A DNA stretch of 51,710 nt from Gammaproteobacteria bacterium (lineage in GTDB: Bacteria > Pseudomonadota > Gammaproteobacteria > GCA-001735895): positions 1-51,710 of the forward strand of contig JAJDOF010000076.1 in NCBI GenBank assembly GCA_022340305.1, in the 5' to 3' direction. The translations under genes and the position numbers were made by a program. Under the pieces are notes generated by a model. That model worked only from the letters and a program-made list of their open reading frames with translations. It made no database searches and had not been told where the DNA came from. Of the stretch, positions 1 through 51,710 are shown one piece after another. Every line of letters starts with the position of its first letter. Position 1 is the stretch's first letter.

Positions 1-168
1 GACCTGCAGCACAATGACGAGGTAAAGCAGTGCGATCGGCACGGCATAGACGAAGCGCACGTAGGCCGCACCCAGCGTCGACAGCTTGCCCTTGAGGTGT
101 TTTTGCATGGCCGAGCGAATGTTCTGAAAAAACGCCGCGGCAATGGTCAGCGGAATCCATAGTTCCAT
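1..168 (-). CDS. EamA/DMT-family permease, N-terminal part only
   Basis: Only the first 56 codons are present; the rest lies beyond the left edge of the window. The start ATG is at 168. The visible peptide begins MELWIPLTIAAAFFQNIRSA and continues through two hydrophobic stretches separated by a short basic segment. This is the pattern of the first helices of EamA (drug/metabolite transporter) proteins, in which ten membrane helices form an inner-membrane carrier for small metabolites. The substrate cannot be inferred. The family call comes from a short N-terminus, so it is moderate. Downstream of the start, on the other strand, a 353-bp gap separates it from the DUF3291 gene. Confidence 0.6.
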   Translation of the reverse strand, partial: MELWIPLTIAAAFFQNIRSAMQKHLKGKLSTLGAAYVRFVYAVPIALLYLVIVLQV

Positions 169-521
169 GGTTTGAAACCTGAGTTTGAATGCCCATAGAA
201 TAGCGGCTTAGTCATCCCTGCGCACGCGACATCATCAAGCGTCTCCTCCCCCGGTATCGAGCCGAAAAGTCGTTCCCACGTAAGCGGTGGGCCGCCGTAT
301 CGGATTCTCGGTAAGGGCTCCGATATTCATCGCAGTCTTGATTCGAGATCCCCGCTTGCGCGGGGATGACGAAAGGCAGGGGGACATTGTGGGACAGACA
401 CTTGTCGGTCGGAAATGCCTGAAGATGAGTGTGGGGATTGATGAAAATCAATTGTTTGGAGCTGTGTGGCAAGCTGTTGAGTTGCTATGATGCGTTCATA
501 TCAATGAATGAGGGCAGCCCA
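169..521. other. Intergenic region with one copy of a dispersed palindromic repeat
   Basis: No convincing gene lies here. Open frames in this stretch translate the repeat into peptides of the VIPAQAGIS kind, a familiar artefact of such repeats. The only structured element is the GC-rich palindrome at 348-371, listed separately. Divergent promoters for the EamA and DUF3291 genes must lie here, but I see no clear -35/-10 pair. Confidence 0.5.
348..371 (+). repeat. Dispersed GC-rich palindromic repeat, copy 1
   Basis: An inverted repeat has arms ATCCCCGC and GCGGGGAT around a TTGC loop (348-367), followed by GACG. The same core recurs at 18615-18639 and, in the opposite orientation and less perfect, at 18487-18508. 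It belongs to the broad class of short intergenic palindromes common in proteobacteria. Confidence 0.75.
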
Positions 522-965
522 GTGTCCCGCTACCAACTCGCCCAGCTGAATATTGCGAAGATGAAATTCGCCCTCGAAGATCCCGGGATGGCGGAATTCG
601 TCGCCCGGCTGGAAGAAATTAACGCGCTTGCCGATGCTTCGCCCGGTTTCGTCTGGCGTCTGCAAACCGCTGACGGCGATGCGACTGCGATCGACTATTT
701 CGGTAGCGAAACCCTGGTTAACCTGAGCGTCTGGGAAGATCTCGACTCGCTGCGCGCCTATGTGTATCGCTCTGCACACAACGAAGTGATGGCGCGCCGC
801 AGGCAATGGTTCGAGCGTAGCCAGGACGCTTACTCGGTTTTGTGGTGGATCGACGCGGGCCATATCCCCACGCTTTACGAGGCGAGTGAGAAACTCGATT
901 GGCTGCGCCGCAAAGGTGCCACTGTACGTGCGTTTAGCTTCAAGCAGTCCTTCGCGCCGAAGTAG
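522..965 (+). CDS. DUF3291 domain protein
   Basis: This 147-aa protein matches the DUF3291 pattern: an opening YQLAQLNIA, then INALADASPGFVWRLQ, a central NLSVWED motif and a C-terminal WWIDAGHIPT segment. The family is a ferredoxin-like fold related to antibiotic-biosynthesis monooxygenases, and no reaction is established for it. I chose the GTG at 522 because GAGGG lies 7 nt upstream and family members start just before YQLAQLN. The longer reading from 429, and an ATG at 504, lack a ribosome site and would add sequence absent from the family. It is followed 11 nt later by an MFS transporter gene on the same strand, so the two may be cotranscribed. Confidence 0.75.
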   Translation: MSRYQLAQLNIAKMKFALEDPGMAEFVARLEEINALADASPGFVWRLQTADGDATAIDYFGSETLVNLSVWEDLDSLRAYVYRSAHNEVMARRRQWFERSQDAYSVLWWIDAGHIPTLYEASEKLDWLRRKGATVRAFSFKQSFAPK

Positions 966-976
966 GCTAACTTTTC

Positions 977-2122
977 ATGATATTGACGCGTAACCTCGTC
1001 GTTACGCTGATCGCGACCGTGATCGCGTTCAGCACGCTTTACATTCCGCAGCCGATGTTGCCCTTGCTGGCCAAACAGTTTGCCATCAGTCCCGGCCAGG
1101 CCGGCTTGCTGATGACATTGGCGATGTTGCCGCTGGCGCTCGCGCCCGTGTTCTACGGTTACTTCCTGCAGGCCATTCCCGCGAGGCTTATGCTGCAAAT
1201 AGCGCTCAGTTTGCTGGCGCTGAACCAGGTCTGTTTTGTGTTCGCCGAGGAATTCTGGCAGCTGCTCGCCTTGCGATTCATGCAGGGGATGTTATTACCG
1301 GCAATTTTTACCGCATTGATGACCTATTGCGCCAGCATGGCGGCGCCAGGCCAGGTGCGCCGCAGCATGGGCCTGTACATCGGGGCTACGATCATCGGCG
1401 GGTTCCTCGGGCGCCTGGTCGGCGGTGTATTCGCCAGCTCTTTTGACTGGCATAGCGCCTTCCTGGTGATGGGGTTGATGCAGTTGCTGCCGTTATTCTT
1501 GCTGACGCGGGTCGAGGCCGATGCCGATATTAATTTCGCCCGGCTCGACTCAAGAAGTATCATGCGGGTGTTGGCCAGGCGTAATTACCGCTTCATGTTC
1601 CTGTCGCTGGCCGCGGTGTTTTTCGTGTTCTCCGGGATATTGAATATCATACCCTTTCATTTGCGCGATATCGAACCGGGTAGCACGCCACTGGTGATTT
1701 CGATGCTTTACCTGGGATACCTGGTAGGTGCGCCGATTTCGCTTATGAGCGACAGCATCAGCCGCTGGCTGGGCGATGAACGTAAGGGATTGTTGCTTGG
1801 TCTCACGGTTCACGGCTGCGGACTGGTGATGCTGCTGTTTGTCTCCCTGCAGGGGTTGATCATCACCATGTTCTTCCTCGCCGCCGGCTTTTTCCTGATG
1901 CATGCGCTGCTGTCGGGTTTGGCCAACCACCTGGCACAGGAACACAAGGGCGTGGTCAACGGATTGTATGTTTCGATCTACTATTTCAGCGGTGCGTTGG
2001 GGTCGTGGTTACCCGGCTACCTGTACGAGGGTATCGGCTGGCAGGGTATGATCCTGGTGTTCCTGTTGATACTTGGCATCGGTGGCTGGAGTATCGGTCG
2101 CCTCGACAGGTCTGCTGGTTAA
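977..2122 (+). CDS. MFS transporter, YnfM-like
   Basis: This 381-aa protein is highly hydrophobic, with about twelve predicted membrane helices, the normal size for a single major facilitator. The first helix is followed by STLYIPQPMLPLLAKQFAIS, close to the start of YnfM-type arabinose-efflux-like permeases. An RFMQGMLLPA stretch and the cytoplasmic LDRSAG tail also fit. Such carriers export small molecules by proton antiport; the substrate here is unknown. The ribosome site before the ATG is weak. It lies 11 nt after the DUF3291 gene. Confidence 0.8.
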   Translation: MILTRNLVVTLIATVIAFSTLYIPQPMLPLLAKQFAISPGQAGLLMTLAMLPLALAPVFYGYFLQAIPARLMLQIALSLLALNQVCFVFAEEFWQLLALRFMQGMLLPAIFTALMTYCASMAAPGQVRRSMGLYIGATIIGGFLGRLVGGVFASSFDWHSAFLVMGLMQLLPLFLLTRVEADADINFARLDSRSIMRVLARRNYRFMFLSLAAVFFVFSGILNIIPFHLRDIEPGSTPLVISMLYLGYLVGAPISLMSDSISRWLGDERKGLLLGLTVHGCGLVMLLFVSLQGLIITMFFLAAGFFLMHALLSGLANHLAQEHKGVVNGLYVSIYYFSGALGSWLPGYLYEGIGWQGMILVFLLILGIGGWSIGRLDRSAG

Positions 2123-2215
2123 GCGCCATCAGGGTCGGCGCAGCCGTCAAAATCGGATTGTTCCGTGCGCGAATGACGCTTACCATAATGTCCGTTGACA
2201 GCCGCATGACTCGAG

Positions 2216-2653
2216 ATGAAAAAAAGCACTTCCACACCATTTATGGCGCCACCGGATTACGGACAGTCCCTGGCTGGTTTCAGCATCAACTTGCTCAGCG
2301 CCAACCTGGCGCGCGCTTTGCAGTTCCAGCGTGACGTGTTGCAGGCAGACATATTGCATCAGGATGAGGACTTGTTGATCTTGCGAGGTTACGGTGGCAA
2401 CTGGATGGTGCATGCCGACCACACCTATGAAAAACATCCCTTGTTGGCCGATACCCTGGCGGAATCCCGGCGTGGCGCGGGCATCGAGCTGCGCCTGCAT
2501 CATTGTGATCCCGATGCGACGGCAGCGCGCGCAGTGGAACAGGGCTTCCGCGTACTTGATGGTCCGCGCGCCCAGCCCGACCATGGTTTGCGCGAAGTTC
2601 ACATCATCGATGACGACGGCTATGTCTGGGTTGCGGATACGCCGCTAAAGTAA
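2216..2653 (+). CDS. VOC-family (glyoxalase/bleomycin-resistance fold) protein
   Basis: This 145-aa protein has one vicinal-oxygen-chelate module. It begins with the beta strand GFSINLLSANLARALQFQRD and ends HIIDDDGYVWVADTP, where family members carry a metal-binding acidic residue. An RGAGIELRLH strand lies in the middle. Members bind a divalent metal and act as lyases, dioxygenases or drug-binding proteins. The candidate ligands cannot be assigned from sequence alone, so no reaction is proposed. It is followed by the RNA phosphodiesterase gene 6 nt downstream, suggesting one transcript from here to the desaturase at 4077. Confidence 0.75.
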   Translation: MKKSTSTPFMAPPDYGQSLAGFSINLLSANLARALQFQRDVLQADILHQDEDLLILRGYGGNWMVHADHTYEKHPLLADTLAESRRGAGIELRLHHCDPDATAARAVEQGFRVLDGPRAQPDHGLREVHIIDDDGYVWVADTPLK

Positions 2654-2659
2654 TTCCCC

Positions 2660-3190
2660 GTGCGGCAACCAAAGGATGTTCGACTTTTTTTCGCGCTGTG
2701 GCCGGGCGCCGCGCTGCGCCAGCAGTTGCATGAAGCCGCTTGCGCCATCCCGCTCGCAGCCGGGGCGCGACGGGTATCGCGCACCAACCTGCACCTGACG
2801 CTGCACTTCATCGGCAATGTTTACTTCGAGCAGATGGATTGCCTGCAGGCCGAGGCGCGGCGCGTCGAGGCCCGTGCATTCAAGCTCGATCTCGATTGCC
2901 AGGGATTTTTCCGCAAACCGCGGGTCGCCTGGCTGGGGTGCAGGGAAATTCCCCCCGCGCTCAGTGATTTGCATCGCGAGCTGGGCGCGCGATTGCATTC
3001 CTGCGCCTACCAGCCCGAGGTGCGGCCCTACCATCCGCACGTCACCGTGGCGCGCAAAACCGGCCCGATCAGCACCGCTGTCGGTTTCGATCCGATCTGC
3101 TGGGTGGTCGACGAGTTTGCCCTGGTTGAAGTTCAGACGGTCGAAAATGGCGTACAATATCGAGTCGTCGAAACTTATCCACTCACATGA
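2660..3190 (+). CDS. thpR: RNA 2',3'-cyclic phosphodiesterase (ThpR/LigT)
   Basis: This 176-aa protein has both catalytic signatures of the 2H phosphoesterase family: HLTL at residues 45-48 and HVTV at 127-130. The N-terminal RLFFALWP is typical of ThpR. The family hydrolyses 2',3'-cyclic phosphates on RNA and can catalyse the reverse 2'-5' ligation in vitro; its cellular role is unsettled. The start is GTG. The stop overlaps the desaturase start by 4 nt (ATGA at 3187-3190), so the two are translationally coupled, though no functional link is obvious. Confidence 0.9.
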   Translation: MRQPKDVRLFFALWPGAALRQQLHEAACAIPLAAGARRVSRTNLHLTLHFIGNVYFEQMDCLQAEARRVEARAFKLDLDCQGFFRKPRVAWLGCREIPPALSDLHRELGARLHSCAYQPEVRPYHPHVTVARKTGPISTAVGFDPICWVVDEFALVEVQTVENGVQYRVVETYPLT

Positions 3191-4077
3191 ACGACAGCAA
3201 GGCATTCAAATTACCGCCCGAAGTCGTCCAGCGCCTGACGCAACGTTCGAACGCGAAGGGACTGGCGCAGCTGGCTGCTCACCTCGCATTACTGGTGCTG
3301 GCTGGAATCGCGCTGCGCGCGAGCCAGGATTCGTCATGGTTGCTGGCCACGCTGCCGATTTACGCCACGCTGTTGATATTCCTGTTTGCACCGCTGCACG
3401 AAACCATTCATTACACCGTGTTTAGAACGCGCTGGCTGAATAACCTGGTGGCCGCGCCGCTTGGCTTCCTGCTGTTGATACCCTTCCAGGCGTTCCGCGT
3501 ATTTCACTACGGGCATCACCGGCATACGCAGAACCCGGAGCTCGACCCGGAGTTGCTGGATATGCGACCGTTGATTCGCAGCCATTACTGGTGGTACCTG
3601 AGCGGCTTGCCGACCTGGTGGCAAGCCCTGCAGACCCTCTGGCGGCATGCAACCGTCGGGGTTGGTGAATCCTATATCGAGCAGCGCCATCACTCGATGG
3701 TGATCAACGAGGCGCGTATCCATCTGGCGGGTTACGCCCTGTTACTCGTGTTGAGCCTGGTGTATTCGAGCACATTTTTGTGGTGGTACTGGATACTGCC
3801 GGCGTTGCTGGGGCAGCCATTGTTGCGCCTGTACCTGCTGGCGGAGCACAGTGGCTGCGATTTAAGCGCCAACATGCTGGAAAACTCGCGCACCACCTAT
3901 ACGCTTCCCTGGCTCAACTTTCTTGCCTGGAATATGCCCTATCACGCCGAGCATCATTACCTGGCATCGGTGCCGTTCCATGCCTTGCCCGCGCTGCACG
4001 CCTATACCGGGCAGCGGATCAAGTACCGGGGTGAAGGCTATTACCGGGTGAACCGTAAAATCGCGGCCCGCCAGTGA
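3187..4077 (+). CDS. Membrane fatty-acid desaturase/hydroxylase family protein
   Basis: This 296-aa membrane protein has the three histidine clusters of the di-iron desaturase superfamily: HETIH near residue 78, HYGHHRH near 110 and HAEHH near 255. Four hydrophobic segments place the clusters on the cytoplasmic face. The late AWNMPYHAEHH box resembles desaturases and beta-carotene ketolase/hydroxylase-like enzymes. The reaction would be O2-dependent desaturation or hydroxylation of a lipid chain; the substrate is not identifiable. It is coupled to thpR by ATGA. The downstream genes are on the opposite strand. Confidence 0.82.
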   Translation: MNDSKAFKLPPEVVQRLTQRSNAKGLAQLAAHLALLVLAGIALRASQDSSWLLATLPIYATLLIFLFAPLHETIHYTVFRTRWLNNLVAAPLGFLLLIPFQAFRVFHYGHHRHTQNPELDPELLDMRPLIRSHYWWYLSGLPTWWQALQTLWRHATVGVGESYIEQRHHSMVINEARIHLAGYALLLVLSLVYSSTFLWWYWILPALLGQPLLRLYLLAEHSGCDLSANMLENSRTTYTLPWLNFLAWNMPYHAEHHYLASVPFHALPALHAYTGQRIKYRGEGYYRVNRKIAARQ

Positions 4078-4084
4078 GTCCAAG

Positions 4085-5002
4085 TCAGTGAGCCCGAATA
4101 AATTCGGCGATCTCGAGGATTGACAGCCCTGCTTCGGGGATCGGGTAAAACTCGAACACGTGCCAGAGCCCGTCCCACACCCGCAAATCACATTTGACTC
4201 CGGCGGCGTGCAGCTTTGCTGCCAGGCGCAGGCACTGGCTGAGCAGCAGGTCACGACTGCCGGTGGTGATGACACAGGGGGGTAAGCCGCGCATGTCGCC
4301 GTGAATCGGAGATAGTCCCGGATCGTCGAGTGGGCAATCGCCGGCGTGCCAGCCGGCGGCGATATCAACCCAGGCATTGTTCAGCGTCGGGTCGCGTGCG
4401 TCGTTGAAGATATGACTGTCGCCCTGGTTGGCGAGATCGCACCAGGGCGAAAACAGGACGGCGCAGCGCGGTAAAGCCTGTCCGTGGTCACGCGCATGCT
4501 GCATCAGGCCGAGTGCCTGGTTGCCGCCGGCCGATTCGCCGCTGACGATCAATCGGGCGGCACCATACTGCGCGAGTAGTGCCGTGTATACCTGGCGCAT
4601 GTCCTGTTGTGGCAGCGGGTATCGATGTTCCGGCGAAAGGCGATATTCGACCATGATGATACGCGCACCGCTGCGCTGCGCCAGCGGCGCGGTGATCACC
4701 TGGTCTTCACTGGTGGAGCCGCTCACGTAGCCGCCACCGTAGGCATACAGAATGACCCTGTCATGCTCGCTGCGCCAGCCGCACGGGGTCAGTTGCCTGC
4801 AGCGGATGCCGTTGACGTCGACCATTTCAATCACACCGTCAAATGATTCGACCACTGCCTGTATTTGTGCAGCGGATCCATCGCGTAGCGCTGTGCGATA
4901 AGTGCCCAGGCTCTCGCGGGTCGGGATTTCGAGCCCGGCATCGCGCAGATCCTGGTATAGCCTTGCTGCGGCCGAACTCATGTCGGCCCTGCGCCGGGTC
5001 AT
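4085..5002 (-). CDS. Alpha/beta hydrolase, hormone-sensitive-lipase family
   Basis: This 305-aa protein has the HSL-family architecture. The nucleophile is in GESAGG (Ser157), a conserved SPEHRYP follows the third strand, an acid residue lies in GSRDLL, and the catalytic His is in LWHVF. It would hydrolyse a short-chain ester or lactone. The oxyanion-hole motif reads YGGGY (Tyr88) instead of the usual HGGG. The start ATG overlaps the stop of the upstream PLP enzyme by 4 nt, so the pair is cotranscribed and coupled. Coupling suggests the esterase acts on a metabolite of the same sulfur amino-acid route, but that is inference. Confidence 0.85.
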   Translation of the reverse strand: MTRRRADMSSAAARLYQDLRDAGLEIPTRESLGTYRTALRDGSAAQIQAVVESFDGVIEMVDVNGIRCRQLTPCGWRSEHDRVILYAYGGGYVSGSTSEDQVITAPLAQRSGARIIMVEYRLSPEHRYPLPQQDMRQVYTALLAQYGAARLIVSGESAGGNQALGLMQHARDHGQALPRCAVLFSPWCDLANQGDSHIFNDARDPTLNNAWVDIAAGWHAGDCPLDDPGLSPIHGDMRGLPPCVITTGSRDLLLSQCLRLAAKLHAAGVKCDLRVWDGLWHVFEFYPIPEAGLSILEIAEFIRAH

Positions 5003-6204
5003 GGCAGTACCCGCTGCAGGTCACGGATCAGATCGGCGCTGTCTTCGAGCCCGACCGAGAGACGAAACAGGCCCTCGCCCGCGCTGTCGCGATACTTGTC
5101 GAGCTCGTCGCCCTCGAGGCGGTAGGAAGACGCAACCAGGTCCTCGGTCTGCATCAGGTAGACAAGGCTGCGATGGTGACCGAGCGAAACCGCGTAGTGA
5201 ATGACTTCCAGTCGCTGCATCATGCGTTGCGCGACAGCTTTTGGATCGCGGCAACGAAAACTGAGCATGCCCGAAAAGTTATCCATCTGGGTGCACGCCA
5301 GATCGTGTTGCGGGTGTGATTCGAGACCCGGGTAAAACACGCGTTCTATTTTGTCATGGCTTTGCAGAAAATTCGCGAGGTCGAGCGCGTTTTGCTGGTG
5401 GCAGCGCATACGCAATGGCAGGGTCGCCATACCGCGCATGATCAACCAGGCATTGAACGGACTGATGACACCACCGTAGTGCACCAGGGCCTCGCCGCGT
5501 AACGGCCCGAGCAGTGCCTGGCGGCCGCAGACCGCACCACCCATGGCGTCGCCGTGCCCACCGATGTACTTGGTCAGGGAATGGACTACAAGGTCTGCAC
5601 CGAGCGCCAGGGGTCGAGTCGCAATCGGCGTGGCGAAGGTCGAGTCAACCACAAGTAAACAGTTGCGCTCACGCACGATGTTTGCCGCGCCGCGAATGTC
5701 GGCGATGCGCAGTAGCGGGTTGGACGGTGTCTCCAGCCACAACATACGTGTGTTGTCGCGCGTCGCGTCGGCAATCGCCTGCAGGTCTGTGGTATCGACC
5801 GGGCTCACCTCGACGCCCAGGCGCGTCAGGGTCTCGCGCGCGAATTCAGCCGTGCCGGGGTAAGTGGTGTTGCTGATGACCAGGTGGTCACCCTGGCTCA
5901 GATGTGCCAGCATCACGGCGCTGCTCGCAGCCATGCCGGAGGCAAAGGCGATACAGGCTTCGGCCTGTTCGAGTACCGCGAGCTTATGTTCCAGTTGTTG
6001 CGTGGTAGGGTTGTCCCAGCGGGTGTAGACGAAGGGTGTTTCGGCGTCGAGATTATTGGCCGAAAAGCTGATCTCCTCGTCGACCACGAACGTGCTCGAC
6101 ATCACCAGGTTAGGCGCCGAGGCACCGGTGGTCGGATCCGGGTCTTCGCCGGCGTGAATGGAAAGCGTCTGAATCCCCTTGTCTGCCGTCGAGTTCAACG
6201 CCAT
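4999..6204 (-). CDS. PLP-dependent trans-sulfuration enzyme (cystathionine gamma-synthase / methionine gamma-lyase family)
   Basis: This 401-aa protein is full length for the Cys/Met metabolism PLP family. Visible motifs are IHAGEDPDP at the N-terminus, YTRWDNPTT, the FASGMAASSA cofactor-phosphate site, VVDSTFATP, and the PLP lysine in VHSLTKYIGGHGD. The family includes cystathionine gamma-synthase, cystathionine beta/gamma-lyase and methionine gamma-lyase, and primary sequence does not separate them. It is followed by an HSL-type esterase with a 4-nt ATGA overlap. It may connect with the homocysteine methyltransferase at 9634, but that gene lies on the other strand. Confidence 0.88.
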   Translation of the reverse strand: MALNSTADKGIQTLSIHAGEDPDPTTGASAPNLVMSSTFVVDEEISFSANNLDAETPFVYTRWDNPTTQQLEHKLAVLEQAEACIAFASGMAASSAVMLAHLSQGDHLVISNTTYPGTAEFARETLTRLGVEVSPVDTTDLQAIADATRDNTRMLWLETPSNPLLRIADIRGAANIVRERNCLLVVDSTFATPIATRPLALGADLVVHSLTKYIGGHGDAMGGAVCGRQALLGPLRGEALVHYGGVISPFNAWLIMRGMATLPLRMRCHQQNALDLANFLQSHDKIERVFYPGLESHPQHDLACTQMDNFSGMLSFRCRDPKAVAQRMMQRLEVIHYAVSLGHHRSLVYLMQTEDLVASSYRLEGDELDKYRDSAGEGLFRLSVGLEDSADLIRDLQRVLP

Positions 6205-6482
6205 GAATGCCCCCTGCCCGCAAAAGGACAGTAGTACGATCTATCCCGTTACTTGTCAATCCCATGCGACTGGCTACCGACACAAGCTGCCATTGCCTGG
6301 GCTTGAGAATCAGGGGTATCAGTCGAGGAAGCCATCACCCGGGCACCACTCAAGGATCTAGTGGCGACCCGGGGCGGCGGAATTTATAGCTGCGAAAAAT
6401 GGATTGAAATCGTCTACCCCACGCTCCACTGCTCGAGACTCGGTGAGCAGCGGTTCAGCCGTTGTGAACCACGGATTTGGTA

Positions 6483-7937
6483 CTAGGCGGAACTGGCGAG
6501 GTACTGCCCCAGCAGGCGTTCGGGGTCGAACAGGTCGGTAGCTGCAGGCCGGAAATGCTTGTGGCGATAGCCGTTGGAACCGATTGGCTCGTATAGCGAC
6601 AGAATTTCATCGCGCCGACCCGCCAGGTCACGCACTGCCTCGATCAGTTTTTCGAGGTCAGACTGCGTGGTGTAAAGTCCGAGGCTGGCACGCGCCATGC
6701 CGCGTTTGCGTTCGACATCGGCCTCGGCATTGGGCGCATCGGGATCGATATCCATTTCCCAGAGCTGGCGTTTCAACAATTCACGCACGTAGGGGTGAGC
6801 GCAGAAGCAGCCGTTGCGTACCTGGATATTGTGATAATCGTTGAGCGCGGCCGCGGTCAGGCCGTGGTCGAAACCCTTGATGTTGAAGGCGATGGTGCCG
6901 GTACGCGGGACATCGGCAGGCTCCGGTCCGTAGACGCTGACACCCTCAATCGACTTCAGGCCATTCCAGGCAAAATCGATCTGGCCGATCTCCTTTTCAC
7001 GTACCTTGTCCATGCCAGCCCGGTGTAACAGGTCGAGTACCGCACCCAACATGATGCCACCGACGATATTGGGCGTGCCCGCTTCTTCACGATCGGGCAG
7101 GGTTGCCGTGGGCATGTATTCCTCGAGGTAGACATCGTCGACCATGCCGCCACCGAGTTCCGCCGGCTTGATTGCGTTGAGTACGTCTTTTTTAGCAATC
7201 ACCGCACCGGGTGAACCGGGTGCATAAATCTTGTGACCCGAGAACACCAGTATATCGATATCCGCCTGGTCCATGCTGACCGGTGCGTGCGCAATCATTT
7301 GCGAGGCGTCGACGATCAGGTAGGCGCCGACCGCGTGTGCGAGTTCCGCCACTTCACCGAGCGGGGTGATAGCGCCGGTTACATTGCTGGCACCGGTAAC
7401 CGCGATGTAATTGATCTTGTCACCGTGTTCGGCGAAGATTGCGCGCAGCTTGTCCATGTCGAGCCCGCCGTAGCGTTCAAATTCACCCATGCAGGGCACG
7501 TGCACTACCTGGGCGTTATGGTGGCGGTGCGGCAAATCGTTGGAATGGTGCTCCATTTCCGAGATCAGCACGATACTGCGCTCCGGGCGTGCACACGACA
7601 GGCTCGCAGCCATGCGGTTGAAACCGGCGGTAGCGCCGCTGCCGGCAAAGAAGCTGCAGTATTGTTCGGGATTGGCATCGACGAACTTCAGCACTTGCTC
7701 GTGCGCCCAGTCGAAGGCATGGCCGGCACCGCGCGCGGCGTAGTGCAGCTCTGAATGGGTGCTGGCGTAATGAGTCAGGAATTCATGTCCGACCTCGTAG
7801 GCTGGCGCCATCATCAGGGTAGATGCCGCCGAATCCAGGTAAACGCGTGGACCACGCTTGCCGTCGACCGTCGGGTATTCAGTTTTGCAGCCGATGAAAC
7901 TCGCCTGTAACTTCGCCAGTAGTGCTGTATTACTCAT
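6483..7937 (-). CDS. Class V aminotransferase, cysteine-desulfurase-like
   Basis: This 484-aa protein belongs to the SufS/CsdA-like class V aminotransferases. It has YLDSAASTL near residue 34, the PLP lysine in FSGHKIYAPG and a candidate active-site cysteine in RNGCFCAHP. It is about 70 residues longer than ordinary SufS because of an insert (DIDPDAPNAEADVERKRG) and a C-terminal tail rich in aromatic and basic residues. No suf or isc scaffold genes lie nearby, so a role as general Fe-S sulfur donor is uncertain; a cysteine-lyase or selenocysteine-lyase-like activity is equally possible. It is monocistronic, with about 280 bp free downstream. Confidence 0.82.
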   Translation of the reverse strand: MSNTALLAKLQASFIGCKTEYPTVDGKRGPRVYLDSAASTLMMAPAYEVGHEFLTHYASTHSELHYAARGAGHAFDWAHEQVLKFVDANPEQYCSFFAGSGATAGFNRMAASLSCARPERSIVLISEMEHHSNDLPHRHHNAQVVHVPCMGEFERYGGLDMDKLRAIFAEHGDKINYIAVTGASNVTGAITPLGEVAELAHAVGAYLIVDASQMIAHAPVSMDQADIDILVFSGHKIYAPGSPGAVIAKKDVLNAIKPAELGGGMVDDVYLEEYMPTATLPDREEAGTPNIVGGIMLGAVLDLLHRAGMDKVREKEIGQIDFAWNGLKSIEGVSVYGPEPADVPRTGTIAFNIKGFDHGLTAAALNDYHNIQVRNGCFCAHPYVRELLKRQLWEMDIDPDAPNAEADVERKRGMARASLGLYTTQSDLEKLIEAVRDLAGRRDEILSLYEPIGSNGYRHKHFRPAATDLFDPERLLGQYLASSA

Positions 7938-7999
7938 GGTATCGATTTGTCAGACAAAAAGAATATTGTCGCATAATCTGCCTGCATGGCAACTATGTC

Positions 8000-8935
8000 T
8001 TAGGGGGTAGAAACAATGCTTTGTAACGGGTTTGGATAGTTTTTTGCCCAGTATTTTGCGAGGTCGTCACGACGGCAAATCCACACCTTCGGGTGCGTTT
8101 GCAGGTAATCCAGAAACTTGTGCAGGCTACCGATTCTGCCCGGTCTGCCGAGCAGGCGCGCATGCAGGCCGACGGTCATCATTTTGGGGTGGGTTTCACC
8201 TTCGGCGTACAGCGTGTCGAAGCTATCTTTCAGATAGGTAAAAAACTCATCTCCCAGCTGGTAGTCATGCTCTCCGCGAGCGAATTTGGAGTCGTTGGTG
8301 TCCAGTGAGTAGGGTACCAGCAACAGTTGTGGATAATCCCCGGACCAATAGGGCAGGTCGTCGTTGTAAACGTCCGAGTCGTAGACAAAACTGCCCGCTT
8401 CAACGACCAGGCGACGGGTGTTGAGCGACGGCATGCCTGCATAATAGCCGAGCGGAGGTGCGCCGGTGAGTTTGCGCACCTGTTCGATACTGCGTCGAAT
8501 AAATTCACGTTCAGCGGCCGCGTCGACGCTATCGAAGTCGATCCAGCGCCAGCCATGGGGTTGCAGATCGAAGCCGGAATCGATCATCGCGCGCAACGCC
8601 TGCGGATTCTGTTCGCCGGCAAGACCGACCAGGTTAACCGTAGCCTTGAGGCCGCGATCATTGAAAGCTTTCAGCAGGCGCCAGTAACCGACGCGCGCGC
8701 CGTACTCGTAGCTCGATTCGATGTTGAGGTCCCGATTGCCCATGCGTGCGGTGACCGCGACATCGGAAACGCGCACCTCGGAGCGATCGTCACCGTTGAG
8801 AATGCACAGTTCGCCACCTTCCTCGTAATTGATGCAGAAATTGATTGCGACCCGCGCTTCGTCTGGCCATACCACCGCGGGTGGTTGATCGGCGTAGCCG
8901 ATGAAATCACGGCTGGGACTGGATTTGTCATTCAT
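8000..8935 (-). CDS. Polysaccharide deacetylase-family amidohydrolase (PuuE allantoinase-like)
   Basis: This 311-aa protein has the NodB-type deacetylase fold in the variant seen in metal-independent allantoinase PuuE. Features are INFCINYEEGGE at the N-terminus, ESSYEYGARVGYWRLL, LQPHGWRWIDF, PPLGYYAGMPSLNTRRLV, and the late GLHARLLGRPGR. Members act on cyclic amides, ureides or N-acetyl groups rather than polymer in this branch. No purine or ureide genes are adjacent, so the substrate is open. It is divergent from the intradiol dioxygenase gene with a 48-bp gap holding both promoters. Confidence 0.82.
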   Translation of the reverse strand: MNDKSSPSRDFIGYADQPPAVVWPDEARVAINFCINYEEGGELCILNGDDRSEVRVSDVAVTARMGNRDLNIESSYEYGARVGYWRLLKAFNDRGLKATVNLVGLAGEQNPQALRAMIDSGFDLQPHGWRWIDFDSVDAAAEREFIRRSIEQVRKLTGAPPLGYYAGMPSLNTRRLVVEAGSFVYDSDVYNDDLPYWSGDYPQLLLVPYSLDTNDSKFARGEHDYQLGDEFFTYLKDSFDTLYAEGETHPKMMTVGLHARLLGRPGRIGSLHKFLDYLQTHPKVWICRRDDLAKYWAKNYPNPLQSIVSTP

Positions 8936-8983
8936 GGTGCTTCCATTAGACTATGGGTTGCGCTCAATTTTAGGGATAGTGTC

Positions 8984-9598
8984 ATGAATGATCCAGTCAA
9001 TCGCAGGCGTCGGCGCGTGCTGTGCGGTATTGCCGCGTTACCCGTTGCCGGGCTCGCCGCAACCGAGCCGACGCCGTCGGCCAGTGAAGGACCTTTTTAC
9101 CCGCCGGCAGGGATGCGACTGGATGACATCGATAGTGATCTGGTCAAGGTCGCGGACCAGGTCGAGCAGGCCGGTGGCGAAATTGTCACGCTCGCCGGCA
9201 GGGTGCTCGATAGCCGCGCTGAACCGATCGCTGGGGCGCGCATCGAGATCTGGCAATGCGATGTGAACGGGCGCTACCTGCATCATGGCGACCAGGGCGG
9301 GGCGGCGCGTGATGGCGGCTTCCAGGGCTACGGCCACGATATCAGCAAAGCCGATGGGGCTTTCGCGTTTCGCACCATAAAGCCGGTGCCTTATGCCGGC
9401 CGTACGCCACACATACACGTCAAGGTACTGATCGAAAATCGTGAGCGACTGACGACGCAGTTCTATCTGCCGGACCACCCGGGGAATGCGCGGGACTGGT
9501 TGTATCGGCGCATAGCAGCGCATCGTCGCGAACGGGTGACCATGCGCTTCGAGACCACTGCCGGCTGGCCACAGGCTAAACTCGATATCGTGGTTTAA
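8984..9598 (+). CDS. Exported intradiol ring-cleavage dioxygenase-like protein
   Basis: This 204-aa protein starts with a Tat-like signal: five consecutive arginines, then a hydrophobic core VLCGIAALPVAGLAA ending before residue 27. The mature part has the protocatechuate-dioxygenase fold, with SEGPFYPP, VLDSRAEPIAGARIEIWQCD, and TPHIHVKV supplying the H-x-H iron ligands. Candidate tyrosinate ligands lie in NGRYLHH and VPYAGRT. Classical enzymes oxidise catechols with Fe(III). Exported single-gene relatives are common and their substrates are mostly unknown. I chose the ATG at 8984; a much longer reading upstream runs through the divergent gene and has no signal peptide. Confidence 0.85.
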   Translation: MNDPVNRRRRRVLCGIAALPVAGLAATEPTPSASEGPFYPPAGMRLDDIDSDLVKVADQVEQAGGEIVTLAGRVLDSRAEPIAGARIEIWQCDVNGRYLHHGDQGGAARDGGFQGYGHDISKADGAFAFRTIKPVPYAGRTPHIHVKVLIENRERLTTQFYLPDHPGNARDWLYRRIAAHRRERVTMRFETTAGWPQAKLDIVV

Positions 9599-9633
9599 TT
9601 CCCAGCCACTGCGTCATTGAATACCAGGACCAG

Positions 9634-10560
9634 ATGCAACTATCCACCATCACATCGATGATCAAAAACCAGGCACCACTGATACTGGATGGTGGACTCG
9701 GTAGTGAGCTCGATGCCCGTGGATACGATGTCTGCGGGGCGCTGTGGAGTGCAGAGCTGATCAGCACTCATCCGGCAGCAATCCAGCAGGTGCACCGTGC
9801 CTATCTCGATGCGGGCGCGCGCTGTATCATCAGCGCCAGCTACCAGGCCAGTATTCCCGGACTCGAGGCGGCAGGCTACGAGGCGGCAGCGATTCGAGAG
9901 GTATTTTTCGAAACGATCGCAATCGCGCAACGTGCGCGCGATGAGTTTTTAGGTGATAACCCGGATTGCGGATATCGTCCACTGGTTGCGGCCTCCATCG
10001 GACCTTACGGCGCCTACCTCGCCGACGGTTCCGAGTATCGCGGCAACTACGGCGTTGACGACGACACGTTGCGACGCTTTCACGAGCAGCGCTTGCGCTG
10101 GCTTGACGAGTCCGGCGCCGATCTGCTGGCCTGCGAGACGATTCCGGATTTACAGGAGGCGCGTGTACTGGCGCAGTTGCTGGCGTCGGCGACTACCCCG
10201 AGCTGGGTCAGTTTTTGTTGTCGCGATGCGCAGTCTCTGCACGATGGTAATCCACTTAAGGACGCGGTTGTGTTGTTTGAAGATTTGCCCTCGGTGTTTG
10301 CAGTAGGTGTCAATTGTTGCGAGAGTGGCATCGTGGAGGGACTGATTCGCAACCTGCGCACTCATGCACCGCTCAAGTTGATCGTGGTTTACCCTAACTC
10401 CGGTGCGCAGTATGATGCCACGCGCAAGTGCTGGCATGGGCAGGAGACTTCACAGCAGTGGGCGCAACAGGCCGCCGCCTGGCATCGGGCGGGCGCCAGC
10501 ATTATCGGGGGTTGTTGTCGTATCGGTCCCGGGCATATTCGTCAATTAGCAAAGAGATAA
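9634..10560 (+). CDS. mmuM: Homocysteine S-methyltransferase
   Basis: This 308-aa single-domain protein has the Pfam S-methyl_trans signature: LILDGGLGSELDARG at the N-terminus, the zinc ligands in VNCCESG (near residue 228) and IIGGCCRIGP (near 292), and ACETIPDLQEA in the middle. The family transfers a methyl group from S-methylmethionine, S-adenosylmethionine or betaine to homocysteine to make methionine in the cytoplasm. No permease for S-methylmethionine is adjacent, so the donor is unclear. The next gene begins 2 nt after the stop, so the three genes 9634-11940 form one operon. Confidence 0.88.
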   Translation: MQLSTITSMIKNQAPLILDGGLGSELDARGYDVCGALWSAELISTHPAAIQQVHRAYLDAGARCIISASYQASIPGLEAAGYEAAAIREVFFETIAIAQRARDEFLGDNPDCGYRPLVAASIGPYGAYLADGSEYRGNYGVDDDTLRRFHEQRLRWLDESGADLLACETIPDLQEARVLAQLLASATTPSWVSFCCRDAQSLHDGNPLKDAVVLFEDLPSVFAVGVNCCESGIVEGLIRNLRTHAPLKLIVVYPNSGAQYDATRKCWHGQETSQQWAQQAAAWHRAGASIIGGCCRIGPGHIRQLAKR

Positions 10561-10562
10561 AC

Positions 10563-11498
10563 ATGGCACTTCTGATCGATGTCAAACATCCGGACTGGAT
10601 GAAAGATGAGGACCTGCGCGATGAATTGCTGTGCAGGTATCCCGAGGCCGATATTCGCATTGGCGTCGATCCAGGTAATGCCAATGAAATCGATATGCTG
10701 ACGGTGAGCACCTACCTGCCCGGGGAGGCCTTGCGCTATCCGAATCTGAAACTGATACAGAAGACCGGTGCCGGGGTGAATAATATTCTCGCAGACCAGC
10801 AGCTCCCCGCAGCGGTGCAGATCGCGCGCCTGCAAACCAATACCTCGGGCACCGAGATGGCGGAATATGCGCTGGCTTACGTGTTGCAGGAACAACGTCA
10901 CATGCGCCAGTATCACCACCACCAGGCGCGCTCTGAGTGGGTTGCCTACCCACCGCGCAGGAGCGAAGATACCACCGTCGCGGTGCTCGGGCTGGGGCGT
11001 ATAGGCGCACTGGTGGCACAGCGCTTTGTCGATAACGGATTCCAGGTGCTGGGTTGGAGCCGTAGTCGCAAATCGCTGGATCAGGTGAGCTGTTTTGCGG
11101 GGGACGAAGGGCTCGCAAAGTTATTGCCGGTTTCCGATTACGTAGTCTCGGTATTACCGTCCACGCCGGAAACCCTGGGAATGTTCGATCGAAACCTGTT
11201 TCAGCAATTTAACCCGCACTCCCTGTTGATCAACGTCGGGCGCGGTGACCTGGTCAATGAGTCCGACCTGTTGCAGGCTCTCGACGGCGGTGAGCTTGCC
11301 GGCGCAATCCTGGATGTCATGTCGATCGAGCCCTTGCCGGCCGATAGTCCGCTGTGGTTACATCCGCGCGTTCAGCTCACGCCACACATCTCGGGATATC
11401 ACCTCGGCGACGCGGTACTCGATATTGCCGAAAATTACCGGCGTCTGCAAAATGGTGAGCCGCTGTTGCACCTGGTCGATCGTGGCAGGGGTTATTGA
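10563..11498 (+). CDS. D-isomer-specific 2-hydroxyacid dehydrogenase (glyoxylate/hydroxypyruvate reductase type)
   Basis: This 311-aa NAD(P)-dependent oxidoreductase has the Rossmann fingerprint VAVLGLGRIGALVAQ, the catalytic arginine in NVGRGDLVNE, the glutamate in DVMSIEPLP and the histidine in TPHISGYH. GhrA-type reductases of this length reduce glyoxylate or hydroxypyruvate. The start at 10563 is 2 nt after the mmuM stop; the longer reading upstream runs inside mmuM. The thioesterase gene begins 1 nt after the stop. The operon therefore joins methyl transfer, hydroxyacid reduction and a hot-dog thioesterase, with no known common pathway. Confidence 0.87.
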   Translation: MALLIDVKHPDWMKDEDLRDELLCRYPEADIRIGVDPGNANEIDMLTVSTYLPGEALRYPNLKLIQKTGAGVNNILADQQLPAAVQIARLQTNTSGTEMAEYALAYVLQEQRHMRQYHHHQARSEWVAYPPRRSEDTTVAVLGLGRIGALVAQRFVDNGFQVLGWSRSRKSLDQVSCFAGDEGLAKLLPVSDYVVSVLPSTPETLGMFDRNLFQQFNPHSLLINVGRGDLVNESDLLQALDGGELAGAILDVMSIEPLPADSPLWLHPRVQLTPHISGYHLGDAVLDIAENYRRLQNGEPLLHLVDRGRGY

Positions 11499-11499
11499 G

Positions 11500-11940
11500 A
11501 TGTCTGCTGCCGACGAGTTGACTGCCAAAATTCACGCCACCATACCGCTGAGTGCGGCGATGCAGTTTTCCATCGATCACCTGGACCAGGACGATATCCG
11601 GGTGAGTGCACCGTTGCCACCCAATATCAATATTCATGGCACCGGTTTCGCCGGCAGTCTTTATTCGATCGCGGTATTAACCGGCTGGGCGCTGTGTATG
11701 CACATCATCGACGAGTCGGGGATTGACGCCGAGCTTGTGGTTGCGCGCGCGGAAATTGCCTATCGCGCACCGGTCAAGTCGGTTATCGAATGCCGTTGCA
11801 GTGCCAGCCTGGCGCAACGTGAGGTTTTTTTGCGGGAATTTCACGAGCGCGGCAAGGGGCGGATTATGCTCGACATCGCAGTCGGTGATTTGCCGCAGGC
11901 AAGCCTGCACGCAACCTTTGTCGCGCTGGCGCGCAATTAA
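11500..11940 (+). CDS. Hot-dog thioesterase, YiiD C-terminal type
   Basis: This 146-aa protein matches the YiiD_C (putative thioesterase) domain: IPLSAAMQFSI, then PNINIHGTGFAGSLYSIAVL, which forms the hot-dog helix and its catalytic loop, and AEIAYRAPV on a core strand. In E. coli YiiD this domain follows a GNAT domain; here it is free-standing. The family probably hydrolyses acyl-CoA or acyl-ACP. The ATG is 1 nt after the stop of the dehydrogenase gene, so it is the last gene of the mmuM operon. Confidence 0.82.
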   Translation: MSAADELTAKIHATIPLSAAMQFSIDHLDQDDIRVSAPLPPNINIHGTGFAGSLYSIAVLTGWALCMHIIDESGIDAELVVARAEIAYRAPVKSVIECRCSASLAQREVFLREFHERGKGRIMLDIAVGDLPQASLHATFVALARN

Positions 11941-11970
11941 CCAGGTTACCGACTTGTGCTGTGGGAGTGC

Positions 11971-12444
11971 TTACAACCAGCGCCGTGCGCGACGTTGGTA
12001 GGCAAGGTAGGTGTCGCCGAACTTTTGTTGCAGGTAGGTTTCTTCGTGCCGAATGACCAGTTGTTGCAGCAAATAGCCCAGTGGTAGCACGGCAGCGATC
12101 ACCCACCAACTGTTTAGCATCAACCCGCAACCGAGTGTGGCGCAGCAAAAGCTCAGGTATATCGGATTGCGGCTGTAACGGAAGAGGCCTGACTGGATAA
12201 TGAACGTGGTTGGTTGCCAGGGTTCGACATGCGTCTTTGCGCGCAGGAATTGAAGTAGCGCGATTGCTGCCAGGCACATTGCCGCGATCACCACGACCAG
12301 GCCTGTCAGCCACAAAGCGGGGTACTCGTTGATCGGCAGAGGCAGGTAAATGTCGGCCAGGTAAGCGCTGCCGATCAAAGCGAGCGGCAGTAACGGCGGC
12401 GGAAACTTAAGGCCGGGCCCGCGTTTGTCTTCGTGCGACTGCAA
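11971..12444 (-). CDS. Isoprenylcysteine carboxyl methyltransferase-family membrane protein
   Basis: This 157-aa integral membrane protein has four hydrophobic segments and the ICMT/PEMT-like C-terminal motif: TTFIIQSGLFRYSRNPIYLS, followed by EETYLQQKFGDTYLAYQRRARRW. In bacteria such proteins are predicted SAM-dependent methyltransferases acting on lipids or isoprenoid thiols at the membrane, and most are uncharacterised. It lies 6 nt downstream of the RAYT transposase on the same strand, and ends 30 bp from the convergent mmuM operon. Confidence 0.8.
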   Translation of the reverse strand: MQSHEDKRGPGLKFPPPLLPLALIGSAYLADIYLPLPINEYPALWLTGLVVVIAAMCLAAIALLQFLRAKTHVEPWQPTTFIIQSGLFRYSRNPIYLSFCCATLGCGLMLNSWWVIAAVLPLGYLLQQLVIRHEETYLQQKFGDTYLAYQRRARRWL

Positions 12445-12450
12445 GGCCGC

Positions 12451-13137
12451 TTAACTACCCTTCGGTCGCCCCTTGGGGAGTTGTGTCGCGCGCCGACCGC
12501 TCAGTTTCTCAATCTTGCGCGCAAATCGACTATTACCCAGGACCCAGCCTTTCATGGTCGCGTCGGTGATTTCCTGCACCTGCGCCGCGCTGAGCTTCTG
12601 CTTGAACAACTTGCGATAGGCCTTCGCACAATCCCGGGCAGAAGCGCCAAGGCCCGCGTATTGCGGGGCTGCGCTAATCATTTCATCGCTCTTTGCCAGC
12701 GCGTTGTGCGCGTAACTGCTCCAGCGATAATCCTGGGGCTTGTCGACCAGCCGGTTGCGCACCGGGTTGAGCTCGATGTAGCGGCTGACGTCGAGCATAT
12801 AGGCGCTAGCGTCGATCACGGTGGCACGATACCGGCCTTCCCAGAGCGTGCCGCTGCCGCCGTAACATTCGTTGAAGTACTGCACGTAATTGCGACCAAT
12901 CGATTGCACGACTCGCGCTATGCTGTCGGTATTGCTCGGGGTTGCCAACACATGTACGTGATCCGGCATCAGCACGTAGGCGTGTACCATGAGGCGATAA
13001 TTGTATGCGGCGGCATCGAGGCAGTCGTGAAAGTACTGGTAGTCCTGATCCTGGTGAAAAATAGTCTGTCCGTCACGCCCCTGCAAGATTATATGCTGCG
13101 GCTGATTGACGATGGAGTAGCGCGGTAATCTTGCCAT
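12451..13137 (-). CDS. RAYT / IS200-like (Y1) transposase
   Basis: This 228-aa protein has the Y1 transposase fold: ARLPRYSIVNQPQHIILQG at the N-terminus, the HUH motif in MPDHVHVLATP, and the catalytic tyrosine region RNYVQYFNECYGGSGTLWEGR. It carries the C-terminal extension typical of REP-associated tyrosine transposases (RAYTs), which are single-copy domesticated transposases linked to palindromic REP repeats. No flanking inverted repeats or target duplication are visible, consistent with a RAYT and not a whole insertion sequence. Whether it acts on the GC-rich palindromes of this window is untested. Confidence 0.88.
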   Translation of the reverse strand: MARLPRYSIVNQPQHIILQGRDGQTIFHQDQDYQYFHDCLDAAAYNYRLMVHAYVLMPDHVHVLATPSNTDSIARVVQSIGRNYVQYFNECYGGSGTLWEGRYRATVIDASAYMLDVSRYIELNPVRNRLVDKPQDYRWSSYAHNALAKSDEMISAAPQYAGLGASARDCAKAYRKLFKQKLSAAQVQEITDATMKGWVLGNSRFARKIEKLSGRRATQLPKGRPKGS

Positions 13138-13226
13138 AAAAAATATCCGTTAACTGCCGGCACGGCGCGGTGTTTACCCGCGTTTTATCACGTTACCGTG
13201 CCTGTGGCAGATTGTTAGTGTTCTGG

Positions 13227-15227
13227 TTATATGTGGTCTCGCGGTATCGCGACTTCTTCCCAGTTCCGTTCATTGATCAATTCTTCGCCTTCGTAGGCGC
13301 GCACCGTGGCCTTGATGTAAAAGTTTTCCGCATCACAACGCATTTCGCTCTCCGACTCGGTTCGGATCGTCCAGTCACCGCGGCGCATCCAGCAGATATA
13401 ACGACTCAGGGAGCGATGGCTTAGCGGATCGTCGGCGGCGATGGTCCAGCGCTCGTCGTGTCGATAGCGGCTTATCATGCCGTGCCCGGGCACTTCGATT
13501 TCACCAGTGTCATCGATGATGCGGTAATGCGATTCACCAGTCTGGAAGTTACGCTCTACCCAGCGTCGATGCAATCCCCTGGAGATCTGTGGGTAATCGA
13601 CGAGTGGTTTTTCGTCACTGGGGGCTTCCATTTTATCGTAGGCATCGACTCCTCCGCGTACCGGCAAGGTAATCAGCGCGTCCGGACCCAGGCACAGCGT
13701 GGCAACGATGTTTTCCGGCGGGGGCATGACCATCGGCCAGTAGCTGGTTGATATTGCGACGCGCATCTTGTGTCCACGCATGAATCGATAACCGCATTCA
13801 TTCATTTCAATTTCGACCGATACGGGCACGCCCGGGACCATCGGCTGCGGATCTTCATTGCCGTTGCGATGTGCCAGGTTGAGTACGCCCCAGCTGACAC
13901 GTGAGACGTCCCCGTTCGGGTGGATATCGTTCAGGCGTACGGCGATATTGCCGAGTGGCTTGTCGATGGCAATTTTCAGGCGTAGCCGAGGTCGTCCGAG
14001 GATTTCAATGGGTTGATGCAGCTTGCCACTGTCGAAAACCAGTGAGCCGGAATCGTCGCGACGCTGGTCGGCCGGCATTTCGCCATCGGCGCGGATGGTG
14101 AAAAACTCGCCGCAGGCGGTGCCGCAATCCTGCGGCGAGGACAGCGTCTTGAAGCGCGTTCTGCCGGGGATGTCGAGTAACTGCCGACTCGGTGCCAGGT
14201 AGTAGTTGCGTTCCCGAGAATCCCTGGCCGGTAAGCTATCTTCTGCCACCCAGCGTCCCGGTGCGTGTACCTGGCGCAGCAGTGGCTTGGCGTCTTCGAG
14301 GATATAGGCACGGTAAGCAGGTAGATCTTCGACCCCGTTGTCGACTCCCTTGAGCCATTTATCCCACCAGTTAATGGCTTCCTTGATGAAATCCATGCGC
14401 GGCCCGGGCGACGCCAAATGTGGATACTTGTGTATCCAGGGGCCGTTGATGGCCTTGGCCTTGTCGAGATGGGTGGCAGCGGCAGGGGGCGCATTGAGGT
14501 AACCATCCGCCCAGCCGGAGATGACCAGCGCCGGTATTTCGATAGCCGCATAATCTTCGCCGATCGATCCGTGTTTCCAGTAATCGTCCTTGCGCTGGTG
14601 CGCAAGCCAGGCGGTGAGTGGAAACGGTTGGGTATTGAGTCGCTGCAGCCAGGTTTCACGCCAGCCGTCGCCGACCAGTTCGGGATCCGGAGGTCTCGAG
14701 GCATAACACAGCATGGTGCTCGACCAGTAGAAATTCGAATACAGCAGGCAACCGTTTTTGTAGTGAATGTCGTCGTTGTAGCGATCGACCGTGGTGCCGA
14801 TCGAAATGACAGCTTTGAGCGCTGCTGGTCGCAAGGCTGCAATCTGCAAACCGTTGAAGCCACCCCAGGAGATACCCATCATGCCGACATTGCCATCGCA
14901 CCAGGGTTGCGCCGCTATCCATTCGATTACTTCACAGCCATCGGCGAGTTCGCGCGGCGAGTACTCATCATCCCAGTCGCCGTCGGACTCGCCAGTGCCG
15001 GAGATGTCGACGCGAACACCGACATATCCCGCTGCGGCAAAATGCGGATAGGTACTGTCGTCGCGTTGCGCGGTGCCGTCGCGTTTGCGATAGGGCAGGT
15101 ACTCAAGGATCGCAGGCGCCGGTTTCTTGTTAGCGCTATCGGGCAGCCAGATGCGTGCTGCCAGGCGACGTCCATCGGATAAGCTAATCCACTCGTTTTC
15201 GAGAATTTTGAAGCCCTTTTTTTTCAT
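13227..15227 (-). CDS. CocE/NonD-family hydrolase (X-Pro dipeptidyl-peptidase fold)
   Basis: This 666-aa protein shows the three parts of the family. The first is an alpha/beta hydrolase domain with nucleophile in GISWGGFNG (near residue 120). A helical cap follows, with the acid residue near SGWADGYLNA and His in WIHKYPHLASPG. The C-terminal jelly-roll begins near residue 385 and includes RLRLKIAIDKPLGNIAVRLNDI and HKMRVAISTSYWP. Family members hydrolyse esters or amides, cocaine esterase and PepX being the known extremes. There is no signal peptide, so it is probably cytoplasmic. The natural substrate is unknown. It stands alone, about 85 bp downstream of pckA on the same strand. Confidence 0.87.
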   Translation of the reverse strand: MKKKGFKILENEWISLSDGRRLAARIWLPDSANKKPAPAILEYLPYRKRDGTAQRDDSTYPHFAAAGYVGVRVDISGTGESDGDWDDEYSPRELADGCEVIEWIAAQPWCDGNVGMMGISWGGFNGLQIAALRPAALKAVISIGTTVDRYNDDIHYKNGCLLYSNFYWSSTMLCYASRPPDPELVGDGWRETWLQRLNTQPFPLTAWLAHQRKDDYWKHGSIGEDYAAIEIPALVISGWADGYLNAPPAAATHLDKAKAINGPWIHKYPHLASPGPRMDFIKEAINWWDKWLKGVDNGVEDLPAYRAYILEDAKPLLRQVHAPGRWVAEDSLPARDSRERNYYLAPSRQLLDIPGRTRFKTLSSPQDCGTACGEFFTIRADGEMPADQRRDDSGSLVFDSGKLHQPIEILGRPRLRLKIAIDKPLGNIAVRLNDIHPNGDVSRVSWGVLNLAHRNGNEDPQPMVPGVPVSVEIEMNECGYRFMRGHKMRVAISTSYWPMVMPPPENIVATLCLGPDALITLPVRGGVDAYDKMEAPSDEKPLVDYPQISRGLHRRWVERNFQTGESHYRIIDDTGEIEVPGHGMISRYRHDERWTIAADDPLSHRSLSRYICWMRRGDWTIRTESESEMRCDAENFYIKATVRAYEGEELINERNWEEVAIPRDHI

Positions 15228-15312
15228 CTAGCCATACTCGCCGCAATCGGAATGCCATTTTGCCTGTCCGAGCGTGGTTCAGGCAAGTCCCGCAGCGTCG
15301 TAGTTTGCCCGG

Positions 15313-16950
15313 CTAGTCGAGTATAGGGCCTGCAGATACCAGTTGTTTACCACTATCGGTGTCGGTGTATTGGTCAAAGTTATCGATAAACAGGTGAGCA
15401 AGCCGGGTTGCCTTCGATTCCCACTCGCCACGATCTGCGTAACTATTGCGTGGGTCGAGGATCGCGGTATCCACCCCGGGCAGGGCCAGTGGAATAGCGA
15501 AATTGAAAACAGGGAGGGTTGCAACCTCGGCGTTATCGAGCGAACCGTCGAGAATTGCATCGATGATGGCGCGCGTTGCCTTGATGGAAATACGCTTTCC
15601 ACTGCCGTCCCAGCCGGTATTGACCAGGTAGGCCTGGCTACCGCACTGTACCATTTTTTGATTCAGCACCTCGGCGTAGCGCGTCGGGTGTAGCGACAGA
15701 AATGCCTTGCCGAAACAGGCGGAAAAGGTCGGTGTGGGTTCGGTGATGCCGCGTTCGGTGCCGGCGAGCTTGGCGGTAAAGCCGGAGAGAAAATAATACT
15801 CTGCCTGCTCCGGGGTCAGCCGTGAAACCGGTGGCAACACGCCAAATGCATCTGCGCTCAGAAAGATTACGTGGCTGGCGTGACCGGCGCGTGAAACCGG
15901 CTTGACGATGTTATCGATGTGGTAGATCGGGTAAGACACACGGGTATTCTCGGTCTTTGAATTGTCGCTGTAATCGATGACACCATCCGCGTTGACGACG
16001 ACGTTTTCGAGCAGCGCGTCACGACGGATCGCACGATAGATGTCGGGTTCATGCTCGGCACTGAGGTTGATCGTCTTGGCATAGCAGCCGCCCTCGAAGT
16101 TGAAGATGCCGTCATCATCCCAGCCGTGCTCGTCATCGCCGATCAGGCGCCGCTTGGGATCGGTCGACAGCGTCGTTTTGCCGGTTCCCGACAGCCCGAA
16201 GAAAATCGCGACGTCACCATTTTCGCCGACGTTGGCGGAGCAGTGCATCGACGGCATACCCTTCAGCGGCAACAGGTAATTCATCATCGAGAACATGCCT
16301 TTCTTCATTTCGCCTCCATACCAGGTGCCGCCGATGATCTGCATGCCCTCGGTCATATTGAAAGCGACGAAATTTTCCGAGTTCAATCCCATGGCCTGGT
16401 AATCGGGATTGGTGGTTTTGGAGCCGTTGAGGACGACGAAATCCGGAGTGTAATCGACCAGGTCTGCGGCGTCCGGGCGGATAAACATGTTAGTGACAAA
16501 ATGTGCCTGCCAGGCAACCTCGGTGACGAAACGCACCTTGAGGCGACTATCGGGATTGGCGCCACAAAAGGTATCGACGACAAACAGGCGCTTGCCGGAG
16601 AGTTGCTCGGTCACCAGCTGGCGCAACTTGCTCCAGGTTTCGACATCGATCGGGTGATTGTCATTTTCACCCTGGTCCGACCACCAGATGGTGTCGCGGG
16701 TAGTGTCGTCGCGCACCAGGTACTTGTCCTTGGGTGAGCGCCCGGTGAAGACGCCGGTGTCGACCGAAATTGCACCCGATTCGGTCTGGTAACCGACTTC
16801 GAATCCCTGCAAACCAGCAGCGGTTTCCTCCGCAAACAGGGTGTCGAAGCTGGGGTTGTAAATTATCTCGACAGTATTGTCGATGCCGTAGGTGCTGAGA
16901 TCGGGTGCAGTCGTCATTATCGTTTCAACTAGATTAGCGGGAGTGGACAT
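15313..16950 (-). CDS. pckA: Phosphoenolpyruvate carboxykinase (ATP)
   Basis: This enzyme decarboxylates and phosphorylates oxaloacetate to PEP with ATP, the first step of gluconeogenesis, in the cytoplasm. The 545-aa protein is full length. It shows [11 protein letters not shown] (residues 67-77), [15 protein letters not shown] (208-221), the P-loop GLSGTGKTT (252-260) and the metal site following [12 protein letters not shown]. The start is uncertain. An ATG 33 nt downstream (16917, giving MTTAPDL) aligns better with E. coli PckA length, and neither start has a strong ribosome site. The roughly 375 bp upstream are AT-rich and hold the promoter. Confidence 0.95.
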
Positions 16951-17327
16951 AATGGGGCTAGATAGTAAGCGAAGGCGCGATTATATAAGCATACCGAATT
17001 CACAAAAACGATCAGTTAGCTATAACCTTATAAACCAAGTACCTTTTTGTCATCTGGATGTCAAAAAAGCCTGTGACGGTGCGCTTTTCACCAAATAGCC
17101 GAAATTAAACCTGCAAAACGTCAATATCCCGTTATCTTACGCCAGCGATGCGCGCAGTGCCATGACGACGCGATAGAATGGCTCCTATTCGACGAACCAT
17201 GCCGGCAACACGCGGATTACCGCGGGCCCGTCGGCAAGGCGATAATGCTCGCGTGGGGTATCGGTTTGGGAAGGAGATGGTGCTGGCGACCCAGAGCCCG
17301 ACGGATGAGTCGCTTTTTTTCGAGAAA
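16951..17327. other. Intergenic region between pckA and the CDGSH gene
   Basis: The part next to pckA (16951-17130) is AT-rich, with tracts such as TTATATAAG, and is the likely pckA promoter region. I could not fix a single -35/-10 pair. The part nearer the CDGSH gene is GC-rich with no recognisable gene. A 101-aa open frame on the plus strand from 17178 runs antisense through the CDGSH gene and has no family features. Confidence 0.4.
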
Positions 17328-17597
17328 TTAGCCAGCCGGTTTGCCGACCTGATCGTCTTTGATAGCCTTGTGGCTGCCATCGCAGTAGGGCTTGTTGCCG
17401 CTTTGTTTGCACTGGCACAGGTAATAATCCTTGCTTTCGCTGCACTCGAACGCCAGCGGAGTAAACTCGCTGCCGCGGTGTGAACTGTCGCAGAAGGGTT
17501 GATTTTTGCTCTGGCCGCAGGCGCAAAAAAAGTACTTTCGGCCCTTTTCCAGGGCGACTTTGGCGGGTTTGTTGGCGGCGACTACGGGATTTGTCAT
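17328..17597 (-). CDS. Dual CDGSH iron-sulfur protein
   Basis: This 89-aa soluble protein has two CDGSH-type cluster motifs: Cys25, Cys27, Cys36 and His40, then Cys61, Cys63, Cys72 and His76. The first motif reads CDSSH and the second the canonical CDGSH. Each binds a [2Fe-2S] cluster through three Cys and one His, as in mitoNEET. Two-motif bacterial members resemble MiNT/Miner2-type proteins. The function is probably electron or cluster transfer. The start is well supported: GGAG lies 8 nt before the ATG at 17597. Longer readings upstream have no family features. Confidence 0.88.
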   Translation of the reverse strand: MTNPVVAANKPAKVALEKGRKYFFCACGQSKNQPFCDSSHRGSEFTPLAFECSESKDYYLCQCKQSGNKPYCDGSHKAIKDDQVGKPAG

Positions 17598-17723
17598 GGG
17601 TTGATGCTCCAGGTTTGCGGGGGTCGCGATTGTCGCAGAATGTTGTATAAATATCGACGTCAAAGATATCATGTCCGGTTTATCGGGATAAGCGCTGATG
17701 CTTGACCGCCGGTCTCTGCCCAA

Positions 17724-18464
17724 ATGCCTGACACGCTGATCATTCAGTCCCATCGCCATCCTCTGCCGCATGCCTGGTTGCAGGCTTGCCTGGATTCGGT
17801 CGCCGGCTGGGCGCAGGTCAACGGCTATCACTACCGCTACCTCGGCGACGAGATTTTTGCGCTGCTCGACCGCGAGCTGCTCGATAAAACCCGCGCACAA
17901 CCCGTGATTGCCAGCGACCTGGCGCGGCTGATCAGCTTGCAGCAGGGTCTCGCCGAAGGCTACGACTGCGTGGTCTGGTGCGATGCCGATTTCCTGATCT
18001 TTGACCCCGATGGTTTCGTGTTGCCGGAGTGCGAGTATGCGCTCGGGCGCGAAATCTGGGTGCAGCATGACGCGAAGCAGCGCTTGCGTAGCTTCGCCAA
18101 GGTCCACAACGCCCTGCTGATGTTTCGTCGTGGCAATAGCTTTCTCGATTTTTATCGCGCCAGCGCCGAACGCCTGTTACGCCTGAACCAGGGTCGCATG
18201 GCGCCGCAATTCATCGGCCCGAAGTGGTTGACAGCGGTGCACAATATCGCGTTGTGTCCGGTGATGGAAAGCGCGGCCATGTTGAGTCCGTTGGTGATGC
18301 GCGACTGTCTTGCGGGGCAGGGCGAGGCATTGCGTCTGTTCCGCAGCAAGTCACCGGTGGCGCCAGCCGGCGCCAACCTGAGTAGCTCGCTCAGCGAGCG
18401 CGAAGGTCTGTCTGATCTGGAAATGAATTCACTAATCGAAATTCTGCTCCAGCAAGGTATTTGA
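17724..18464 (+). CDS. Glycosyltransferase-like protein (GT-A type DxD motif)
   Basis: This 246-aa protein opens with LIIQSHRHPLP, then WAQVNGYHYRYLGDEIFA. It continues with a segment on residence and rank of the substrate (VIASDLARLISLQQGLAEG) and a VVWCDADFLIFDPD strand near residue 90 that carries a DxD-type metal motif. This resembles sugar-transferring GT-A enzymes of the glycosyltransferase-sugar (DXD) kind and galactosyltransferase-like proteins. No polysaccharide locus surrounds it, so donor and acceptor are unknown. It is divergent from the CDGSH gene. Confidence in the gene is high and in the function moderate. Confidence 0.65.
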   Translation: MPDTLIIQSHRHPLPHAWLQACLDSVAGWAQVNGYHYRYLGDEIFALLDRELLDKTRAQPVIASDLARLISLQQGLAEGYDCVVWCDADFLIFDPDGFVLPECEYALGREIWVQHDAKQRLRSFAKVHNALLMFRRGNSFLDFYRASAERLLRLNQGRMAPQFIGPKWLTAVHNIALCPVMESAAMLSPLVMRDCLAGQGEALRLFRSKSPVAPAGANLSSSLSEREGLSDLEMNSLIEILLQQGI

Positions 18465-18486
18465 ATTCCCTCTCAGTAAACTAAAC

Positions 18487-18639
18487 GTCATCCCCGCGCA
18501 GGTGGGGACCTTGCCGCGACTGCCAGAATGACGGCCCTGGAATACCTTACCTGGCTGCGCTTTCCGCAAGGGCCAGGGACTTCTCAAGGCCGATGCTTTT
18601 AGGTGGTGTGCTAGATCCCCGCTTGCGCGGGGATGACGT
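18487..18639. repeat. Possible small non-autonomous element bounded by inverted copies of the GC-rich palindrome
   Basis: The left end reads CGTCATCCCCGC at 18486-18497 and the right end GCGGGGATGACG at 18627-18638, which are reverse complements. The roughly 130 bp between them encode nothing recognisable. Such a structure fits a MITE-like or REPIN-like unit formed by two facing copies of the repeat seen at 348-371. No target-site duplication is evident. Confidence 0.45.
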
Positions 18640-18833
18640 CAAAGTGATGTATGGGTTTTGCGCGGGGATGAGGTCAAGGTGAGGTACAGGTTTTGCGCGG
18701 GGATGACGTCAAAGTGATGTATGGGTTTTGCGCGGGGATGAGGTCAAGGTGAGGTACAGGTTTTGCGCGGGGATGACGTCAAGGTGAGGTATGACTTTTG
18801 CGCGGGGATGAGGTTGCAGTTGGGTACCGGCTT
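18624..18833 (+). repeat. Tandem array of 35-bp units with a 70-bp higher-order period
   Basis: Six head-to-tail units begin TGCGCGGGGATGA. They start at 18624, 18659, 18694, 18729, 18764 and 18799. Units 1 and 3 are identical, and units 2 and 4 are identical, so 18624-18693 equals 18694-18763 exactly. Unit 5 combines the start of one type with the middle of the other, and unit 6 is degenerate. The unit begins inside the dispersed GC-rich palindrome, so the array seems to have grown from it. It lies between the convergent glycosyltransferase and amidase genes. Confidence 0.9.
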
Positions 18834-18851
18834 GCCTGGGAATGAGGCGGG

Positions 18852-20213
18852 TTAAGCCAGATCGGGTAACGGCAGGGTGAAGTCATAGTCCGTTTCAATC
18901 TGGCGTACGAGCCCCAGCAATTGCTCGTCGCCATGGTGCCTGCCGATGAGTTGTGCCGCCATCGGCAGTCCTGCACTGTGCATGCCGCAGGGCAGCGTGA
19001 TGGCGGGATGGCCGGACATATTGAAAAATGACGTATAGCGGGTGATGGCGTTGCCGGCGGGTTCCGGGATGCCGTCAACGCTCACCTCGACCGCGCCGAT
19101 GGCGGGGGCGATGACCGGTGTTGCCGGCGTCAGCAGCGCATCGACTCCGGCGAATATTACCGCCATGTCACGCCGATAAGTCTCGATGAAACGTTTCGCG
19201 CGAATGTACTGCTCGGCGAGCAGGCATTGGCCGAGTGCGAGCCCGGCGCGGAACTCCTGGCTGTACAGGTGCCCGCGTTGTTCGAGGTAACGATTGTGAA
19301 ATGACAATGCTTCGGGCATCTGCACGGTGAGCGATACGCTGCGCGTGTGTTCCATTGATGGCATGCTCACCGGTTTGAGCACGGCGCCGGCCGTGCGCAG
19401 AAATTTCATCAATAGGTCGATGCTATCGAGGATTTCGCGATCGCAGCGGGTGAAAAAGAAGCCTTCAGGAATGCCGATTACCTGGCCTCGCAGCGCAACT
19501 TGCGGAATGTCGTGAGCCGTGGGTAACAGTGCCTTGAACAGGGTCGCGGCATCCTGCGCGTTGCGAGTCAGCGTGCCGACGTGATCCAGCGTCCAGGAAT
19601 AAGGAATCACCCCCGCGGTGCTGATGCGTCCAAAGGTGGGTTTGAAACCCACCAGACCACAGAGCGCGGCAGGCGCGCGCACCGAACCGCCGGTGTCGGT
19701 GCCGAGCGCCGCAGCGCACAGGCCGAAACCGACTGCCGCGGCCGAGCCACTGCTCGAGCCACCCGCCAGGCGCGAGTGGTCGTAGGGATTCGGCGCGGTG
19801 CCGTAAATAATATTTTCACCGGTGGCGCCGTAGGCGAATTCGTGAAGGTTGTTCTTGCCGATACAAATTGCCCCGGCCTGATTCATATTGCGAATGGCAT
19901 CGGCATCGCTGTGCGCAGTGTTATCCTGCAAAACCTTCGAGCCAGCGGTGGTTATCTGGCCGGCGACATCGAACAGATCCTTACAGGCATAGGGAATGCC
20001 GGTGAGCGGGAGTCCGTTATCGAGGTTGCGGTCAGCCGTGTCGGCCTTGCGGCGAGCCCCGCCAAGATCCAGCGATATAAAAGCCTTGCTGGTATCCGCG
20101 TAACGGCCGATGCGCTCGGCGTATACCTCGAGTAATTGCGCCGCGCTGAGGTCGCGCGTTTGCAGGCGCCTGGAAAGCTCACCGATCGACGCAAAGGCCA
20201 GTTGTGCACTCAT
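18852..20213 (-). CDS. Amidase signature-family hydrolase (AtzE/GatA-like)
   Basis: This 453-aa protein has the complete Ser-cisSer-Lys machinery: Lys78 in ACKDLFDV, the GGSSSGSAA loop (151-159) and nucleophile Ser177 in GTDTGGSVRAP. It would hydrolyse a carboxamide, carbamate or carboxyurea. The start overlaps the stop of the 67-aa gene upstream by 4 nt, and that gene looks like a GatC/AtzG-type small subunit. This makes AtzE-type enzymes, such as 1-carboxybiuret hydrolase, the closest model, although no cyanuric-acid genes are present. The 3' end abuts the tandem 35-bp repeats. Confidence 0.85.
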   Translation of the reverse strand: MSAQLAFASIGELSRRLQTRDLSAAQLLEVYAERIGRYADTSKAFISLDLGGARRKADTADRNLDNGLPLTGIPYACKDLFDVAGQITTAGSKVLQDNTAHSDADAIRNMNQAGAICIGKNNLHEFAYGATGENIIYGTAPNPYDHSRLAGGSSSGSAAAVGFGLCAAALGTDTGGSVRAPAALCGLVGFKPTFGRISTAGVIPYSWTLDHVGTLTRNAQDAATLFKALLPTAHDIPQVALRGQVIGIPEGFFFTRCDREILDSIDLLMKFLRTAGAVLKPVSMPSMEHTRSVSLTVQMPEALSFHNRYLEQRGHLYSQEFRAGLALGQCLLAEQYIRAKRFIETYRRDMAVIFAGVDALLTPATPVIAPAIGAVEVSVDGIPEPAGNAITRYTSFFNMSGHPAITLPCGMHSAGLPMAAQLIGRHHGDEQLLGLVRQIETDYDFTLPLPDLA

Positions 20214-20413
20214 GCGTCAGAAATATCGCCGGCCGGCGGCGTCGATCCCAGATCGATTCTGCGCAGATATTCGAGCTGCTCGAGCAATTCCTGAAAGCCG
20301 GTAATAATGCCGAGTTTGGGATCCACCAGTTCGTCGATTTCAGTATCGTCCCAGGCGTAGCTGCCGAGTTGATCACGAATTCCGAGCAGGGTTTTTTTAT
20401 CGAGTTTTTGCAT
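20210..20413 (-). CDS. Small GatC/AtzG-like putative amidase subunit
   Basis: This 67-aa protein is rich in charged and leucine residues, with a predicted helical pair and a C-terminal LRRIDLGSTPPAG segment. Its size, position directly before an amidase, 4-nt translational overlap and terminal leucine-then-proline layout resemble GatC and AtzG. Those wrap around GatA or AtzE and stabilise them. I see no signature strong enough to prove homology. The start ATG at 20413 is preceded by TGCCTTTTCATC, with no clear ribosome site. It is divergent from the PhyH gene at 20501. Confidence 0.5.
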   Translation of the reverse strand: MQKLDKKTLLGIRDQLGSYAWDDTEIDELVDPKLGIITGFQELLEQLEYLRRIDLGSTPPAGDISDA

Positions 20414-20500
20414 GATGAAAAGGCATGTTTATTAGTACAGGTCACGCTCGAGTTTACGCTACTATTCGAGTATTCCCAATCGCTATGGTCGACAATAGCA

Positions 20501-21331
20501 GTGCCAAAATTTCTCAGCCGGCAACAGGTCGCGCAGTACCACGAGCAGGGGTTTCTCGCGCCTATCGATGTCATGGCCGAGGACGAAGCCGGTGCCTGCC
20601 TGCAGCGGCTGCAGATGGCGGAAGCGATGTACCCCCAGGAACTCAATGCTGAAAATCGTAATAACCCACACCTCGCGTTCACCTTTCTCGATGCACTGGT
20701 GCATCACCCCGTAATTCTGGCCGCGGTCGAAGACCTGACTGGCGATAGTTTTGCGCTGTGGGGTAGCGTATTGTTCATCAAGGAGCCGCAAAGCAAGCAT
20801 TATGTTAGCTGGCACCAGGACGCGACCTACATGGGCCTCGAGCCGCTTGATTTCGTGACCCCTTGGTTGGCGCTAACGCCGAGCAACCGTGAGATGGGCT
20901 GCATGAGCATGATTCCCGCAAGTCATCGTGATGCGATACAACCACACCAGGAAACCTTCCACGAAGACAACATCCTGACTCGCGGCCAGCAGATTCGGGA
21001 TGTCGATGAAGCGCTTGCGGTCGACCTGATACTGAAGCCGGGACAGATGTCGCTGCACCACGCGCGCACTATTCATGGCTCGCGCGCGAATCGCAGTGCG
21101 CAAAGACGTGTTGGCTTCGCGATGCAGGCTTATGTGGCGGCGGGTGGGCGTCAACTGCTGGGGGAGAACTACTGGTTGCCGATGCGCGGTGGTTTCTTGA
21201 AGACGGATTTTATCGAACTCAAGCGACCACGCCGCGATATGGATTCGGCCGCCGTTAGCGAACGTCAACGGGCAAATCAGAACTGGGCGGATATTCTTTA
21301 CCAGGGTGCGAGCCAGAAACGTAATTATTGA
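20501..21331 (+). CDS. Phytanoyl-CoA dioxygenase (PhyH)-family protein
   Basis: This 276-aa protein belongs to the Fe(II)/2-oxoglutarate oxygenases. The iron triad is visible as WHQDATY (H-x-D) near residue 105 and the distal His in ARTIHGSRANRS near 190, with the 2-oxoglutarate-binding Arg after it. MSMIPASHRD is also typical. Substrates of bacterial members range from ectoine to phosphonates and small quaternary amines. The start is the GTG at 20501, since homologous sequence begins with KFLSRQQVAQYHEQG. A longer in-frame reading from 20204 runs antisense through the amidase subunit. It is followed by a second PhyH gene 32 nt downstream. Confidence 0.83.
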   Translation: MPKFLSRQQVAQYHEQGFLAPIDVMAEDEAGACLQRLQMAEAMYPQELNAENRNNPHLAFTFLDALVHHPVILAAVEDLTGDSFALWGSVLFIKEPQSKHYVSWHQDATYMGLEPLDFVTPWLALTPSNREMGCMSMIPASHRDAIQPHQETFHEDNILTRGQQIRDVDEALAVDLILKPGQMSLHHARTIHGSRANRSAQRRVGFAMQAYVAAGGRQLLGENYWLPMRGGFLKTDFIELKRPRRDMDSAAVSERQRANQNWADILYQGASQKRNY

Positions 21332-21363
21332 GCGAACGAATTGTCTGTAGAGAGGGTTAGGCT

Positions 21364-22218
21364 ATGTTGAGTGAAACACAGCAAGCAGAATTTTGGGAAA
21401 ACGGTGTAGTCGTGATTGAGTCCGTTTACAGCGAGCGTGAACTCGAACCCTTGCGCCGGCAACACCAACGCTGGATCGATGAATCCCGAAAGCACGACGG
21501 ACCGTTCGGTGAAATGCTCGATGGACGCGCACGTTTCGACGTCGAACCCGGTCACACTGCAGCAGCGCCTGCGCTGCGTCGGGTGGCTTCGCCGGAAGAG
21601 ATTTCAGGCGAGTTCCTGGAACTGATCGAAAAGGGGCCCATGCTCACCGCGGTGGCCGATCTACTCGGCGAGGATCTGCGTTTTCATCACGCAAAGCTCA
21701 ATAGCAAGCTACCGGGAAGTGGCACCAGGGTGAACTGGCATCAGGATTTCACCTTTGATCCGCACAGTAACGATGATTGCATCACCGCGATGCTGTTTCT
21801 TGACGATATTGACAGTGACATCGGTCCGGCACGCGTCGTACCCGGTTCCCACCGTGGAGAGCTTTACTCGTTGTGGCAGGATGGTCGTTTCACCGGTGCG
21901 GTTGCCGATTCGGTGGCGCACCAATGTGAATCCAGCGCGATCGAGTGCCTCGGCCCTGCCGGCAGTCTGTGCCTGATGCACACGCGTGCGCTACACGCTT
22001 CTGCGGAAAACCTGACACAGCGCTCGCGCTCACTGTATATCGCCACCCTGACCGCGGCGGATGCCGTGCCGTTAGCGCCTTGCGCGGTGCCCAGCAAACA
22101 TGCCGGGCGTATCGTTCACGGCCGCGATCCGGGACGCATCCGCTCGGTCGCGTTTAGTATGGAGACGCCCGAAATCCCGAGCGGCGCCTCCTTTTTCGAG
22201 CAGCAGGCCGGCAGCTAG
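21364..22218 (+). CDS. Second PhyH-family dioxygenase
   Basis: This 284-aa protein is a distinct PhyH member, with NWHQDFTFDPHSNDD (H-x-D near residue 125), RVVPGSHRGELYSLW and the distal His in MHTRALHASAEN near 210. It shares the fold but little local sequence with the neighbouring 276-aa PhyH protein, so the two are not a recent duplication. The pair is probably one transcript (32-nt gap). Together with the divergent amidase pair they may form a small catabolic module for an N-containing compound. That is inference. Confidence 0.83.
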   Translation: MLSETQQAEFWENGVVVIESVYSERELEPLRRQHQRWIDESRKHDGPFGEMLDGRARFDVEPGHTAAAPALRRVASPEEISGEFLELIEKGPMLTAVADLLGEDLRFHHAKLNSKLPGSGTRVNWHQDFTFDPHSNDDCITAMLFLDDIDSDIGPARVVPGSHRGELYSLWQDGRFTGAVADSVAHQCESSAIECLGPAGSLCLMHTRALHASAENLTQRSRSLYIATLTAADAVPLAPCAVPSKHAGRIVHGRDPGRIRSVAFSMETPEIPSGASFFEQQAGS

Positions 22219-22230
22219 ACGACCAACAAG

Positions 22231-23070
22231 CTAATGGGCCAATAACAGGCAGGTGGGCGGGTGCTTGAGCAAATCGCGGGTGACGCCACCGAGGATCATT
22301 TCGCGCAGACGTGTGTGACCGTAGGCCCCCATCACGATCAAGTCGGCATTCATTTCTGCGGCCTGCGCGACGATTGCGTCGCTGGCATTCATGTCCGGGT
22401 TGCTGATACCGCTGGAAACCGCCTCGATGCCGTGAGATTTGAGCAGATGGAGCGCGGCCTGTGCATGCGGATGTCCATTCGCCAGGGTGTTGTCGTCGGC
22501 GTCCGGTTCGGATGACAGCAGCACCACTGTTTCGGCACGCTTGAGCAGCGGCAAAGCTTCGCGAAGTGCGCGCGCGGCTTCGCGGCTCGCGTTCCAGGTG
22601 AGCAGGGTCCGTTTACCGAGAGTCGGGATTTTACCGCTGTGCGGCACCACCAGGCAGGCACAGGCGCCTTCGAACAGCAGGGCGTCGGCCAGGCCATAGC
22701 TGGCATTGTCCGGATCTTCGGGTTGATCCTGGCCCAGTATCATCAGGTCGGCATACTTCGAATGTTCGCGCAAAATTGGAATGATCTGCCCTTCGACTAC
22801 CACGGTCTGCAGTTTTACATGGGCCTCTACAGCCAGCTTTCGGTAGTGAGCGACGGTCTCTTCTGCGCGGGCCAGCGCCTTTTCGGTGATGTCGGTCATC
22901 AGGTCGACACTGATCTGGGCCTCGACATAGGAGGGTACGATATAGGTCGGTACTACGAATAACCCGGTCAGCTCTGCGCCGAAATCCTGCGCCAGGCCGA
23001 AAGCGACTTCGAGGCGGTTGCGACAACCGCTGCTGTTGTCCAGTTGGATCAGAATATTCTTGTATTTCAT
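22231..23070 (-). CDS. Tandem-domain universal stress protein (UspA family)
   Basis: This 279-aa protein contains two Usp domains. The first starts KYKNILIQLDNS and ends LVVPHS near residue 146. The second (residues 155-279) ends GAYGHTRLREMILGGVTRDLL, with the glycine pattern of the ATP-binding Usp class. The ATG at 23070 is preferred because GGAGA lies 6 nt upstream. A perfect FNR box is centred 63.5 nt upstream of the start, inside a 56-bp palindrome, which predicts induction under low oxygen. Universal stress proteins under ANR/FNR control are well known in pseudomonads. Confidence 0.88.
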   Translation of the reverse strand: MKYKNILIQLDNSSGCRNRLEVAFGLAQDFGAELTGLFVVPTYIVPSYVEAQISVDLMTDITEKALARAEETVAHYRKLAVEAHVKLQTVVVEGQIIPILREHSKYADLMILGQDQPEDPDNASYGLADALLFEGACACLVVPHSGKIPTLGKRTLLTWNASREAARALREALPLLKRAETVVLLSSEPDADDNTLANGHPHAQAALHLLKSHGIEAVSSGISNPDMNASDAIVAQAAEMNADLIVMGAYGHTRLREMILGGVTRDLLKHPPTCLLLAH

Positions 23071-23105
23071 TGTCATTCTCCATCGCTGGGAAAGCGTCAT
23101 ATTGC

Positions 23106-23161
23106 ACTCTGTCTGCGGCCATCGAGTTGATGTACATCAACTCGATGGCCGCAGACAGAGT
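23106..23161. repeat. Perfect 56-bp palindrome containing an FNR box
   Basis: The two 28-nt halves, 23106-23133 and 23134-23161, are exact reverse complements with no spacer. Its centre is the FNR consensus TTGATGTACATCAA, which is itself a palindrome. The outer 21 bp on each side (starting ACTCTGTCTGCGGCCATCGA) extend the symmetry far beyond any FNR footprint. In RNA read from hsp20 it would form one very long hairpin, but no U-tract follows on either strand. Confidence 0.95.
23127..23140 (-). promoter_or_regulatory. FNR box, usp promoter
   Basis: TTGATGTACATCAA matches the FNR/ANR consensus TTGAT-N4-ATCAA perfectly. Its centre (23133.5) is 63.5 nt upstream of the usp start. Class II activation would place the RNA start near 23092. 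The candidate -10 sequences around 23096-23104 (TATGAC or CAATAT) are only fair. Confidence 0.8.
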
Positions 23162-23258
23162 AACTCAAAGGGATTCGAATGTCGCCTCAAGGCGCATCGC
23201 GTTGAACGCTCCACAAAGCCGATGGCAGGTGTGAACCTGCCACCGCTCACGCCACCGG

Positions 23259-23705
23259 TCAGCTGACCTTGATATCGATCGATTTGGGACGGGCCTGTTC
23301 CGACTTGGGGATTACCAGCGTCAACACGCCATCCTTGTAGGCGGCGTCGATCTTGTCCGCCTGCACCGAGTTCGGCAGCGTGAAGCTGCGGGCGAAACTG
23401 CCGTGGAAACGTTCCGTGCGATGACGCTTGCTGCCCTTGCCGGATTCGGTTTCGGTGTGTTTCTCTCCACGAATGCTGAGCATACCGTTTTCCATCTTGA
23501 CGTCGATGTCTTTCTTGTCGACGCCGGGCAGGTCGGCCTTGATTTTATAGCTGTCTTCTTCTTCCTCGATATCGACCGATGGCGCCCAGTCCGCAAAGCT
23601 CAGGTCGGTATCGGACTGGTTGCTCAATGCGTTACGACCACTCTTGTTATAGCGCTCCAGCAGGCTTTCAAATTCCTGAAAAGGATTCCACAGTTGAGTA
23701 TTCAT
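23259..23705 (-). CDS. Hsp20 / IbpA-type small heat-shock protein
   Basis: This 148-aa chaperone has the alpha-crystallin domain from about residue 40 to 140. It includes the PSVDIEEEEDSYKIKADLPGV strand region (shown in part), GMLSIRGEKH, a central GSFARSFTLP and the closing GVLTLVIPK. The start ATG at 23705 has AGAGGA 8 nt upstream; the longer reading lacks one. Small Hsps hold unfolding proteins in an ATP-independent way. A near-consensus FNR box is centred 87.5 nt upstream of the start with a well-spaced -10, so oxygen limitation, and not only heat, probably controls it. Confidence 0.9.
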   Translation of the reverse strand: MNTQLWNPFQEFESLLERYNKSGRNALSNQSDTDLSFADWAPSVDIEEEEDSYKIKADLPGVDKKDIDVKMENGMLSIRGEKHTETESGKGSKRHRTERFHGSFARSFTLPNSVQADKIDAAYKDGVLTLVIPKSEQARPKSIDIKVS

Positions 23706-23785
23706 GATCTTGTCCTCTAGCATGGTTGAAGACCCTGTCACCGGGATCTGTAGGAAAGACTCTAGCAAGATTTCCAGCCTGGTAA

Positions 23786-23799
23786 TTGACGCGGATCAA
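23786..23799 (-). promoter_or_regulatory. FNR box and class II promoter for hsp20
   Basis: TTGACGCGGATCAA differs from TTGAT-N4-ATCAA at one base. On the minus strand a -10-like TAGAGT lies at 23759-23764, its centre 31 bp from the box centre. This predicts transcription from about 23752 and a 46-nt leader. Confidence 0.72.
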
Positions 23800-23822
23800 T
23801 CGCCCTCTGAAGTGCGGCGGTA

Positions 23823-24464
23823 TCAGGATTCCTGATCCATCATCCAGCGAATTGCGCGCTGGTTCAGTTCGTGGGCCGAACCGAGCCCGAGCTTCCGCTT
23901 GATGTGAGCCTGGTGGGTTTCGATGGTCTTGATGCTGAGGTTGAGCTGACTGGCGATCTGGCTGCTGGGCACACCCTGGCCGATCAACTCGAAGACCTGT
24001 AACTCGCGATTCGACAGGCTGTCGATATTGCGTTTCTCAGTGCGTAGATCGACCATCCCGTTCAACATGCGCTCGGTCATGGCTTCGCTCAGGTAAACCT
24101 TGCCTCCGAGCACCTGGCGTATCGCGCGAATGATGCTGTCCTGGGCTTCCTGCTTGTTGATATAGCCCCGCGCCCCGGCCGCGAGTACGCGTTCGGCATA
24201 GAGCATTTCATCGTGCATGGAGGCGACCAGCATGAGGATATTGAGATTTCGCGCCTTGATGTGCTCGATCAGGTCCAGGCCGCTACCGCCCGCCAGTGAC
24301 AAATCGATAATCGCCAGGTCCGGGTTGGTGCTATCGATCTGTTTGAGCGCCTCGGCCATATCGGCGGCCTCCGCGCAGACTTCGAGGTCAGGGCAGTCAC
24401 CGATAAGCTGTGCCAGGCCGGCACGTACCAATGGGTGATCGTCGACTATGAGGATTCTTGACAT
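23823..24464 (-). CDS. NarL/FixJ-family response regulator
   Basis: This 213-aa protein has a receiver domain (DDHPLVRAG at the N-terminus, phospho-acceptor Asp in AIIDLSLAGG near residue 54) and a C-terminal LuxR-type helix-turn-helix. The latter reads SLSNRELQVFELIGQGVPSS, then SQLNLSIKTIETHQAHIKRKL. ATG at 24464 gives MSRILIVDDHP and removes an unrelated N-terminal extension. It lies 17 nt downstream of the histidine kinase gene and is surely its partner. The regulator resembles those of the FixJ/NarL class, which often control respiratory or oxygen-responsive genes; its targets are unknown. Confidence 0.9.
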   Translation of the reverse strand: MSRILIVDDHPLVRAGLAQLIGDCPDLEVCAEAADMAEALKQIDSTNPDLAIIDLSLAGGSGLDLIEHIKARNLNILMLVASMHDEMLYAERVLAAGARGYINKQEAQDSIIRAIRQVLGGKVYLSEAMTERMLNGMVDLRTEKRNIDSLSNRELQVFELIGQGVPSSQIASQLNLSIKTIETHQAHIKRKLGLGSAHELNQRAIRWMMDQES

Positions 24465-24481
24465 AGGCCAGGGTTCTCGGG

Positions 24482-26215
24482 TCAGGTTTCGACCATGAAG
24501 TAACATCTTACCTCGGTACCCCGTTCCGGGGCGGAGCGAATTTCGAATTCCGCATCGATCAAGCCACAGCGATGTTGCATGATACGCAAGCCAAGCCCGT
24601 CAGAGGTCTGCGCCGGGTGGTTGAATCCCCGTCCGTTATCGCGTATCGCAAGATAGCCGCGGTCACCGGCCATGCCAAGCGAGATCTCGATACGACTGGC
24701 CTCGGCATGCTTGATAGCGTTGTTAAGTGCTTCCTGGGCAATACGGTAGAGGTGTAGCGCATTGCTGCTGTCGCGTATGCGAAGGCGCTCCTTGATGGTC
24801 AGAATAATCGGGATATTACATTGCGCGCGAATTTTCGTCAGCAGGTTTTCGAGTGCCGCACTAAAACCCTCGGCGTCGATATCGACTGGAATCAGTCCAC
24901 GTGACAGCGCGCGTACCTGTGAAATTGCCTCCTGCAGGCCGCTGGCGAGCCTGGTGGCGAGGTCGTGCTCTGGCTTACTGGCCTTGTTGAGCAGGCTGGT
25001 GGCCAGCATACCGAGCCCGGTGAGTTGTTGCCCGAGCCCGTCGTGCAGTTCCTGGCCGATGCGGCGCTGCTCGCTCAGTGGACTTTCTAGAATTTCGCGT
25101 TGAAGTTGCTGTTGTTCGCTCATGTCCATGATCACGCCGGCGAACAGGCGCACCTGGCTGGTGCGCACGTCGCCAATCGACAGGTAAATAGGAAAACGGC
25201 TGCCGTCCTTGCGTTTTGCCACCAGCTGACGCCCACGGCCGATGATCCTGGGGAAACCAGTCTGCAGGTAGCGCTGCAGATAGCCATCATGTGCGACGCT
25301 ATATTGTCTTGGCATCAGGCAGTTCAGCCTGGCGCCGAGCAGTTCACGTGGTTTATAGCCAAACAGGTCCTCGGCGGCGGGATTGACATACTCGATGACT
25401 CCCGTGGTGCTGGCCAGGATAATGCCCTCGCGCATAGTCTCGGCAAGCGTACGAAAGGTTTCGGCCTGCTGGTCGATGATTTTTTCGATCGGCCGTAGCA
25501 CTCGGAAAAATAACTGGCTGGCAATGAAAATCACCAGCAGGGTCATAGCGAAGGCAAGCAGCCCGGTGATCATGAAAGGCTTGCGAATCTCGCTGAGATC
25601 CATCTTCGCAACCAGGCCGAGATCGAGGATCGAGATCGGCTCGTAGGCCGCCAGCACCTGAACGCCACGATAGTCCAGCCCAGTCATGACGCCTGACTCT
25701 CCCGACAATGCCCTGCGCATGGGTTCGGCCCACTGACCACTGAATGGAAAGGTTCCCGGGGACTGGATCTGCCCCTGTGGATGACGAAGGTTGAGTACAA
25801 ACTGTATTTCATCCTTGTCTCGCCGAGCCAGCACGAACTCGCCGCTGTCGCCGAAGCCCTCGAAATTCTGGTAAGCCGTGGCAACTTTCTTCAGCGTCAA
25901 TTGCCGCGCGAGAACGGAGTCATTGCCATCGTTGTCGAGATTGTCAAATTGCGCGATGGCTTCGATCAATCGAGCCTGGCTCTTGACCGTATCAACCAGG
26001 TGCAGGCGGTATTGTTCAATGGCTGTGTGGTAAAGGCTGAATATCGAAATCACACTGATCAGCAGGGCTGCTGTGGCCATGATCAGAAACAACTGGTTGA
26101 ACGGTTGGCGTTGTATCACTCGATGTCGTGCTGCGCTGCTTGAACGATCACTATGGTATCTGGAATGCCCTGATATGCCCATCAGGAAAACCCCGATGGT
26201 TGAAGATGCGTGCAT
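24482..26215 (-). CDS. Membrane PAS histidine kinase (HisKA_3 / NarX-type)
   Basis: This kinase of up to 577 aa has two membrane helices at about residues 41-63 and 214-237, bracketing a periplasmic sensor of about 150 residues with a Cache-like SGEFVLARRD stretch. A PAS domain (252-370) follows, then HisKA_3 with phospho-acceptor His391 in QELHDGLGQQLTGLG, and an HATPase domain ending near 570 with DNGRGF and DGLGLRIMQHR. The membrane topology and PAS domain suggest it senses an external signal and a cytoplasmic one. The start is uncertain; an ATG 33 nt downstream is equally possible. It pairs with the response regulator downstream. Confidence 0.87.
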   Translation of the reverse strand: MHASSTIGVFLMGISGHSRYHSDRSSSAARHRVIQRQPFNQLFLIMATAALLISVISIFSLYHTAIEQYRLHLVDTVKSQARLIEAIAQFDNLDNDGNDSVLARQLTLKKVATAYQNFEGFGDSGEFVLARRDKDEIQFVLNLRHPQGQIQSPGTFPFSGQWAEPMRRALSGESGVMTGLDYRGVQVLAAYEPISILDLGLVAKMDLSEIRKPFMITGLLAFAMTLLVIFIASQLFFRVLRPIEKIIDQQAETFRTLAETMREGIILASTTGVIEYVNPAAEDLFGYKPRELLGARLNCLMPRQYSVAHDGYLQRYLQTGFPRIIGRGRQLVAKRKDGSRFPIYLSIGDVRTSQVRLFAGVIMDMSEQQQLQREILESPLSEQRRIGQELHDGLGQQLTGLGMLATSLLNKASKPEHDLATRLASGLQEAISQVRALSRGLIPVDIDAEGFSAALENLLTKIRAQCNIPIILTIKERLRIRDSSNALHLYRIAQEALNNAIKHAEASRIEISLGMAGDRGYLAIRDNGRGFNHPAQTSDGLGLRIMQHRCGLIDAEFEIRSAPERGTEVRCYFMVET

Positions 26216-26262
26216 GCGTCATGATAAACAACATGAAATTGAACCAAGAATGAGGAGTCACC

Positions 26263-27018
26263 ATGCTAACCCAGGTCCCATCACATCATTTGCCGCATGA
26301 ATGCCACGTCTGTGAGCCACGTGGCGGTTGTCTCGGCCTGCAATTACTGGACAGCGAAGAGGCGCGCCAGCAACTTTGCCACGCGAAGAAGATCAGCCGC
26401 AAGGGCGAGCATGTATTTCGCGAGGGTGAAGACGCAGATTGCTTTTACGTACTGCGCAGCGGTTCTCTCAAAAGTTACCTGGTGACCGAGGATGGCGAGG
26501 AGCAAGTGCTTGGGTTCTACCTGCCCGGCGATGTTTTCGGGCTGGATACCGCCGATTCACAGTTGCGCATGTCGTCAGCCGTGGCTTTGGAGACTGCCTC
26601 GGTATGCCGGTTTCCACACGCCTATCTGGGCGATAAGGCGCAGGGCGCCAATCTGTTGAAAATTACCGCGGAACAGATGCAACGCGATCATAACCTGGTG
26701 TTGATGTTGGCCCGCAAAGACGCCGATGGACGCATCGCCAGTTTTCTCGACGATCTCGCCTGCCGTTACTGGTCGCGGGGTTATTCGGCCTCGGCATTCT
26801 TGCTGACCATGTCACGTCAGGACATCGGCTGCTATCTCGGGCTGGCGGTCGAAACCGTGAGCCGAACCCTGACTCGCTTCCAGGAGTGTGGCGTCCTGAA
26901 AGTGAACCGACGCGAGGTTGAGATACTGGATCACGCCAGTTTGCGCAAGATGGCTGGCACCCGGGTCAACTCGATTGCAGTGGAATGTTGCCAGAAGGCC
27001 GCACTCAGTCCGAGTTGA
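26263..27018 (+). CDS. fnr: FNR-family oxygen-responsive regulator, copy 1
   Basis: This 251-aa CRP/FNR protein has the complete [4Fe-4S] sensor of FNR: Cys14, Cys17 and Cys23 (C-x2-C-x5-C) and Cys115 in ASVCRFP, matching E. coli Cys20, 23, 29 and 122. The cNMP-like beta roll spans about 45-140. The recognition helix LGLAVETVSRTLTRF has the E-x-x-S-R contacts that read TTGAT. A strong GAGGAG lies 6 nt before the ATG. It should activate the FNR boxes of this window when oxygen is low. It has an equally long paralogue at 27413, with an almost identical DNA-binding half. Confidence 0.92.
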   Translation: MLTQVPSHHLPHECHVCEPRGGCLGLQLLDSEEARQQLCHAKKISRKGEHVFREGEDADCFYVLRSGSLKSYLVTEDGEEQVLGFYLPGDVFGLDTADSQLRMSSAVALETASVCRFPHAYLGDKAQGANLLKITAEQMQRDHNLVLMLARKDADGRIASFLDDLACRYWSRGYSASAFLLTMSRQDIGCYLGLAVETVSRTLTRFQECGVLKVNRREVEILDHASLRKMAGTRVNSIAVECCQKAALSPS

Positions 27019-27125
27019 TGGTAGCGATGCGACTGCGCCAGACTGGTGAACGCGATGCATAGTCCGTGAGCTGCAGTCACAATGCGTATCGCCTGAATCT
27101 TTACCCACACTGGCAGGAAGGTAAA
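26931..27125 (-). pseudogene. Fragment of the 3' end of a TauE/SafE (UreH-domain) gene
   Basis: Read on the minus strand, this fragment gives VWVKIQAIRIVTAAHG, then LAQSHRYHQLGLSAAFWQ, then TAIELTRVPAILRKLA and a stop. This follows the C-terminus of the intact TauE/SafE protein at 28081-28857 (WVRAPALRTSAG, LAQSHHHHQTGLSTTFWQ, TRVPAILRRPA) step by step, with a small deletion and many substitutions. An in-frame stop precedes it. Its 3' part is antisense to fnr copy 1 exactly as in the intact gene and fnr copy 2, so it records a tandem duplication. Confidence 0.8.
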
Positions 27126-27412
27126 TCAACGCCTCCCCGCCCTGGATCAGCTGGTCGCAACCCGCGTAATTCCATTGGTAGCCATGACGGTTTTGCATTT
27201 CTGCCGCGGCTACTCGCTCGGCCTACAGTCTGTGTGCGGTAACGAACAGACATGGCATTACTATGGTGGCCATAGTAATAAGTCTCGGCATTCTTCGTTC
27301 CTGTGGTTTGTCGATCGAACTCGCTCAATTTTGAACTAACCAGGACCACGGCCATTTTCGCCAGGCCTGGCGTTTATATCTTTTGCCCAAGATCTACCGT
27401 CGAGGATTCGTC
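27019..27412 (+). other. Region between the two fnr genes
   Basis: The first 100 bp hold part of the TauE/SafE fragment described separately. The remainder has no recognisable gene. It contains a perfect hyphenated inverted repeat at 27257-27279 and presumably the promoter of fnr copy 2. There is no FNR-box match here. Confidence 0.5.
27257..27279. promoter_or_regulatory. Operator-like inverted repeat upstream of fnr copy 2
   Basis: ATTACTATGG and CCATAGTAAT are exact 10-bp arms around TGG. The site lies 134-156 nt upstream of the start of fnr copy 2 and is not a match to FNR, Fur or CRP consensus. Size and symmetry fit a dimeric regulator binding site. A hairpin in the leader RNA is the alternative. 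Confidence 0.55.
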
Positions 27413-28168
27413 ATGTTATCGCAGATTCATTCACATCCTGTTTTGCACGAGTGCCATACCTGTGAACCGCGCGGCGGTTGTCTCGGCCTGCAGTTGCTGA
27501 ACAGCCCGGAGGCACGGCAGCAGTTATGCAATGCGAAGAAAATCAGCTGCAAGGCGGAGCACGTATTTCGCGAGGGCGAAGACGCGGATTGCTTCTACGT
27601 GGTGCGCAGCGGTTCGATCAAGAGCTACCTGGTGACCCAGGATGGCGAAGAGCAGGTGCTCGGTTTTTACCTGCCGGGCGATGTGTTCGGGCTGGATACC
27701 ACTGCAGCGCAGCAGCGCATGTCCTCCGCAATTTTGCTGGAAACAACCTCGATCTGCCGTTTCCCCCATGCCTACCTGACGGACATGGCGCAGGGCTCGG
27801 CGCTGTTGAGCATCGCTGCGGAACAAATGCAACGCGATCACAACCTGATGCTGATGCTGGCGCGCAAGGACGCCGATGGGCGCATCGCCAGTTTACTCGA
27901 CGATCTCGCCTGCCGTTACTGGTCGCGGGGTTATTCGGCCTCGGCATTCTTGCTGACCATGTCACGTCAGGACATCGGCTGCTATCTCGGGCTGGCGGTC
28001 GAAACCGTGAGCCGAACCCTGACTCGCCTCCAGGAGTGTGGCGTCCTGAAAGTGAACCGACGCGAGGTTGAGATACTCGATCACGCCGGTCTGCGCAAGA
28101 TGGCTGGCACCCGGGTCAACTCGGTTGCCGTGGAATATTGCCAGAAGGTCGTACTCAGACCGGTTTGA
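27413..28168 (+). CDS. FNR-family oxygen-responsive regulator, copy 2
   Basis: This 251-aa paralogue of the upstream fnr keeps all four cluster cysteines (C-x2-C-x5-C near residues 14-23 and Cys in TSICRFP) and the same recognition helix. The start ATG at 27413 has GAGGA 6 nt upstream; the longer reading from 27383 adds ten residues with no support. Most changes between the copies lie in the sensor half, so the two may differ in oxygen sensitivity or cluster stability while binding the same DNA sites. Its 3' end overlaps the convergent TauE/SafE gene by 88 nt. Confidence 0.9.
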   Translation: MLSQIHSHPVLHECHTCEPRGGCLGLQLLNSPEARQQLCNAKKISCKAEHVFREGEDADCFYVVRSGSIKSYLVTQDGEEQVLGFYLPGDVFGLDTTAAQQRMSSAILLETTSICRFPHAYLTDMAQGSALLSIAAEQMQRDHNLMLMLARKDADGRIASLLDDLACRYWSRGYSASAFLLTMSRQDIGCYLGLAVETVSRTLTRLQECGVLKVNRREVEILDHAGLRKMAGTRVNSVAVEYCQKVVLRPV

Positions 28169-28857
28169 TGGTGGTGATGTGACTGCGCCAGGCCGCTGAT
28201 TGCGTTGTAAAATCCGAAAGCAATAATCAAAATGCCCGCCGAGGTGCGCAGCGCCGGAGCCCTGACCCATCTCTTCATATAGTTGAATGCATTGCCCGCG
28301 AGTAGCATCGCGGGCAATGTGCCCAGTCCGAATCCGAGCATCAGCACTGCGGCATCGATGGCGCTAGCGGTGGTCAGCGACCAGGCGACTGCGGCATAGA
28401 CCAGGCCGCAGGGCAGCCAGCCCCACAGACCTCCCAGCAGCAATGCCTGGAATGGGCTCTGGATCGGGAACAGGCGCTGTCCCAGGGGTTGAATGTGGCG
28501 CCACAGTCGCGCTCCGAGCCGTTCCAGCAACGCAAGGCCGCGCCACCAGTTGGCGAGGTAAAGGCCGAGCGCAATCATGAATGCCGCGGCCAGCAGCTGC
28601 CCTGCCACCGGGCTGAGACCGAGTTCGGCAAGACTGGCGCCGAGCGTCCCTGCCACCAGGCCGACCAGGACATAACTGCTGATGCGTCCGATGTTGTAGG
28701 CAAGTTGATAGCTGAATAACACTACCGGTCGGCGGCTCAAATCAGCTGATATCCCCATATTGAGTGCGCTGACGATGCCCCCGCACATGCCGAGGCAATG
28801 GCTGGAACCCAGCAGGCCGACGATGATTGCGGCGCCAAACGTCAGTTCAATGGGCAC
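28081..28857 (-). CDS. TauE/SafE (UreH-domain) membrane protein, cbb3-linked
   Basis: This 258-aa inner-membrane protein has six hydrophobic helices. It begins with GLLGSSHCLGMCGG, the conserved Cys-x3-Cys motif of UreH-like TauE/SafE proteins, which resemble copper or metal transporters. Genes of this class regularly close the ccoGHIS block in proteobacteria and probably help deliver copper for the cbb3 oxidase. It starts 5 nt after the ccoH stop. The C-terminal 29 residues are read antisense to fnr copy 2. The family link to cbb3 assembly is known from gene neighbourhood, while transport activity is inferred. Confidence 0.82.
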   Translation of the reverse strand: MPIELTFGAAIIVGLLGSSHCLGMCGGIVSALNMGISADLSRRPVVLFSYQLAYNIGRISSYVLVGLVAGTLGASLAELGLSPVAGQLLAAAFMIALGLYLANWWRGLALLERLGARLWRHIQPLGQRLFPIQSPFQALLLGGLWGWLPCGLVYAAVAWSLTTASAIDAAVLMLGFGLGTLPAMLLAGNAFNYMKRWVRAPALRTSAGILIIAFGFYNAISGLAQSHHHHQTGLSTTFWQYSTATELTRVPAILRRPA

Positions 28858-28862
28858 GAGAG

Positions 28863-29396
28863 CTATTGAGCGGTCGGGGCAATGTAGTTGGGGAGTAACC
28901 GGGCACGCCGGGTTTGAGGGTATTGCAGCGAACCGGTCAGACGCCAGTCAGGTGTTTGCAGGTAGATATTCCAGCGTCCCGGGCCGGGAAGCTGCAGTTC
29001 CGCTTCGAGCAGGTGAAGGCGGTTGTTGGCGAAAGCCAGATCCCGGTCGAGTCCTGGCCGGGTGGCATGTATCAGGCGCAGTTCGATGCGTTCACCTGGA
29101 ATCACCGTGACGTCGGGATCAAAACGGATTTCGAGCCGGTCCGAGCCATCTACGCGGAAATCCGCGGCAAGACCTAGTTCGTAAGCGAGTCGGTCGCGGG
29201 CCAGCACCAGGTTGATCTGCTTGCCCTTACGATAGTAGTCATCGACTACCAGCCCGGAAAAGGATTGCAGCGCGAGCGTGATCATAACCGCGCCCATGAT
29301 GACTGCCGATGACGGGATCGCAATCAGTAGCCACACCAGCGGTTCGCGCGTCCAGTGGCGATGCGGGCTATCGGCGACGCTATCCCGGGCCGGCAT
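28863..29396 (-). CDS. ccoH: CcoH/FixH, cbb3 oxidase assembly protein
   Basis: This 177-aa protein has one N-terminal membrane helix (about residues 21-45) followed by the conserved SGLVVDDYYRKGKQIN and a periplasmic beta domain, the FixH architecture. CcoH binds the assembling cbb3 complex. The start codon shares one base with the ccoG stop (TGATG at 29394-29398). It sits in the usual G-H order, with TauE/SafE immediately following. Confidence 0.88.
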   Translation of the reverse strand: MPARDSVADSPHRHWTREPLVWLLIAIPSSAVIMGAVMITLALQSFSGLVVDDYYRKGKQINLVLARDRLAYELGLAADFRVDGSDRLEIRFDPDVTVIPGERIELRLIHATRPGLDRDLAFANNRLHLLEAELQLPGPGRWNIYLQTPDWRLTGSLQYPQTRRARLLPNYIAPTAQ

Positions 29397-30784
29397 CAGG
29401 ATTTCCCCGGCCCGACAAAACGCGCATCTGTGACCGTTTTCAGATGGTTGCCATCCTTTGCCTGCAGGTGAAACCTGACGGTTACGCTGCGCGCTTCGAG
29501 GTTGAATTCATCGGCCTGCAGACGCACGACCATTTGATAAACGCTGCCGGCCTCAACCTCGATTTCGGGCCGGTCGCTGACCAGCTTGACGCCATCTATG
29601 CCCTCGACCCACAACTTGTAAACATGTGCCTGAGAATCCATGTTCAGTATTTTCAGCGTATAGACATTTTCAATCAAGCCATCGTTGGTTTCACGGTACA
29701 GGGTATTGCGGTCACGGATAACATCCAGATCGAGCGCGACACGCTGTGAAATGTGCGTCACCAAAATACCGCACAGTAACAGCAGGATCGTGGCGTAGAC
29801 GATGATGCGCGGTCGCAGGAGATGTTGGCGCTTGCCGAGCGCCGAATTCTCGGTGGTATAGCGGACCAGGCCACGTGGATATGACATTTTGTCCATGATT
29901 TCATCACAGGCGTCGATACAGGCCGAGCAGGCTATGCACTCGTATTGCAGACCGTCACGGATATCGATACCCGTGGGGCAGACCTGCACACAGACGTTAC
30001 AGTCGATGCAGTCACCGAGACCCACCGCGGCCGGCTCAACACTGCGGCGCCGTGAGCCGCGTGGCTCGCCGCGTTCCGGGTGATAGGCGACGATCAGCGT
30101 GTCCGAGTCGAACATGGCGCTCTGGAAGCGCGCATAGGGGCACATGTACTTGCACACCTGCTCGCGCATAAAACCGGCGTTGCCATAGGTGGCGAAGCTG
30201 TAAAACAGGATCCAGAACGTTTCCCAGGGCCCGAGGCTCAGATTCAGCAGTTCACCGGCGAGTTCATCGATCGGGGTGAAGTAGGCGACAAAGGTGAATC
30301 CGGTCCACAACGAGAAGGCAATCCAGACCACGTGTTTCAGCGTCTTGGTACGTATCTTGGCGGCGCTGGTGGGTGCCTTGTCGAGTTTCATCCGCTGGCC
30401 GCGTTTGCCCTCGATCTTGCGTTCCATCCACAGGTAGGCTTCGGTCCACACGGTTTGCGGGCAGGCGTAACCACACCAGACGCGCCCCAGCAGCGCGGTG
30501 AAGAAAAACAATGCCAGCCCCGCCAGTATCAACAGCGCGGCGAGGTAGATGAAGTCCTGCGGCCACAATGTCAGCCCGAACAGGTAAAATTTGCGCGCCG
30601 GCAGATCGAACAGGATCGCCTGGCGCCCATCCCACTGCAGCAATGGCGTAACGTAGTAAATTCCGAGCAGGGTGACCAGCGATAAGACGCGCAGGCGCGT
30701 AAAATAGCCGCTGACTTCGCGCGGATATATCTTTTTATGCGCCTCGTACAGGACCGGTTCGACGGTATTTTCCTTTTGTGCCAT
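29396..30784 (-). CDS. ccoG: CcoG/FixG, cbb3 oxidase accessory ferredoxin
   Basis: This 462-aa membrane protein has several helices in its first half, a cytoplasmic 2x[4Fe-4S] ferredoxin domain with CIDCNVCVQVCPTG and CIACSACIDACDE, and a C-terminal Ig-like domain ending FHLQAKDGNHL. The transmembrane CGYACPQTVWTE motif is also diagnostic. CcoG is known to reduce Cu(II) to Cu(I) for insertion into CcoN. The ORF overlaps ccoH by one base and follows the 90-aa gene X by 24 nt. Confidence 0.93.
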   Translation of the reverse strand: MAQKENTVEPVLYEAHKKIYPREVSGYFTRLRVLSLVTLLGIYYVTPLLQWDGRQAILFDLPARKFYLFGLTLWPQDFIYLAALLILAGLALFFFTALLGRVWCGYACPQTVWTEAYLWMERKIEGKRGQRMKLDKAPTSAAKIRTKTLKHVVWIAFSLWTGFTFVAYFTPIDELAGELLNLSLGPWETFWILFYSFATYGNAGFMREQVCKYMCPYARFQSAMFDSDTLIVAYHPERGEPRGSRRRSVEPAAVGLGDCIDCNVCVQVCPTGIDIRDGLQYECIACSACIDACDEIMDKMSYPRGLVRYTTENSALGKRQHLLRPRIIVYATILLLLCGILVTHISQRVALDLDVIRDRNTLYRETNDGLIENVYTLKILNMDSQAHVYKLWVEGIDGVKLVSDRPEIEVEAGSVYQMVVRLQADEFNLEARSVTVRFHLQAKDGNHLKTVTDARFVGPGKS

Positions 30785-30808
30785 TCGCTGCCTGCCGACT
30801 CTGGCTGG

Positions 30809-31081
30809 TTATCGCTGGTTGTTCAGAAAGCGACAGTTTGAAATGGTGAAGTATAACGTGCCGAAGCTGGACAGGGAGGCCAGCAACCAGAACAGAAAAA
30901 AGCCGATGCTGTAGGCCGCCAGCGGGCTGATGTCGATATCGAGGTTGAAGGGAACCAGGTCGCGTGGATTAAACGCCGAAAAGAATACGCCGCTGGCGAT
31001 GATCGCGGTGATGAATGATGGCCAGAGCACCGAGATCGCCTGTTGCGAGCGCGGTATTTTGTCCGGGGTCAGGGATTCCAC
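30809..31081 (-). CDS. Small two-helix membrane protein between ccoP and ccoG
   Basis: This 90-aa protein has two hydrophobic segments: VLWPSFITAIIASGVFFSAF at about residues 18-38 and a second at about 52-78. A short loop NPRDLVPFNLDIDI lies between them. I do not recognise a family. The start is GTG, overlapping the ccoP stop by one base (TAGTG), so it is translationally tied to ccoP and lies squarely inside the cco operon. This placement makes an assembly or subunit role for cbb3 likely; that is inference. Confidence 0.75.
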   Translation of the reverse strand: MESLTPDKIPRSQQAISVLWPSFITAIIASGVFFSAFNPRDLVPFNLDIDISPLAAYSIGFFLFWLLASLSSFGTLYFTISNCRFLNNQR

Positions 31082-31986
31082 TACTGCTGTTGCGACAGGC
31101 TGTAAATATAGGCCGCCAGCAAGTGCACCTTGGCTTCGCCGAGGAATTCTCCCTGCGCCGGCATCTTGCCGTTACGACCCTTGGCGATCGATTCCGAGAT
31201 ACGGGTGAGTGAGCCACCATACAGCCAGGTATTGTCGGTCAGGTTGGGAGCGCCGAGGGCGGTGTTGCCGGTGCCGTCGGCACCATGGCAGGCGACACAG
31301 AAGATTTCAAACTTGGCCTTACCCTTGGTGGCGAGCTCCTCAATAGTGGCGCGTCCCGACAGGCTGAGTATGTACTGGGCAACTTCGTCAACACCTCGTT
31401 CTCCGCCGAGCGGGCCTTCCCAGGCGGGCATGGCAGCCTGGCGGCCCTGCATGAGGGTAGTCTTGATATTCTCGGGGGTGCCACCCCAGATCCAGTCGCC
31501 ATCGCGCAGGTTCGGGTAACCACGGGCGCCACGCGCATCTGAGCCATGACAGGTCGTACAGTAGTTGGCATAGAGTCGCTCGCCTACCTTGAGAGCGGTC
31601 TCGTCCTTGCTCAAATCGAGGATTGGCGTCTGCTGGTAGCGTGCAAACAATGGTCCGACTTCGGCTTCCACGCGCGACACTTCCTGCTCGTACTGTGTCT
31701 TTGAGGTCCAGTCCAGCAGGCCGCTGAATTTGCCGAGGCCTGGATAGAGCAGCAGGTAGAAACCACCGAAGGCGATGGTGATGTAAAACAGGCCCAGCCA
31801 CCAGCGGGGCAGCGGATTGTTCAACTCGGTCAGATCGCCGTCCCACACATGGCCGGTATCCTCGACTTTACCGGTTTTCTGGAATCCCGAGGTCATCCAG
31901 CGCAGTAGCCACAGGCAGGCCAGTATGCTGAGCACAGTGAGGATGGTGATATACCAGTGCCAGAAATCGCTATTAAAATCGGACAT
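31081..31986 (-). CDS. ccoP: Cytochrome c oxidase cbb3 subunit III (CcoP), dihaem
   Basis: This 301-aa protein has an N-terminal region with two helices (about 10-30 and 55-78), separated by GHVWDGDLTELNNPLPRWW, then two c-type cytochrome domains with CTTCH near residue 140 and CVACH near 235. It carries electrons to CcoO and the catalytic subunit on the periplasmic side. It starts directly after the ccoQ stop and overlaps gene X by one base. Confidence 0.95.
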   Translation of the reverse strand: MSDFNSDFWHWYITILTVLSILACLWLLRWMTSGFQKTGKVEDTGHVWDGDLTELNNPLPRWWLGLFYITIAFGGFYLLLYPGLGKFSGLLDWTSKTQYEQEVSRVEAEVGPLFARYQQTPILDLSKDETALKVGERLYANYCTTCHGSDARGARGYPNLRDGDWIWGGTPENIKTTLMQGRQAAMPAWEGPLGGERGVDEVAQYILSLSGRATIEELATKGKAKFEIFCVACHGADGTGNTALGAPNLTDNTWLYGGSLTRISESIAKGRNGKMPAQGEFLGEAKVHLLAAYIYSLSQQQ

Positions 31987-32178
31987 CTATCTACTCCGAG
32001 CAGGTTTTTTTGGCGGCGAGGAATCGTTGCTGTCGCCTGGCGGGTCGTCATCAAAAGGCAGTTGTGCGGCCTCGTCAAACGCGGATTTGCGCTTGCTGCT
32101 GTAGGCCCACAGCACGATGCCGATGAAGGTGACCAGCACGACGATGGACCACAGCGACTGCAGCAGAGTAAAGTTCAT
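31987..32178 (-). CDS. ccoQ: CcoQ/FixQ, small cbb3 subunit
   Basis: This 63-aa protein has one N-terminal helix (residues 9-25) and a charged tail rich in Asp, Ser, Pro and Lys, typical of CcoQ. ATG at 32178 has GAGGAA upstream and lies 2 nt after the ccoO stop. CcoQ stabilises the CcoP interaction in the complex. Longer upstream readings run inside ccoO. Confidence 0.9.
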   Translation of the reverse strand: MNFTLLQSLWSIVVLVTFIGIVLWAYSSKRKSAFDEAAQLPFDDDPPGDSNDSSPPKKPARSR

Positions 32179-32180
32179 CG

Positions 32181-32795
32181 CTATTTCCTCGTCTTCAGTT
32201 CGATGCCAAGCCCCTGTAAATAGGCGATCAGTGCATCGAGTTCGGTCTTGCCTTCGAGCATCTGCGGGGCTGACTCGATTTCGGCATCGCTGTAGGGAGA
32301 CCCGAGCGTACGTAAGGTTTTCATCTTGACCTGGATGTCGCTGCCGTCGAGGCTGGTCTCGGCAAGCCACGGATAGCCCGGCATGATCGATTCCGGTACG
32401 ACGTCACGTGGATTGGACATGTGCACCCGGTGCCAGTCGTCACTGTAACGCCCACCGACCCGATGCAGGTCAGGTCCGGTGCGCTTCGAACCCCATTGGA
32501 ACGGCCGATCGTATACGAATTCGCCCGCTACCGAGTAGTGCCCGTAGCGCTCGGTTTCAGCGCGAAAGGGTCGAATCATCTGCGAGTGGCAGAGGTAACA
32601 GCCCTCGCGCACATAGATGTCGCGCCCCTCGAGACGCAGCGCGGAATAGGGCTTTAGTCCGGCAATTGGTTCGCTTAGCGAATCCTGAAAAAACAGCGGA
32701 ATAATCTGCACCAGCCCGCCAACCGATATGACGCCAATGACGAGAATAATCATCAGGCCGATGTTTTTTTCAACTTTATCGTGTGCTGAAGCCAT
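32181..32795 (-). CDS. ccoO: Cytochrome c oxidase cbb3 subunit II (CcoO), monohaem
   Basis: This 204-aa protein has one N-terminal membrane anchor (about residues 12-32) and a c-type haem motif CYLCH in [14 protein letters not shown] near residue 70, followed by [25 protein letters not shown] (quoted in part: [15 protein letters not shown]). Standard CcoO length. It forms the core with CcoN. It begins 20 nt downstream of the ccoN stop. Confidence 0.95.
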
Positions 32796-32815
32796 AGTGA
32801 TGTTTCGTCCTCTAC

Positions 32816-34237
32816 TCAGTGGGCGCTAGCCGGTGCGGGAATTTCGACTTCGACCGGTTGCGCGTTGGCAATGGTACGCCACAGGTTGTAGGCCATGACC
32901 ACGGCGCCGAACAGGAAGCAGGCGCCGCCGAGGGTGCGTACGATGTAGTAGGGGTGCATCGCTTGCACGGATTCGACAAAGCTGTAGGTGAGTGTGCCAT
33001 CCTGGTTGATCGCGCGCCACATCAGACCCTGCATGATGCCGGCGACCCACATCGAGGTGATGTAGAGAACGATACCGATGGTCGCCGTCCAGAAATGGAC
33101 CTCGACCAGCTTGAGGCTGTAAAGCTCGCGCCCGAACAGGCGTGGAATCAGGTAATACATGGCGCCCATGGTTACCAGCGCGACCCAACCGAGGGCTCCG
33201 GAATGCACGTGGCCGATGGTCCAGTCGGTGTAGTGCGACAGCGCGTTGACCGTCTTGATCGACATCATCGGGCCTTCAAAGGTCGACATGCCATAGAACG
33301 AAATGGATACGATCAACAGGCGCAGCACCGGGTCGGTGCGCAGCTTGTGCCAGGCACCGGACAGGGTCATGATGCCATTGATCATGCCGCCCCAGGAGGG
33401 CGCCAGCAGGATCAGCGACATCACCATGCCGAGCGATTGTGCCCAGTCGGGCAGCGCGGTGTAGTGCAGGTGGTGTGGCCCCGCCCAGATGTAAGTAAAT
33501 ATCAGCGCCCAGAAGTGCACTACCGACAGTCGATAGGAATACACCGGGCGCCCGGCCTGCTTGGGCACGAAATAGTACATGATGCCGAGGAAACCCGCCG
33601 TCAGGAAGAAGCCAACCGCGTTATGACCATACCACCATTGCACCATCGCATCCTGTACGCCGGCATAGGCCGAGTAGGACTTCCAGAAGGTGACCGGTAA
33701 CGCCGCGCTGTTGAATAGATGCAGCACCGCGACGGTGATGATGAAGGCGCCGAAAAACCAGTTGGCAACGTAGATGTGTGCGACCCGGCGGCGCATAATC
33801 GTGCCGAAAAAAACCACGGCATAACTGACCCAGACCAGCGTGATCAGGATATCGATCGGCCATTCCAGCTCGGCGTATTCCTTACTGGTGGTAATCCCCA
33901 GCGGCAGGGTGATAGCCGCCAGCAGGATGACCGATTGCCAGCCCCAGAAGGTAAAAGCGGCCAGCGCCGGAAAGGCCAGCTTGACGTGGCAGGTATGCTG
34001 CACCACGTAGTAGGAGCAGGCGAACAGCGAACAACCGCCGAAGGCAAAAATGACCGCATTGGTATGCAGCGGACGCAGGCGGCCGAAAGTCAGCCACGGA
34101 ATGTCGAAATTGAGCACCGGCCAGGCCAGTTGCGCCGCGATCAGTACGCCCACCGACATGCCGACCAGACCCCACACGATCGTCATGATGGAAAATTGAC
34201 GAACGACTTTGTAGTTGTAGGTTTCAGTGCTTGTCAT
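32816..34237 (-). CDS. ccoN: Cytochrome c oxidase cbb3 catalytic subunit I (CcoN)
   Basis: This 473-aa haem-copper oxidase subunit has about twelve helices and many conserved segments. They include [17 protein letters not shown] at the N-terminus, [13 protein letters not shown] with the haem-ligand His, [15 protein letters not shown] with the CuB His and the cross-linked Tyr neighbourhood, and [16 protein letters not shown] with the late haem histidines. It reduces O2 to water with high affinity. An FNR-like site lies only about 26 nt upstream of the start, too near for class II activation of this start. The yip1-like gene 65 nt upstream may supply the promoter. Confidence 0.97.
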
Positions 34238-34255
34238 CTAGAGCTTCCTCGACGT

Positions 34256-34269
34256 CTGATCTGCATCAA
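34256..34269 (-). promoter_or_regulatory. FNR-like box directly upstream of ccoN
   Basis: CTGATCTGCATCAA has one mismatch to TTGAT-N4-ATCAA. Its centre is 25.5 nt upstream of the annotated ccoN ATG. No -10 is found at 31 bp, so either it acts differently (for example by repression), or the transcript start or ccoN start differs from the annotation. Confidence 0.5.
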
Positions 34270-34301
34270 ACAGGTAATGGATGGGTGGTCAACAAGTGCC
34301 A

Positions 34302-34904
34302 TTAATAGGTAAAGACCGGCTGCAGACCCATTCCCCACAGCAGGGCGGTCATCGCCAGCATGGCGACCAGGGCCACCAGCCCGACCGCGAGCACGGCCGA
34401 AGAGTATAGGAATCCACGCTCGGCGGGAATCTGCATCATGATGGGCAGGCCCGAGTAAAGCAGGTAGACGGTATAGGCGAGTGCCGGCAGGCCGATCAGC
34501 ATATTCAGCCACAGCACCGGATAAACCTGCATGATCCCGATCAGGAATAATGGTGTCGCGGTATAGGCGGAGAGCGCGATGCAAAGTGGCAGGGGCTTCG
34601 GCACTTCGTAAGCCTTACCGAGCAGGTGGATTACCCAGCCGATGGAAAACACGCCAACCAGCAATGCCAGGTAGTAGATGATGGCAATCGATAGCGCGGA
34701 ATCCCCGGTGATGCGGATTGGGTCGCCGACGCCGATGCGCCAACCGACCTGGGTAGTGCCGAAGTATCCCGACAGCGCTGGAATCAGCGCCAGGACGAGC
34801 ACGTGCCCGAGCGGACTACCATTGCCGCTCTGGTACTGTTCACGGATTTTCTCCCACTGGCGCGTAGGATCGGTAAAGAGCCCTATAATGTGCTGAATAA
34901 ACAT
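34302..34904 (-). CDS. Yip1-family integral membrane protein
   Basis: This 200-aa protein has five hydrophobic segments and the Yip1-domain opening MFIQHIIGLFTDPTRQWEKI, with YVPK-like and YEVPKPLPLCIALSAYTATP motifs in the middle. Bacterial Yip1 proteins have no known reaction. It precedes ccoN on the same strand with a 65-bp gap and has its own well-formed FNR promoter, so it is probably the first gene of the cco operon. A role in oxidase assembly or haem/copper handling is possible but unproven. Confidence 0.75.
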   Translation of the reverse strand: MFIQHIIGLFTDPTRQWEKIREQYQSGNGSPLGHVLVLALIPALSGYFGTTQVGWRIGVGDPIRITGDSALSIAIIYYLALLVGVFSIGWVIHLLGKAYEVPKPLPLCIALSAYTATPLFLIGIMQVYPVLWLNMLIGLPALAYTVYLLYSGLPIMMQIPAERGFLYSSAVLAVGLVALVAMLAMTALLWGMGLQPVFTY

Positions 34905-34959
34905 ATCGGAATTTCTATTTTTATTGATCGAAATTATTCCCGAAGGGGAGCCAAAGGTC

Positions 34960-34973
34960 TTGATTTAAGTCAA
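34960..34973 (-). promoter_or_regulatory. FNR box and class II promoter for the Yip1-cco operon
   Basis: TTGATTTAAGTCAA matches TTGAT-N4-ATCAA with one mismatch. On the minus strand AATAAT at 34933-34938 is centred 31 bp from the box, giving transcription from about 34926 and a 22-nt leader to the Yip1-like gene. The same box lies 81 nt upstream of the divergent ccoI, but no matching -10 exists on that side. Confidence 0.72.
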
Positions 34974-35047
34974 GCGACCTGTAAGTTTATGTTGCATCAA
35001 TGTTTCGATTATACACTCTGTGTAGTCGTGCTCAAATCGAGATAGGA

Positions 35048-37543
35048 ATGGAATCGCCCCTGGCAACTCCGAATATTAATAAGATAGCGAATGGGGAGCA
35101 CCGTGACAATGCCTGCTTCCATTGCGGTTTGCCTTTGATGCCCGGAGTCGATCTCAGCCTCGCCATCGATGGCGCCGAGCGGCCGCTGTGTTGTCACGGT
35201 TGCCTGGCCGTCGCGCAGGCCATAATCGCGGCTGGCCACGAAAACTTTTACCGCGTGCGCACCGAGGCTGCGCCGACCGGGCAGGAGCTGGTGCCCGAGT
35301 TTATTCGCGAGAGTGAGATTTTCGATGCGCCGCAAATCCAGCTTCAGTACGTGCATCGACTCGAGAGTGACAGCCGTGAGATCAGCCTGATCCTTGAAGG
35401 CATCACTTGTGCGGCCTGCGTCTGGTTGAACGAACAGACCATCGCGGCCCTGCCCGGAGTTGAACAGGTGCGGGTGAATTACGCAACGCAGCGGGCGCTG
35501 GTGCGTTGGCATGACAAGCGTATCAAGCTCAGCGAGATATTGCAGGCGATCCGCAGGATCGGTTACCGCGCATTGCCCTACAATCCCCAACAGCAACAGG
35601 AATCAGACCGCCGCCAACGGCACTTGCAGCAACGACGTCTCGCCGTGGCCGGGCTGTTCGGCATGCAGGTGATGATGTTGTCGATCAGCCTGTATGCGGG
35701 CGCCTGGTCGGGAATGGAGCCATCGTTCGCACAGTTTTTCCGTTGGCTCAGTCTCGGTTTGACGCTGCCGGTGGTGGGCTATGCCGCGATTCCGTTTTTC
35801 AGCGCCGCCTGGCGTGATCTGAAACAGCGGCGGGTGAGTATGGACCTGCCGGTGAGCGTTGCGATTCTGGTCGCTTTCACCAGCAGTTGCGTGGCGACGT
35901 TCGCTGCCGATGGCGAGATATACTTCGATTCGGTGGTGATGTTCGTGTTCTTTCTGTCGGCGAGCCGATATTTCGAGACCATGGCGCGACAACGCTGTGC
36001 CGCCGCGGTGGAGAGAATGGCGCAATCCCTGCCGCTGACCGCGACACCCCTGGACAGTAACGGCAACGCGCTCCCCGTGGTGCCCGCGGCGATGCTGGCT
36101 CCCGGAGATCGCGTACTGATTCGAGCCGGTGAAACGGTTCCGGCCGACGGCGTCATCGTAAGCGGATTTTCAGCGCTGGACGAATCCCTGCTATCCGGTG
36201 AAAGTAACCCACGCGACAAGGCGCTCGGTGACAGCTTGCTCGGCGGTAGCGTCAACGTGACGCAACCGTTACAGATGGAAGTGAGTGCGGTGGGCGCGGA
36301 TACGGTAATGGCTGAAATTCAGCGCAGCATCGAGCGTGCCCAGGCTGACAAGCCGCCGCTGGCCCGATTCGCTGATCGCGTCGCCGCGCGCTTCATCAGC
36401 CTGGTATTGATTCTTGTTATCGGGGTTGCCGGCTACTGGTGGCTGCTTGAATCCGAACAGTGGTTTGAAATTGCCCTCGCCGTACTAATCGTCAGTTGCC
36501 CCTGTGCACTGTCGCTGGCGACACCCACCGCGATCAGCGCGACGCTCGGTAAGATGCAGGCCGCAGGTTTGCTGGTCAGACAGGCCATGGCGCTGGAAGA
36601 ACTGCATCGGGTGACGCATGTGGTATTCGACAAGACCGGCACGCTGACGCCTGGAAAGCCGGTACTCGAACAGGTGCTTTACAATCCGGCCTGCATGGCA
36701 GACGACTGCCTTGCGATTGCGGCAGCCCTGGAACAGCATTCCACGCACCCGTTGGCGCTAGCCCTGTTGAGAGCTACTGATGCTACTGGCTTGCACAACG
36801 AGGGCAAAAGCCATGCCAGCGCGGTCAGTAGCACAGCTGGCGGAGGCCTGTGCGGCAACATCGACGGGATCCGCTATCACCTCGGCAGCAGCGATTTCAT
36901 TCGCCACGAGACAGCTGCCGAGATTCCATCGGACTGGCTCGAACAGATCGATGCCGAAGCCGTTACTGCCGTTTTCCTGGCGGGTTCCGCTGAGGTGCTG
37001 GCGATGTTTACTTTTCGCGACGAGTTGCGCGCCGATGCCGCTGCCACGGTCGCGGCGTTACGCGCATGCGGTAAGTCGGTGCTGTTGATGACTGGCGATC
37101 GCGCCCGGGTGGCACAGCAGATTGCAGAGCAGGCGGCGATCGGCACCTGGCGCGCGCAGATGACACCGCAGGCAAAAATGGATGCAGTACAGGTGCTGCA
37201 AGCCGAAGGCGCGATAGTATTGATGGTCGGCGACGGCATTAATGACGCCCCGGTACTGGCCGCAGCCGACGTCTCGATTGCGATGGCGGGTGCCAGTTCA
37301 CTTGCCAAGATCAATGCCGATATCGTGCTGATGCGCGATCGCCTGGGCGGTATTGTCGATCTCTTCGACATGGCCGCGCGTACGCGGCGGATTATTCGGC
37401 AGAACATGAGTTGGGCGTTACTCTATAATTTCGGGGCAATACCGGCCGCGGCGATGGGCATGGTAGCACCATGGCTGGCTGCGCTCGGCATGTCGCTGAG
37501 TTCGTTGCTGGTAGTGATCAACGCGATGAGGTTGACACGTTAA
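35048..37543 (+). CDS. ccoI: CcoI/FixI copper-transporting P-type ATPase
   Basis: This P1B-type ATPase of 831 aa exports Cu(I) across the membrane for assembly of cbb3. It has an N-terminal cysteine-rich domain (CFHCGLPLMPG, CCHGCLAVAQ), an HMA-type GITCAACVWLNE, the transmembrane SCPCALSLATP, the phosphorylation site DKTGTLT and GDGINDAPVLAAADVSIA. I chose ATG 35048 over 35000. The longer form has no ribosome site, and sequence between the two starts carries a likely -10 (TATACA at 35010-35015). ccoS begins at the base of its stop codon. Confidence 0.92.
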   Translation: MESPLATPNINKIANGEHRDNACFHCGLPLMPGVDLSLAIDGAERPLCCHGCLAVAQAIIAAGHENFYRVRTEAAPTGQELVPEFIRESEIFDAPQIQLQYVHRLESDSREISLILEGITCAACVWLNEQTIAALPGVEQVRVNYATQRALVRWHDKRIKLSEILQAIRRIGYRALPYNPQQQQESDRRQRHLQQRRLAVAGLFGMQVMMLSISLYAGAWSGMEPSFAQFFRWLSLGLTLPVVGYAAIPFFSAAWRDLKQRRVSMDLPVSVAILVAFTSSCVATFAADGEIYFDSVVMFVFFLSASRYFETMARQRCAAAVERMAQSLPLTATPLDSNGNALPVVPAAMLAPGDRVLIRAGETVPADGVIVSGFSALDESLLSGESNPRDKALGDSLLGGSVNVTQPLQMEVSAVGADTVMAEIQRSIERAQADKPPLARFADRVAARFISLVLILVIGVAGYWWLLESEQWFEIALAVLIVSCPCALSLATPTAISATLGKMQAAGLLVRQAMALEELHRVTHVVFDKTGTLTPGKPVLEQVLYNPACMADDCLAIAAALEQHSTHPLALALLRATDATGLHNEGKSHASAVSSTAGGGLCGNIDGIRYHLGSSDFIRHETAAEIPSDWLEQIDAEAVTAVFLAGSAEVLAMFTFRDELRADAAATVAALRACGKSVLLMTGDRARVAQQIAEQAAIGTWRAQMTPQAKMDAVQVLQAEGAIVLMVGDGINDAPVLAAADVSIAMAGASSLAKINADIVLMRDRLGGIVDLFDMAARTRRIIRQNMSWALLYNFGAIPAAAMGMVAPWLAALGMSLSSLLVVINAMRLTR

Positions 37544-37734
37544 TGGAAATCATCTACCTGTTGATCCCGATTTCGCTGCTCCTGCTCGGGCTGATCCTGT
37601 GGATATTGTTGTGGGCGGTACGCGACGGTCAGTATGACGATCTGGAGGGGCCTGCGCATAGTATCCTGATGGATGAAGACAAGATCGTCGAGCGGGAGGC
37701 CGAGCCAGGAAAAAATAGCCAGCAAAAAAAATAG
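37543..37734 (+). CDS. ccoS: CcoS/FixS, cbb3 maturation protein
   Basis: This 63-aa protein has one helix (residues 4-25), then AVRDGQYDDLEGPAHSILMDED, the diagnostic CcoS motif with the DGQ[YF]DDLE signature. It is needed for haem/copper cofactor insertion into CcoN. ATG at 37543 overlaps the ccoI stop by one base. The 3' end abuts the hairpin assigned to the convergent strand. Confidence 0.92.
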   Translation: MEIIYLLIPISLLLLGLILWILLWAVRDGQYDDLEGPAHSILMDEDKIVEREAEPGKNSQQKK

Positions 37735-37755
37735 CCGGCGGGGAGGTGCCGGCTA
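37724..37755 (-). terminator. Intrinsic terminator for hemN and the candidate sRNA
   Basis: The 8-bp stem TAGCCGGC/GCCGGCTA with an 8-nt loop is followed on the minus strand by eight Ts. It lies 95 nt after the hemN stop and overlaps the end of ccoS. On the plus strand no T-run follows, so it is oriented for hemN. Confidence 0.85.
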
Positions 37756-37785
37756 AATACTCTAGATACATAAGAGTAGGAGTCA
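37724..37785 (-). ncRNA. Candidate FNR-activated small RNA with anti-Shine-Dalgarno loop
   Basis: No protein gene explains this. On the minus strand a perfect FNR box (37819-37832) is followed 31 bp (centre to centre) by -10-like TAGACT (37792-37797), predicting a start near 37785. The RNA would be about 62 nt. It opens UGACUCCUAC, then has stem-loop 1 (arms UACUCU and AGAGUA, 37758-37778) and stem-loop 2 (arms UAGCCGGC and GCCGGCUA, loop ACCUCCCC, 37732-37755), ending in U8 (37724-37731). The C-rich loop and 5' CUCC can pair with GGAGG ribosome sites. It could also be released from the hemN 3' UTR. No homologue is known to me. Confidence 0.4.
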
Positions 37786-37818
37786 GTACCGAGTCTAGGT
37801 AATTATGCCGGGGTGTAT

Positions 37819-37832
37819 TTGATGTAGATCAA
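37819..37832 (-). promoter_or_regulatory. Orphan perfect FNR box between convergent ccoS and hemN
   Basis: TTGATGTAGATCAA is an exact match to TTGAT-N4-ATCAA. It is only 17 nt after the hemN stop codon, in a place where no protein gene would start. A -10 at 31 bp occurs on the minus strand only. It is taken as the promoter of the candidate small RNA. Confidence 0.7.
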
Positions 37833-37849
37833 TTAAAACCGCTCACGTT

Positions 37850-39244
37850 CTAAATAGTGCGCGAAAAGGTGCCGCGGCTGGTCGCGGCAGACTGGTAGCG
37901 ATCGAAGATCATGCAAATGTTGCGCACCAGCAACCTTCCCGGTTCCAGTACCACGATGTCGCCGTCGAGTGCCAGCAGTCCATCTTTCTCCATAGCCTTG
38001 AGGCGTTCTATTTCGACGGCAAAGTAATTGCGGAAGTCGATGCTCCAGTTCTTCGCGATAGCCCGCGTGTCGAGCCTGAAATGGCACACCAGCTGCTGGA
38101 TAATGTCGCGTCGCAACAGGTCGTCATTGCGACTTTCATATCCGCGCACTACCGGGAGATGTGATCTTTCGAGGCTGTCGTGGTAAGTCTCGAGACTGGT
38201 GGTGTTCTGGCTGAAATTATCCTCTACCTGACTGATCGCGGAAACGCCGAAGCCGATTGAGTCACATTGCGTATGCGCCGAGTAACCCTGGAAATTACGG
38301 TGCAAAGTTCTATTGCGCTGTGCGACAGCCAGTTCATCGTCCGGTTTCGCAAAATGATCCATGCCGATGTACTCGAATCCTGCCGCTGACAGCTGACCGA
38401 TGGCGCTGTGCAGAATATCGAGTTTTACGGCTGAATCCGGCAAGTCTTCGGCCCTGATATGTTGTTGCGGTGGGAAGCGATGTGGCAGATGCTCATAGCT
38501 GTACATCGCGATGCGGTCGGGTGCCAGCTCGATAATCTGCTGCAATGTGGTCGAAAAACTCTGCAGGGTCTGATGTGGCAGGCCGTAAATCAGGTCGAGG
38601 TTGATCGAGCGAAAACCCTGCTCGCGAGCATCGTCAATAACCCTTCTGGTCACTTCCATGCTCTGCACGCGGTTGACGGCCTTCTGCACTTTTTCGTCGA
38701 GGTCCTGCACGCCAATGCTGATGCGGTTGAAACCGAGGCGGCGCAGCTGTGCGACGCTGCCTGTCTCGACAACGCGTGGATCGAGTTCGATCGAATATTC
38801 GTTGCCTGCCCCGCGGCGCAGCGAAAAATGCTGCGCAATTTTTTCCATCAGTTGCTGCATTTGCCGCTGTGATAGAAAGCCGGGCGTACCACCACCCCAG
38901 TGCAGCTGATGTACCTCGCGATCGCGATCATACAGGGAGGACTGTATCTCGATTTCCCGGTACAGATCCTGCAGATAAGGCTCGGCAAGTTCCTTGTCTT
39001 TGCTAATGACCTTGTTGCAGGCGCAGTAATAGCAAAGCGAACTGCAAAACGGGATGTGGAAATAGAGCGACAGCGGTTTCGGTATCGGTTCCTCGTTGCT
39101 TTGCCGCGCCCAGTCACGATAGTCAAACTCGGTAATGCCGTCGTGAAATTCGGTTGCTGGAGGATACGAGGTATAGCGCGGACCGGGCTTGTCGTAGCGG
39201 GTAATCAGGTCTTCCTTGAATAGGAGCGGTCTCGGCATTTGCAT
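37850..39244 (-). CDS. hemN: Oxygen-independent coproporphyrinogen III oxidase (HemN)
   Basis: This 464-aa radical-SAM enzyme carries the cluster motif C67-x3-C71-x2-C74-x-C76 in IPFCSSLCYYCACNKV, plus the HemN-specific GPRYTSYPPATEFHD and PGFLSQRQMQQL. It converts coproporphyrinogen III to protoporphyrinogen IX without O2, so haem synthesis can continue when cbb3 is induced. An FNR box is centred 57.5 nt upstream. Intrinsic termination follows 95 nt after its stop. The C-terminal HemN domain covers about residues 370-440. Confidence 0.95.
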   Translation of the reverse strand: MQMPRPLLFKEDLITRYDKPGPRYTSYPPATEFHDGITEFDYRDWARQSNEEPIPKPLSLYFHIPFCSSLCYYCACNKVISKDKELAEPYLQDLYREIEIQSSLYDRDREVHQLHWGGGTPGFLSQRQMQQLMEKIAQHFSLRRGAGNEYSIELDPRVVETGSVAQLRRLGFNRISIGVQDLDEKVQKAVNRVQSMEVTRRVIDDAREQGFRSINLDLIYGLPHQTLQSFSTTLQQIIELAPDRIAMYSYEHLPHRFPPQQHIRAEDLPDSAVKLDILHSAIGQLSAAGFEYIGMDHFAKPDDELAVAQRNRTLHRNFQGYSAHTQCDSIGFGVSAISQVEDNFSQNTTSLETYHDSLERSHLPVVRGYESRNDDLLRRDIIQQLVCHFRLDTRAIAKNWSIDFRNYFAVEIERLKAMEKDGLLALDGDIVVLEPGRLLVRNICMIFDRYQSAATSRGTFSRTI

Positions 39245-39294
39245 AGGGATACTTGGTTAATGCGTCAAGAGTATCGCGCTAAACCTGCCCCATC

Positions 39295-39308
39295 TTGACG
39301 TAAATCAA
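39295..39308 (-). promoter_or_regulatory. FNR box of hemN
   Basis: TTGACGTAAATCAA has one mismatch to the consensus. It lies 51-64 nt upstream of the hemN ATG. Minus-strand -10 candidates are GATACT (39270-39275) at 29 bp or TACTCT (39268-39273) at 31 bp, giving a start near 39261-39263. Confidence 0.7.
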
Positions 39309-39310
39309 CT

Positions 39311-39529
39311 TTAGATGATGCCGCGTGCCGCAATCGCGTCGCGCAGCAGGCGGGCGAAATGCTGTTGTACCGGGTCCCGGCAAGGCGAGAGCACACCGCT
39401 GTCGAAACCATCCGGGCTGCGTTTGGCCTGCATGCGCTCGATGATGCCGAGGTCCTCGTGGTTGAGGTCATTTCAGTGGTTAACGACATGCGCGCGCCGC
39501 ATCGTAACCTGCTGCGCTCGTGCCATAGC
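39311..39529 (-). pseudogene. Remnant of a Rieske aromatic-ring-hydroxylating oxygenase alpha subunit
   Basis: The minus strand reads RRAHVVNH, then a TGA stop, then NDLNHEDLGIIERMQAKRS, PDGFDSGVLSPCRDP, VQQHFARLL and a natural stop at 39311. This is the conserved C-terminus of Rieske non-haem iron oxygenase alpha subunits (NHEDLGIIERMQ; GGVLSP; a terminal helix). The stop inside NH*ND may be a single TGG-to-TGA change. The N-terminal Rieske domain and start are absent. It is a decayed gene fragment between the desaturase gene and the hemN promoter. Confidence 0.78.
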
Positions 39530-39566
39530 CTACGAAATTGCCACAGGGTTGCGGCACAATTTCGAC

Positions 39567-40637
39567 TCAAATACTGGTTTGGGGTGGATTGCTCGCCTCC
39601 CGATAAGAAACCATTCGCTGCAACTCTTCATCCCACAGGGACGCTTTGAAGCAATCCACAATATCCCCGAGCGCCAGTGATGTTGTTGTCGGCGACTGCA
39701 GTTCGGGTATCGCCGCCATGGCTTCGGGCAGACGATAAAACGGGATACGCACATTGAGGTGATGAACGTGGTGAAAACCGATGTTCCCGGTAAACCATTG
39801 CATCAGCCTGTTGAGTCGCATGTAGCTCGACGACTCGAGCGCCGCTCGGTAGTAGGTCCACGATTCGGGCGAAACGATTTGCATGTGTTTAAAGCTGTGC
39901 TGGGCGAAAAATAAATAACTGCCAAGTGCCGAGGCAATTGTCATGGGTAGCAACATGGAGAAGAACGCCAGGTCAAAACCGCCGACTACCCACAAGACAC
40001 TAATCAGTGCAACATGGGTAAGCAGTACCAGGGCAGAGTCCCAGTTTTTCAACGGTTTTCGCAGCAGTGGTAACAGGCAGATGTTGATGGCGAAAATTGT
40101 AATGTAACCTGACAGCACCACCAGGGGATGGCGTTGCAGGCGATAAGACGCACGGGCCGCGAACGAGGCACCTCGCCACATTTTTGTGGTGATCACCGGG
40201 AAGGCGCCGATGCTCGCGTTGCTGATTCTACCTACATGGCCGTGATGATAATTGTGGCCTTCTCGCCAGGAACGAGGCGGTGTGAGCGCGAAGGCTGCGT
40301 ACACACGATACAGTAACCAGGCCACGGGTGAATTGCTTAGAATCGAGCCGTGCATATAGTCATGGTAGGTGATAAAGGCGCGCACCATAAAAAACGCCCC
40401 GAGCACCGACAGCAGCAGGCGCGCCGGCCACCAGGGCACCATGCCGGCCGCAATCAGCGTGACCAGTAGCAGGCTGAAAATCGAACCCACGTGCCACCAG
40501 CTCCGGGCAACATCTTCGGTGGCAAAGGATGCTGTTGCCTTGATGAGTTCGCGGCCGCTTCGAATGCCGTCGCTATGGCCGGGCGGCTGCGGATTTGCCG
40601 GCAGACTTTCCCGGCTCTTTTCGTTGTTTGTCTGCAT
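39567..40637 (-). CDS. Fatty-acid desaturase family protein
   Basis: This 356-aa membrane protein has the three histidine boxes HDYMH (near residue 90), HNYHH (near 127) and HHVHH (near 290), as in acyl-lipid desaturases. Four hydrophobic segments separate them. ATG at 40637 is taken because the longer frame upstream overlaps FNR-like DNA and adds unrelated residues. A two-mismatch FNR site with a -10 at 31 bp precedes it. If real, an O2-requiring desaturase is transcribed under low oxygen, which would preserve membrane unsaturation when O2 is scarce. It differs from the desaturase at 3187. Confidence 0.85.
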   Translation of the reverse strand: MQTNNEKSRESLPANPQPPGHSDGIRSGRELIKATASFATEDVARSWWHVGSIFSLLLVTLIAAGMVPWWPARLLLSVLGAFFMVRAFITYHDYMHGSILSNSPVAWLLYRVYAAFALTPPRSWREGHNYHHGHVGRISNASIGAFPVITTKMWRGASFAARASYRLQRHPLVVLSGYITIFAINICLLPLLRKPLKNWDSALVLLTHVALISVLWVVGGFDLAFFSMLLPMTIASALGSYLFFAQHSFKHMQIVSPESWTYYRAALESSSYMRLNRLMQWFTGNIGFHHVHHLNVRIPFYRLPEAMAAIPELQSPTTTSLALGDIVDCFKASLWDEELQRMVSYREASNPPQTSI

Positions 40638-40712
40638 AGATCTCAAAAATCGCGTAACCGACTCAAAAGCGCAGTTATTGAAGCCACAATAGCAAATCAA
40701 AGTAGTTGAATT

Positions 40713-40726
40713 TTGACGCGGCTCAA
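40713..40726 (-). promoter_or_regulatory. FNR-like box, promoter of the desaturase
   Basis: TTGACGCGGCTCAA matches TTGAT-N4-ATCAA with two mismatches. On the minus strand TATTGT (40686-40691) is centred exactly 31 bp away, giving a start near 40679 and a leader of about 42 nt. Confidence 0.5.
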
Positions 40727-40775
40727 GAGTAGAGATCAATAATCACTAGCTCAGTAAGGTAAAATACGGGAATAT

Positions 40776-40789
40776 TTGACTGGTATCAA
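40776..40789. promoter_or_regulatory. Second FNR-like box upstream of the desaturase
   Basis: TTGACTGGTATCAA has one mismatch to the consensus. It lies 63 bp further from the desaturase gene than the first box. No correctly spaced -10 is visible in either direction, so it may be an auxiliary site. No gene starts downstream on the plus strand. Confidence 0.45.
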
Positions 40790-40905
40790 TGGCTAATCGA
40801 AAATCACCGCGCTCGAGCAACGCTGGTACAAGGCTCCCGGCGATCAAAATCTTTAATAAGAACAGGATCGGGAAAGAAAAGACAGGCGGCCGGGAAACTA
40901 AAACA

Positions 40906-40945
40906 TTGCGCCAGGCCGGGCCTCATCTGTTCAGGCCCGGCGCAA
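40906..40945 (-). terminator. Intrinsic terminator of the 73-aa gene
   Basis: A GC-rich stem is formed by TTGCG/CGCAA and CCGGGCCT/AGGCCCGG with a five-base bulge and a nine-base loop. On the minus strand it is followed by TGTTTTAGTTT. It lies 27 nt after the stop of the 73-aa gene. Confidence 0.65.
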
Positions 40946-40972
40946 GGTCGTTAACATCTCATGGCGAGGCGG

Positions 40973-41194
40973 TCAGGCGGCGTGCAGGATGCGCGGCTGG
41001 TTATCACGGAGCAACGATTCGACAATTGTATCGATCTGCTCGCGGGTCGCAAACAGCACATCCTGCGCCTCGATATCGTTATTTTCCATCCAGTCTGCGA
41101 TCACACTGTGCGGCAGTTTGTGGGGCATTCCGGGGATGGATTCGATGGTGTTGGCTACCGCCGTTATGGCAGCGAGATACTGGTAGCATTGCAT
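40973..41194 (-). CDS. Hypothetical 73-aa protein
   Basis: ATG at 41194 has GAGGAA 7 nt upstream, and the gene ends in a good intrinsic terminator, so I regard it as real. The protein begins MQCYQYLAAITAVANTIESI and has a central MENNDIEAQDVLFATREQID segment. It is acidic, probably helical and has no cysteine cluster beyond Cys3 and no membrane helix. I recognise no family. The longer frame from 41347 lacks a ribosome site. The DNA upstream is AT-rich (41270-41340). Confidence 0.6.
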   Translation of the reverse strand: MQCYQYLAAITAVANTIESIPGMPHKLPHSVIADWMENNDIEAQDVLFATREQIDTIVESLLRDNQPRILHAA

Positions 41195-41355
41195 GTCGTA
41201 TTCCTCATCGGTTTGCAGTCGGTTGGTGGCCCCGATACTAACGAGCCGGCGTCGTCGCGCAAATCTAGCCGCTAAATATGGCGATTTGATTACATTTGGT
41301 GCAATCTGCGCCCGCATTTTGTGCAATATATAACGAATGCCCTGCAAATTAATGA

Positions 41356-42705
41356 TCAGCTGATTAACGCGGCTTCGACAGCGGCGGCGATCCGATAAAG
41401 CGTTTCATCGCTGCCGTTTGCGGCCGACAGCATCAGCCCGACAGGTGCTTCGCCGGCCCCATGACAGGGCAGGCTGATCGCGCAGCCATCGAAGTAGTTC
41501 ACCGTCGCGGTATTGCGCAGGCAGCGCAGGTTGATACGCCGTGCGTTCTCCTCGTCTGCCGTTTCTGCAATGGCCGGTGGAACGCAGGCGACGGTCGGAT
41601 AGAGCAGCGCGTCCGCCTGCAACCCGGCGAATTCGCGCTCGAAGGTCGTAACCAGCCGTGCGCGTGCCTGGTAGCGGCTTTGCTGTTCCTCATCACTGAT
41701 GCCGGCGCCAAGGCGCAGGCGCGTGCCGACAAAGGGATCGTATTCATCGAAATGTTGTTCCAGCATGTTGCGATGGTGATCCCAGGCCTCGCGTACTACG
41801 AGCGGCCGTTCGACGAAGAGATCGTCACAGCGATCCAGCACGGGCAGGGATTGGTGACGGATGCTGACGCCCGCTGCCCGCAACGTCTCGACTGCCGCTT
41901 CGAAGGTGATTCGTACTTCCACATCAAGATCATCCATGACGCGCGCTTCGGGAATCACCAGGCGCAGTTGTTTAAGCCCGGCAGATTGCAGGCGCGGCAA
42001 TACATCTGCTGGCCTGGCACGGCCGCACATCAACTGATCGAGGATGAAGCAACTGTCGACGTCGATCGCTATCGGTCCGGGGGCATCCAGGGTCGGTGAT
42101 AGCGGGTAAATACCCTGCAACGACATGCGTCCGTAGCTCGGTTTGACGCCGACGACACCGTTAAAAGCGGCTGGAATGCGACACGAGCCTGCAGTATCCG
42201 AACCCAACGATGCGCACACGATGCCTTCAGCCACGGCGACGGCACTGCCGGAAGACGAGCCACCCGGCAGGCGTCCGCAGGCGCGGTCCCAGATCGACAG
42301 CGGCGTGCCGTAATGAGCGTTCATGCCGATGCCGGAATAGGCGAATTCGCTCATGTTGGTGCGTCCGCAGAACAACAGGCCGGCATCGCGTAGCGGTGCG
42401 ACTACCTCGGCATCGGCGTCTTCCACTTGCGCATAATGCTTGCGCACGATCGAACCGGCTAAAGTTTTTTCATTGCGGATATTGAACAAATCCTTGAGTG
42501 CAATCGGAATGCCGGCGAGCGGTGTCAGCGCCTGCAATTTTGTGCGCCTGCGATCGATCGTATTGGCCAGCTGCACCAGCCCCGGATTGATCGCCGTAAA
42601 CACCGCTGTTGACTGATGGGCGCGCTCGAGGGCACGTTCGACCAACTGGCTGGCTGTCGTTTGTCCTGCGCGCAGTGCGGTGGAAAGTTCTCGTAAACCT
42701 GTCAT
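41356..42705 (-). CDS. Amidase signature-family hydrolase
   Basis: This 449-aa protein has Lys71 in IALKDLFNI, the GGSSSGSAVA loop (148-157) and nucleophile Ser174 in SLGSDTAGSCRIPAA, so the active site is intact. ATG at 42705 has GGAGGA 8 nt upstream; the longer frame adds 44 unsupported residues. It is a stand-alone amidase with no GatB/C-type partner nearby and about 400 bp of empty DNA upstream. It is a different branch from the amidase at 18852. The substrate is unknown. Confidence 0.85.
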   Translation of the reverse strand: MTGLRELSTALRAGQTTASQLVERALERAHQSTAVFTAINPGLVQLANTIDRRRTKLQALTPLAGIPIALKDLFNIRNEKTLAGSIVRKHYAQVEDADAEVVAPLRDAGLLFCGRTNMSEFAYSGIGMNAHYGTPLSIWDRACGRLPGGSSSGSAVAVAEGIVCASLGSDTAGSCRIPAAFNGVVGVKPSYGRMSLQGIYPLSPTLDAPGPIAIDVDSCFILDQLMCGRARPADVLPRLQSAGLKQLRLVIPEARVMDDLDVEVRITFEAAVETLRAAGVSIRHQSLPVLDRCDDLFVERPLVVREAWDHHRNMLEQHFDEYDPFVGTRLRLGAGISDEEQQSRYQARARLVTTFEREFAGLQADALLYPTVACVPPAIAETADEENARRINLRCLRNTATVNYFDGCAISLPCHGAGEAPVGLMLSAANGSDETLYRIAAAVEAALIS

Positions 42706-43109
42706 TTTGATTCCTCCGCAAAGCGGTAGTCGACAATATTGGGCCTGCAGGTTTTCATAATCAATGCTCACGTAGTGGATTTGTCGAGGGTGCGGAAATC
42801 TGCTTGTGCCGATCCTGGCTGCCGTGTCGCCGCCCATTATTCAACCCATGTACCTTTGGCGGGTTGCCTCGGCCCGTCGCCCAGTTTAACCAATTTCGGC
42901 CCGGCCTGCGATGCCGTATGGCCGATCGCAACACCAGCACCGAACGGATTCGATCCGGGCAAAATCGAATTGCAGGCGCAGCGACTGGCAGCACAATGGC
43001 CGGCGCAGGCAGGCGGGGTGCTGGTCGAGTTGTGTGGGACGGAGATGCATGAACAACCGCCGCGGCACTCGACGCCCAGGTCTATAAGGGTTTTGCCCGT
43101 GGGGTTGAA
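42706..43109. other. Intergenic region upstream of the amidase
   Basis: Nothing convincing is encoded here. A plus-strand frame (around 42850-43060) reads like a short protein-like stretch containing LAAQWPAQAGGVLVELCGTE but has no start, partner or family. It may be gene debris. No hairpin or box stands out. Confidence 0.35.
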
Positions 43110-44141
43110 CTACTCCTCGAGCACGATTTCCAGCGTATCGGAAAAGGACTCGAAATCGTATTGCTTGATGTAGGTCTTGAAGCCCGTGGCGTAGATGCCG
43201 ATGGTCAGTCGATGGCCGCCGAGTCCGGCGAACTCGAAAGCGCCGTTGGCATCGGTTGCGCGCGAGCGATACGAAAATGAATGGTAGCCATCTGCGGCAA
43301 ATGCCGATTTCAGCGTGACCGTCACTTCTGTGAGCGGTGTGCCGTAGCTGTCGCGTACCCAGCCGGATAAGTGATAACTGCCACGATCGATTTTGAGCGT
43401 CAGGTTGCGATACTCGCCGGGTTTTAGCTCCAGGCCCTTGATGCGGAAATAATCGGACTGGTTGGTGGCGATGCGCCATTCGCCTGCCGGAAAACCCTTG
43501 ACGCTGAAGAAGCCACTCGAATCGCTGCGGATTATGCGGTCGGGATAGTCCAGTGTAAGGTGGCGCAGACTCAGTTCGAAGTCAGCTACCGGGGAAAGGT
43601 CGACGTCGACGATCAGGCCGTCCACGTCGACCAGTTCGACCCGCTCGAGCACGATGTCGCGCAGTCGCTCGGTGTTTTCGTGGGTAAAAGAATCGAGGCT
43701 GTACCCGGCATAGTCGCCGGCGGCGGGAATGTGCAGGCTGTACCGGCGTTGCGGCACCACTTGCAGGCTGAAGGCGCCCAGGCGATCACTCACCACGCGC
43801 GCACTGGAAATGTCTTCGCCGTCGAATCCCTTGCTCTCGATTTCGATTTCGAGTCCGGCCAACGCCGCCCCGGAGGCATTGCTGACGCGACCGTTGATCG
43901 GCAGCGTATATTCCTCGGGCGCGACCTGCGCGCCCGGGTCGGAGGCGCCGGCGTCATTATGTATCGCGTCGGGCTGTCGTGGTGTGTTCTGTTCGATTGC
44001 CTTCTCCGGCGTCGGCTCGCTTGCCGGTTGGGCTGCGACCCGGTCCCGGTGCTGGGCGATTTTCGACATCGGCAATAACAGGAACAATGCCGCACAACCG
44101 ACGGCGATTGCCAGGATCAGGATTGTCAGGGGTCTGCCCAT
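43110..44141 (-). CDS. Membrane-anchored protein with carboxypeptidase-regulatory-like (Ig-fold) domains
   Basis: This 343-aa protein has an N-terminal membrane anchor (residues 5-25), a linker rich in Pro, Gln and Glu, and three repeats of the CarboxypepD_reg type. These are INGRVSNASGAALAGLEIEIE, VDGLIVDVDLSPVADFELSL and LSGWVRDSYGTPLTEVTVTL. The anchor implies a periplasmic location. No catalytic residues are visible. It follows the copper amine oxidase by 35 nt and shares its strand, so it is probably cotranscribed and could be an accessory or structural partner. Confidence 0.75.
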   Translation of the reverse strand: MGRPLTILILAIAVGCAALFLLLPMSKIAQHRDRVAAQPASEPTPEKAIEQNTPRQPDAIHNDAGASDPGAQVAPEEYTLPINGRVSNASGAALAGLEIEIESKGFDGEDISSARVVSDRLGAFSLQVVPQRRYSLHIPAAGDYAGYSLDSFTHENTERLRDIVLERVELVDVDGLIVDVDLSPVADFELSLRHLTLDYPDRIIRSDSSGFFSVKGFPAGEWRIATNQSDYFRIKGLELKPGEYRNLTLKIDRGSYHLSGWVRDSYGTPLTEVTVTLKSAFAADGYHSFSYRSRATDANGAFEFAGLGGHRLTIGIYATGFKTYIKQYDFESFSDTLEIVLEE

Positions 44142-44176
44142 GGTTGGCTGTGCGTGTGGCTCGCGGGTCGCTGTGG

Positions 44177-46015
44177 TTAGCGGCGCGGCATATCCATGGT
44201 CGGATTTTCATCGAAGAAGCCATCAGCCATCCAGTGGAAACCGGCATATACGGTCGGTTGAACCGGCCAGTCTTCGGGACGTGGCCAGTGATGGTAGTTG
44301 ACCGTATGCCACACCACGATGTGCTGGTTATCAATGGCTCGATCCGCTTTGGTCCAGCGCGGCAGCCCGTCGCCGCCGGCGTGCTGGTTCGGAAACCAGC
44401 CCGCCGGGTAGAGCTCGTCGGCGTCGAAAGCGGTCACCCACAGGTGTTTGTACATAAAGGCGGCGCGCTGACCCATCGATGAATCCGCTTGTTGCATGGG
44501 GAAACTGTTGGCGCCCGGTAGCAGCTTGTAGGCGACGGGTTCGCCGTAGCGGTTGTGTACATTGGGGTTGACTACGCGCCAGTAGCGTGCCTGGCGCGCG
44601 TCGATTTCGCGTTGCGCCTGTAACTCCGTCAGGAATCGCGTTTCCTCGCACTGTATGGCATTGCCGTGAGGGTTGTCGGGCCCCTGCGGTGCCGGCTTGA
44701 AATTCATTTCACTGACCGAGTTGTGGTCGCCGTCGAGCGCCATGTCGAAGCGAAAGCTGAATACGTGCTGATGCACATGCGACTCGATGCCATTACCGAT
44801 CTGGCGGCCGTAGGGGCTTGCCTGCCCGTTTTCCAGCGCCGAAGGAAACGGAATTCCGGTCGCCTTGATCTCGACGCCGATGCTGCCGTCGAGGTAGAAA
44901 TACCAGAAGAATCCGTAAACGTAGTTGCCGATAGTGGCGATCGACGAAACCACCAGGCGCCGCGAGCGGGTTACCGTCGATTGCTGCGCCGCGGGCACCG
45001 AGTACTTCCACAGGATGCCGTAGTCTTCTTCATGCATACAGACGGCGTTTTTAATCAGGCGGGGTTCGCCGTGCCAGTCATGGGTCCAGATATCGAAATA
45101 GTGGATGTGACCCAGGCAGTCGCAACCCAGTGCAAGCGAGTCCAGCGAAACGCCGATGCCGTATTCGCCGGTATCGAAGGCGTTGCGGCGAAAGTTGGCG
45201 GCGCGGGGATCACCGTAAGGCACGACCATTTCGGCCAGTGAGGCGCGTTTCATGATCGGGCGCAGTCGGCCCTGGTCGCGAATGCCGATGTCGTGTAGCA
45301 CCAGGCCATCGCGCTGCGCGAAGCCGACCTGCAGTTCCCAGTCGTGCCATTTGACCTGGTAGCCATCGACCTCGAAGCTTGCGCCGTCGGGCTGGGTAAT
45401 CGAAATTTCAGCCAGGTCGCTGCGCTGTTGTGGACGGCGGATCGGGCCCGGGTCGGGCGGTACCGGCACCACCCCGAAGTCGTCGATGCGGATGATCTTG
45501 CGCGCGGCGAGGTCGAACACCGGGTGCAGGTTGGCGATCGGCCGCGCGTAGGGGTTATCACCGGCATCGTTCATCAACCAGCAGTGGCCATAGGCGATGC
45601 GCTGTAACTGCTCTTCGGGATTGCCGAAATTACCCGCCGACCAGCTTTCGATCAGCACGTTCGAGACGTCATCGATGCCGCGTTTTGCCAGCGCCGCCCG
45701 AAAACCCTCGTGGCCACGCGCCAGTTCGCAGGCCATCATGAATTCGTCGGGGACGATGCGCGCCTGTGCGCCTTCGATGTGCTGCCAGTCGTGCAGTGCA
45801 TCGCTGGCGAACAACACGACGCCACTGAGCGTGCGGTTGCTGCTGGGCTCGTAACAGCAGACGTAGGCGCTGCGCTCCGCGGGGAAACGCTGTGACTCGT
45901 CGAGACTGATGGTTTCAAACCATGCGGATGCGTCCAGTCCCGCGTCGCGCAGGACGACTTTGACTGCCTGCCTGATTTCGGCCTCGTCTAAAGGCGCTTT
46001 CAATCGATTCATCAT
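44177..46015 (-). CDS. Copper amine oxidase
   Basis: This 612-aa protein oxidises primary amines to aldehyde, ammonia and H2O2 through the topaquinone cofactor. It shows the base Asp281 in NAFDTGEYGIG, TPQ-precursor Tyr365 in IGNYVYGFFW, copper ligands His415 and His417 in VHQHVFSFRFDM, and the C-terminal FFDENPTMDMP. The third copper His is probably in NYHHWPRPEDWPV. The motif reads NYVY where the family normally has NYDY or NYEY. There is no signal peptide, so it would be cytoplasmic. It leads the anchored Ig-fold gene. Confidence 0.88.
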   Translation of the reverse strand: MMNRLKAPLDEAEIRQAVKVVLRDAGLDASAWFETISLDESQRFPAERSAYVCCYEPSSNRTLSGVVLFASDALHDWQHIEGAQARIVPDEFMMACELARGHEGFRAALAKRGIDDVSNVLIESWSAGNFGNPEEQLQRIAYGHCWLMNDAGDNPYARPIANLHPVFDLAARKIIRIDDFGVVPVPPDPGPIRRPQQRSDLAEISITQPDGASFEVDGYQVKWHDWELQVGFAQRDGLVLHDIGIRDQGRLRPIMKRASLAEMVVPYGDPRAANFRRNAFDTGEYGIGVSLDSLALGCDCLGHIHYFDIWTHDWHGEPRLIKNAVCMHEEDYGILWKYSVPAAQQSTVTRSRRLVVSSIATIGNYVYGFFWYFYLDGSIGVEIKATGIPFPSALENGQASPYGRQIGNGIESHVHQHVFSFRFDMALDGDHNSVSEMNFKPAPQGPDNPHGNAIQCEETRFLTELQAQREIDARQARYWRVVNPNVHNRYGEPVAYKLLPGANSFPMQQADSSMGQRAAFMYKHLWVTAFDADELYPAGWFPNQHAGGDGLPRWTKADRAIDNQHIVVWHTVNYHHWPRPEDWPVQPTVYAGFHWMADGFFDENPTMDMPRR

Positions 46016-46233
46016 GGCTCAACTCGCTTACCTGAGCGGCATGGTACCGAAAAAGGGAGTCAACACGAAACAACTAGCGCGATTCGCTGGATGTTTGGAC
46101 TACAGCAGTCGATTAATCTTGATTCTGATGCCTGACACCTGACACGGGGGTTTAGTGAATGACCGGGTTTGTTATTTCAGGAATGTGGACTGATTGTTTG
46201 TTATTTTTGTGTCGCGGAAATGCTGACCAGGAT

Positions 46234-46596
46234 CTACTGGCGATGGGGTGCGACGTGGCGGTCGTAAAGTTGCTGTGCTAACCAGTTGCCGCGGCGGATC
46301 TGCTCCCAGCTCATTCTCGATTCGATATATTTTAGCTTGCGGCGTGCGCGCCTTGACTGCTGAAATGCGGCGACCTTGCACCAGGCATAGGAATGTGAGT
46401 AGCTCTGCGCAACGCCCTGGCCACGTGCGTACAACATGCCGAGTCGATGCTGCGCCTGGCGCGAACCCTTTTCAGCCGCGGCTTTATACCATTTGAAGGC
46501 CTGCTCGAAATCACGCGATTGACAGTTGCCTTTATGGTACAGCTCACCCAGTTCGAACTGGGTCGTACAACTCCGATCTTCAGCGTAAGTGACCAT
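46234..46596 (-). CDS. Sel1-repeat protein
   Basis: This 120-aa protein has about two Sel1-like repeats: FELGELYHKGNCQSRDFEQAFKWYKAAAEKG (quoted in part: ELGELYHKGNCQSRDFEQA) and AQHRLGMLYARGQGVAQSYS. A basic C-terminal segment follows. Sel1 solenoids bind protein partners. There is no signal peptide. ATG at 46596 has GAAGGAG about 8 nt upstream. The upstream DNA (46620-46700) is AT-rich and probably holds the promoter. Confidence 0.75.
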   Translation of the reverse strand: MVTYAEDRSCTTQFELGELYHKGNCQSRDFEQAFKWYKAAAEKGSRQAQHRLGMLYARGQGVAQSYSHSYAWCKVAAFQQSRRARRKLKYIESRMSWEQIRRGNWLAQQLYDRHVAPHRQ

Positions 46597-46817
46597 GCCG
46601 GCAGCTCCTTCAACTGTATGTTGTAAAACTGAACCCTAATAGTAGCTAAATAAATTTGGTAACTATGTGATCGATTTAACACAAGATCGGGTTTACCCCA
46701 TACGGATGATTCATTGCGCGCCTGTGTCTGTTATCATACCGACATAATAAAAACACATAGCCGTCAGATGGCAGGCCCAGTAATCAGCGCCATTGTCGAC
46801 CCGAAGAGGAAATGAAA

Positions 46818-47018
46818 ATGTATGCTCGCTTTGCCCACAGTGAATCTCCCGGTAAATCCCGCGGTGTCCGCAATGAAGACATCTGGCATTCAGTGTGGAA
46901 GCGAATCGAAGGCAGTTCGCACGACGATACCAGGCCGGCTAAAAAGAAGATGTCGCTGGAACCGCCCCGGGATTACGTCGTGGACCGCGACAATCGCAGC
47001 AGCGCCCGGCGGGCCTGA
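46818..47018 (+). CDS. Small basic hypothetical protein
   Basis: This 66-aa protein is rich in Arg, Lys and Ser, with a central TRPAKKKMSLEPP. ATG at 46818 has GAGGA 7 nt upstream; the ATG at 46812 is too near to it. A strong terminator lies 52 nt after the stop. Good initiation and termination signals argue for a real gene, but I recognise no family and it may be disordered. Confidence 0.55.
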   Translation: MYARFAHSESPGKSRGVRNEDIWHSVWKRIEGSSHDDTRPAKKKMSLEPPRDYVVDRDNRSSARRA

Positions 47019-47070
47019 TCTGCCAGCCGCGGCTTCTGCCCTGCCCAAAGGCGATATAGATTAACCAAAT

Positions 47071-47091
47071 CCCGCTCAATGCGGGTTTTTT
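47071..47091 (+). terminator. Rho-independent terminator after the 66-aa gene
   Basis: The 5-bp stem CCCGC/GCGGG with TCAAT loop is followed by TTTTTT on the plus strand. It is the natural end of the short gene at 46818. Confidence 0.85.
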
Positions 47092-47249
47092 GTGGCCCGC
47101 AAAAGCCTTTGCAGCGCTATTTCTCCGCTAAGATACAGCGCCAGGGAACGGTTAAATTTACTGTCGATCAGGACAGCTTCGAGCTCGATGCGCAAGGCGG
47201 CAGTGTTGGGCGATTCTGTCCTCAGTAGTGACCCGTCTTCGAATTCGGG
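47076..47249 (-). pseudogene. Coding-like C-terminal fragment of unknown origin
   Basis: A minus-strand frame reads PNTAALRIELEAVLIDSK, then FNRSLALYLSGEIALQRL, then LRATKNPH and a stop. It is alpha-helical and coding-like, yet no start lies in the 58 codons that follow an in-frame stop at 47250. Either it is a gene remnant, or a short gene starting at an internal TTG. I do not recognise the family. Confidence 0.3.
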
Positions 47250-47294
47250 CTAGTGCTGAACATCGACCAGGCAACCCTGAAGTCGTTGTTCGGG

Positions 47295-48023
47295 TCAGCA
47301 ATAGGGCGACCGTTGTGGCAGCAGGGTAATCTCGGTCGGGCAGGCTGTGTCTGGCAAAGACAAGACAAACAGCACGGTCTGGGCGATGTCGTCGGGCTGA
47401 ATCATCAGGGCGGAATCGATGCCGTCTGCCTGTACCAATGCGGTATTCACCCAGCCCGGTTTGATGGTGCAGACCTTGGTACCGAATTCGCGCACATCTT
47501 CGAACATCGCCGCGGCCAGGCCTTCAGCGCCGCGGTTTGCGGCCAGGTAAGTGTTGACGCCCGAGTAGGGATGATCGACGGCACCGATCTTTACCACGGC
47601 GCCGCCGGTATGCCGGTTGATTTCAGGCAGGGCATGACGGGCGAAGTACAGGTGAGCCCGCAGGTTGGTGTCTAGAATGGCGAGGCTGCTGGCGAGGTCG
47701 GTTTCGTGCAGCTTCGCGCGCGCCGATATGCCGGCGCAATTGATCAGGTAATTCATCCCTCCAAGCTGTTCGATGGCGCTATCGACCGTGCTTTCGATGC
47801 TTTCGGCCGCGGTGATGTCGCAGACCAGCGGAAATGATCGGGCACCGGTTTCGTTGCAGGTGCTGGCAATATCCCCAAGTGCTGCCGGGTTTCTGCCGAC
47901 CAGCGCCAGATCGACTCCGTGTTGCGCCAGCGCGAGTGCGACGGCACTGCCGATACCCCCATTGGCACCAATGACAAGGCCCTTGCGGGATGACAGGGTG
48001 GCGCCTGGATCGGCTGTGGTCAT
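47295..48023 (-). CDS. Short-chain dehydrogenase/reductase-family protein with degenerate active site
   Basis: This 242-aa Rossmann protein has the cofactor loop LVIGANGGIGSAVA (residues 16-29) and NCAG (95-98). Its YxxxK motif is Tyr159-LAA-Asn163, so the catalytic Lys is missing, and the usual catalytic Ser before it is not seen (the region reads VVKIGAVDHP). It therefore may bind NAD(P) without classical reduction. A 71-aa gene lies 13 nt upstream and is probably cotranscribed. LysR lies further upstream on the other strand. Confidence 0.8.
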   Translation of the reverse strand: MTTADPGATLSSRKGLVIGANGGIGSAVALALAQHGVDLALVGRNPAALGDIASTCNETGARSFPLVCDITAAESIESTVDSAIEQLGGMNYLINCAGISARAKLHETDLASSLAILDTNLRAHLYFARHALPEINRHTGGAVVKIGAVDHPYSGVNTYLAANRGAEGLAAAMFEDVREFGTKVCTIKPGWVNTALVQADGIDSALMIQPDDIAQTVLFVLSLPDTACPTEITLLPQRSPYC

Positions 48024-48036
48024 ATCCTGTGTTTAA

Positions 48037-48252
48037 TCAGAGGCGTGGGCCGAAACTGGCCCAGTGCTGTACCACAAAGGCTTCATTGTAGGCGCCGCAG
48101 TCAGGTTGCTCGTACCCGGGGTTCGGGCGCCGATCGCTGTTGATACCGGGCTTCGCGTGCCTGGCCGACCGCGACAATCCGAACCACCGGGTGATTGATG
48201 TGAGGACAGAATTGGGTCGAATCTCGTTACACTTGGTTTGCAGCATGGTCAC
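48037..48252 (-). CDS. Hypothetical 71-aa protein upstream of the SDR gene
   Basis: This small gene ends 13 nt before the SDR start and has AGGT just upstream of the GTG at 48252, or of an ATG 6 nt later. The protein has a basic N-terminus (ITRWFGLSRSARHAKPG) and a C-terminus NPGYEQPDCGAYNEAFVVQ that looks structured. No family is recognised. It is divergent from the LysR gene with roughly 105 bp between starts. Confidence 0.45.
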   Translation of the reverse strand: MTMLQTKCNEIRPNSVLTSITRWFGLSRSARHAKPGINSDRRPNPGYEQPDCGAYNEAFVVQHWASFGPRL

Positions 48253-48360
48253 TTTACCTGTTTCGCTATTGTTGCCCGAGTGCGTATATAATTGTTTCTG
48301 TTGCAGGATTTGTACATGCAGTATTTCAAATAGGCCTATTAGATTTTCTCGGGAGGCATG

Positions 48361-49272
48361 ATGAAATTACCGCCGATGAATGCACTCAGGGCGTTTGAAG
48401 CAGTGTCGAGACACGGTAGTGTCAGCAGGGCCGCCGAGGAGCTATGTGTCAGCCAGGGTGCGGTCAGCCAGCAGCTGCGGAACCTGGAAGATTTTTTCGG
48501 CAAGGAACTGTTTCATCGCGGTGCGAATTCCTTCACCTTGACCGAGGCGGCGGAGAGCTTTGCCGCCGAGGTGCAGCAATCGCTGCAGCGGATAGCACAG
48601 GCCGCCGACGTTATCGGCGCAGCGAAAGCGACTCACACGCTCAGAATATCCGCCCCGCCGACGCTGATGTTCAAATGGTTGATGCCGAAGCTGGGGGATT
48701 TTTACGAGATCCATCCGGGTGTATCGGTTGTTCTGGACGAGAGCCTGCAGCTGGTCACCTTCAAAAATGACGGTTTTGACGGGGCGATCCGTTTCGCCGA
48801 CGGCGAGTTTGATAAATTAAATTTCGACCTGCTCATTACCTTGAAAATCTATGCAGTTGCCAGCCCGGCGTATATCGCCAGTTACGGCCGCCTGGAATCG
48901 ATCACCCGGCCGCAGGGTCACCACCTGATCGACTACTACTACGATTCGAAAAGCATCAGTTCGCAACATGTTCACTGGCGCGATATTGTCGACGGTGACC
49001 TGGCTGAAATGGAGCACGAACACCTGGTTTATCCGGATGGATTACAGTCGCTCACGGCCGCCGTGCATGGCCAGGGTATTGCGCTGGTGCCGATGTACCT
49101 GTGCGAGGACGAGGTAGAGGCAGGCAGTCTGGTATTGCTCAGCGACGAGGTCTACGAGTATCGTAACCGCTATTACTTTGTCTCGCCTGCGGATGCGCGC
49201 CCCAACCCGGCGCTCGACGATTTTCGTGACTGGCTGCGGGAGATTTCAAGCGCGCATCGGGATGCCGGGTAG
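48361..49272 (+). CDS. LysR-family transcriptional regulator (GcvA-type)
   Basis: This 303-aa regulator has an N-terminal winged helix, LPPMNALRAFEAVSRHGSVS then AAEELCVSQGAVSQQLRNLE, of the GcvA kind, and a C-terminal effector domain (about 90-300). ATG at 48361 is preferred over 48358, as GGGAGG lies 4 nt upstream. It is divergent from the SDR and 71-aa genes and likely controls them, as is usual for LysR genes. The effector is unknown. Confidence 0.87.
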   Translation: MKLPPMNALRAFEAVSRHGSVSRAAEELCVSQGAVSQQLRNLEDFFGKELFHRGANSFTLTEAAESFAAEVQQSLQRIAQAADVIGAAKATHTLRISAPPTLMFKWLMPKLGDFYEIHPGVSVVLDESLQLVTFKNDGFDGAIRFADGEFDKLNFDLLITLKIYAVASPAYIASYGRLESITRPQGHHLIDYYYDSKSISSQHVHWRDIVDGDLAEMEHEHLVYPDGLQSLTAAVHGQGIALVPMYLCEDEVEAGSLVLLSDEVYEYRNRYYFVSPADARPNPALDDFRDWLREISSAHRDAG

Positions 49273-49405
49273 TCCTTCACCCTGAAGTTCGCAGGCAGTG
49301 CCCTGTCGTCGCAGCAGAACGAAATTGCGCGCGGGTCGCCATTAAGCAGAAAACTGCCCTGGCGATCAAATTGACGCCGGTGCGCTACCAGCGGGAGATG
49401 CAGAA

Positions 49406-50236
49406 ATGAGTTTAAATCGCCACATTCAGGCCAGGTTTGGTCTGGCCAGCGACATCGGTCATGCGACCGAAGAAAACCGCACGGTCACCAATATCCTGTC
49501 GCGGTGCAGCCACCGGGCTTTCAGCGAACAGGCGATACCTGAAGATCTGCTGAACACGCTGTTTGCCACCGCATTCTCGGCGCCCTCCAAGTCGGACTTA
49601 CAGCAGGCCTGCGTGATCCACGTCAAGGACAGGACAAAGCAGCGGCGTATTGCCGAGGCCACCCCGAGTATTCGCTGGGCAGCAGATGCACCTGTATTCC
49701 TGGTGTGGTGTGGCGATAGCCGGCGCATCCGCAGGCTGGCCGAATGGCGCGGCCATGCTTTCGCCAACGATCATCTCGATGCATTCATGAATGCAGCGGT
49801 GGATGCCGGCATCTGTATGCAGACCTTTATCATTGCCGCCGAATCATACGGCCTGGGCTGTTGCCCGGTCAGCGAGATTCGTAATCATATTCAACTGCTG
49901 TCAGGCGAACTGGAGCTGCCGCAGCACGTGTTTCCAGTCGCCGGCCTGTGTGTGGGCTGGCCGCAGGATACACCGGGGATCAGCCTGCGGCTGCCTTTGA
50001 CCACCACGGTTCACCGCGATCGCTACGACGACGCCAACTTGTTTGACGCTGTTGCCGACTACGACCTTCGCCGGGAAAAGGTCGACAGGACACCGGCCGC
50101 ACAGCAGCGCTTGGTCGAGGACCTCGGTGTTGCGGAAAACTATGGCTGGTCGGAAAATCGCACACGGCAATATTCGCGACCGGCGCGCGCTGACTTTGGT
50201 GGTTACATTCGCCGCCAGGGATTTGACCTGTCGTGA
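49406..50236 (+). CDS. Nitroreductase-family flavoprotein
   Basis: This 276-aa protein has the FMN-binding RCSHRAFSEQAIP near residue 33, SAPSKSDLQQACVIHV, and the C-terminal GLCVGWPQ of NfsA-type nitroreductases. It would reduce nitro, quinone or flavin substrates with NADPH. About 130 bp separate it from the LysR gene, so it may be a separate unit. Confidence 0.85.
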   Translation: MSLNRHIQARFGLASDIGHATEENRTVTNILSRCSHRAFSEQAIPEDLLNTLFATAFSAPSKSDLQQACVIHVKDRTKQRRIAEATPSIRWAADAPVFLVWCGDSRRIRRLAEWRGHAFANDHLDAFMNAAVDAGICMQTFIIAAESYGLGCCPVSEIRNHIQLLSGELELPQHVFPVAGLCVGWPQDTPGISLRLPLTTTVHRDRYDDANLFDAVADYDLRREKVDRTPAAQQRLVEDLGVAENYGWSENRTRQYSRPARADFGGYIRRQGFDLS

Positions 50237-50264
50237 CCGGATGACCGGGACCGGTCGCCCTGTT

Positions 50265-51185
50265 TCAGTGACCGAATATCGACCAGCCGGTGCGTGCTAC
50301 CAGCATTTCCAGTGCCTGCGTGCCCAGCTTGCTATTGCCGATCTTGTCGAGCCCGGGTGACCATACCGCGATTGACGCCTTGCTCGGCGCGATCGCGAGG
50401 ATGCCGCCACCGACACCGCTTTTCCCCGGCAGGCCGACGCGGTAGGCAAACTCTCCGGAACCGTCGTAGTGGCCGCACATCAGCATCAGCGAGTTGATGC
50501 GGCGCGCCTGTTGTTCCGAGATCACCCGGGTCGCGCCGCTTTCGATCATGCCGGCGGTGGCGAGATAGCGGCCCGCGCGCGCCAGCTGCGCGCAACTCAT
50601 GGCGATAGAACAGTGATCGAAATAAGTGTCGAGAACGGCCGGAGCGGGATGCTGGAGATTGCCGAAGGAGGCGATAAAGTGCGCCAGCGATGCGTTACGA
50701 TCTCCGCTTTGTTTTTCCGATCGCGCTACCTTGGCGTCCAGACCAATGTTGCCGTCGTCGGCGAGCAGGCGCACGAATTGAAGAATTTCGCCCACTGCCT
50801 GATGTGGTTGGCAAGTCTGCATCACGGCGTCCGCGACCGCGATCGCCCCGGCATTGATGAACGGATTGCGTGGTTTGCCGCGTTCGTGTTCGAGTTGCAC
50901 GATCGAGTTGAAAGGGTCACCCGAGGGCTCGCGGCCGACGCGCTCCCAGATGGCGTCACCGAGTCGCTCCAGCGCCATGGTAAAGGTGAAGACCTTGGAA
51001 ATGCTCTGGATGGAAAACGCTTCGCCGGCATCGCCGGCGCTGCAGCAGCTGCCGTCCGCCAATACTACCGCGATGCCGAATTTGGCGGGATCGACCCGGG
51101 CCAGTTGCGGGATATAGCTGGCGACCTGTCCGCGCTCCGGGCTGGCGGCGATCGTTTTGGCGATTTCATCGAGTATGGCCTGCAT
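50265..51185 (-). CDS. glsA: Glutaminase
   Basis: This 306-aa enzyme hydrolyses glutamine to glutamate and ammonia. It shows the Ser-x-x-Lys active site in SIQSISKVF (near residue 60), [19 protein letters not shown] near the C-terminus, and Tyr in [11 protein letters not shown] at 51185 has GAGGAA 8 nt upstream; the longer reading from 51242 overlaps the phosphatase gene. The two genes are on the same strand and their starts and stops are 34 nt apart. Confidence 0.92.
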
Positions 51186-51219
51186 GTGATTATTCCTCAG
51201 GTATGGGGTTGTCCTGGCC

Positions 51220-51699
51220 CTAAAAGGCCGCGTCACCGGCATCGAGCACGTCGATCGCGAATCGATCCCAGCCGGTGGCGGTCAGCGCAATCGGACGGAC
51301 CGCTTTGACCACCGCAATCGCCTCACGGGTGCCCAGTTTACGCTGCATTTTCAGGTAATGAGCCATGAACAAAGCGGTGCGATCCTTGCCGTGACGACAG
51401 TGCACCAGCAAGGCCCGGCCCGCCTCGATCTCGCTGCGCGCGTAGGAGTAGGCCAGCGCCAGCCTTTCGACACAGAGTTCCAGGTCGCCCGGACGCGGTG
51501 GCGCGTTGCTCGCCAGCGGAATACAGCGGTAAGAAATGCCGGCGCTGTCAAACTCGTCGGGGTAAACCGCATCGGCGTTATTGACCGACAACACCGCGCC
51601 TACGCCGGCGGCTTTCAGTTCCTGCGCGTTCCACGGCTGGTGATTTGGACCCGCTCGGCCGCAGAGCTCGCCATCGATTAACCAGAAGATATGTTTCAT
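51220..51699 (-). CDS. Cysteine-based protein phosphatase (dual-specificity type)
   Basis: This 159-aa protein has the phosphatase loop HCRHGKDRT (HC-x5-R) near residue 100 and a general-acid region near SNAPPRPGD. The small size fits a dual-specificity or cyclin-like tyrosine phosphatase. Its target is unknown. It lies 34 nt upstream of glsA on the same strand, so the two may be one operon. The start is within 11 bp of the window edge, where its promoter is cut off. Confidence 0.8.
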
Positions 51700-51710
51700 T
51701 GAGACATCGC

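Follow-up and report, generated by a model that had tools for sequence, protein, structure and literature searches.

Between the converging genes hemN and ccoS of a gammaproteobacterial draft genome (GCA_022340305.1; 4.35 Mb, 86% complete) lies a perfect FNR box in a gap where no protein gene starts, and the question raised by this locus is what the box controls. The window, by which we mean the whole stretch of DNA that was analyzed, was the entire 51,710-nucleotide contig JAJDOF010000076.1. A first-pass annotation of this DNA had proposed an FNR-activated small RNA with an anti-Shine-Dalgarno loop. Having followed up that proposal computationally, we assign a probability of about 0.75 to the reading that the gap holds the gene for a trans-acting, FNR-activated small RNA, a branch similar to Rfam family RF02278, which would repress mRNAs not needed at low oxygen.

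Locus and predicted transcript

ccoS and its upstream partner, a ccoI-like gene, lie on the plus strand and converge on minus-strand hemN; the gap is convergent, as had been claimed, because ccoS ends at 37734 and hemN at 37850. The features of the locus were as follows.

37850 to 39244, minus strand: hemN, on the same strand as the RNA, with 64 nt from its stop to the RNA 5' end
37819 to 37832, minus strand: FNR box TTGATCTACATCAA, a perfect match, centered 41 nt upstream of the G at 37784, as for a class II activator
37792 to 37797, minus strand: -10 hexamer TAGACT, starting 21 bp past the FNR box
37724 to 37785, minus strand: predicted small RNA of 61 to 62 nt, 5' end at 37785 or 37784, from sequence and conservation
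37773 to 37784, minus strand: 5' end GACUCCUACUCU, invariant in aligned copies, with its first 6 nt complementary to GGAGUC-type ribosome sites
37758 to 37778, minus strand: hairpin 1 (UACUCU/AGAGUA), with a variable loop sequence
37732 to 37755, minus strand: hairpin 2, the predicted intrinsic terminator stem UAGCCGGC/GCCGGCUA, from fold, terminator scan, and alignment
37740 to 37747, minus strand: C-rich loop ACCUCCCC, anti-Shine-Dalgarno-like, wholly unpaired in the predicted ensemble
37724 to 37731, minus strand: U8 tail, read in the sequence
37543 to 37734, plus strand: ccoS, its last 11 nt overlapping the RNA gene on the opposite strand

Read along the minus strand from the hemN stop, the order is FNR box, TAGACT, and then GACUCCUACUCUUAUGUAUCUAGAGUAUUUAGCCGGCACCUCCCCGCCGGCUAUUUUUUUU down to 37724. 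The perfect box, the minus-facing TAGACT, the 5' CUCC, the C-rich loop, and the U8 tail were all found as the first-pass annotation had described them, and its RNA of about 62 nt with two stem-loops agreed with the predicted fold: the 62-nt sequence formed two hairpins at -20.4 kcal/mol (z, -5.4), a stability reached by 0 of 200 shuffles, with the first 6 nt unpaired (p of 0.94 to 0.99 in the predicted ensemble). Hairpin 2 was the top one of 13 terminator-like sites listed for 32 to 42 kb, tied in pairs with one other, but a terminator-like site alone is not special there, since 9.1 were expected from shuffles against the 13 listed. Transcripts of hemN would be ended by this predicted terminator too.

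The window held 11 FNR boxes with at most one mismatch, against 1.33 expected from shuffles; a box-like site with one mismatch lies upstream of hemN (39295 to 39308). The claim that the 31-bp spacing between box and -10 hexamer is shared by three other boxes was confirmed in part: when a hexamer was accepted if at least 4 of its 6 positions matched TATAAT, the 31-bp center-to-center spacing was seen at 2 of the 10 other boxes in the window (23786 to 23799 and 34960 to 34973). Two predicted proteins of the FNR type are encoded in the same window.

26263 to 27018, plus strand: Fnr-like regulator with a C-x2-C-x5-C N-terminus (NF008365, E 4.8e-56, 189.8 bits, cut-off 228)
27383 to 28168, plus strand: second Fnr-like regulator, also with C-x2-C-x5-C (NF008365, E 3.6e-52, 177.1 bits, cut-off 228)

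NF008365 was the best match of both, at scores under its cut-off. The C-x2-C-x5-C motif is presumably the iron-sulfur ligand site. The two regulators are very similar and stand consecutively on the plus strand, adjoining cytochrome-oxidase genes.

On the preferred reading, when oxygen is scarce, an Fnr-like protein would bind the box at about -41.5 and recruit RNA polymerase to the TAGACT promoter, a step to which the conserved sequence and spacing point. About 62 nt would be transcribed up to the intrinsic terminator, giving an RNA with the predicted two-hairpin fold, the unpaired GACUCC(U) and terminator-loop CUCCCC of which would pair with GGAG or GGGGAG ribosome-binding sites, probably with Hfq (present in 25 of 31 same-genus genomes, this one included). 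Pairing would in turn lower the translation of mRNAs unwanted at low oxygen. The pairing and repression step is suggested by the anatomy of the RNA, its conserved pairing parts, and its described relatives, and the silencing of functions unneeded without oxygen would be expected by analogy with FnrS.

Conservation among relatives

The 136-bp gap was searched at the DNA level in 57 genomes (its own, 30 of the same genus, 5 of the same family, and 21 other members of the class). The element was found in 18 of the 57, namely its own genome and 17 of the 30 same-genus relatives; 13 of the 31 same-genus genomes, all 5 same-family genomes, and all 21 other class genomes gave no match to the gap. For 11 of the 17 relatives, little beyond the RNA was matched (81 to 92% identity), despite HemN being only 60 to 80% identical at the protein level.

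All 18 aligned copies begin with the 12 invariant nucleotides GACUCCUACUCU, and the exact 5' sequence GACTCCTACTCTTA was found at 17 of the 18 loci, with a close variant in the remaining genome (G003). The C-rich loop was nearly invariant, reading AUCUCCCC in many relatives. Every copy had an FNR box (0 to 2 mismatches) centered 41 to 43 nt before the G, its best-scoring -10 hexamer (TAGAAT, TACAAT, TATAAT, and similar in relatives; 4 to 6 of 6 positions matching TATAAT) 21 to 23 bp past the box, and its conserved 5' end 6 to 8 nt downstream of that hexamer, so that a TTGAT-N4-ATCAA-type box near -41.5 plus a -10 hexamer, the arrangement of a class II promoter, is present in 18 of 18. Mean pairwise identity reached 0.89 across the RNA and 0.80 across the box but only 0.36 and 0.38 in the 19-nt stretches after and before the box, respectively. 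This pattern, as read from the alignment, marks a promoter and an RNA instead of an extended block of conserved intergenic DNA. The first-pass annotation had named loss of the box and stem-loops from close relatives as evidence against itself; the opposite was found, with box, -10 hexamer, stems, and C-rich loop kept at near-fixed spacing in all 18 copies.

All 13 stem pairs could form in every row of the alignment, compared with 23 to 56% of cells in slid-register controls. Ten of the pairs never vary and one is changed on both sides (G026). The pairing pattern fits the predicted fold but gives weak evidence of covariation, since most pairs are constant and 68 of 500 shuffles reached the observed score.

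A covariance model built from the 18 hemN-linked copies (R1) recovered the same 18 from 41 genomes of the family (E of 1.5e-12 or better), each adjoining hemN, along with four further weak matches (E of 7e-4 to 0.09). Over 274 sampled genomes of the class, R1 matched 8 at E of 0.01 or less. Matches were strong in the two genomes of the same genus; among the other six, G305 scored highest (39.2 bits, E 2.7e-5), with a double-hairpin RNA that begins ACCUCCUCUUGG and has no FNR box upstream. An exact-pattern scan of contigs returned 16, comprising 15 from gammaproteobacterial metagenome bins and one from the Olavius algarvensis Gamma 3 endosymbiont.

One same-genus genome missed by the DNA search (G024; HemN identity, 59%) has the same layout downstream of hemN: an FNR box TTGACCTAGGTCAA with two mismatches, 21 bp (spacing by eye), TAATAT, AGUUCCCUCUCUCU, a hairpin, and a terminator, followed by what was judged by eye to be the end of ccoS. 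Its RNA, which scored 20.1 bits against R1 (E 0.022), has a CU-rich 5' end and the terminator loop UUUCCCC; to judge by the sequence, layout and pairing parts have been kept while the sequence has turned over. The arrangement is absent from another same-genus genome (G016), where something else lies downstream of hemN, and the hemN copies of several same-genus genomes that gave no match are broken or distant.

Alternative explanations

Cleavage of the hemN mRNA by an RNase, besides or instead of initiation at a promoter of its own, would make the RNA a 3'-untranslated-region-derived small RNA. The position of the RNA directly downstream of hemN, the box-like site upstream of that gene, and the described precedents of NarS, from the 3' end of narK mRNA (PMC8139620), and the processed S17S (PMC11722255) speak for such an origin. 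A processed end would need no promoter, however, and all 18 copies have a -10-like hexamer 6 to 8 nt before the 5' end, which favors a primary start; we regard this explanation as improbable.

Somewhat less credence still is given to the explanation that the element is the hemN terminator and 3' untranslated end only, with an FNR box that is incidental or serves another gene. hemN does share the strand, with its end 64 nt upstream, and the hairpin with its U8 tail makes a good terminator, but a terminator leaves unexplained both the 12 invariant 5' nucleotides and the box and -10 hexamer at class II spacing, kept in 18 of 18 copies amid DNA at 36 to 38% identity; G024, moreover, holds the spacing though its RNA sequence has changed.

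The remaining alternative turns on the overlap with ccoS, for which a frame was sought at 19 loci; three (L015, L018, and L035) gave none by pattern and were left out. At 12 of the 16 readable loci ccoS, on the opposite strand, overlaps the RNA gene by 32 nt; at 4 of 16, the window's own included, it stops in another frame 10 to 11 nt into it, at the outer bases of hairpin 2. At the 12 loci (for example L002, L008, and L013) the complement of the terminator hairpin encodes the C-terminal tail of CcoS (QKNSRRGGAG-like). Because both groups retain hairpin 2, and because the row with the doubly changed pair (G026) comes from a locus at which the ccoS frame does not extend through the hairpin, selection likely acts on the RNA rather than on the CcoS tail. 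That the RNA is a cis-acting antisense RNA pairing with the 3' ends of read-through ccoIS transcripts, or soaked up by them, is the explanation we rate lowest: the overlap speaks for it, as does the lack of a U tract after hairpin 2 on the plus strand, because of which ccoS transcripts may read on, but sequence conservation is not required for antisense pairing, and the RNA greatly exceeds the DNA flanking the box in conservation; the hairpin, too, is kept at the 4 loci where ccoS ends in the other frame.

Relation to double-hairpin RNAs

Rfam at gathering scores gave no match in the window. Below threshold, RF02278 matched the RNA end to end (positions 1 to 64 of 64; 29.6 bits; E 1.1e-4 for 111 bases). 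Formal membership in RF02278 fails because this score lies below the gathering cut-off of 50 bits, which was also reached in none of 31 same-genus genomes. The layout of the family is present, with two hairpins, an unpaired CU-rich 5' end, a U tail, and a length within the range of 57 to 67 nt. Other subthreshold Rfam names (rseX, anti-hemB, suhB, and ar14) were judged to be chance or shared CU-rich or terminator likeness. FnrS gave no match at gathering scores in the window, nor up to an E of 10 for 37650 to 37900.

At an E of 1e-3 or less, RF02278 matched 83 of 274 class genomes (2 over the cut-off) and 0 of 14 control genomes; at an E of 0.1 or less it matched 29 of 31 same-genus genomes but 6 of the 14 controls as well. 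A second model (R2) was made from 26 RF02278-like RNAs, five of the same genus and none hemN-linked, and is not independent of RF02278. Its sole match in the window at E of 10 or less was the RNA, at full length (26.8 bits; E 2.8e-4 in 91.7 kb), and six other tested hemN-linked copies scored 23 to 32 bits; a match at L035 (14.7 bits, E 0.22) was out of register and was excluded from support. On account of the full-length subthreshold RF02278 match and the R2 match, we place the RNA in a wider double-hairpin class, as a branch under predicted FNR control.

Thirty class-level RF02278-like loci were taken, of which 29 were readable (L081 was left out, as were L110, L117, L118, and L119 of the same genus), and no FNR box with at most two mismatches was centered 35 to 50 nt upstream in any of the 29. 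A weak two-mismatch box at 41 nt in L103 looks like promoter AT-richness. By eye, most of the 30 (L072 to L101) have CUCCUCC-type 5' ends and many a promoter of the type TTGACA...ATATTAGA; the same-genus loci L102 to L106 and L131 grouped with the CUCCUCC-type double-hairpin RNAs. Judged by these sequences, double-hairpin RNAs seem widespread in Gammaproteobacteria, and the "Betaproteobacteria" family looks wider than its name. More hairpin RNAs starting with CUCC were seen in the window's own genome (C92:11279-11335, L108; C53:11389-11434, L064) and in relatives (L063 in G012; L120 in G015). None of these four has an FNR box in the 75 to 80 nt upstream, and they are perhaps siblings of the hemN-linked RNA.

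An FNR box followed by CTCCT at the spacing of the small RNA was matched in 85 of 369 class genomes. Ninety matches were read (30 loci and 60 stretches, one of them truncated; a few further matches, the window's own among them, lay outside these), and three passed a terminator test: L329 of the same genus, the false-looking L350, and L362, from a genome of another family (G107). The last (L362/L394; minus strand, 239 to 125) consists of FNR box TTGATCCAGATCAA, 22 bp, AATACT, ACUCCUCC, and a strong terminator whose loop is CAUCCCC, and it scored 27.1 bits with R2. It is possibly a second, independent FNR-driven RNA of the double-hairpin class, although 1 in 90 could be chance.

Target searches

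Pattern searches for paired ribosome sites found no target. The exact 9-nt complement of the 5' end before a start codon (AGTAGGAGT-N3-10-ATG) gave 14 matches in the 31 same-genus genomes, of which 3 fell in the 18 RNA-bearing genomes and 11 in the remaining 13, against 43 and 31 for backward-pattern controls (Fisher p 0.018, uncorrected for kinship). The shorter TAGGAGT-N3-10-ATG was matched in all 31 genomes, 121 times in the RNA-bearing and 137 times in the others, against 413 and 325 for the controls (p 0.014, likewise uncorrected). The relative rarity of these complements before ATG in RNA-bearing genomes may hint at avoidance, but the matches are mutually dependent, and composition and kinship could also account for it.

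From the TAGGAGT matches, 80 stretches were taken: 74 represented 11 of the 18 RNA-bearing genomes, and 6 came from other genomes. The 52 reading frames examined fell into four clusters, two of which by eye resemble rpmG and flgI, and no convincing recurrent low-oxygen target was found among these 52 frames of the matches listed. For sdhC, suggested by the targets of the Neisseria NmsR RNAs, no GGAG-type site was seen by eye upstream at any of 28 loci; duplex energies there (-8.1 to -28.8 kcal/mol) lacked a control and were set aside.

Comparison with known systems

FnrS, at about 120 nt, is longer than the hemN-linked RNA, and its place and structure differ. In E. coli and Salmonella it is described as made under FNR without oxygen and as repressing genes unneeded then (PMC8139620). 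The first-pass annotation had called FnrS the closest known concept, which stands for function only, as an analog; in structure, the RF02278-like double-hairpin RNAs are closer.

Described members of RF02278 ("Betaproteobacteria toxic sRNA") are NcS03, NcS05, NcS27, and NcS62 of Burkholderia cenocepacia, with S17 of Bordetella pertussis similar. The hemN-linked RNA shares with such RNAs the short form of 57 to 67 nt, the unpaired CU-rich 5' end with a CUCCU-type motif, a short first hairpin, an AUU linker, and a terminator hairpin with a U tail; unlike them, it probably pairs through its C-rich terminator loop as well, and its predicted promoter contains an FNR box. For NcS27, PMC5688073 describes predicted pairing of the CU-rich parts at ribosome sites, slower growth on overproduction, and greater abundance in biofilm, stationary phase, starvation, and glucose medium; by word count, neither FNR nor anaerobic occurs in the main text of that paper. 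S17S, which is processed from a longer RNA and has a 5' end similar to that of the double-hairpin RNAs, is described as directly repressing one mRNA, as predicted to cover the ribosome sites of others, and as not clearly toxic in E. coli (PMC11722255).

Two anti-Shine-Dalgarno parts are also shared with the sibling RNAs NmsRA and NmsRB of Neisseria meningitidis, in which one lies between stems and one in a loop, and which act on ribosome sites (PMC5362039). They differ in having three stem-loops and a tandem arrangement, and FNR control is not described for them in the parts of PMC5362039 drawn on here; their targets are given there as tricarboxylic acid cycle mRNAs, whereas sdhC here lacks a GGAG-type site. 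AniS of N. meningitidis (FnrS in gonococci), NarS, PaiI, and PcrZ are likewise made under oxygen limitation (PMC5362039, PMC8139620) and are likened to the hemN-linked RNA by description only; PaiI is described as NarXL controlled and NarS as FNR dependent and encoded at the 3' end of narK mRNA (PMC8139620).

In the openly accessible literature searched on FNR-dependent or anaerobic small RNAs and on double-hairpin or RF02278 RNAs, an FNR-controlled RNA of the double-hairpin class was not found. The proposed RNA would be a known kind of RNA under a control not found described for it. More speculatively, and with clearly less than even weight, the double-hairpin anti-Shine-Dalgarno class may reach far beyond Betaproteobacteria, with one sibling captured by FNR at a high-affinity-oxidase and heme locus as a low-oxygen repressor, an equivalent of FnrS of separate origin; because the end of ccoS lies across from its 3' hairpin on the other strand, ccoIS read-through could neutralize the RNA, coupling its activity to oxidase assembly.

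Low-oxygen repressor RNAs are already known in E. coli, Salmonella, and Neisseria. Uncultured gammaproteobacteria, one of them the O. algarvensis Gamma 3 endosymbiont, would follow this logic on another RNA scaffold. If the preferred reading is true, FNR-driven RNAs have evolved as low-oxygen repressors more than once, and the class labeled toxic small RNAs includes members that answer a clear physiological signal. The proposed RNA would be FnrS-like in its logic and NcS27/S17-like in its structure.
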